Shown one piece after another: positions 1 through 29,026 of a DNA stretch of 29,026 nt. The notes beneath the pieces were generated by a model. That model was not told the origin of the DNA. It did not search any database and worked only from the letters and a program-made list of their open reading frames with translations. The DNA is taken from positions 1 to 29,026 of IMG/VR virus record IMGVR_UViG_3300043331_001409, one strand, 5' to 3'. Position 1 is the stretch's first letter. Every line of letters begins with the position of its first letter. The position numbers and the translations under genes were made by a program. The DNA comes from a virus.

Positions 1-984
1 CTGGCCACCGACATCCCGGTGGTGGGCGGGGCGCACGAGACCGACCGCACCCTGCGGATCCCGGACCGGGTCACGCTGCGGGTGCCCCGGCTGGACCGTG
101 GTGTCTCCTGGGACCCGGGCGCCGCCGCGGACCATCCGCTGGCCCCGTGGGGGCAGCGGATGCGCGCCTCAATCGGGGTTGGACTCGACCATGGCCAAAT
201 CGAGTGGGTCGGCCGCGGATGGTTCCTGATCACGGATGCCAGCGTCGACGGCGACCTGATCAACGTCACGGCCGCGTCGCTGCTGCAGCTGATCGACGAG
301 GCGCGGCTGACCGCACCGCTGCAGCCGTCCGGAACGATCGGCGCCGCGCTGCGCACCCTGGCCGAGCCGGCCCTGACCGTCGACCTCGCCGCGGCGCCGA
401 CCGACCGGGCGGTGCCGTCCGGGATGGCGTGGGACGAGGATCGCCTCGGCGCGGTCACCGAGCTGCTCGACGCCTGGCCGGCCGAGGCGGTCGTGTCCGA
501 CACGGGCGCCCTGGTCGTCACCGCCCCGCCCAGCGACACCGCAGATCCGGTGCTCGACCTGTCCGACATCCCGGGCGGGATCCAGATCGCGGCGGGCGGC
601 GGGTTGAGCCGCGACGGCGCCGCCACCGTGGTGGTGGCCCGCGGCACCACCGCCGACGGGCAGGCGGTGCAGGGCATCGCGGCGGACGCCTCCGGCGGCC
701 CCCTCGACGCGGCCGGTGCGTTCAACCCGCTACCGGTGCCCTACTTCTTCCAGTCGCCGCTGCTGACGACGCCGGAGCAGTGTCAGGCGGCCGCGGCGAG
801 CATCCTGGCCCGCCGGCAGCGGCAGGCCAGCCGGCTGTTCGAGGTGGAGGCGGTGCCGCACCCGGCGCTGCAGGCCGGCGACACGGTCACCATCGACGCC
901 GGCACCGGGGTGGTGGAGCGCCTGACGATGCCGCTGACCCCGGCGGACGGGCCGATGCGGGTGGGGGTGCGCATCCGTGGCTGA
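1..984 (+). CDS. Minor tail protein, DUF5047-like (5' end outside window)
   Basis: The reading frame is open to the left edge (first residues LATDIPVVGG), so the true start lies outside the window. The opening (PVVGG, then DRT and a run of beta-strand-like residues, then HPLAPWG and W.GRGWFLI) resembles the N-terminal part of DUF5047 proteins, which sit at the distal end of actinophage tail modules. The C-terminal third (QRQASRLFEVEAVPHPALQAGDTV) looks like the baseplate/tail-tip fold seen in such proteins. It overlaps the next gene by 8 bp and precedes the lysis cassette, as expected for a late minor tail protein. The family assignment is from remembered sequence character, not a search. Confidence 0.75.
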   Translation: MATDIPVVGGAHETDRTLRIPDRVTLRVPRLDRGVSWDPGAAADHPLAPWGQRMRASIGVGLDHGQIEWVGRGWFLITDASVDGDLINVTAASLLQLIDEARLTAPLQPSGTIGAALRTLAEPALTVDLAAAPTDRAVPSGMAWDEDRLGAVTELLDAWPAEAVVSDTGALVVTAPPSDTADPVLDLSDIPGGIQIAAGGGLSRDGAATVVVARGTTADGQAVQGIAADASGGPLDAAGAFNPLPVPYFFQSPLLTTPEQCQAAAASILARRQRQASRLFEVEAVPHPALQAGDTVTIDAGTGVVERLTMPLTPADGPMRVGVRIRG

Positions 985-1726
985 CCTCGCCGACGTCGCC
1001 ACCCCGACCGCCGGGTCCGGGGTGCTGATCGGCACCGCCACCGCGGCGGTGTCCGGGGCGACCGTGACCGTCTCCGTCGGTGGCGCCGTGGTCACCGCGG
1101 CCGTGCTGCGCGGGGTGACCATCGCCGCGAACGACCCGGTGCTCATCACCAGGCAGGGATCGTCCTGGGTGGTGGTCGGGCGGCTGGGCACCGCGACCCC
1201 GACGGTGACCCCGGGCAGTGGGGACACCTCCCCGGATGTGGGGCGACCCACCAGCGGGCAGCTGGTGTGTCCACCGGTGGAGACCCGCTCCTGGCGTGGG
1301 AGTTGGCGAACCGACAACGACGACGTCTACCAGGGCCAGTACGGCGGGTGGGGCCTGCACACGGGCTGCGCCTTCTACGGCAGCCTTCCCCGGTCGCTGG
1401 CGGGGGCGACGGTGACCGGGGCGCGGGTGCATATGCGCCGTGGTACCGGCGGCACCTACGCGGCGCAGACCACCACCCTGCACCGGATCGCCGAGGCCAC
1501 CCGGCCGGCGGGTGCCCCGACGGTGGTGGACGCCATGGCCGGGCCGGCCCTGGCCGTCGGCGCCGAGACGGTCTTCGGGCTGCCGGCGGCGTGGGCGCAG
1601 GCGATCGTCGACGGCGCCGCGGGTGGGCTCAGCATCTACGTGGTCACCTCAACCCCGTACGTGCGCACGCTCGGCCGCGGGTCCTGGGGTCCGGCCTGGA
1701 CGCTCGTCATCGACTGGAGGCGCTGA
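977..1726 (+). CDS. Putative minor tail protein
   Basis: 249 residues from a GTG start that overlaps the upstream stop by 8 bp (CCGTGGCTGA junction). The N-terminal ~75 residues are Val/Thr/Ala-rich with alternating hydrophobics (small beta domain). A Pro/Thr/Ser linker around residues 75-95 leads to a second beta-rich domain with Trp and Gly (WRGSWRTDNDDVYQGQYGGW) that resembles a carbohydrate-binding or tail-fibre module. No catalytic motif is visible. Its position between a DUF5047-like protein and the endolysin supports a role at the tail tip, possibly in host wall contact. The exact role is inference. Confidence 0.6.
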   Translation: MADLADVATPTAGSGVLIGTATAAVSGATVTVSVGGAVVTAAVLRGVTIAANDPVLITRQGSSWVVVGRLGTATPTVTPGSGDTSPDVGRPTSGQLVCPPVETRSWRGSWRTDNDDVYQGQYGGWGLHTGCAFYGSLPRSLAGATVTGARVHMRRGTGGTYAAQTTTLHRIAEATRPAGAPTVVDAMAGPALAVGAETVFGLPAAWAQAIVDGAAGGLSIYVVTSTPYVRTLGRGSWGPAWTLVIDWRR

Positions 1727-2307
1727 TGCCCACCACGCCGCTCGGCCTGGTCTACCCGGCCAGCACGGACAACGTCCAGCTCTGGACACACCTGCAGCTG
1801 CTGGCGGAGTCCGTCGACACGGCGGTCACCGCCGACCGGGCCCGGCTCGCCGCGATCGAGGGCAACCTGATCGACGCGGTGAAGATCACAACCAACCCGT
1901 TTTTTGCCTTCGCGGGGGCTGGCGCCGAGGTCGATGTGGCGGCGCCGCGCCTGTCGGGCACCCTGGTCGCCGGCGCCGCGTACGTAATCATCGGGCAGGC
2001 CATCTACGCCACCAGCGACGGCACGTCCGAGTTCCAGGTGCGGTTCCGCACCACGACCGCGACCTCGGGCCCGCACCTCGGGTCGGTGCGGCTGGGCAAG
2101 ACCCCGGCGGGCGGCGCCGGCATCAACGTGGCGTGGGCAATCCCGTTCATCGCGGCCGGGTCCGGCGCCACCACCATCTACGCCTCGCTCCTGAGGACGT
2201 CGGGCGCGGGCAACGTCCAGCTGGAGAGCGGCGGCAGCAGCCCGAGCACCGTGGCGTTCAACACGCTGGTCAAGGTCGGCACCGGCGGCACACTCCGCAC
2301 GGCCTGA
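1726..2307 (+). CDS. Putative tail/fibre-associated structural protein
   Basis: 193 residues; ATG 1726 overlaps the upstream TGA (TGATG), giving translational coupling. The N-terminus (MPTTPLGLVYPASTDNVQLW followed by LAESVDTAV) is of the type found at the start of many actinophage tail-appendage proteins: a short conserved attachment segment, then a helix. The rest is Ala/Gly/Thr-rich beta structure ending in VAFNTLVKVGTGG. No enzymatic motif. I know this kind of protein mainly as 'hypothetical, late tail region'; a role as a tail appendage is likely but unproven. Confidence 0.55.
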   Translation: MPTTPLGLVYPASTDNVQLWTHLQLLAESVDTAVTADRARLAAIEGNLIDAVKITTNPFFAFAGAGAEVDVAAPRLSGTLVAGAAYVIIGQAIYATSDGTSEFQVRFRTTTATSGPHLGSVRLGKTPAGGAGINVAWAIPFIAAGSGATTIYASLLRTSGAGNVQLESGGSSPSTVAFNTLVKVGTGGTLRTA

Positions 2308-2319
2308 GAGGTGATGACG

Positions 2320-3018
2320 ATGGCGGCATGGCGCGTGGCGCAGTCACTGCTGGTCCTGCGTGACCAGGTCGACGCGATGTACCCGGCCCGCAGCCGGTCC
2401 AGCGACGGCACGATCGGCGACGCCGCGCACGCCGGCACGACCAGCGACCACAACCCGGACTCCGGCGGGGTGGTGCGGGCGATGGACCTGACCCACGATC
2501 CGGCCCATGGTGCGGACATGGGGCGGCTGGCCGAGGCGCTCCGGGTGTCGCGGGACCCGCGGATCAAGTACGTGATCTTCAGCAGGAGGATCTTCAGCGC
2601 CACGGCGTCGCCTTGGACGTGGCGCACCTACACCGGCAGCAACCCGCACGACCACCACATGCATGTGTCGGTGGTCGGCGACGATCGGGCGGACAGCACG
2701 ACCAGATGGATTGGAGACGACGACGTGTCTCAGCACACCGATCACGTGATCCACGCGTGGAGCCAGGGGTTGTCGAAGGCCAGCGATGGGACCAGCGTGG
2801 AGCCGGTCAAGTGGCGGCAACGCGACGAGGCGTGGCAGTCGGTCGTGGCGCAGCAGCTGGACCAGCTGGTGGCCCGACCGGCCGGCACGCTGGCGCTGAC
2901 CGCCTCGGACCGGGCCGCGATCGTCGCCGACCTCGCCGCGAGCCTCGACGCCCGGATCGAGGCGGCGATCCGCCGTGTCCTGGGCGGCCTGGACGGGGCG
3001 ACCCCCTCGAGAGGCTGA
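2320..3018 (+). CDS. Endolysin, M15-type peptidase
   Basis: 232 residues. The catalytic domain (about residues 1-120) has the M15/VanY-like zinc peptidase pattern of actinophage endolysins: SDHNPD with H44, AMDLTHD with D56, and HDHHMHVS with H115 as probable zinc ligands. RDPRIKYVIFSRRI is also typical of the LysA N-terminal peptidase type. It should cleave peptide bonds in host peptidoglycan. Residues ~130-232 are helical, without a recognisable wall-binding repeat. GTG 2311 and ATG 2314 are in frame, but GAGAGG at about 2306-2311 sits at proper distance from ATG 2320, so I chose that. Holin-like genes follow directly. Confidence 0.85.
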   Translation: MAAWRVAQSLLVLRDQVDAMYPARSRSSDGTIGDAAHAGTTSDHNPDSGGVVRAMDLTHDPAHGADMGRLAEALRVSRDPRIKYVIFSRRIFSATASPWTWRTYTGSNPHDHHMHVSVVGDDRADSTTRWIGDDDVSQHTDHVIHAWSQGLSKASDGTSVEPVKWRQRDEAWQSVVAQQLDQLVARPAGTLALTASDRAAIVADLAASLDARIEAAIRRVLGGLDGATPSRG

Positions 3019-3024
3019 CCGGTC

Positions 3025-3321
3025 GTGACGGGGGACGATCAGGTGCTCGACACTGAGGCCGTGACCCTCGGGGAGATCGGCAGGCTGGTGTCCGATGTTC
3101 GCAGCGAGGTCCGCGCACTGCGTGGCGACGTGGTCCGCAAGGACGTCTACGACGCCGAGCAGCGCACCGCCGACGTGCGGATACGGGCGGTCGAGGCGCA
3201 GATCAAGGCGATCCAGGACGGCGGGACGGCGATGCGGCGGCTGGTGTATGCGGCGCTGCTCACCGCCGGTGGTGGCGCGGTCGTCCAGCTCGTGACCAAC
3301 GTGGTCGACCACAAGCCCTGA
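3025..3321 (+). CDS. Coiled-coil/TM protein of the lysis cassette
   Basis: 98 residues from GTG 3025, with GAGAGG about 10 nt upstream. Residues ~12-65 form a charged amphipathic helix (coiled coil), followed by one membrane segment at ~72-94 (RLVYAALLTAGGGAVVQLV) and a short charged tail. A long soluble coil plus a C-terminal membrane anchor, next to an endolysin and a holin-like gene, fits a holin partner or antiholin-type protein (compare XhlA-like haemolysin proteins). No homology was checked. The function is an inference from topology and position. Confidence 0.65.
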   Translation: MTGDDQVLDTEAVTLGEIGRLVSDVRSEVRALRGDVVRKDVYDAEQRTADVRIRAVEAQIKAIQDGGTAMRRLVYAALLTAGGGAVVQLVTNVVDHKP

Positions 3322-3332
3322 AGGGGGGCATC

Positions 3333-3602
3333 GTGCTGAAGCTCGACGCGCGCAACCGGGCGGCCAGGACGCTCCTGCAGACGGTGGTGGCGGGGGCCCT
3401 GGTGGCTGCCGGCGACGCGGCGTGGCAGGTCCTGCAAGCGGCCCTGGCGACCGCGGCGGCCGGTGGGTCGGTGGACTGGGGTCACGTCGCCGGGTCGGCC
3501 GGTATTGCCGCAGCGATGGCGGCCGTGACCCCAATGGTGGCGTGGGCGCATCGCCGGTGGCTGGACCCGTCACGGGTGCCGTCGCTGCCGCCGCCGGCGT
3601 AG
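3333..3602 (+). CDS. Holin-like membrane protein
   Basis: 89 residues from GTG 3333 with a strong Shine-Dalgarno (AAGGGGGG). It has two Ala/Gly-rich membrane segments, about 13-42 and 52-72, separated by a short loop (GGSVDWGH), and a basic, proline-rich C-terminal tail. Length, topology and position after the endolysin match class II holins of actinophages. It would form the membrane lesions that release or activate the endolysin. A hairpin (3622-3650) follows immediately, suggesting the end of this transcription unit. Confidence 0.7.
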   Translation: MLKLDARNRAARTLLQTVVAGALVAAGDAAWQVLQAALATAAAGGSVDWGHVAGSAGIAAAMAAVTPMVAWAHRRWLDPSRVPSLPPPA

Positions 3603-3621
3603 ACGGACATCGGTACTCAAG

Positions 3622-3650
3622 GCCCCGCCCGCGACCGCCGCGGGCGGGGC
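3622..3650 (+). terminator. 12-bp stem hairpin after holin-like gene
   Basis: Perfect inverted repeat GCCCCGCCCGCG / CGCGGGCGGGGC with a 5-nt loop, just after the holin-like stop codon. There is no U-tract, which is common for GC-rich actinobacterial terminators. Confidence 0.6.
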
Positions 3651-3667
3651 ATCTCACGTTGGGGGGC

Positions 3668-3937
3668 ATGGTGTCGCTGCTGGTGGTGGGTCCGGCGCTG
3701 CTGACGCTGGTCAGCTGGCTGCACATGTACCTGGTGGGCTCGGCGCCGCACCGGCGGCGGCTGGCCGGGTGGACGATTGCCGGCGTGGTGCTCGCGCCGG
3801 CGGCTGCCACCTACGCGTGGGCGACCGGGCAATGGCCGTACGTCGTCGCCAACGCAGTGTTCGGGGTGCTGGCGGCTCGGGCACTGCGGCGCGAGGCCCG
3901 GAGCGGGGCCGGCCGTACCTCGCCCACGGATGGGTGA
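3668..3937 (+). CDS. Small three-TM membrane protein
   Basis: 89 residues from ATG 3668, preceded by GGGGGG. Three hydrophobic segments (about residues 3-23, 33-52 and 56-71) are separated by a basic loop (PHRRR) and followed by a basic tail (RALRREARSG). No family recognised. Being next to the holin-like genes it could be an extra holin or a membrane modifier such as a superinfection-exclusion protein, but it is separated from them by a hairpin and may be transcribed separately. The frame extends upstream without a stop to about 3422, but that part overlaps the holin gene and is not credible. Confidence 0.55.
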   Translation: MVSLLVVGPALLTLVSWLHMYLVGSAPHRRRLAGWTIAGVVLAPAAATYAWATGQWPYVVANAVFGVLAARALRREARSGAGRTSPTDG

Positions 3938-3979
3938 CATCGGGGCTGAGCGGTTGTCGGCTGGGCCGACACTCAGGGC

Positions 3980-4465
3980 ATGTATCCCCAGTCCCCGTAT
4001 CCCACGATCACCGTGCCCAACTCCCGGCGCAGTCGTACCGGGCTGATCGTCGCCATCCTCGCCGCAACGCTCGTGACCGGTTCGTGCGGCCTGTGTGGTG
4101 CGCTCACGATCATCGGTTCCATCAGCTATGAGCGGGAGCGTCCGACCGCAGTCGGCACCTACGTGCCGCCAGTCGCGCAGGAGCGGCCGGCGACCACCGC
4201 GCCGTCGTCTCCGACCCCTCCCCGGACAACGACGCCGCCACCGCCGCCGGCGATGCCGAGCTTGGTGGGCAAGAATGCGGCGATCGCCACCGATGAGCTG
4301 AAGCGCCTCGGCGTCCGCCCGGAGAACGTCACCTACGGGTCGGCGGACCCCCTGTACACCGTCGTCCTGCTGCCGCAGAACTGGACCGTCGTGAAGCAGG
4401 AGCCGCCGGCAGGTACCCAGCTGGCGCCCGGCGAGCAAATCGTCCTCAGCTGCAGGAAGTCCTGA
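3980..4465 (+). CDS. Membrane-anchored single-PASTA-domain protein
   Basis: 161 residues. A short N-terminal cytoplasmic segment with RRSRT is followed by one hydrophobic segment (~20-48, with cysteines 36 and 39), a Pro/Thr-rich extracytoplasmic linker (~60-91) and a C-terminal PASTA domain (~92-159: MPSLVGKNAAIATDELKRLG, later QEPPAGTQLAPGEQIVL). PASTA domains bind peptidoglycan stem peptides, as in PknB kinases and PBPs. There is no kinase or transpeptidase domain. In a phage it may be a lysogenic-conversion surface protein or a modulator of wall signalling or lysis (inference). A bidirectional hairpin separates it from the convergent GntR gene. Confidence 0.8.
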   Translation: MYPQSPYPTITVPNSRRSRTGLIVAILAATLVTGSCGLCGALTIIGSISYERERPTAVGTYVPPVAQERPATTAPSSPTPPRTTTPPPPPAMPSLVGKNAAIATDELKRLGVRPENVTYGSADPLYTVVLLPQNWTVVKQEPPAGTQLAPGEQIVLSCRKS

Positions 4466-4518
4466 CGACCCGCCCCTGACACGCGGCACCGTCCGCGCAG
4501 TGCCAGCCGGGACGCCGC

Positions 4519-4542
4519 GCCCCCGCTCTCCGGAGCGGGGGC
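4519..4542. terminator. Bidirectional hairpin between PASTA and gntR genes
   Basis: Inverted repeat GCCCCCGCTC / GAGCGGGGGC with loop TCCG, in the 94-bp gap between two convergent genes, followed by ATCTTC on the plus strand. It probably ends transcription from both sides. Confidence 0.7.
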
Positions 4543-4559
4543 ACATCTTCGCATTGCGA

Positions 4560-5339
4560 TCAGTCGAGCGGGATCCAGTACTCGAGGGCGATCCGGTCGG
4601 CGGGCATCACAATGTCCGCGGCAACCTCGACGATGCGGTCGCCGGCGACCATCTGCCGGGTAATGACGACGACCGGGGCGCCACTGGCGATGCGGAGCGT
4701 GCCTGATTCGTCCGGGGTTGCGCGCCGCACGGTGACGGTCTCTCGCACGCCGGTGACAGCGATCCCGAGGCTGTGCATCTGGGCGATAGTGCCGCCGGGC
4801 CATGGCTCCCGGCCGGGGTCGGCGACCGGGGTGCCGGCGACCATGTCCGCCAGCATGTAGGACGTGGACATCTGCTCAACGGTGCCGGCCGCCCAGAACA
4901 CGAATCGCCGCTCGAGTAGCGCGGTGCCCGGCGAGACGTCGAACAGGCGAGCGACCCGGTCGTCGGCCGCGACGATGCTGAACTGGCGGTCGAGGCGTCC
5001 ACTGGTCCAGGTGGTGTGGTGGTCGTGCGTGAACGGGGTCTCGATGTCGCCGCCGGCGGTGAGCATCTGCCGGTCGACGCGGTAGCGCTCAGAGGCGCGC
5101 CGTCGCGCAGGGCCGGGCGGTCGGGCGATGGTGCCGCGGCCGTGCTCGGTGACGACCAGGCCGTCGTCGCGCAGAACCCGGACGGCCTCACGGGCGGTGC
5201 CCAGCGCGATCCCGAATTCATCCATGATCATGGACTGGGACGGCAGTAGGGCGCCGGCCGGTATCTCTCCGCTGAGGATTCGGCGACGCAGTTCGTCCGC
5301 AACCACGAGGTGTCGCGGCCGCTCATGCGGGGTAGGCAC
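4560..5339 (-). CDS. GntR-family (HutC/UTRA) transcriptional regulator
   Basis: About 259 residues from GTG 5339; GTG starts at 5348 and 5375 are also in frame and the ribosome site is weak, so the start is uncertain. The N-terminal winged helix (ELRRRILSGEIPAGALLPSQ, then GIALGTAREAVRVLRDDGLV and HGRGTI) is classic GntR. The C-terminal ~150 residues (RVARLFDVSPGTALLERRFV, EQMSTSYMLADMV, GAPVVVITRQM) form a UTRA ligand domain, placing it in the HutC subfamily. It probably represses the divergent small genes and itself. A near-match to the HutC operator lies at 5387-5394. A metabolite-responsive regulator is unusual as a phage switch, so it may be a host-derived cargo gene. Confidence 0.9.
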   Translation of the reverse strand: MPTPHERPRHLVVADELRRRILSGEIPAGALLPSQSMIMDEFGIALGTAREAVRVLRDDGLVVTEHGRGTIARPPGPARRRASERYRVDRQMLTAGGDIETPFTHDHHTTWTSGRLDRQFSIVAADDRVARLFDVSPGTALLERRFVFWAAGTVEQMSTSYMLADMVAGTPVADPGREPWPGGTIAQMHSLGIAVTGVRETVTVRRATPDESGTLRIASGAPVVVITRQMVAGDRIVEVAADIVMPADRIALEYWIPLD

Positions 5340-5386
5340 GTCGCCCACCGTACCCGGGTGATTAATCAGTAGCACCAGACCTACTC

Positions 5387-5394
5387 ATCTAGAC
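5387..5394. promoter_or_regulatory. Candidate HutC-type GntR operator
   Basis: ATCTAGAC matches the HutC-subfamily pattern GTNTANAC except in the first base, and lies in the gntR upstream region. It is bracketed by a loose inverted repeat, CTACTCAT (5381-5388) and ATGAGTGTAG (5407-5416). The surrounding 50 bp is AT-rich for this window, as expected for promoters. The pattern is established for the family; its use here is inferred. Confidence 0.4.
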
Positions 5395-5477
5395 CGAGAC
5401 ATCTGCATGAGTGTAGCTTGAGTGATGGGTGCCACTGGGGGCGATTCCTAGGGGTAGGTGCACGCAACCTGGCACTC

Positions 5478-5508
5478 CGGCGGGGCGGCCGGGAATGGCG
5501 CCCCGCCG
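5478..5508 (+). promoter_or_regulatory. Leader hairpin 1 upstream of the small Cys-rich gene
   Basis: Inverted repeat CGGCGGGGCG / CGCCCCGCCG with an 11-nt loop, in the 5' leader between the gntR promoter region and the gene at 5584. It could be an attenuator or an mRNA-stability element. Confidence 0.45.
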
Positions 5509-5522
5509 TCACGCCCCGCGAC

Positions 5523-5561
5523 GTGGCGGCCGGCACTGCCCGTACCCATGCCGGCCGCCAC
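5523..5561 (+). promoter_or_regulatory. Leader hairpin 2, 13-bp perfect stem
   Basis: GTGGCGGCCGGCA pairs exactly with TGCCGGCCGCCAC across a 13-nt loop, ending 22 nt before ATG 5584 and just upstream of its Shine-Dalgarno (GGGAGG). A stem this stable in the leader would affect transcription or translation of the downstream genes. Confidence 0.5.
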
Positions 5562-5583
5562 CCATGCAGAGCCGGGAGGTGCC

Positions 5584-5718
5584 ATGTCTCCGCTGTTCCA
5601 GTTGCACCATCGATCACGGCCGGGGCGCTGGTGGTGCCGCCGGCGGTGTGTCTGTGGGCTGCCGCTGCGGCACTGCCCGGACTGGCGGGCGACCAGATCG
5701 GCCCGGTCCGGTGTCTGA
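5584..5718 (+). CDS. Small Cys/Trp/Arg-rich protein
   Basis: 44 residues from ATG 5584 with a good Shine-Dalgarno (GGGAGGTGCC before the ATG). The core GRWWCRRRCVCGLPLRHCPD has four cysteines and a histidine in a compact arrangement that could bind one metal ion. I recall similar short proteins in Micromonosporaceae next to GntR-type regulators, but could not check this. The next gene starts inside its last codons (GTG 5711 before TGA 5716-5718), so the two are translationally coupled. Function unknown. Confidence 0.55.
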   Translation: MSPLFQLHHRSRPGRWWCRRRCVCGLPLRHCPDWRATRSARSGV

Positions 5719-6016
5719 GCGGACCGGGGGCGCGTCCGTGCCGCCCCGGTGCGTCCCGCTCGTGGGCCAGGTCCTCCACCTCGAGGCGGACCAGTGGCGG
5801 TGGCCGGGTGGCTACGCGCGGTGGGTCGAGGTGGCCGGGGTGCGGCTGGACATCTCGGACTGGTATGGCGGCGACTGGGTGTGGATCGAGGGGTATGCCC
5901 TGGATGAGCGCGCCTGCCGGACTCACCGCGTGCAGCTGCTCGTGGCGTGCGACGCGATCCCGCCGCTGCCGCCGGCAGAACCGCAGCCACCCAGTAGACC
6001 ACTGCGCCGGGCGTAA
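5711..6016 (+). CDS. Small hypothetical protein coupled to Cys-rich gene
   Basis: 101 residues from GTG 5711, overlapping the preceding stop by 8 bp. A compact beta-like core with many tryptophans (VGQVLHLEADQWRWPGGYAR, LDISDWYGGDWVWIEGY) is followed by LVACDAIPPLP and a Pro-rich tail. No membrane segment or catalytic motif. It shares the leader and presumably the regulation of the 5584 gene, opposite the GntR repressor. Family not recognised with confidence. Confidence 0.55.
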   Translation: MSERTGGASVPPRCVPLVGQVLHLEADQWRWPGGYARWVEVAGVRLDISDWYGGDWVWIEGYALDERACRTHRVQLLVACDAIPPLPPAEPQPPSRPLRRA

Positions 6017-6030
6017 CCGGGGGCGCGACG

Positions 6031-6426
6031 ATGCCAAGGACGGTCATCGTGCTCGACGCTGCCGGTCATCTCGACGTCGCCCGGCAGCTGCACCTGTGTC
6101 AGGATCACGCCGCTGAGCAGGGGTGGCGGGTCACGGCGATCGCCCGGTCGCCGGCGGACGCGGCGCAGGTGATCGGCGCCGGGGACGCGGACCGGGCGCT
6201 GGCTGCGGTCGGGCACCCGGGGGATCGGCTGGATCGACTGGTCGCGGCGGCCGGGGGCGAGGTGGCGTACGTGCGGCTGTCGCGGCCGGGCATCCGGGTG
6301 GACGACCTGGCGGTGCGGATGGCCGCGAAGGGCCTGGCGCCTAGGGATATAGCCGACGTGCTCGGCGAGACGACCGGCCGGATTCGGGCGATGCTCGCCG
6401 GCCGCCGCAGCCGCCGCCGCCGCTGA
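6031..6426 (+). CDS. Resolvase-like (degenerate) small protein with C-terminal HTH
   Basis: 131 residues from ATG 6031, with GGGGG about 8 nt upstream. The N-terminal part (TVIVLDAAGHLDVARQLHLC, AAEQGWRV, ADRALAAV) has the spacing of a serine-recombinase catalytic domain, but I see no YxRVS motif or nucleophilic serine, so recombinase activity is unlikely. Residues ~100-126 (LAVRMAAKGLAPRDIADVLG) form a convincing helix-turn-helix, and the C-terminus is extremely basic (RRSRRRR). Probably a DNA-binding accessory protein of the GntR-controlled block. It is followed by a strong bidirectional hairpin. Confidence 0.6.
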   Translation: MPRTVIVLDAAGHLDVARQLHLCQDHAAEQGWRVTAIARSPADAAQVIGAGDADRALAAVGHPGDRLDRLVAAAGGEVAYVRLSRPGIRVDDLAVRMAAKGLAPRDIADVLGETTGRIRAMLAGRRSRRRR

Positions 6427-6434
6427 GCAGGTCA

Positions 6435-6470
6435 CCGGCCCCGCGACCGATGGTCTGGTCGCGGGGCCGG
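6435..6470. terminator. 14-bp stem bidirectional terminator
   Basis: CCGGCCCCGCGACC pairs perfectly with GGTCGCGGGGCCGG across an 8-nt loop, between the convergent 6031 gene and the integrase gene. It probably terminates both transcripts. Confidence 0.75.
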
Positions 6471-6495
6471 TGGCACACTGGGTGCGTCCGGGTGC

Positions 6496-7335
6496 CTACT
6501 TGGACGCTGGAAGGTCGGGCAGTGCGCGGATTGCCGCCGTGCACTGCTCGTCTCGCACGTGGGTGTACCGGGCGGTGGTGCCCGGGTCAGAGTGGCCGAG
6601 CAGCTCCTGCACGACCCGGAGGTTCGCGCCGCCGTCGAGCGCGCGGGTGGCGAACCAGTGGCGCAGCCAGTGCATGGTGATCTGCGGTAGGCCGATCCGG
6701 TCGAACGCCGCGGCGCCGCCCATGGTGACCCAGTGCGCGTCGGCCGGCGCCCCCGTCCGTGGCTTCGGCCCGACCACGGGCCCGGGGGGCAGTGCGCATA
6801 CCGACGCCCAGATCCGGGGGTGGGTGGGGACGTAGCGCTGTTTGCGGCCCTTGCCGTGCAGCACGATGATCCGCTCCTCGGTGATGTGCTGGCGCTCGAG
6901 GAGTGCGATCTCTTCGCAGCGCAGCCCGCCGTACGCGGCGATGGTCATGCACCGCCGCCAGGGGTCCGGGGCGGTCGCGAGGGCGTAGGCCACCTCGGCG
7001 TCCTCGGGCATGCGCGGCACGCCCTTGTGTACCTTCGGGCGCGCCAGGCCCGCCGCCGGGTTGTAGTCGAGCTGCGGCCGGTCCGGCCGGCACGCCCAGG
7101 TGAAGAACCCGACGATGTGTCCGAAGTAGGTGGCGCGGGTCTCGGGCTTCCACTTCGGGTTGGCCAGCCAGTCTTCGAGCTCCTCGACGGTCGCCGAGAC
7201 CAGCCCGAACGGCAGGTCGCGGTCGAGTGCGGCGAGCACGTACCGGCGGTCGCCGATGGTGTGGTCGGAGAATCCGGCGGCCTGCGTGTGGCGCAGGTGC
7301 CGGGTGATCAAATCATCCATGGCGAGGATCCTCAT
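6496..7335 (-). CDS. int: Tyrosine integrase
   Basis: 279 residues. It would catalyse site-specific integration and excision of the phage at attP/attB. An N-terminal SAM-like core-binding domain (~5-90) is followed by the catalytic domain, which contains every expected residue: R139 ([10 protein letters not shown]), a lysine in HGKGRK (~162), H222 and R225 (HWLRH), H248 (LLGHSD) and Y257 (TTARYTHV). There is no extra arm-type N-terminal domain, so it is on the short side. The ATG at 7335 overlaps the repressor stop (ATGA). Reading through upstream to 7851 would give 451 residues, but that part lies inside the repressor gene in another frame. Repressor and integrase are co-transcribed. Confidence 0.93.
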
Positions 7336-7826
7336 GCTGCGGCCCGCAGGTGCGCCTCGCCCGCCGGGTCGATGATCCGGCGTGCTCGGCGGCCGGGTGA
7401 CGGGCATTCGGTGGAGGGATGTCGCGAGATGTTCGTCAGTGGCCCGTTCGGGCTGGTCGGAGTGGGTCGTTCGGGTTGACCATGATTCGCCAACGTAGGT
7501 ACGTCTCCCCCGTTCGTCCGGGGGACGGGCCGGCCGCGCGCTCCGAGAAGCGGACCGCCGAACAGCAACCAGTCGAAGTCGATGCCGAGGCCGTCGGCGA
7601 TCGCCCGGCAGACCTCGACCTGATCCCGTGGTCTGCGGCCTAGCTCCCAGTTCGACCACGAGTTGTAGTTGACACCGCATCGATCTGCGGCTTCTCGCTG
7701 TCCGATGTGGCCAGCGTGGTGTCGCGCAAGGATCAGTCGGGCCGAGAACGTATCGGCAGGTATGTCTCCTTTCGGCTGGGTTGTCGCAGGCGTGGCAAGT
7801 GAGTGCTCTCCGGCTTCTTTCCCCAT
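7332..7826 (-). CDS. Immunity repressor, XRE-type HTH
   Basis: 164 residues. The domain at ~25-88 ([34 protein letters not shown], then [14 protein letters not shown]) is an XRE/Cro-CI helix-turn-helix like the repressors of many actinophages. The C-terminal half (90-164) is Pro/Arg/Ser-rich and probably disordered; no LexA-like cleavage domain is visible. A promoter-like element places the transcription start at or within a base or two of ATG 7826, so the mRNA may be leaderless, and an inverted repeat lies between its -35 and -10. An AAAGGAG sequence further inside the gene is not followed by a usable start. It is coupled to the integrase gene by a 4-bp overlap. Confidence 0.88.
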
Positions 7827-7833
7827 GGGTCAG

Positions 7834-7862
7834 ATTGTGGCGGCGTGCCACACGTTAGGCAA
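7834..7862 (-). promoter_or_regulatory. Repressor promoter with embedded operator
   Basis: On the minus strand: TTGCCT (7862-7857), a 17-nt spacer, CACAAT (7839-7834), then 7 nt to ATG 7826. The palindrome TGTGGC-N5-GCCACA (7836-7852) fills the spacer and enters the -10. This suggests autorepression of a leaderless transcript. Confidence 0.6.
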
Positions 7863-7919
7863 TCCCATCGACATAAATGAGCACCGGCAGAAAAGACGGG
7901 CCACGCCCGGCTGAACTGA

Positions 7920-7948
7920 TTGCCTCTGAAGTGGTGGTATGCCACACT
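7920..7948 (+). promoter_or_regulatory. Promoter of Cro-like gene with embedded operator
   Basis: TTGCCT (7920-7925), a 17-nt spacer, CACACT (7943-7948), then 6 nt to ATG 7955. The operator-like element AGTGGT-N5-GCCACA (7930-7946) occupies exactly the same place as in the divergent repressor promoter. Confidence 0.6.
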
Positions 7949-7954
7949 CAAGCC

Positions 7955-8176
7955 ATGGCACGCAAAAGTGTGGTCAGGCAGCTCATCGAGCGCCAGATCG
8001 AGGGAGACCTTGAGGAGCGCGTCGCCGAGATGCGGCGGCTGAGCGTTCCGTGGCGGGCCGTCGCGGCGGAGGTGAGTCGGCTCGCCGGAGTCGAGGTGAG
8101 CGACGAGTCGCTCCGCCGGTGGTTCGGAACGAGCGAACGCGTGAGCGCCGGCCAGACAGTTGGCGCCCGGTCCTGA
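7955..8176 (+). CDS. Cro-like small HTH protein
   Basis: 73 residues from ATG 7955, the first codon after a promoter-like element, so the message is probably leaderless. Upstream in-frame codons from 7877 would run through the promoter and operator and are rejected. Basic N-terminus (MARKSVVRQLIERQIEGDLE) and a helix-turn-helix at ~32-57 (VPWRAVAAEVSRLAGVEVSD, ESLRRWF). Small HTH proteins of this kind, divergent from an XRE repressor, act as Cro or excision-control proteins in actinophages. It is the first gene of the rightward early region and is followed by a hairpin. Confidence 0.75.
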   Translation: MARKSVVRQLIERQIEGDLEERVAEMRRLSVPWRAVAAEVSRLAGVEVSDESLRRWFGTSERVSAGQTVGARS

Positions 8177-8184
8177 AACGAGTT

Positions 8185-8214
8185 GAGCCCCAGCCGTTGC
8201 GCCGGCCGGGGCTC
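8185..8214 (+). terminator. Hairpin after the Cro-like gene
   Basis: GAGCCCCaGCCG pairs with CGGCcGGGGCTC (one A-C mismatch) around a 6-nt loop, 9 nt after the Cro-like stop and 26 nt before the next start. It may be a leaky terminator or attenuator controlling entry into the early operon. No U-tract. Confidence 0.55.
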
Positions 8215-8240
8215 GTGACCAAGAAGTGAGGTCAAGGTCG

Positions 8241-8972
8241 ATGACAACGGTACCGCAGACCGGGGCGCACCCGGAACAACCGGACCCGGCCGAGGCGCAG
8301 CGCCTGGCCATGTTCGGCGAGATTGCGATGCTGATCGCCCCGTCGCAGGGCGGCCTGCCCGTGCCGGTCGAGATCACCATTTACGACGCCGAGCGGATGG
8401 TGGCGCTGAAGCTCGCGACCACCGGCGCGGTGGAGGCGTGGGCGGAGCGCCTCGGCCTGCCAGGGCCGGTATGGACGCGCACGGGCCGGGCGTACTCCAC
8501 GACGGTCCAGCCAGACCAGCCCGAGCTGGTGTGGGCGCGGACGGGCCGGACGTACTCGACCACGGGCCGCTCGGACGTGAGCCTCCTGGTGTGGGCGCTG
8601 TACCACCACGGGCCGGTCGACCCGGCCGAGCCGGCGCAGGCCGCGCTGCACCGGCCGTATCCGGCGTCGAGCAGGAGCAAGTGGTTCACCCCGGACGCCG
8701 CCCCGCCGCCCGCCTCGCGCACCGTCCCGGAGCTGGCCACGGCCACGTGGGAGTTCGGGTCGTGGACGGTGGAGACAGTCGTGTCGGGCATGCGCGACAC
8801 GATCTCCGCCGACCGGGACGACACGATCCACGTCTGCACGGTGCTGCGTGAGGAGCTGGCTGGGCTCGGAGCGACGGTGGACCGGCTCAGCGTGGGGTCG
8901 GGTTGGGTCGTGGCCTACGGCTGGCCGGCCGACCCGGGCACCACCGCGACCCTGCCGGCGGTGACCCCGTGA
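8241..8972 (+). CDS. Hypothetical early protein, first of the long operon
   Basis: 243 residues from ATG 8241; GTG 8226 is also in frame but is poorly spaced from any Shine-Dalgarno. Residues ~85-120 contain an imperfect internal repeat (VWTRTGRAYSTT and VWARTGRTYSTTG). A basic region follows (RPYPASSRSKWF), then a C-terminal segment with W-F-G-S-W. It ends in a tail (DPGTTATLPAVT) shared almost exactly with the next gene's product. No known domain recognised. Confidence 0.6.
   Translation: MTTVPQTGAHPEQPDPAEAQRLAMFGEIAMLIAPSQGGLPVPVEITIYDAERMVALKLATTGAVEAWAERLGLPGPVWTRTGRAYSTTVQPDQPELVWARTGRTYSTTGRSDVSLLVWALYHHGPVDPAEPAQAALHRPYPASSRSKWFTPDAAPPPASRTVPELATATWEFGSWTVETVVSGMRDTISADRDDTIHVCTVLREELAGLGATVDRLSVGSGWVVAYGWPADPGTTATLPAVTP
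8928..8966 (+). repeat. 39-bp gene-end direct repeat, copy 1
   Basis: Begins GCCGACCCGGGCACC and ends CGGCGGTGACC. It encodes the C-terminal tail of the 8241 gene. Copy 2 (9389-9427) differs at one base and ends the next gene; both lie immediately before the start codon of the following gene. Confidence 0.85.
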
Positions 8973-9433
8973 CCGGCCAGGACCCGTGGACGCAGCGGCG
9001 GCTGCGGCTGGCCGCGCAGATGCTGCTGCGCCTGGTGCAGCTGCTGGACCTGCCGCCGATGCTGTGGCAGATCAACCTGTACGGGGTGCAGGCCACCCAG
9101 ACGGCCCGGAACTGCTCGCGGCAGGAGACGCGGGCCGCGTACGCGGCGTGGCTGCGCTGGCTGGGCGAGCAGGACACCCGGGTCACGGTGCACCCGGAGC
9201 GCACCTCGGGCGGCATCGTCTACCTGTCGGCGATCGCCACGATGCGCTCACCAGACGACCTGGTGGCGGACATCGCGGTGTCGCTGCGCCTGTCCCTGAT
9301 CCTCGACAGCTGCGCCGGCTGCGGCGAGCTGCTCCCGGAGGACCACCCCGGCGGCGACGACCCGCTGTGTGCGGCCTGCACGCCGCCAGCCGACCCGGGC
9401 ACCACCGCGACCCTTCCGGCGGTGACCGAGTGA
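8969..9433 (+). CDS. Hypothetical protein with C-terminal CxxC pairs
   Basis: 154 residues from GTG 8969, overlapping the previous TGA (GTGA). The N-terminal half is helical and Leu-rich (LRLAAQMLLRLVQLLDLPPM). The C-terminal part contains CAGCGELLPEDHPGGDDPLC followed by AAC, which looks like a small zinc ribbon (C-x2-C...C-x2-C). The last 11 residues repeat the end of the preceding protein. Role unknown; probably a small early regulator or nucleic-acid-binding protein. Confidence 0.6.
   Translation: MTGQDPWTQRRLRLAAQMLLRLVQLLDLPPMLWQINLYGVQATQTARNCSRQETRAAYAAWLRWLGEQDTRVTVHPERTSGGIVYLSAIATMRSPDDLVADIAVSLRLSLILDSCAGCGELLPEDHPGGDDPLCAACTPPADPGTTATLPAVTE
9389..9427 (+). repeat. 39-bp gene-end direct repeat, copy 2
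   Basis: Second copy of the repeat at 8928-8966, with one substitution (CCCTT for CCCTG). It ends 2 nt before GTG 9430. Confidence 0.85.
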
Positions 9434-10242
9434 GCGCCCCGATCACCCCGACCGCCGACGACCGGCGCCGCGCCGCTGCGGCGCTCGAGGCGTGGCGTCA
9501 GGTCGGGTTCGGCGAGGCCCGGATCCTGAACATGCTCGGCGCCATCATCGGCCTCTTGGCCGCCGGCACCCCGGATCACGACCTGCTGCTGCGGCGCATG
9601 GTGGCGATCTGGGAGGCGTACCGGACGCACCTCGAAGACCAGGACGCGGCCCGGTCGGGTGCCGCGTCCCCGGCCGGGGCGGGCGGTGGCTCGCAGCCTG
9701 CCCCGGCACCAGACTCCCCGGTATTGACCCCCGCCGGGGATCCGGACGCCGCGGTTCGCGGCGCGGCGTCCACGGTCGGGGCGGAGATTCGCGGCTCCGC
9801 CCCGGCCACCCAGCCCGACGGGGACATGCCGCGCTGCGGCCCGGTGCCGCCGAAGCTGTACATCCACGCGATGACTCCGTCGCGGCTGCGGTTCCTCGGT
9901 GAGGTACGCCGGCGGCAGGTGTACGCGGAGGCGGGTCAGGCGTGGCACGTGGGCGGCCACAAGCGCACCAACCGGGTCGTCGAGGCGCTCGCCTCCGGCT
10001 GGGTTCGGGAGGGTGCGCTCCGCTCCCCCGGGTCGCGCTGGTACGTGATCACGGCGACCGGGCTCGACGAGATCGAGACCGCCGCGGCCGAGGCGGGCGC
10101 CGAGAAGTACGCCGACCACGGCCAGGCTGCGGCTGACGCCGAGTACCGCCGGGTGCTCGACCTCGCAGGTGGACCGCTGTCGGACGCCGAGCGCCAGATG
10201 CTCGCAACCCACCGTGCCGAGCAGGATGGAGATGCGCGATGA
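9430..10242 (+). CDS. Hypothetical protein with winged-helix domain
   Basis: 270 residues from GTG 9430 (GTGA overlap). The N-terminal helical region (~10-75: ALEAWRQVGF, LLLRRMVAIWEAYRTHLED) is followed by an Ala/Gly/Pro-rich linker (~80-140). A C-terminal domain (~148-215) reads like a winged helix: LRFLGEVRRRQVYAEAG, RTNRVVEALASGWVREGALR, SRWYVITATGLDEIE. It is probably a DNA-binding early protein. It shares a 4-bp overlap with the next gene. No specific family identified. Confidence 0.6.
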   Translation: MSAPITPTADDRRRAAAALEAWRQVGFGEARILNMLGAIIGLLAAGTPDHDLLLRRMVAIWEAYRTHLEDQDAARSGAASPAGAGGGSQPAPAPDSPVLTPAGDPDAAVRGAASTVGAEIRGSAPATQPDGDMPRCGPVPPKLYIHAMTPSRLRFLGEVRRRQVYAEAGQAWHVGGHKRTNRVVEALASGWVREGALRSPGSRWYVITATGLDEIETAAAEAGAEKYADHGQAAADAEYRRVLDLAGGPLSDAERQMLATHRAEQDGDAR

Positions 10243-11339
10243 CCTGGAGCGACAAGTTGACGGCGCGGGCCCGGGCGGTGTTCGACCGGGCGCAGTCGGA
10301 CCACGTCGACGACATCGAGTGGGTGCGGACGGCGGCGGTGGTGGCCACCGCCGGGTCGCTCGCCGCGATCGCCGACACCCTGGTCCGGATGCGGATCCGT
10401 CCGCCAGCGGTGCCTACCACCGCGCCGGAGCGGGTCGTCGACGTCGACGGCCCGGCCGCCGACGACCGGGCGGTGACATCGGCGTGCGACCCGATGGTGA
10501 CCGCCGACGGCGATGAGGTGTACATCGCCTGCCGCACCGATCGCGACGCTGACCTGATCTTCCGTGGCCGTGGACTGTGGCCCCGGCTGGCCGCGGCTGT
10601 CGCGAAGCATCGGTGCATCGGCCCGGCTGGCAGCGAACTGGTGGCCGAGAGTGACGTGGCCGAGGGCGACGTGGACGAGGTGCTGCGGCTGGTGCGCGGC
10701 CAGCTGGTCGACGCGGGTCTGGTCGAGCTGCCGGGTCAGCGTCACCCGCACGCCACCCAGCTGCTCCGCCCGGTGCCGCGGCCGGTGCCGGTCGACCATC
10801 CGCACGTCGACCTGATCGGCGGCCTGGTCCAGTACGCGGACTGGCTGGCCGACCACCCCGAGGTGGAGCTGCCGACCATGGCCCGCTGGCACGTCGTGCC
10901 GATCCACGAGCTCGACGACGCCGACGGCGACGCGGCGGTGGACCGGGTTGCCACGGCGCTGGGAGTGCAGCCGCAGCAGGACGGCCCGGTCCGCCGCGCC
11001 GTCCGCCGGTTCGCCGGTCTGCGCGTCGGGGTGTTCTTCGACGCCGACCCGTACCGTGAGGCGTCGGCCGGGCCCGCAGGCGACGCGTCGACCGTCGACC
11101 CCGCCCCGCCGGCGGCCACCCCGCCGCTGTCCGCGGTGGCCGTGGCGGGCCGCGACGGGCACCTGCACCTGTTCCTGGTCGTCGACGGCAAACGGTCGCC
11201 GTGGGCGTTGTGCGACCACCCGGTGGTGCTGACTGTGCCGCCGGCCGCCGGGTTGGACCTGGCCCTGCCGCGCTGTCCGACCTGCGCGCAGCGGGTCGAG
11301 CTGATGGCGGATGTGCTGCCCAAGGATCTGCCGTGGTGA
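10239..11339 (+). CDS. Hypothetical early protein, 366 aa
   Basis: ATG 10239 overlaps the upstream stop (ATGA). An N-terminal helix (~29-50: VRTAAVVATAGSLAAIADTL) could be amphipathic or membrane-associated. The middle contains VDEVLRLVRGQLVDAGLVEL, which may be a winged-helix half. The C-terminus has WALCDH and, about 25 residues later, CPTC, which may ligate a metal. A Pro/Ala linker lies near residue 290. The sigma-factor gene follows directly with overlapping stop and start, so co-expression is certain. Function not recognised. Confidence 0.55.
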   Translation: MTWSDKLTARARAVFDRAQSDHVDDIEWVRTAAVVATAGSLAAIADTLVRMRIRPPAVPTTAPERVVDVDGPAADDRAVTSACDPMVTADGDEVYIACRTDRDADLIFRGRGLWPRLAAAVAKHRCIGPAGSELVAESDVAEGDVDEVLRLVRGQLVDAGLVELPGQRHPHATQLLRPVPRPVPVDHPHVDLIGGLVQYADWLADHPEVELPTMARWHVVPIHELDDADGDAAVDRVATALGVQPQQDGPVRRAVRRFAGLRVGVFFDADPYREASAGPAGDASTVDPAPPAATPPLSAVAVAGRDGHLHLFLVVDGKRSPWALCDHPVVLTVPPAAGLDLALPRCPTCAQRVELMADVLPKDLPW

Positions 11340-11935
11340 CCGGGCCCGTGCCGCCTGTGCCGGCGGACCGGGTCGAGGCGTGGGCCCTGGTGGCGCGGGC
11401 GCAGGCCGGCGACCGGGACGCGTTCGGGCAGCTCTACGAGCGGTACTTCGACACCGTGTACCGCTTCGTGTGCCGCCGGGTGCGGTCGCATCGGCAGCTG
11501 GCGGAGGACCTGACCGCGGACACGTTCGTACGGGCGCTGCAGGGCATCGGCCGGGTGCGGCGCACCGCCGCGGATCCGGGGGCGTGGCTGGTGGCGGTCG
11601 CCCGCAACATCGTCGCTGACCACTACAAGTCCGCCGCGGTGCGCCGCCGGGCATCGGACTCGGAGTGCGTTGACGTCCCTGATGTCACGTCGCGGGAGCC
11701 CGGTCCGGCCGAGCTGGCCGAGCTGGCTGCCCTGCGCCAGTGCCTCGGGGTGGCGGTGGCCGCCCTGGTGCCGGGGCAGCGCCGCACGATCGAGGACCGC
11801 TTCTACCGCGGCCTGTCCGTGGAGGAGTCCGCAGCCGCCGCCCGGCTCACCGTGGGCGCGGTGAAGGCCAGCCAGGCGCGGGCCTGCCGCAACCTCGCTG
11901 ACCGCATCTCACCGTCGTGGGGGATCTCATGCTGA
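11336..11935 (+). CDS. ECF-like RNA polymerase sigma factor
   Basis: 199 residues; GTG 11336 overlaps the previous TGA. Region 2 (~28-98: AFGQLYERYFDTVYRFVCRR, LAEDLTADTFVRALQ, PGAWLVAVARNIVADHYKS) and region 4 (~143-190: LVPGQRRTIEDRFYRGLSVE, ARLTVGAVKASQARACRNLA) are both present without region 3 or 1.1, the ECF architecture. It should recruit host core RNA polymerase to specific promoters, plausibly for later phage genes or for reprogramming the host. A short membrane protein gene overlaps its end. Phage-encoded ECF-type factors are not common, so its target promoters are of interest. Confidence 0.88.
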   Translation: MTGPVPPVPADRVEAWALVARAQAGDRDAFGQLYERYFDTVYRFVCRRVRSHRQLAEDLTADTFVRALQGIGRVRRTAADPGAWLVAVARNIVADHYKSAAVRRRASDSECVDVPDVTSREPGPAELAELAALRQCLGVAVAALVPGQRRTIEDRFYRGLSVEESAAAARLTVGAVKASQARACRNLADRISPSWGISC

Positions 11936-12447
11936 CCCGCATCAAGGCCGCCGCGGACCGGTATCCGCGCGAGCTGCGCCCGGCCCTGGCGCTGGTCACC
12001 GTGGGCGCCCTGGTGGCGGCCGTGGTGGCGCTGCTCGGCTGGCCGGCGATCGCCGGCCACCTGATCTGGCTGGTGGTGCTGCTGGCGCTGTTGCTGTGTG
12101 AGTGGTGCGCCCGCCACCCGGCCCCGTGGGGTGCCGGCCTGGTGCGCGCTGTCGGTCGCGGGCTGGTGCTCGTGGCGACGTGGGCGTACCCGCCGCCCCC
12201 GAACGCGGCAGCGGCCGAGCAGCTCGCCGACGACCGCGGCCCCGGCAGCCCGGCCCCGGCCGGCGGTGGTACTCCCAGCCAGCCGGCCCGCTCGGGCCCG
12301 GCCGCCGCGGCGCTCGCACCGCGCCGCCCGGACCGGCGGCGGCAGATGCGGGCCCGGCTGGACCGCATGCTCGCCGACCCGGCGCTTCGCGACCGGGAGT
12401 TCGAGCTGATCACCCGTGGCTTCTACCCGCAGAGAGGCGGCCGATGA
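11929..12447 (+). CDS. Two/three-TM protein downstream of sigma factor
   Basis: 172 residues from ATG 11929 (GGGGG six nt upstream; a GTG at 11917 is less well placed), overlapping the sigma-factor stop by 7 bp. Hydrophobic segments lie at ~19-38 and 42-60, with a weaker one at ~70-87 (GLVRAVGRGLVLVATWAY). A Pro/Ala/Gly-rich linker follows, then a strongly basic C-terminal helix (RPDRRRQMRARLDRMLADPA) ending GFYPQRGGR. Position and topology allow an anti-sigma factor, but no ZAS/HxxxCxxC motif is visible. It could instead be a membrane tether of the replication or transcription machinery. Confidence 0.55.
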   Translation: MLTRIKAAADRYPRELRPALALVTVGALVAAVVALLGWPAIAGHLIWLVVLLALLLCEWCARHPAPWGAGLVRAVGRGLVLVATWAYPPPPNAAAAEQLADDRGPGSPAPAGGGTPSQPARSGPAAAALAPRRPDRRRQMRARLDRMLADPALRDREFELITRGFYPQRGGR

Positions 12448-13742
12448 TGCCGGCGACGAACCCGAACCTCAAGGACAACAAGTGCCCGGCGGGCCGGCCG
12501 CTGTACCGGCAGACCCCGGTGCACGAGCGCCCGGGGTTGGCCACGAAGACCGAGTTGCGGCAGCTGCACCGCCGGAACCTGGCTGCAGGCCAGGAGCCGG
12601 AGGCGTCCCTGCTGACGCGCGACGGCACGGCGAAGTGGATCTACGTCCCGCTCTACCGGATCGAGGCAGCCACCCCGATGCGGCCGATGACCGAGCGGCA
12701 GCAGGCCCGGCACGCAGCGCGCCGGACGTGCGCCCGCTGCGGCGCGACGCAGCAGGATCCGTACCCGCGGGCGGCGGCCCGCACCGAGGCGCCGACCACC
12801 GGGCGCCGGATGTGCCAGGGCTGCATCGAGGCCGAGGCGGAGGCGTCGTGGTGGGCCGACGCGAACCGCCGCCGCGGCGCCGCGGTCCAGTGGGCCCGTG
12901 AGGTGCTGCAGGACCCGACCGCGGTGATCCTGGCGCAGCAGGGCGTCCCCGCGCTCCCGGGGGTCATGTACCGGGCGGTGATGGCCGTGGAGGTGGTGTC
13001 CGGTCACAAGCTGATCGACACGACGATCATTCGGGCGCTGGATGTGCCGATCGTCGACAGCTGGCGCGAGCACCACACCGATCAGGGGCCGCCGGCCCTG
13101 CGGCCCGCCGAGGCGGAAGACCAGGTGCGGCAGCTGGTCGGCCGCCGGCTGGTCACGTTCTACCCGACAGCGGTGGCGTCCCTGGCGCACACGATGGGCT
13201 GGGACGACGGTGAGCTACCCGAACCGCCCGCTGACCCGTGGGCCGCCGCTGGGAACGTCATCGCCAGGCGGGCCGCCGACTGGTGGGCGCAGCACCCGGG
13301 CGGCATGTACGCGCACCGCCGCGGCTACCTGGACTACCCGCGGGAGATGCGACCCAGCCGGGACAACGTCGCCGACGAGGCGGCCGGGATCCGGCACCTG
13401 CTGCAGCTGCTCGCGGAGGACAACCACCGCGACGGCCCGATGCGCTGCCCGACGATGGGCGCGACCGGTCTGGACATGTGCCGGCAGGAAGTGGCCGGCG
13501 CGGGCCCATTCTGTGGACGCCACCGGGCGCTGTACCTGCCGCGGACGTGGACCAGGGTCGAGGGAGACCCGGGGGCCGTGGAGTGGGAGGCGCCCCAGCG
13601 GGCGTGCAACGGCTGCCGCGGGCACCTCGGCGACGCGACCACCGGGGAGGTGGCTGCGGGGGCGCTCGGCCAGGACCTGCCGGACGTGACCGCCGAGTGC
13701 CCACACTGCCGCAGTGAGCGGGAGGCGGGCACCGGTGGATGA
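12444..13742 (+). CDS. Hypothetical zinc-binding early protein, 432 aa
   Basis: Tandem ATGs at 12444 and 12447 overlap the upstream stop. Several Cys clusters are seen: CARCGA with CQGC (~92-125), CPTMG..C..C near 335-355, and CNGCRG with CPHC near the C-terminus. This suggests two or three zinc sites. Between them is a helical region with EAEASWWADANRRRGAAVQW and, later, RHLLQLLAEDN. There is no nuclease, helicase or polymerase signature. It is the largest protein of the early operon and probably binds nucleic acid (inference). Confidence 0.6.
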   Translation: MMPATNPNLKDNKCPAGRPLYRQTPVHERPGLATKTELRQLHRRNLAAGQEPEASLLTRDGTAKWIYVPLYRIEAATPMRPMTERQQARHAARRTCARCGATQQDPYPRAAARTEAPTTGRRMCQGCIEAEAEASWWADANRRRGAAVQWAREVLQDPTAVILAQQGVPALPGVMYRAVMAVEVVSGHKLIDTTIIRALDVPIVDSWREHHTDQGPPALRPAEAEDQVRQLVGRRLVTFYPTAVASLAHTMGWDDGELPEPPADPWAAAGNVIARRAADWWAQHPGGMYAHRRGYLDYPREMRPSRDNVADEAAGIRHLLQLLAEDNHRDGPMRCPTMGATGLDMCRQEVAGAGPFCGRHRALYLPRTWTRVEGDPGAVEWEAPQRACNGCRGHLGDATTGEVAAGALGQDLPDVTAECPHCRSEREAGTGG

Positions 13743-13941
13743 GCGGGTGCCGGTGTCGTGCTCGGAGTGCGGGCGCCCGCTGCGGCGGTTGGAGAGCCGC
13801 CGCCGCGGGCGCGGTGACGAGTGCGAGCGGAAGCGAACCGGGCATCGCCCGCCCCGCCCGCGTACCCGCCGGGTGGTCCAGACCGGCCCGGCCCTACCCG
13901 GCATGGACGACGGGCAGGACCAGGAGGTGATCGAGCCGTGA
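13735..13941 (+). CDS. Small zinc-ribbon-like basic protein
   Basis: 68 residues from GTG 13735, overlapping the previous stop by 8 bp. VSCSECGRPLRRLESRRRGR then GDECERKR gives a C-x2-C...C half ribbon with a very basic middle; the tail is acidic (GMDDGQDQEVIEP). I recall similar short 'CxxCGRPL' proteins (DUF6011-type) in actinophages and actinobacterial elements. Probably binds nucleic acid or partner proteins; function unknown. Confidence 0.6.
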   Translation: MDERVPVSCSECGRPLRRLESRRRGRGDECERKRTGHRPPRPRTRRVVQTGPALPGMDDGQDQEVIEP

Positions 13942-14507
13942 GCGGGCAGATCCAGCGGGCACTGCTGGCCCAGCTCAAGGCGGCGGTCGTCGTCGCGCAG
14001 GAGGTCGTCGGCGCCCAGCTCGTCAAGCCGGACACGGACATCGCCGAGTGGGCGGCCGGGGTGATTGCCTGCCCCGACCCGTACCGGGTCGGCATGGCGC
14101 TGGCCACCGCGGACCCGTCGCACCTGGCCCGGGAGTTCGGGTGCGGGACGCTCGGCTACGGCCTCGCGTGGGCCGTCGACGCCGATGGTGTGCGCGTCTT
14201 CTGGGACGCTCCGCAGTCCCGCCGGCGGCAGATCTGGGCGCCGTGGGAGCGGGTGTGGGCGCAGCTCACCCACGCGTCGACCGAGGCGTGCGGGCAGCTG
14301 GCCGACGCGATGGACGCCCGGTGCGTGTACCTGCGCGACTGGGCGCCCCGGTCGGGCCCGGCGTGGGAGGCGGTCAGCGCGCGGCTGCAGGTGTCGGTGG
14401 CAGCCGTGTGGGAGTCGTGCCGTCCGGACCAACGGCGGCCTACGCCGGCCGAGCGGCGCGCACCGGTGCAGTCGAGCCTGCTCGACCTGATCGGCGCGGC
14501 ATCGTGA
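13938..14507 (+). CDS. Hypothetical early protein, 189 aa
   Basis: GTG 13938 (GTGA overlap) with AGGAGG about 8-13 nt upstream. Largely helical with conserved-looking aromatic patches (REFGCGTLGYGLAWAVDADG, WAPWERVWAQL, VAAVWESC). No cysteine clusters, transmembrane segments or known motifs. It lies between two small putative zinc proteins in the early operon. Family not recognised. Confidence 0.55.
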   Translation: MSGQIQRALLAQLKAAVVVAQEVVGAQLVKPDTDIAEWAAGVIACPDPYRVGMALATADPSHLAREFGCGTLGYGLAWAVDADGVRVFWDAPQSRRRQIWAPWERVWAQLTHASTEACGQLADAMDARCVYLRDWAPRSGPAWEAVSARLQVSVAAVWESCRPDQRRPTPAERRAPVQSSLLDLIGAAS

Positions 14508-14737
14508 CCGGCCAGGCGGCACCCCGGGGGAAACACGACCTGGATCCGGATCCGGAGCTGCGCGAGGACTTCAGCGGCCGGAAAGTGTGCCGGGCCTGCG
14601 GCCTGATGGGCAAGCCGGGCGACGCGCGTCACCGGATGCGGCCGGCGCCGCGGCCCCGGGTGCCGGCCGGGCCGCCGCCGACACCGGACGCGGCCCGGGA
14701 GCTGGACGCCCGGATCCTCGGTGAGCGCGATGGGTAG
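14504..14737 (+). CDS. Small hypothetical protein with CxxC
   Basis: 77 residues from GTG 14504 (GTGA overlap). KVCRACGLMGKPGDARHRM contains one CxxC plus a histidine, followed by a Pro-rich segment (PAPRPRVPAGPPP) and a short helix. It overlaps the methyltransferase start by 8 bp, so the two are co-translated and may be functionally linked. Function unknown. Confidence 0.5.
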   Translation: MTGQAAPRGKHDLDPDPELREDFSGRKVCRACGLMGKPGDARHRMRPAPRPRVPAGPPPTPDAARELDARILGERDG

Positions 14738-15605
14738 CGCCGTGGTGTTGCGCGACGCGTCGCTCCGGGCCACGTCCGACGCGTCGCACCCCGAGGCGGG
14801 CGACGCGTCGGGTGACGCCGGCATGGACGCGTCGCCCAGGACCTCGCCGACGCGTCGGCAGTGCGCCTGGTGCTCCGGGCCGATCCCGGCGCGGGCTCGG
14901 CGGGACGCGGTGTGCTGCTCAACCAGGTGTCGGCAGGCCCGCCACCGCTTCACCCGCACCGTCGGTGTGCCGTGGCGATCCGTCGACCCCGGCCGCCAGC
15001 TACGCCTCGCCTACGCCGACCCGCCATACCCGGGCAAGGCGTGGCTGTACCGGGGCCACCCGGACTACGCCGGCGAGGTCGACCACGCCGCCCTGATCCG
15101 TACGTTGTCGACGTACGACGGGTGGGCGCTGTCGACCTCGGCAGCGGCGCTGCCCGCCGTGCTGGCCCTGTGTCCGCGCGGTGTGCGGGTCGCGGCGTGG
15201 CACCGCGGCGAGCGGCCCACGGTCAGCAGGTGGCCGCTGAACGCGTGGGAGCCGGTGATCTACCACGGCGGCCGGCCGGCCGATCCGTCGCGTGGGGACG
15301 GGGCGCTGCAGGCGCGACGGGTCGACTCCCTGGTTCACGGCGTCGCCCCGATGACCACCCTGCCCGGCCGGGTGGTCGGCACCAAACCGGCCGCGTTCTG
15401 CGGCTGGCTGTTCGACCTGCTCGGCGCCCTGCCCGGCGACAGCTTCGATGACCTGTTCCCGGGGTCGGGTGCTGTCGGCCGGGCGTGGGAGGCGTACGCC
15501 AGCGCCGAGCCGTCGCACATACCAGGTGGTGATCCGTCGCATCGGGCCCGGGCCGACGCGTCGTACCCGCCGGCCGGCACGACGTATCCCGGGGGTGCTC
15601 GGTGA
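14730..15605 (+). CDS. Adenine-type DNA methyltransferase with repeat-rich termini
   Basis: 291 residues from ATG 14730 (overlaps the previous stop; GTG 14721 is an alternative). Residues 9-40 consist of four octapeptide repeats starting DAS. A Cys cluster (CAWC at 45-48, CCSTRC at 62-67) is a probable zinc finger. The catalytic core has LAYADPPYPGKAW (DPPY at 97-100) and, later, DDLFPGSGAVGRAWE (243-247), i.e. motif IV before motif I, the circularly permuted order of beta/MT-A70-like N6-adenine methyltransferases. The C-terminal 30 residues again form octads (EPSHIPGG, DPSHRARA, DASYPPAG). No restriction partner is nearby, so it is probably an orphan enzyme for protecting or regulating phage DNA. 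Confidence 0.82.
   Translation: MGSAVVLRDASLRATSDASHPEAGDASGDAGMDASPRTSPTRRQCAWCSGPIPARARRDAVCCSTRCRQARHRFTRTVGVPWRSVDPGRQLRLAYADPPYPGKAWLYRGHPDYAGEVDHAALIRTLSTYDGWALSTSAAALPAVLALCPRGVRVAAWHRGERPTVSRWPLNAWEPVIYHGGRPADPSRGDGALQARRVDSLVHGVAPMTTLPGRVVGTKPAAFCGWLFDLLGALPGDSFDDLFPGSGAVGRAWEAYASAEPSHIPGGDPSHRARADASYPPAGTTYPGGAR
14753..14857 (+). repeat. Five CGACGCGTCG palindromes at 23-24-bp spacing
   Basis: Palindromes at 14753, 14777, 14801, 14825 (9 of 10 bases) and 14848. The first four are in frame and encode DAS of the octapeptide repeat; the fifth is shifted by 1 nt and is read in a different frame. Further exact copies are seen at 15554 and 11081. Confidence 0.85.
15510..15588 (+). repeat. 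24-bp periodic repeat at the 3' end of the methyltransferase gene
   Basis: CGTCG occurs at 15511, 15535 and 15559, with a degenerate unit at 15583. Each 24-bp unit encodes an octapeptide of the form D(A/P)S(H/Y). The unit length matches the N-terminal array. Confidence 0.7.
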
Positions 15606-15784
15606 CCCGGGCCCGCCGCCGGCTGCTCGACGCCCTGGTCGTCGAGCGCTACGCCACACCACGGCTGCCGCCGGTGCCCGTGGATACCCCAGCGCTGATC
15701 GCGGAGCGCCGCCGGGTCCTCGCCGAGGACTGGCCGCCGCGTCGGCGGCACCGACCGATCCGGCACCTGCGCCGGGTCGCCTGA
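15602..15784 (+). CDS. Small basic hypothetical protein
   Basis: 60 residues from GTG 15602 (GTGA overlap with the methyltransferase stop). Very Arg-rich (TRARRRLLDALVVERY, WPPRRRHRPIRHLRRVA) with two short helices. It is the last gene of the overlapping early operon; a 30-nt gap with a Shine-Dalgarno follows. Probably nucleic-acid binding; otherwise unknown. Confidence 0.5.
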   Translation: MTRARRRLLDALVVERYATPRLPPVPVDTPALIAERRRVLAEDWPPRRRHRPIRHLRRVA

Positions 15785-15814
15785 CCAGCTACCAGCACCA
15801 CGAGGAAGGACCTG

Positions 15815-16180
15815 ATGGGGACGAAGATCAAGGCGGCGCTGCCGAAACAGGAGGGCCGCAACGGGATGTCGGAGCTGTTCCGGCAGTTGCTCGAGGCGCC
15901 AGGGCGTCCCCGGTTCGCCGTGGTGCAGCTGGAGACGGCAGCGATCGAGGACCGGCTGGACAACGGAGACAAGATCTTCAAGTTGGCGATCGAGTGGATC
16001 GAGCCGGCTCTGACGGATGTGGACGAGGAGCAGCTGGCGCAGCTGCTGCACGACATGAAGGACCGTCGGTGGAAGCGGGACCCGATCCCGGGGGTGGACG
16101 AGCGTCCGGCCCCGGCCGGCGACGCCGAGGTGTTCAACCTGCGCACCGCGTCCGGTGTGCGGACTGGTGGTGACCGGTGA
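15815..16180 (+). CDS. Hypothetical phage protein, 121 aa
   Basis: ATG 15815 with GAGGAAGGA about 7 nt upstream, the strongest ribosome site of this region, after a 30-nt gap; it may open a new translational block. MGTKIKAALPKQEGRNGMSE, then FRQLLEAPGRPRFAVVQLET and IEWIEPAL, suggests an alpha/beta protein. I have an impression of similar small proteins in actinophage early regions but cannot name a family. It overlaps the next gene by 4 bp. Confidence 0.6.
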   Translation: MGTKIKAALPKQEGRNGMSELFRQLLEAPGRPRFAVVQLETAAIEDRLDNGDKIFKLAIEWIEPALTDVDEEQLAQLLHDMKDRRWKRDPIPGVDERPAPAGDAEVFNLRTASGVRTGGDR

Positions 16181-16554
16181 GCCGGGACGTGGTGGTGGAT
16201 GTGTCGGCGCCGGCCAGGGTGGATCTGCCGACGGCCGGAGATCAGGACGTGGTGTTGCTGCACGGTCCGCAGCGGCTACGCATCGCGGGCGGTGTGAAGC
16301 CGCACGACGTACAGGTGGAGATCGGTGGGGTCAGGGTCGAGCACGCGATCAGCGGCCTAACGCTGACCCACGGGTACCGCCGCCTGCCGACGCTGACGCT
16401 CGAGCTGGCCGTGAGCGCCAGCGACGTGACCGAGGACGCGGTCACCGTGGTGATGCCGGAGGCGACCCGGGACCTGCTGGTGCGCGCCGGCTGGACGCCG
16501 CCGACCACCCCGGTCGGAGCGCTCGAGGGTGACGCTCCGGAGGTGCGGGCATGA
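16177..16554 (+). CDS. Hypothetical beta-rich protein, 125 aa
   Basis: GTG 16177 (GTGA overlap). Alternating hydrophobic residues throughout (DVVVDVSAPARVDLP, VQVEIGGVRVEHAI, LPTLTLELAVSASDV) indicate a beta-sandwich-like fold with a short Pro-rich tail. No catalytic residues or cysteines. The repetitive 'IGGVRVEHAISGLTL' style resembles small phage structural or tail-assembly proteins, but the position is in the early region. It overlaps the Ntn-hydrolase gene by 4 bp. Confidence 0.5.
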   Translation: MSRDVVVDVSAPARVDLPTAGDQDVVLLHGPQRLRIAGGVKPHDVQVEIGGVRVEHAISGLTLTHGYRRLPTLTLELAVSASDVTEDAVTVVMPEATRDLLVRAGWTPPTTPVGALEGDAPEVRA

Positions 16555-17192
16555 CGGCGATCGTGGGCCTGGTCCACGACGGCCAGGTGTACGTCGGGGG
16601 CGACTCCGCCGGCGTGGCAGGGCTCGACCTGATGGTCCGGTCCGATCCCAAGGTCTTCACGCTGCCTGGCGGCTACGTGGTGGGGTTCACGAGTTCGTTC
16701 CGGATGGGTCAGGTCATCCGCTACGCGTTCACCCCACCTCCGGGTGCCCTGGTGGCCAAGGACCTGCACGGGTTCATGTGCACAAAGGTCATAGACGGTC
16801 TGCGCGAGGCCCTGAAGCTCGCCGGCTGGGCAACGAAGGACCAGGAGCGGGAGAGCGCCGGCACGCTGCTGGTCGGTGTGGCTGGGCGGCTGTTCCGAAT
16901 CGAAAGCGACTACCAGGTCGGCGAGGCGGCTGACGGGTACGACGCGGTCGGCTGCGGCGCACAGGTGGCCATGGGCGCGCTGTTCGCGTCGAGGCCGGAC
17001 CTGCACATCACCCCGTGGACGCCACCGGAGCGTGTGGTGATGGCGCTCGAGGCGGCGGAGCGGTTCAGCGCCGGTGTGCGGGGGCCGTTTACGGTCGCCG
17101 TCACCGGGCCGCTGCCGGAAGGCCGGGAGCCGACTTCGGCTGAGGCCATCGAGGCCGCCAGCGACCCGGAGGGTGGTGCCGACCGTGGCTGA
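16551..17192 (+). CDS. Proteasome-beta/HslV-like Ntn hydrolase
   Basis: 213 residues from ATG 16551 (ATGA overlap). After removal of the initiator Met the sequence begins TAIVGLVHDGQVYVGGDSAG, which fits the proteasome-beta/HslV N-terminal strand, and numbering from that threonine gives T1, D17 (GGDSAG) and K33 (SDPKVF), the catalytic triad of this family. GYVVGFTSSF and SAGTLLVGVAGRLFRIESD match later core strands. There is no propeptide, as in HslV. It may act as a self-compartmentalised peptidase or replace or block a host proteasome-type complex. No ATPase partner is seen nearby. The C-terminal tail PEGGADRG recurs in the next protein. Confidence 0.8.
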   Translation: MTAIVGLVHDGQVYVGGDSAGVAGLDLMVRSDPKVFTLPGGYVVGFTSSFRMGQVIRYAFTPPPGALVAKDLHGFMCTKVIDGLREALKLAGWATKDQERESAGTLLVGVAGRLFRIESDYQVGEAADGYDAVGCGAQVAMGALFASRPDLHITPWTPPERVVMALEAAERFSAGVRGPFTVAVTGPLPEGREPTSAEAIEAASDPEGGADRG

Positions 17193-17193
17193 G
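17155..17193 (+). repeat. Gene-boundary repeat, copy 1
   Basis: From CCGCCAG through CCCGGAGGGTGGTGCC to CCGTGGCTGAG, spanning the end of the Ntn-hydrolase gene and the start of the next. It matches 17450-17485 with one substitution and a 3-nt indel. Confidence 0.8.
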
Positions 17194-17484
17194 ATCGTCA
17201 CCTGGGTTACCGAGACCACGACCATCAGTACCGGCGCTAGGTCCGGCGACACGGTCACCACGGGAAAGACCACCGTCACGCGCGTCACGAGCTTCAGGGC
17301 CAACCACCCCGACGTCTCAGTGCTTCGCGACATGGTCCGCGCGCTCGACATCGCCGGGGCGCCAGGCCGGGCTCTGCTGCGAATCACCAGTACCGACATC
17401 AGCGCCGAATGGACACAGGAGCCGACACCGGCCGAGGTGCCCGAGGACTCCGCCAGCCCGGAGGGCGGTGCCGACCGTGGCTGA
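17185..17484 (+). CDS. Hypothetical protein, 99 aa
   Basis: GTG 17185, overlapping the previous stop by 8 bp through the CCGTGGCTGA junction. The Thr-rich N-terminal half (IVTWVTETTTIS, DTVTTGKTTVTRVTSF) is beta-like, followed by a helix (VLRDMVRALDIAGAP) and a strand. The C-terminal PEGGADRG is identical to that of the upstream Ntn hydrolase. Function unknown. Confidence 0.55.
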   Translation: MAEIVTWVTETTTISTGARSGDTVTTGKTTVTRVTSFRANHPDVSVLRDMVRALDIAGAPGRALLRITSTDISAEWTQEPTPAEVPEDSASPEGGADRG

Positions 17485-17485
17485 G
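17450..17485 (+). repeat. Gene-boundary repeat, copy 2
   Basis: Second copy of the 17155-17193 boundary sequence, again spanning a gene end and the following GTG start. A third, weaker relative (GGAGGG...CCGTGGCTGA) is at about 17887-17908. Confidence 0.8.
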
Positions 17486-17896
17486 CTGACGGTAGAGCTG
17501 CCCGCCGACGTGGCCGAGGCTGCGATCACTGCGGGCGTGGACGAAGTTTGGGCCGAACTGCACCGGGCGCTGCTCGGGGTGTTCGGCGAGGGCACCGCAG
17601 CCGCGGTCGTGGTGGAGTGCCCGACGGTGATGGACGGGACCGTGCTGCGGTGGTATCTCACCGAGGAGCGGGCGCTGCACAGGGATGAGGTGCTGTCGGC
17701 CAGCCGGAACGGGGTGGTCCTGCAGGCGTACCGGTACCTGGATTCGGTTCCGGCTGTGTGGGTCGCCGAGGCGCACGAGGCGTATCGGCGGATGCGCCGG
17801 AGTCAGCACGCGGACCTGTCGGACCTGGTGACACACCGGATCGTCGGCGGTGGGCCGCGTCGCCGGGTGGAGCCGATCACGCCGACGGAGGGCTGA
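17477..17896 (+). CDS. Hypothetical protein, 139 aa
   Basis: GTG 17477, in the CCGTGGCTGA start-stop overlap. An acidic, helical N-terminus (ADVAEAAITAGVDEVWAELH) leads to a strand (AAVVVECPTVMDGTVLRWYL) and a helical C-terminal half (VAEAHEAYRRMRRSQHADLS) with a basic end. No known motif. Part of the small-gene run upstream of the 18548 terminator. Confidence 0.55.
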   Translation: MAELTVELPADVAEAAITAGVDEVWAELHRALLGVFGEGTAAAVVVECPTVMDGTVLRWYLTEERALHRDEVLSASRNGVVLQAYRYLDSVPAVWVAEAHEAYRRMRRSQHADLSDLVTHRIVGGGPRRRVEPITPTEG

Positions 17897-17899
17897 GCC

Positions 17900-18130
17900 G
17901 TGGCTGACCGGCAGTACGGGAGCGGCGACACGGGCGTCTTCGAGCGCATCTGTGCATACCTTGACCAGACCGGACGTCCGGTGCTCACGGCGCGCCAGCT
18001 GCGGCGGTCGCGCCGCACCGCGAGTCGCCGAGGGATGCCGATCGATTCGTACTGGTACCTGGTCGCGATGGCAACGGGGAACCGCCAGGGCCTGGCCGAG
18101 CTGCAGGAGCTGCGCCATGGCCGAGGCTAG
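17900..18130 (+). CDS. Small basic hypothetical protein, 76 aa
   Basis: GTG 17900, three bases after the preceding stop, again in the CCGTGGCTGA context. GVFERICAYLDQTGRPVLTA then RQLRRSRRTASRRG has the look of a small winged-helix or arm-type DNA-binding segment, possibly binding nucleic acid. It overlaps the next gene by 14 bp. Function not recognised. Confidence 0.5.
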   Translation: MADRQYGSGDTGVFERICAYLDQTGRPVLTARQLRRSRRTASRRGMPIDSYWYLVAMATGNRQGLAELQELRHGRG

Positions 18131-18530
18131 CCGGTTCGGCCGTCGGCATCCGCTGTGCACCTGCCCAGACCTGCGTGGCCTGTTCGGAGTGCTGACGGTC
18201 GACGTGCAGCCGGACTGTCCAGGCGGCACAGTCGCTCATCCGCCACCGCTCAGCGCGGAAGAGATGATGCGGACGCTCAGGGAACTCTCCGGCACGCTGC
18301 TCGACCACCAGCATCGGATGGAGCAGGTGGTGGTCTGCCGGCCGGAGGTCGGGGACCAGGTGGCCGAGGCGCTCGGGGTGCCAGCGGATGACCTGCCGGC
18401 AGCCGGCGTGAAAACGTCGCCGTACCTGCCGGCCGGGGTGGACGCAGTAGTGGCGGATACGAGCGGGTGGCGTATTCCGGCTGGCCCGAAGCCACCGCCG
18501 GACACGAGCTGGATCGAAATGACCGAGTAG
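18117..18530 (+). CDS. Hypothetical protein, 137 aa
   Basis: ATG 18117 lies inside the end of the preceding gene (CAGGAG about 10 nt upstream). N-terminal CTC and C (PLCTCPDLRGLF, QPDCPGG) give three cysteines near residues 14-34, possibly a metal site. A helix (LSAEEMMRTLRELSGTLLDH) is followed by a Pro-rich C-terminus (GPKPPPDTSW). Last gene of this unit; a strong hairpin follows 18 bp after the stop. Confidence 0.55.
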   Translation: MAEASRFGRRHPLCTCPDLRGLFGVLTVDVQPDCPGGTVAHPPPLSAEEMMRTLRELSGTLLDHQHRMEQVVVCRPEVGDQVAEALGVPADDLPAAGVKTSPYLPAGVDAVVADTSGWRIPAGPKPPPDTSWIEMTE

Positions 18531-18547
18531 CGATGGAGCGCGGCGAG

Positions 18548-18579
18548 CGGCGCGGTGACCTTGGTGGGTCACCGCGCCG
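18548..18579 (+). terminator. 13-bp stem terminator
   Basis: CGGCGCGGTGACC pairs perfectly with GGTCACCGCGCCG across a 6-nt loop and is followed by the T-rich TTCGCTTTC. It ends the 15815-18530 unit. Confidence 0.75.
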
Positions 18580-18584
18580 GTTCG

Positions 18585-18625
18585 CTTTCACGAGTAACAA
18601 CGATGTTGATCTATTGAATTGGCGG
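18585..18625 (+). promoter_or_regulatory. AT-rich putative promoter for the HNH/iteron gene
   Basis: After the terminator the sequence is unusually AT-rich. TTCACG followed 17 nt later by TCTATT is a possible -35/-10 pair; GGGGG then precedes GTG 18634. The match to consensus is weak; the AT-richness and position are the main evidence. Confidence 0.3.
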
Positions 18626-18633
18626 GGGTCGAC

Positions 18634-19815
18634 GTGGCGTACTACCTGCTCGACGACCAGTTCGCCGACGACGTGATCTGGGATGCACTCTCGGGCGGCA
18701 GTCAGGCGCTACTCGACGCCATCCAAGCCGCCTTCACGCGCCTGGCGAGCAAATCAGCGCACCTGCTGACCGACGGGTACCTGACGGCCGAGCTGGCCGC
18801 GAAGTACGCCCGGCCGAAGGTCCTGGAGCTGCTGACCCGGCCGGTGCTCGGCCGGCCGCCGCTGCTGCACAAGCCGGGCGACGAGTGCGAGTGCCTCGGC
18901 GACGAGTGGACCGAGGGGTACGCCTACCGCATCCACAAGTTCCTGCGCCGGAACCCATCGAGAGCGGAGCACAACCGCAACCGGCAGCAGAAGGCGGACC
19001 TGCGCGACAGCCGCCTGAAGAACCTCGTGTGGCTGCGGGATGGGAAGTGCTGCCGGTACTGCGAGTCCGGCCCCCTGCACCCGAAGTCGGGCCGAAACAA
19101 GGACCGGCGGAAGGTCCTGCACTTCGATCACGTGGACCCGGATGCGCCAGCGGGCCCGGCCGGCGAGAACCTCGTGACGTGCTGCGCCCGCTGCAACGAG
19201 CACAAGGGCCACCGGACGCCGCAGGAGGCCGACATGGTGCTGCTGCCGGAGCCGACCGAGGCGGAGCGGGCCACCATGGCCGGCCGGGACCAGGCCGTGT
19301 TCGACCTGCCCGACGCGTTGGCGAATCAGCCGCGGGATCAGCAACAGATCAGCGACCGATCACCGACGAATCAGCGACAGACCACTGATCGGACCACTGA
19401 TCCGGTCACTGATCCCGACGTTGGTCCGAACGCTGATCTGCAGCGGCGGCGCGCAGCTGAAGAACGCCCTGAACAGGCCGAACGGCGCACAGATCAGCCG
19501 CGGCCGACGGCAAGGAAGGGTCCGGGTCGGGGCGGGGCGGGGGCCGCCGATCCCGATCCGGTCGCCGCTCCCCCACCTACTCCACGGACCTCGGCGGACC
19601 CGGACGTCTACACGAAGCGCTCTCGCCCCGGACCGCCCACCCAAGCCCAGCCACGCACCCCAGCACCAGCCGCCACCCACCAGCGCCGGAGACTCTCTGA
19701 CCCCTTCGATCCGGGCCGACTCGACCTCGCCCACCTGACCGATGACGACGCCGGCTGGCCTGCCGGCGCCCGCCCAGCACCCCGATCCGCCCGTGCCGCT
19801 GTGGAGGACCGATGA
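18634..19815 (+). CDS. HNH-domain protein with internal iterons; candidate replication protein
   Basis: 393 residues from GTG 18634 (GGGGG about 6 nt upstream; a TTG at 18619 is in frame). The N-terminal helical part (VAYYLLDDQFADDVIWDALS, HLLTDGYLTAELAAK) resembles the start of phage primosome/replication-type proteins. The HNH domain at ~130-195 has CRYC (140-143), HFDHVDP (H163, H166), LVTCCARCNEHK (C184, C187, H190). The C-terminal ~190 residues are Pro/Arg/Thr-rich and unstructured, and their DNA carries the iteron array 19324-19439. This recalls lambda O, where the origin lies inside the initiator gene. The HNH assignment is firm; the replication role is inference. Confidence 0.8.
   Translation: MAYYLLDDQFADDVIWDALSGGSQALLDAIQAAFTRLASKSAHLLTDGYLTAELAAKYARPKVLELLTRPVLGRPPLLHKPGDECECLGDEWTEGYAYRIHKFLRRNPSRAEHNRNRQQKADLRDSRLKNLVWLRDGKCCRYCESGPLHPKSGRNKDRRKVLHFDHVDPDAPAGPAGENLVTCCARCNEHKGHRTPQEADMVLLPEPTEAERATMAGRDQAVFDLPDALANQPRDQQQISDRSPTNQRQTTDRTTDPVTDPDVGPNADLQRRRAAEERPEQAERRTDQPRPTARKGPGRGGAGAADPDPVAAPPPTPRTSADPDVYTKRSRPGPPTQAQPRTPAPAATHQRRRLSDPFDPGRLDLAHLTDDDAGWPAGARPAPRSARAAVEDR
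19324..19439 (+). repeat. Two-arm iteron array (candidate origin)
   Basis: Left arm: five units of 11-12 bp with core ATCAG/ATCAC at 19325, 19337, 19348, 19359 and 19370 (e.g. GATCAGCGACC). Right arm: five 12-bp units with inverted core CTGAT at 19385, 19397, 19409, a degenerate one near 19421, and 19433 (e.g. GACCACTGATCC). The left-arm spacing is not a multiple of three, so the repeats are not explained by protein repeats. Confidence 0.8.
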
Positions 19816-20657
19816 GCACCGAGCCGCTGACACCAGACCAGGAGTACCGGGACCTGATCGACGACACGATCCGAGCGGCGGCCCGGCTGGCCCGGGCGGT
19901 CGGCTGGCTGCTGGTGCTGGCCGAGCCGGGCCGGGAGCCACGCCCGTCGACGCGGCCGGCAAACGAGGACCAGGTCGAGGTGCGTACCGCAGCCTGGTAT
20001 CGGGAGCAGGCGGAGCAGGCGCGTGCCCGCAGGCTCGGCCTGGCCGGGTCGGATCGTCCGTGGGGTGGCCCGTCCGCGGCGCCGGCCCGGGTGGCGCTGC
20101 TCGACGGGTACGCGGAGGTGTACGAGGCGGTGTCGACCGCGCTCGACGCGACCGGCCTGGTCGACACCGTGCCGCCGTGGACGCCGGTCGGGTCGAGGCG
20201 GGTGGTCGAGGGGATCGACTGGCTGGCGGGGCCGGGTGAGGCGTGGGTGGTGGACCGGACCGGGCGGGCACGCCGGCGGTGTGTCGTCGCCGAGCTGCCC
20301 GCGCATCGGGTGGACCGGGTGCGCGGTCTGCTCGAGCGGGCGGCTGAGCGGGCGGAGGCAGCGGCCGGGATCGAGCGGCAGCTGACGGTGCCGTGGCCGG
20401 GTGGTGCCCGCTGTCCGGCGTGCGGGCGCCGGTCGCTCGAAGTGGACGTGACGGTGCCGCAGCATCGGTGGTGGGTGGTGCGGTGCACTGCGCGGGCGTG
20501 CCGGTGCAGTGGGCCGGGGTGTGGGTGTGGGCAGCGGGTGCGGTACGAGGGGCGGGCGCACGCCTGGCCGGCGAGCGAGTGGGAGATCCTCGCCGATCGG
20601 CTGCGGGTGCCGGGTCGGCCGGAGGTGCGCAGCGGGCAGGCGGGCCGCGGGTGGTGA
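19812..20657 (+). CDS. Hypothetical protein with C-terminal zinc-binding cysteines
   Basis: 281 residues; ATG 19812 overlaps the previous stop (ATGA). Residues 1-100 are helical (YRDLIDDTIRAAARLARAVG) with an early hydrophobic stretch. The C-terminal ~80 residues hold a CPACGRRSLEVDV knuckle, then CTARACRCSGPGCGCGQRVR, i.e. many cysteines suited to two zinc ions. I have seen similar 'WYREQAEQ...CPACGRRSL' proteins in actinophage early regions. It probably binds DNA or assists the upstream HNH/origin protein. Confidence 0.6.
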   Translation: MSTEPLTPDQEYRDLIDDTIRAAARLARAVGWLLVLAEPGREPRPSTRPANEDQVEVRTAAWYREQAEQARARRLGLAGSDRPWGGPSAAPARVALLDGYAEVYEAVSTALDATGLVDTVPPWTPVGSRRVVEGIDWLAGPGEAWVVDRTGRARRRCVVAELPAHRVDRVRGLLERAAERAEAAAGIERQLTVPWPGGARCPACGRRSLEVDVTVPQHRWWVVRCTARACRCSGPGCGCGQRVRYEGRAHAWPASEWEILADRLRVPGRPEVRSGQAGRGW

Positions 20658-20896
20658 GCGGGGCTGGTATGGACCAGGTGTTGGAGGTGGCGGGCGAGCG
20701 GTGGGCGACCGCCGAGGTGGTGTGCGCGCGGGCGGGCATCACCCGACAGGTGCTCGACGTGTGGGTGCATAGGGGCAAGGTGCGGCGGCCGGTCCGGGTG
20801 GATGGCATCGGGTACTACCTGCTGGACGAGGTGCTCGACGCCGAGGTGGCCACCGCGACCTCGAAGCGGGGAGGCCGCAAGCGGAGTGGCACGTGA
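20654..20896 (+). CDS. Small HTH (MerR/excisionase-like) protein
   Basis: 80 residues from GTG 20654 (GTGA overlap); ATG 20669 is an alternative. ERWATAEVVCARAGITRQVL followed by DVWVHRGKVRRPVRVDGIGY and YLLDEV is a MerR/Xis-type winged helix: a recognition helix, then a 'wing' leading to YYLLDEVLD. The C-terminus is basic (SKRGGRKRSG). Such proteins in phages direct excision or regulate late genes. It sits last before the HNH/terminase block. Confidence 0.7.
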   Translation: MSGAGMDQVLEVAGERWATAEVVCARAGITRQVLDVWVHRGKVRRPVRVDGIGYYLLDEVLDAEVATATSKRGGRKRSGT

Positions 20897-20918
20897 TGTC
20901 GCGGGTCCGTTGTAAGGT
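20890..20918 (+). promoter_or_regulatory. Weak promoter candidate before the packaging genes
   Basis: TAAGGT (20913-20918) fits an actinobacterial -10 (TANNNT), but the -35 is poor (CACGTG at 17-nt spacing). It is placed suitably to drive the HNH-terminase-portal transcript. Confidence 0.3.
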
Positions 20919-20972
20919 GAAGCGGAGCAGGTGACGTGTGTCCGGACTGGGGGCGCTGTCGCTGCGTCGAGG

Positions 20973-20991
20973 GGCCCGCCTGGCGCGGGCC
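20973..20991 (+). terminator. Short hairpin in the HNH leader
   Basis: GGCCCGC / GCGGGCC with a 5-nt loop and a following TTCG, in the 209-bp gap between the small HTH gene and the HNH gene. It may be a terminator of the upstream unit or an attenuator for the late operon. Nothing else is visible in the rest of that gap. Confidence 0.4.
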
Positions 20992-21105
20992 TTCGCCGTG
21001 TCCGGGCCGGGTGCGTCAACGCGACAGCACGGTCTCGAAGGCACGCCCATGATGCTGGTGACCGGCGGAGGCGTGTCCTGCGCGCCTGGCTCGGGGCGGT
21101 GGGTG

Positions 21106-21393
21106 ATGGTGGCGAGGACGGCGGGTCGCAAGGGTCGGCCGTGGCGCCGCCTGCGGGATCGGGTGCTCGAGGTGTACGGGCCGGTGTGCTGGCTGTGCCA
21201 CCAGTCGATCAACCTGGACCTGCACCCCAACCATCGCCGCGCCTACACCGTCGACCACATGGTGAGTCTCGACCGGGGTGGCGAACCGAACAGCCTGCAC
21301 AACTGCCGCCCTGCTCACCGCTGCTGCAACAGCAGTAAGGGTGCCAAGCCTCGGGCTGTGGTCACTGCGCCGATCAGGTCGCGTGACTGGTGA
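21106..21393 (+). CDS. HNH endonuclease next to terminase
   Basis: 95 residues from ATG 21106; neighbouring GTGs at 21103 and 21109 are in frame and the frame is open from 20938, so the start is approximate. KGRPWRRLRDRVLEVYG, then CWLCHQSI, YTVDHMVSLDRGGEPNSLHN and CRPAHRCCNSSKG give a complete HNH domain with CxxC, DH and N/H residues. HNH nucleases directly upstream of terminase in HK97-type phages cooperate with the terminase in cos cleavage and packaging, which is the likely role here. Confidence 0.88.
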   Translation: MVARTAGRKGRPWRRLRDRVLEVYGPVCWLCHQSINLDLHPNHRRAYTVDHMVSLDRGGEPNSLHNCRPAHRCCNSSKGAKPRAVVTAPIRSRDW

Positions 21394-21545
21394 CCGGGTC
21401 GCTGACCGTCGACTGATCGGACCGTGCCGATGACGCTGACCTGCGCTTTTTTAGGATCATCGATCCCGGGGGACCCCAGCCCATCCCTCCCTTTTTCTCC
21501 CCCCGGGCGCGTTTTCCGGGCTGATCTGACCGCCAGGGGCACCCG
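21394..21545 (+). other. Non-coding gap with poly-T and pyrimidine tract; candidate cos/pac
   Basis: 152 bp between the HNH and small terminase genes. It holds T6 (21448-21453 region), a palindrome GGATC-ATC-GATCC (21454-21466) and a long C/T tract (about 21476-21508) before GCGCGTTTTCC. Composition and position fit a packaging site; no cut site can be assigned by eye. Confidence 0.4.
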
Positions 21546-22028
21546 GTGAGCGCCACGATCACCGCTGCGATCACCGCTGCGCGGGGCGCCTCGGGGCTGA
21601 CCCGGGACGAGGTCGTGACCCGGGCCAGGGAGGCCGGCGCGCCGGCGGCGCTGACCGTCGCGGCGTACCGCAACCTCGAGTCCGGGCGCCGCGCGCCGAG
21701 CGTGGATGAGCTGCTGTGGTTGGCGGCCGCGCTGCAGGTGCCGGCGCGGCAGCTGCTCGGCGAGCACGCCGACGCGTTCACCGCGGCCCCGGTCGTGCCA
21801 ACGTGCGGGCCGATCGAGACGGCGACCCGCGCCGCTGTCGAGGAGCTTGCGGACCTGGTCGACCAGCAGCAGGCGCTGGCCGAGTCGGCGTACGCCCTGG
21901 CGCGGGCACTGGACGGCGGGGCGCTGCAGTCGCCGGCACCGGTGGCTCGGGAGTTGCGGGCGACGCTGTCGGCGATCTGGGAAGGTCAGGACGCCGGTGG
22001 CGACGAAGACGACACCGACCCGGAGTGA
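21546..22028 (+). CDS. terS: Putative small terminase subunit with XRE-like HTH
   Basis: 160 residues from GTG 21546. Residues ~15-78 read as an XRE-type helix-turn-helix (LTRDEVVTRAREAGAPAALT, AYRNLESGRRAPSVDELLWL, LQVPARQLLGEH). Residues ~95-148 form a helical oligomerisation-like segment (TRAAVEELADLVDQQQALAE, VARELRATLSAIWEG), and the tail is acidic. The position between the HNH gene and the large terminase is that of the DNA-recognition subunit TerS. The fused XRE-like domain is unusual, and a regulator is the alternative. Confidence 0.7.
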   Translation: MSATITAAITAARGASGLTRDEVVTRAREAGAPAALTVAAYRNLESGRRAPSVDELLWLAAALQVPARQLLGEHADAFTAAPVVPTCGPIETATRAAVEELADLVDQQQALAESAYALARALDGGALQSPAPVARELRATLSAIWEGQDAGGDEDDTDPE

Positions 22029-23691
22029 CCGGGGTGCGCCGGCGATCGAGCTTCACCCCGGCATGTCGGCCGAGGAGATCTACGCGGCGTACGGACTGAC
22101 CTGCCCACCCCGGGTGGGTACGTTGCGCGACCCGACTCGGCCGACGTACGGGCGGGCGGTGGCCCGGATCGCGGCACGGCTCGGCACGCCGATGATGCCA
22201 TGGCAGCGGTACGCCGCGGACGTGGCGCTCGAGTTCGACCAGGCCGCGAGGGCGTTGGTGTATCGCAACGTCCGGATGTTGACGCCACGCCAGTCGGGAA
22301 AGACGACGGAGATCCTGGCGGTCACCACTCACCGGATGACCGAGATGGGCCGCCAGGCGCGCAAGTACGCGCCGGCGCAGGGTACGCGGCAGACCAGCCT
22401 GTATGCGGCGCAGAAGCGCCTGAACGCCCGGAGGAAGTTCGTCGAGGAGCACATCCCGAAACTCGAGGCGTCACCGTTCCGCTCGATGTTCCGTCAGCGG
22501 CTGACCAACGGTGATGAGGCGCTGCGCTGGGATGGCGGCGGGCTACAGGGCATCACCGCGTCCGGGGAGACGTCAGCACATGGCGAGACCCTCGATCTCG
22601 GTGTGGAGGATGAGGCGTTCGCGGCCGAGGATGCCCGGTTGGAGCAGGCGTTCAGTCCGGCGATGATCACGCGCTGGTCGCCGCAGCACTGGGTGATCAG
22701 CACGGAGGGTACCGAGAAGAGCCTCTATCTGGCGGCCATCGTCGACCAGGGCCGGGAGATGGTCGAGGCTGGCGAGCAGACGAGCGTCTGCTACCTCGAG
22801 TGGTCGGACCTGGACGGCGACCGCGCCGACCCGGAGACCTGGCTGAGGTGCATGCCGGCGCTCTGCCCGATCCCCGGGCCGGCGCCATGCACCTGTGATC
22901 CGGCCGGGGTGTGGCGGCATACGGTGCGGCTGGAGACGATCCGGGCCGAACTGCAGAAGATGTCGAAGGACCCCTCCGAGTTCGATCGGGCGTACCTGAA
23001 CAGGCGTCGCCGGAAGGTGCCGCCGCCGGATCCGAACATCCCACCGGTCGAGGAGTGGAACGCCTGCGTCGACGTCCGCAGCCGGCCCGGTGAACCGGTG
23101 GCGTTCGCGATCGATGTGACGCCGGCCCGGTCGCACGCTGCGATCGTGGTCTGTGGGCCGTGTGACGCGGGCTGGCACTGGGAGGTCATTGACCACCGGC
23201 CGGGTCTGGACTGGGTGGTGCCCCGGGCGCTGGAGCTGGCGGAGCGCTGGGATCCGGTGGCATGGGGGCTGGACGTGGCCGGTCCGGCTGGCAGTCTGGC
23301 GGTGCCGCTGGCGGATGCCACCCGGCCGGAGCTGAAGCTGAAGATCCCGCACCTGGTGCGTCCGGCGAGCGAGGACAAGGCCAAGCGGGGGCAGCTGTGG
23401 GTGCCGACCGCTCGGGACGTGACGGCGGCGTGCGGTGCGGTGGCGGATGCGATCCGGGCTGGCCGGCTGCGGCACATGGGTCAGAGGCCGCTGATGGACG
23501 CGTACGCCGCTGCGAGGACCAGGCCGCTGGGTGATGCGTGGGCGTGGGCACGGCGGACCGCCGAGGGGGATATCAGCCCGCTGGTGGGCGGGACGGTGGC
23601 GGCCGGCGCGTACGAGGCGCGCAAGCACCTGGGCGAGGACTACGACGTGCTGGCGTCGCTGGGGCTGGATGGGGAGGGGGACGACAGGTGA
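21997..23691 (+). CDS. terL: Large terminase subunit (ATPase-nuclease)
   Basis: About 564 residues from GTG 21997, with AGG 6 nt upstream and a 32-bp overlap with terS; ATG 22063 is the alternative start but lacks a ribosome site. Walker A is TPRQSGKTT (~96-104). Walker B is LDLGVEDEA, with the acidic pair at ~204-205. The C-terminal RNase H-like nuclease has VAFAIDVTPARSHAAIV and WGLDVAGPAG as metal-binding strands. It packages phage DNA into the prohead and cuts it. Portal follows with a GTGA overlap, the standard HK97-type order. Confidence 0.95.
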   Translation: MATKTTPTRSDRGAPAIELHPGMSAEEIYAAYGLTCPPRVGTLRDPTRPTYGRAVARIAARLGTPMMPWQRYAADVALEFDQAARALVYRNVRMLTPRQSGKTTEILAVTTHRMTEMGRQARKYAPAQGTRQTSLYAAQKRLNARRKFVEEHIPKLEASPFRSMFRQRLTNGDEALRWDGGGLQGITASGETSAHGETLDLGVEDEAFAAEDARLEQAFSPAMITRWSPQHWVISTEGTEKSLYLAAIVDQGREMVEAGEQTSVCYLEWSDLDGDRADPETWLRCMPALCPIPGPAPCTCDPAGVWRHTVRLETIRAELQKMSKDPSEFDRAYLNRRRRKVPPPDPNIPPVEEWNACVDVRSRPGEPVAFAIDVTPARSHAAIVVCGPCDAGWHWEVIDHRPGLDWVVPRALELAERWDPVAWGLDVAGPAGSLAVPLADATRPELKLKIPHLVRPASEDKAKRGQLWVPTARDVTAACGAVADAIRAGRLRHMGQRPLMDAYAAARTRPLGDAWAWARRTAEGDISPLVGGTVAAGAYEARKHLGEDYDVLASLGLDGEGDDR

Positions 23692-24881
23692 GCTGGCGAT
23701 CCTCTCTGCGTTCGTGGCTGGCCCGGCGCGTGGCGGGAACCTCGGCCCTCGAAGAGCTGGCGCGCCAGCGCCTCGGGGTGGGCTCGAGCCGGGTGGTGAC
23801 GCCCGAGCAGGCGATGCGCAACTCCGCGGTGTGGGCGTCGCTGCGGCTGCGGGCGAATCTGGTGTCGTCGATGCCGGTGGACGTGTACCGGTGGGTCGGC
23901 GACGTGCGGGTGAGTGTGCCGGCGCCGCCGGCGCTGGTCACCCCGGGGAGCTTGTTCGCGGGTGGGAAGCCGGTGACGGCCCGGGAGTGGCTGTTCGCGA
24001 CGCAGGTCGACCTGGACCGGTCGGGGAATGCCTTCGGACTGATCACGGAGCGGACCGGTCTCGACTTGCCGGCCAGGATCGACCTGGTGCCGCTGGCCGA
24101 TGTGGTGGTGAAGCTGGTCAAGGGCGAGCTGCAGTACTGGATCAGGGGGACGAAATACCCGACCGAGCAAATGTGGCACGAGCGCCAGTACAGCCAGGCC
24201 GGTCTGCCGGTGGGGTTGTCGCCTCTGGCGGCGGCGGCGCTGACGCTCGGCGAGTACGCCAGCGCCCAGGAGTTGGCGATGGCCTGGTTCTCGGGTACCG
24301 CGGTGCCGCCGGCGCACCTGCGGAACACCGCGAAGACGCTGCAGGGCAAGGAGGCCCGGGCGGCCAAGGACATGTACAAGGCGACCGTGCAGGCTGGCGA
24401 CATCCTGGTGACCGGGTCGGACTGGGAGCTGCGGCCATTCGCGGCGGTCGAGGCCAGCGCGGCGTTCCTCGAGTCGCGGAAGTTCGGGTTGACGGACATC
24501 GCGCGGTTCTTCGACGTGCCGGCCGACCTGCTCGACGCGGCCGTATCGGGGTCGAGCATCACCTACGCGAATCAACTGCAGCGCAACCTGCAGTTCCTGA
24601 CGCTGTCGCTCGGTCCGGCGGTGTCCCGCCGCGAGGATGCGTTGACCGAGCTGCTGCCCGCGCCGAGGTTCGTGAAGTTGAACCGCGGTTCGCTGCTGGC
24701 GATGGACCCGCGCACCCGGGCCGAGGTGCTGCAGGTTCAGATCAACTCGAGGCAGATCTGCCCATCGGAGGCCAGGGCGCTCGAGGACCGCGCCCCGTAC
24801 ACCGAGGACCAGTTGGCGGAGTTCGACCGGCTGTTTGGCGCCCGGCAGGTGCCGACATCGACGACGGGAGTACCGGCGTGA
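23688..24881 (+). CDS. Portal protein, HK97 type
   Basis: 397 residues from GTG 23688 (GTGA overlap, GGGGAGGGGG upstream). Features of the HK97 gp3 family: N-terminal MRNSAVWASLRLRANLVSSM with PVDVYRW, a central DLDRSGNAFGLI, WHERQYSQAG and GLSPLAAAALTL, and the C-terminal SSITYANQLQRNLQFL followed by LNRGSLLAMDP and ICPSEARALEDRAP. It forms the dodecameric ring at the capsid vertex through which DNA passes. Length is normal for the family. The prohead protease gene overlaps its stop. Confidence 0.95.
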   Translation: MSWRSSLRSWLARRVAGTSALEELARQRLGVGSSRVVTPEQAMRNSAVWASLRLRANLVSSMPVDVYRWVGDVRVSVPAPPALVTPGSLFAGGKPVTAREWLFATQVDLDRSGNAFGLITERTGLDLPARIDLVPLADVVVKLVKGELQYWIRGTKYPTEQMWHERQYSQAGLPVGLSPLAAAALTLGEYASAQELAMAWFSGTAVPPAHLRNTAKTLQGKEARAAKDMYKATVQAGDILVTGSDWELRPFAAVEASAAFLESRKFGLTDIARFFDVPADLLDAAVSGSSITYANQLQRNLQFLTLSLGPAVSRREDALTELLPAPRFVKLNRGSLLAMDPRTRAEVLQVQINSRQICPSEARALEDRAPYTEDQLAEFDRLFGARQVPTSTTGVPA

Positions 24882-25540
24882 GCACAATGGCCGAGGCGGC
24901 CCGGGAGCGGGCGCAGCATGTTCGGCAGCGGGCGGACCGCCCGTCGCAGCGCCGGGCGCTCGAGGCGGCGGGGTCGCGGGCGGCGGTGCGGGCCGCGCTG
25001 ACCGGGGTGGAGATGCGGGCCGCGGCCAGCGGCAGTGGCTTGCTGGACTTCGCCGGCCACGCGTCCGTGGTCGAGACCCCGTACGAGATGTGGGACTGGT
25101 ACGGCCCGTACACGGAGATCATCGACGCGGGCGCGTTCGATGAGACCCTGGCCCGCGCAGACCTGGACGTGCCCCTGGTGCTGGCGCACGACCAGCTGCG
25201 GAGGATCGCCCGGACGACGACGGGCACGCTGCAGCTGGCAATGGACGACATTGGACTGGCCATAACCGCCCAGCTCGACGCAGCCGACGCCGACGTGGCG
25301 TACATCGCGCCGAAGCTGCGCTCCGGCCTGGTCGACGAGATGAGCTTCGCGTTCCGCATCGAGCTGGGGTCCTGGTCGCCGGACTACATGGAGTACCGGA
25401 TCAAGCGGGTCAACATCCACCGGGGCGACGTCGCGATCGTCGGGTACGGGGCGAACCCAGACACCGACTCGGGCCTGCGGGCGGCCCGGCCGGCGTCGTC
25501 GCGGGCGCGGGCGCTGCTCGAGCTGGCGATCGCCCGCTGA
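24878..25540 (+). CDS. Prohead protease, HK97/S78 type
   Basis: 220 residues from GTG 24878 (GGGAG 8 nt upstream; ATG 24887 is an alternative). After an Arg-rich N-terminus the catalytic domain has FAGHASVVETPYEMWDWYGP, DVPLVLAHDQ with H104, and LVDEMSFAFRI with S156, the His/Ser pair of the HK97 prohead protease family. It processes the capsid delta domain during maturation. It is joined to a small TM peptide gene by TGATG. Confidence 0.93.
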   Translation: MSTMAEAARERAQHVRQRADRPSQRRALEAAGSRAAVRAALTGVEMRAAASGSGLLDFAGHASVVETPYEMWDWYGPYTEIIDAGAFDETLARADLDVPLVLAHDQLRRIARTTTGTLQLAMDDIGLAITAQLDAADADVAYIAPKLRSGLVDEMSFAFRIELGSWSPDYMEYRIKRVNIHRGDVAIVGYGANPDTDSGLRAARPASSRARALLELAIAR

Positions 25541-25665
25541 TGGCCAGGCTGATCCCGGTCCCGACGCCGGCGCCGACACCGTCACCGCCCGGCGGTAGTG
25601 GCTGTGGCCTGCTGGTGAGTCTGGTCCTGCTGGCCCTGGCCGCCATAGTGGCGGTCCTGTCCTGA
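25540..25665 (+). CDS. 41-aa single-TM peptide
   Basis: ATG 25540 overlaps the protease stop (TGATG), so translation is coupled. MARLIPVPTPAPTPSPPGG is a Pro-rich start; after SGCG comes one hydrophobic segment, LLVSLVLLALAAIVAVL. Its stop lies 3 nt before the tRNA-like gene. The frame is short, but the start overlap and the clean membrane segment argue that it is real. Function unknown; it could be a small membrane toxin-like or holin-accessory peptide. Confidence 0.55.
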   Translation: MARLIPVPTPAPTPSPPGGSGCGLLVSLVLLALAAIVAVLS

Positions 25666-25668
25666 CCT

Positions 25669-25777
25669 GCTGGGGTGCGCGGAGAGGTCCACCGCGTTTC
25701 GCTGCCGTCGACCCCCGGGCAGCGGTGACACCGCCGGACCACGACCGGCGGCCGGGGTTCGAATCCCCGCCCCAGCA
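25669..25777 (+). tRNA. tRNA-like gene with long variable arm and abnormal anticodon arm
   Basis: Acceptor GCTGGGG (25669-25675) pairs with CCCCAGC (25770-25776). The D arm is CGCG/CGCG around GAGAGGTCCAC. The T arm is CGGGG-TTCGAAT-CCCCG (25753-25769). A long variable stem, CCGCCGG/CCGGCGG (25731-25751), marks class II. The anticodon arm is odd: a 7-bp stem (CGCTGCC/GGCAGCG) with an 11-nt loop, GTCGACCCCCG. If T25708 is position 33 the anticodon would read CGA (Ser), which fits the long variable arm. CCA is not encoded. It could be a decaying tRNA-Ser, a specialised tRNA, or a structured RNA using a tRNA scaffold. Confidence 0.65.
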
Positions 25778-25906
25778 CTGCCCTGGCATGACCGCCGGGG
25801 TGCCTGACCGCGCGCACGAGTCCACGCCGGCGCTGACGCCTCGGGTGGCCGTCTGACCTGGACGGGCGAGTACCGATCCACATCAGACAAAGGAGGGGTG
25901 AGCATC

Positions 25907-27304
25907 ATGACGCTCGCCGAACTGATCGCACGGGCGCAGGAGGAGCTGCGTACCGCGCTCGCCGAGCGCCAGGCGCGGCAGGACGCGCTGCTGGCGCTGC
26001 GGTCCGACGACAACCTGACCGAGGAGGCCGTCACCGCGGCGGTCGCTGCCCGGGACGCCGCCGACCAGGTGGTCACCCAGCGCCAGGGGCGCCTCGAGCA
26101 GCTCGAGGCCGAGGAGGCGCGGGAGCAGGAGATCGCCGCGTTGCAGGCCCGGGTCAGCCCGACCGGGGTGCGGGCGCCGGCGTACGACCGGGTGGCCCGG
26201 GTGGGTGCCGAGGAGCGCACCTACCGGCAGGATCAGGATCCGCGCGGTGTCGGGTTCGTCCGGGACGCGGTGCACGCGATGTTGGGCGACTACGGCGCCC
26301 GGGACCGCCTGGCGCAACATATGCGCGAGGAGTCCGTGGAGCGGGCCGAGTACATCGCCGGCGGCCAGCAGCGGGCCGTCGGGACCGGCGCGTTCACCGG
26401 CCTGGTCGTGCCGCAGTACCTCACCGAGGCGTTTGCGCCGATGGCCACCGCCGGTCGGCCCTTCGCCGACGCGTGCCGTCACCACGACCTGCCGCCGCAG
26501 GGTATGACGGTCAACCTTGGCCGGGGTACCACCGGCACGTCGGCGGCCGACCAGGCCAACGAGGGTGACCAGGCGTCCGAGACGAACTACGACGACACAC
26601 TCCTGACGATCAACGTCAGGACGTCCGCGGGCCGGCAGACGATCAGCCGCCAAGCGATCGACCGGGGCGCGGGCATCGAAGACACGATCATGGAAGACCT
26701 GATCAAGCGGAACGCGGCGAACGTCGACTCGGCGCTGCTGAACACCGCGCTGATCGGGGCTACGGCCGTGGCCACCTCGGTGGCGTACACCGATGCGTCG
26801 CCGACGACGGCCGAGCTGTACCCGAAGGTGATCGAGGGATTAGCCGGGGTCGAGGGCGCGCTGCTCGACGTCGCATCGGGCGAGAACATCGCGGTCATGC
26901 ACTCCCGGCGCTGGTACTGGATGCAGAACGCGATGGGCACCTCGTACCCGCTGATCACTCAGCCGGGGATCGTGGCACAGACCCTGGGTGCGAACTACGC
27001 CACCCGCTACGGGCAGGGTGTCCGCGGCATCCTGCCGAACGGCACCCCGGTGATCGTGGACAACAACATCGCGGTCAACCTCGGCGCAGGCAACAACGAG
27101 GACGAGATCTACCTCGGCGACCGCAACGAGTGCCACCTGTGGGAGGACCCGAACGCACCGCTGTGGCTGCGCGCGGACATCGTCGACCGCCTGCAGGTCG
27201 AGGTTGTGGTCTTCGAGTACTACGCGTTCACGCACGCCAGGTACGCACACCTGCGCAAGGTGGCGGGCACCGGTCTGGTCACGCCGGTCTTCGCCGGCGT
27301 CTGA
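25907..27304 (+). CDS. Major capsid protein, HK97 fold
   Basis: 465 residues from ATG 25907; AAAGGAGG at 25889-25896 is correctly spaced for this ATG rather than the in-frame GTG 25898. Residues 1-85 are a charged coiled coil (LAELIARAQEELRTALAERQ, QLEAEEAREQEIAAL), the delta scaffold domain removed by the upstream protease. The shell domain follows: FTGLVVPQYLTEAFAPMA, VNLGRGTTGTSAADQ, ISRQAIDRGAGIEDTIMEDL, WYWMQNAMGTSYPLI, and a C-terminal LRADIVDRLQVEVVVFEYYA. This is typical of the phage major capsid family PF05065. Confidence 0.93.
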   Translation: MTLAELIARAQEELRTALAERQARQDALLALRSDDNLTEEAVTAAVAARDAADQVVTQRQGRLEQLEAEEAREQEIAALQARVSPTGVRAPAYDRVARVGAEERTYRQDQDPRGVGFVRDAVHAMLGDYGARDRLAQHMREESVERAEYIAGGQQRAVGTGAFTGLVVPQYLTEAFAPMATAGRPFADACRHHDLPPQGMTVNLGRGTTGTSAADQANEGDQASETNYDDTLLTINVRTSAGRQTISRQAIDRGAGIEDTIMEDLIKRNAANVDSALLNTALIGATAVATSVAYTDASPTTAELYPKVIEGLAGVEGALLDVASGENIAVMHSRRWYWMQNAMGTSYPLITQPGIVAQTLGANYATRYGQGVRGILPNGTPVIVDNNIAVNLGAGNNEDEIYLGDRNECHLWEDPNAPLWLRADIVDRLQVEVVVFEYYAFTHARYAHLRKVAGTGLVTPVFAGV

Positions 27305-27325
27305 CCGTACATGTCACCAGGAGGC

Positions 27326-27352
27326 CGCCCGCCCTGCATGGCGGGGCGGGCG
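27326..27352 (+). terminator. Hairpin after the capsid gene
   Basis: CGCCCGCCC pairs with GGGCGGGCG around a 9-nt loop, 22 nt after the capsid stop. It probably reduces transcription beyond the highly expressed capsid gene. No U-tract. Confidence 0.55.
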
Positions 27353-27390
27353 ACTCCCCCACCAAACATGATCACGGAGAGCGAGGCGTC

Positions 27391-27606
27391 ATGACGATCG
27401 ACGAGGCGGCCAGGGCCCGCAAGGCGCACGCCGAGGAGCGCAAGCAGGACACCGTCGACGCGCTGCTGCACGAGCGCCGCGGCTACGTCCAGCGGGGGCT
27501 GCAGGGCCGCGTCGACCAGGTCGACGAGCAGCTGCGGCGCAACGGCGCGAAGCCGCCGGCCGAGAAGGTGAAGGTCGTCCCGAAGGTCGACGGGGGGAAG
27601 AGCTGA
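27391..27606 (+). CDS. Small charged helical protein after capsid
   Basis: 71 residues from ATG 27391 with GGAGAGCGAGG upstream. Almost wholly charged helix (ARARKAHAEERKQDTVDALL, YVQRGLQGRVDQVDEQLRRN), then KVKVVPKVDGGKS. Small proteins of this kind immediately after the capsid gene are frequent in actinophages and may be head-completion or assembly factors. No family assigned. Confidence 0.6.
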   Translation: MTIDEAARARKAHAEERKQDTVDALLHERRGYVQRGLQGRVDQVDEQLRRNGAKPPAEKVKVVPKVDGGKS

Positions 27607-27676
27607 GCTGGCCGAGCCGGACGCGTAGCTCCGGGATCGGCGGTGACACGTCCGGCCGGCCGGACGGGAATGGAGT

Positions 27677-28513
27677 GTGGCTGTGGCACGGAGTGTGTTC
27701 CCCGACACCGGGCTGGCTCGGCGCCTGAATCCGGACGGCCGCTACGCCTCGCTGGCCGGCCTGTCTGTGAAGTTCTGGACGGACGCGGCCGGGTCGAGTG
27801 CTGCGGCGATCGTGACGTACCCGGACCAGGTGGCGATCGGCACGTCCACGGTGACGTCGGCGGCCGACGGTCCGGCCCTGGTCTTCGGGCCGGACAACGT
27901 CACCCAGCTGTACGCGTCCATCGCCGGCGGCCCGGTGGTACCGGTGTATCCGGCAGATATCGACCACCGGGTCACCGACGAGATGGCCGCCGGTGACCAT
28001 GTCCACGCGGTGGTGAAGCTCGCCAGCGACGTGGCGATCATGGTGCACGAGGATGCGCCAACGGACGCTGTGGCGGGAACTGGGGCGGGCACGACCGCGG
28101 CTGATGACCTGTACGTGCAGACCGGCGGCGGCCCGCTGCTGTTCGTCCAGACCGGTACCGCGGAGCTGCCGGAGTGGACGGCGGACGCGGGCACGCTCCG
28201 CAGCGGCGAGGGTGCCCCAACCGACGGGGTGACCGTCGGCGACACCGGCGACTACTACTCGGACACCACCGCGTACGGGATCGATCCGGCCACCGGCTGG
28301 TACGTGTGCACGGACGGCGATGAGGACACCTGGGCTGCGGTGGCCGTGACGGTGACCGCCGGCGCCGACGCCCCGGCCGACGGGGTGGTCGGTACCGGCG
28401 CCGGCACCGCCGGACCGGGATCGCTGCTGATCGACACGTCGACGCCGGGCCTGTACCGGCAGACCGGGACGCTGGCCCTGCCCACGTGGGTGGCGCTGGC
28501 GGACGCGACCTGA
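27677..28513 (+). CDS. Structural protein with three ~45-residue repeats (fibre/decoration-like)
   Basis: 278 residues from GTG 27677 (GTG 27683 is an alternative). The N-terminal ~115 residues (VKFWTDAAGSSAAAIVTYPD, YPADIDHRVTDEMAAG) resemble capsid-decoration or fibre attachment domains of actinophages. Then come three related segments (~126-167, 178-221, 231-273), each with a DAPTDGV-type opening followed by GTGAG or GD.Y and an aromatic end. This repeat style occurs in phage fibres. Lying directly after the capsid genes rather than in the tail module, it is a candidate head fibre or decoration protein. Confidence 0.65.
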   Translation: MAVARSVFPDTGLARRLNPDGRYASLAGLSVKFWTDAAGSSAAAIVTYPDQVAIGTSTVTSAADGPALVFGPDNVTQLYASIAGGPVVPVYPADIDHRVTDEMAAGDHVHAVVKLASDVAIMVHEDAPTDAVAGTGAGTTAADDLYVQTGGGPLLFVQTGTAELPEWTADAGTLRSGEGAPTDGVTVGDTGDYYSDTTAYGIDPATGWYVCTDGDEDTWAAVAVTVTAGADAPADGVVGTGAGTAGPGSLLIDTSTPGLYRQTGTLALPTWVALADAT

Positions 28514-28524
28514 GAGGAGACCGG

Positions 28525-28797
28525 ATGTCAGTCATCGGGCAGCGCGTCACCGTGACCACCGATGCGACACGGCTGGACGTGGGCACCGTGGGGAACATGG
28601 CCACCAGTGCCCTGCTGGTGCGCAACCGGGGAACGGCCGCCGTTGACCTGGGCGGCAGTGGCGTCACCGCGGGTGCGGGCCTGCAGCTGGATGGCGGCGA
28701 GGCCGTCACCGTCGACCTGTGCGGCAGCTACGGCGGCCTGTATGCCATCGCTGCGGCGGGCACGGTGCGCTGCGACGTGCTGCAGGTGGGCACCTGA
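28525..28797 (+). CDS. Small beta-rich structural protein
   Basis: 90 residues from ATG 28525, with GAGAGGAG upstream. Short alternating strands (VIGQRVTVTTDATRLDV, SALLVRNRGTAAVDLGGSGV, GGEAVTVDLC) suggest a small beta-barrel or sandwich. It is linked by a TGATG overlap to the glycine-rich protein. It probably forms part of the same fibre or decoration complex as its neighbours. Confidence 0.6.
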   Translation: MSVIGQRVTVTTDATRLDVGTVGNMATSALLVRNRGTAAVDLGGSGVTAGAGLQLDGGEAVTVDLCGSYGGLYAIAAAGTVRCDVLQVGT

Positions 28798-29026
28798 TGT
28801 CGGGGATCGGGCTGGTGCGCCGCAGTGCAGACGTCCAGACGTTCACCGCGTCCGGAACCTGGACCAAGCCTTCCGGGGCGGCCGCGGTCGAGGTCATCCT
28901 GATCGGCGGGGGTGGGGGCGGCGGATCTGGGCGCCGTGGGGCGGCCGGATCCGTGCGGTGTGCGGGCGGCGGTGGCGGTGGCGGTTCGCTCACCGTCGGC
29001 ACAATCCCGGCCGCGACGCTTCCGGC
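28797..29026 (+). CDS. Glycine-rich fibre-like protein (3' end outside window)
   Basis: ATG 28797 overlaps the previous TGA. The visible 76 residues have the hallmark VQTFTASGTWTKPSGAAAVE, then VILIGGGGGGGSGRRG and a second Gly run, the glycine-rich motif of phage receptor-binding and minor tail proteins, predicted to form a polyglycine-II or beta-like stalk. It is cut by the window edge, so length and C-terminal domains are unknown. With the two preceding genes it forms an appendage cluster next to the capsid gene. Confidence 0.75.
   Translation, partial: MSGIGLVRRSADVQTFTASGTWTKPSGAAAVEVILIGGGGGGGSGRRGAAGSVRCAGGGGGGGSLTVGTIPAATLP

Follow-up and report, generated by a model that had tools for sequence, protein, structure and literature searches.

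The replication origin of phage lambda lies in the middle of the O gene, and its iterons are found there (PMC7466680). In SPP1, oriL is located within gene 38, and the initiator gp38 binds direct repeats inside its own gene (PMC6316719). In this study, we analysed a DNA stretch of 29,026 nucleotides, positions 1 to 29,026 of IMG/VR virus record IMGVR_UViG_3300043331_001409. It is called the window here, and coordinates refer to it unless a locus of a relative is named. The sequence appears to come from a small actinobacterial phage. A gene of the window that encodes an initiator-like domain and an HNH domain carries a repeat array within its coding sequence, which an earlier note, made from the letters alone, had proposed as a candidate phage replication origin. 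A 36,057-bp viral contig with 21 bp common to both ends matched the window without a difference in every stretch compared and completes the circle. The 7,010 bp of this 36-kb circle outside the window had head-tail, major-head, and tape-measure matches.

The HNH-fusion gene and its repeat array

The gene and its parts are listed below.

18634..19815, plus strand: initiator-like gene, 393 aa, with winged-helix domain, HNH nuclease domain, and disordered linker
18634..18963, plus strand: N-terminal winged-helix domain of replication-initiator type, from the AF2 model, fold matches, and PHROG matches of relatives
19036..19236, plus strand: HNH nuclease domain, Pfam HNH_5 at 28.6 bits (cut-off 27.5)
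19322..19377, plus strand: left arm of the putative iteron array, 5 units with core ATCAG (4 exact), spacing 12, 11, 11, 11, codon phases 1, 1, 0, 2, 1
19380..19439, minus strand: right arm of the putative iteron array, 5 units of 12 bp with inverted core CTGAT (4 exact), all in phase 0
19518..19543, plus strand: G-run element GGGTCCGGGTCGGGGCGGGGCGGGGG, the top plus-strand G4Hunter score of the window (2.23)

The GTG at 18634 was chosen as the start by alignment with relatives beginning M-x-[YF]-[WF]. The letters ggcggggg stand just before it, and TTG at 18619 is an alternative start. The 40 bp directly upstream of the gene (18581-18620) have the lowest GC content of any such stretch in the window, 35%, and may act as a promoter or be a site of unwinding.

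The array is located in the linker after the HNH domain and consists of ten units (19322-19439). Exact ATCAG cores were found at 19325, 19337, 19348, and 19370, and the fourth left unit was ATCAC (19359). Exact CTGAT cores were found at 19385, 19397, 19409, and 19433 with right-arm spacings of 12, 12, 12, and 12, and the fourth right unit was degenerate (GTTGGT at 19421). The positions, the two opposed arms, and the spacings (12, 11, 11, 11 on the left and 12 on the right) given in the earlier note were confirmed, and its ten units are to be read as 8 exact cores out of 10, with two units degenerate. The core does shift through reading frames as it had described, as seen in the codon phases of the left arm. 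One additional ATCAG was present at 19493. TRF detected both arms, at 19336-19381 (period 11) and 19380-19415 (period 12). ATCAG or CTGAT occurred 67 times in the 29-kb window, 8 of them in the 125-bp array stretch, and the runner-up cluster had 3. The right arm is also an in-frame tetrapeptide repeat (TTDR TTDP VTDP). The GC content of the array was 57-60% compared to about 72% for the genome, making it the fourth lowest separated 100-bp stretch of the window. The GC profile of the window showed no clear AT-rich unwinding block beside the array.

The N-terminal domain was modelled confidently by AlphaFold2 using 24 aligned sequences (pLDDT 92.4, pTM 0.86). Its fold matched the DnaD NTD (2v79, Z 4.3), a Rep-DNA complex (5kbj, Z 4.5), human ORC (Z 4.6), and also Rio2 kinase (Z 5.8) in the PDB, all with middling Z-scores (<6). 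In a viral structure library, it matched 'Replisome organizer' with probability 1.00 and also HTH proteins of actinophages. Pfam gave no match to this domain, and a sequence search of the PDB gave nothing meaningful. Two PHROG families named 'replication initiation protein', phrog_2447 and phrog_3926, were matched by 18 and 15 of the 24 aligned N-terminal domains, respectively. The domain of the window itself had no direct PHROG HMM match at the E 0.01 threshold, and the link runs via these aligned relatives. Streptomyces phage VWB gp15, which is a phrog_2447 protein at E 1.9e-51, aligned to the profile of the HNH-fusion family (hhalign probability 99.3). These results support a relationship, at the level of sequence, between the N-terminal domain of the family and phage replication initiation proteins, and they bear out the remark of the earlier note that the gene begins like a replication protein.

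In the HNH domain, the D-H, N, and N residues and four Cys (catalytic and zinc residues) were kept in 25-26 of 26 sequences, and therefore the domain is probably an active nuclease. A set of His and Cys residues, H76, C82, C84, and H98 (numbering from 18643), was kept in 24-26 of 26 sequences. It is placed between the winged helix and the HNH domain (18634-18963) and is possibly a second metal site.

ORF scans of the window and the missing 7,010 bp recognised an integrase, a sigma factor, a repressor-like protein, and structural proteins. When the main ORFs of the 36-kb circle were scanned with Pfam and PHROG, no polymerase, helicase, loader, primase, or other initiator was recognised, with divergent proteins being possible. 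Thus the statement that no other initiator is evident, made earlier for the window, holds in these scans for the whole circle. A weak primase-like zinc-finger match in ORF 14721-15605 (phrog_8643, E 0.00045, over a 38-aa stretch) was left uncounted. The GC skew, which had been named as a check on the origin, was monotonic over the window with no switch at the array and gave no origin signal. The sigma factor is encoded at 11375-11935 (Pfam Sigma70_r2, phrog_1740). A stretch of about 69 bp is present in two copies (17126-17193 and 17418-17485, 81% identical), both being the 3' ends of neighbouring ORFs that each end in PEGGADRG.

DNA-level constraint in the window and in relatives

The linker was subjected to a leave-one-out, information-weighted motif search and compared with recoded versions of itself, in which synonymous codons were resampled or permuted and the peptide was unchanged. 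The best 9-mer motif of the linker, ATCAGCGGC, scored 70.9, compared to 36.7 +/- 4.7 when codons were resampled from locus usage (z 7.2) and 36.5 +/- 5.4 when synonymous codons were permuted (z 6.4). In 17 of 18 control ORF stretches of the window, the permutation z was at most 2.4. The exception was the ORF directly downstream (19812-20657, z 6.1/5.0), in which the sites of the motif, GAGCGGGTG, were scattered without 11-12 bp periodicity. Two cruder counts gave little for the window itself: that of 7-mers was only weakly significant (p 0.04), and that of 9-mer pairs was weak. This is because the right arm repeats at the peptide level as well and such counts are dominated by GC-rich chance matches. 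The motif statistic was adopted after these weak results, and therefore the pooled spacing test described below and the control ORFs outweigh the single z-score. Since the left arm uses all three codon phases, a peptide repeat cannot explain it.

Protein searches found relatives whose parts come in the same order in phages of Gordonia and Arthrobacter. Further loci came from viral contigs and from genomes of Micromonospora, Actinoplanes, Umezawaea, Brachybacterium, Brevibacterium, and Dietzia. In Gordonia phage Bunker, Arthrobacter phage Elesar, and Brevibacterium phage AGM10, the gene was at a similar position, also upstream of the genome's terminase/cos end. Most relatives had 11-12 bp repeats in the linker right after the HNH domain, with a differing core. 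The cores were GATCAGC/GCTGATC in L088, GATCAAC/GTTGATC in L003, GACAAC in L011, GACCAGC in L018, GATCAAGTT in L012 (close in L025), ACCTGCGAC in L009 and L010, and GACCTAAGTC in L183, and further cores were also present in L185 and L179. Opposed arms, with left steps of 11-12 bp and right steps of 12 bp, recurred in L003 (11, 11 / 12, 12), L088 (12, 11, 11 / 12-bp steps), L009 (12, 11, 12 / 12, 12), and L010, and a single arm was found in L012, L025, and L015. In the motif test, the single loci L016, L017, L022, L026, and L015 were below significance. In one genome (G110), a same-scoring relative was found on seven contigs and a partial copy on an eighth (contigs C2-C9; L180, L188, L194, L196-L199), which may be a multi-copy element or an assembly duplication.

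Spacing was pooled over 29 loci including the window, from actinobacterial phages and prophages, in which loci of one clade are not independent. Same-strand 11-bp steps numbered 37 compared to 6.0 expected under a peptide-preserving null, and 12-bp steps numbered 60 compared to 22.9. An 11-bp step cannot preserve the reading frame. These results, together with the z-scores of the linker, support DNA-level selection on the array, as had been claimed from its sequence. The earlier note had named homologues that keep the peptide and lose the DNA repeat as the outcome against its proposal; across the 29 loci, the reverse was found. In sequence comparison, the linker of the family tends to keep an 11-12 bp array while the peptide and the core sequence change.

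The G-run element downstream of the array gave a less uniform picture. The locus-wide G4Hunter maximum fell in the linker at 14 of 26 loci, compared to 1.5 expected. Only 8 of the 26 had a value above the peptide-preserving null (p <= 0.05), and the window was one of these (p 0.004). Counts of GGG tracts showed overall no excess over synonymous nulls. The signal in the linker is partly due to the glycine-rich peptide. Since only 8 of 26 loci exceeded the peptide null, the evidence for DNA-level selection on the G-run stretch is suggestive. As a lead, the stretch may be an unwinding, priming, or nicking element. The G-run motif seemed to change frame between L009 and L185, which was considered as a sign of DNA-level constraint. 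This reading was dropped, because a 5-bp repeat can be aligned in more than one register and the G-R-x-G peptide is in frame in the alignment.

Explanations of the array

The array could be a peptide-level artefact, in which a low-complexity linker (TTDR/TTDP/VTDP) has repeats that resemble iterons. The right arm is indeed an exact in-frame tetrapeptide repeat, DPIT/DPVT is present in several Micromonospora-type relatives, and the simple 7-mer test gave only p 0.04. However, the left-arm units stand in all three frames, the arms are inverted, 11-bp steps are six times commoner than the peptide allows, and the periodicity is constant while the cores differ between relatives. We therefore regard this explanation as very improbable. 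It is also hardly credible that the gene encodes a selfish HNH endonuclease, homing or otherwise, with the array as a part of its target or regulatory site. The HNH_5 match does exceed the Pfam cut-off, the active site is intact, and nearly all of the annotated relatives listed are named HNH endonuclease. Against this, the gene is not scattered: it is syntenic in the window and in phages of Gordonia, Arthrobacter, and Brevibacterium, with the terminase/cos end and a second HNH gene downstream of it. It is also fused to an initiator-type domain.

Operators, parS, and cosB are also built from such repeat arrays, and the array may be a DNA site of this kind, namely an autoregulatory operator, a partition site, or a packaging (small-terminase/cosB-like) site. 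In its favour, the gene lies close to the genome's terminase end, and cos is annotated downstream of the equivalent genes in the AGM10 record. Against it, the array is about 2 kb from the presumed cos region beside the terminase genes and stands inside a coding linker, not at a promoter, and no ParA was recognised in the ORFs of the window, which carries an integrase. The array also accompanies a gene with an initiator-like N-terminal domain, and we consider a site of other purpose unlikely.

For this array, we infer initiator binding and origin activity, and we think it likely that it is the iteron part of a phage replication origin located inside the gene of its own initiator. The winged-helix domain would bind the units in the two opposed arms, and the nucleoprotein complex at the array would open DNA nearby, the array being among the lowest-GC 100-bp stretches of the window. 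Theta-type replication would follow once the host helicase and polymerase had been loaded. Initiation may also involve the HNH domain and the G-runs downstream of the array. In a bolder version, which we consider rather doubtful, the protein would belong to a new initiator class and, in place of a helicase loader, would use an HNH domain with catalytic activity to nick its own internal origin, at or near the array or the G-runs. In that case, the HNH nick would start replication or switch the replication mode.

If the array is the iteron part of an origin, many genes of actinobacterial phages that carry no label but 'HNH endonuclease' would encode replication initiators with a mappable origin, and there would be a sequence rule for locating origins in phages in which no replication genes are recognised. 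Since the cores vary within a layout that is otherwise fixed, the co-evolution of initiator and origin would be directly testable. An intact HNH active site in an initiator would also pose a mechanistic question that is absent from lambda and SPP1. A literature search, in which subscription papers were mostly outside coverage, found no report of the HNH-fusion family as initiators.

Comparison with known systems

The lambda-type layout of the earlier note was supported in that the array is inside an initiator-like gene, and SPP1 gp38 is as close a model as lambda O. Like the present case, the gp38 replisome organizer of this Bacillus phage has repeats within its own gene. An AT-rich unwinding element, the loader gp39, and the helicase gp40 are present in SPP1; none of them was recognised in the present phage, and the HNH domain is a feature of the present protein. 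Lambda, too, has a gene for a helicase loader or helicase, although such a gene does not define the initiator as a type. Lambda O resembles it in having iterons mid-gene. In ori-lambda, four to six iterons are flanked by an AT-rich region, whereas here ten 11-12 bp units stand in opposed arms, and the gene adds the G-runs after the array and the fused HNH domain.

The PHROG 2447 proteins, such as VWB gp15, have an N-terminal winged-helix domain homologous to that of the family. In contrast, VWB gp15 has no HNH match, and TRF found no 11-12 bp array in gp15. The HNH-endonuclease gene of the Brevibacterium AGM phages (gp50) shares the PHROG families and the genome position, and has short repeats of about 11 bp followed by G-runs near its 3' end. 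Unlike the window gene, it has 198-bp in-frame tandem repeats whose annotated number varies between isolates. In the AGM10 record (L203), these 198-bp repeats are annotated for gp50 (6478-7527), related AGM records differ in length and repeat number, and the short repeats of about 11 bp and the G-runs are at about 7636-7780. Compared to the known internal origins, the HNH fusion, the opposed arms of 11-12 bp units, and the changing cores are new here.
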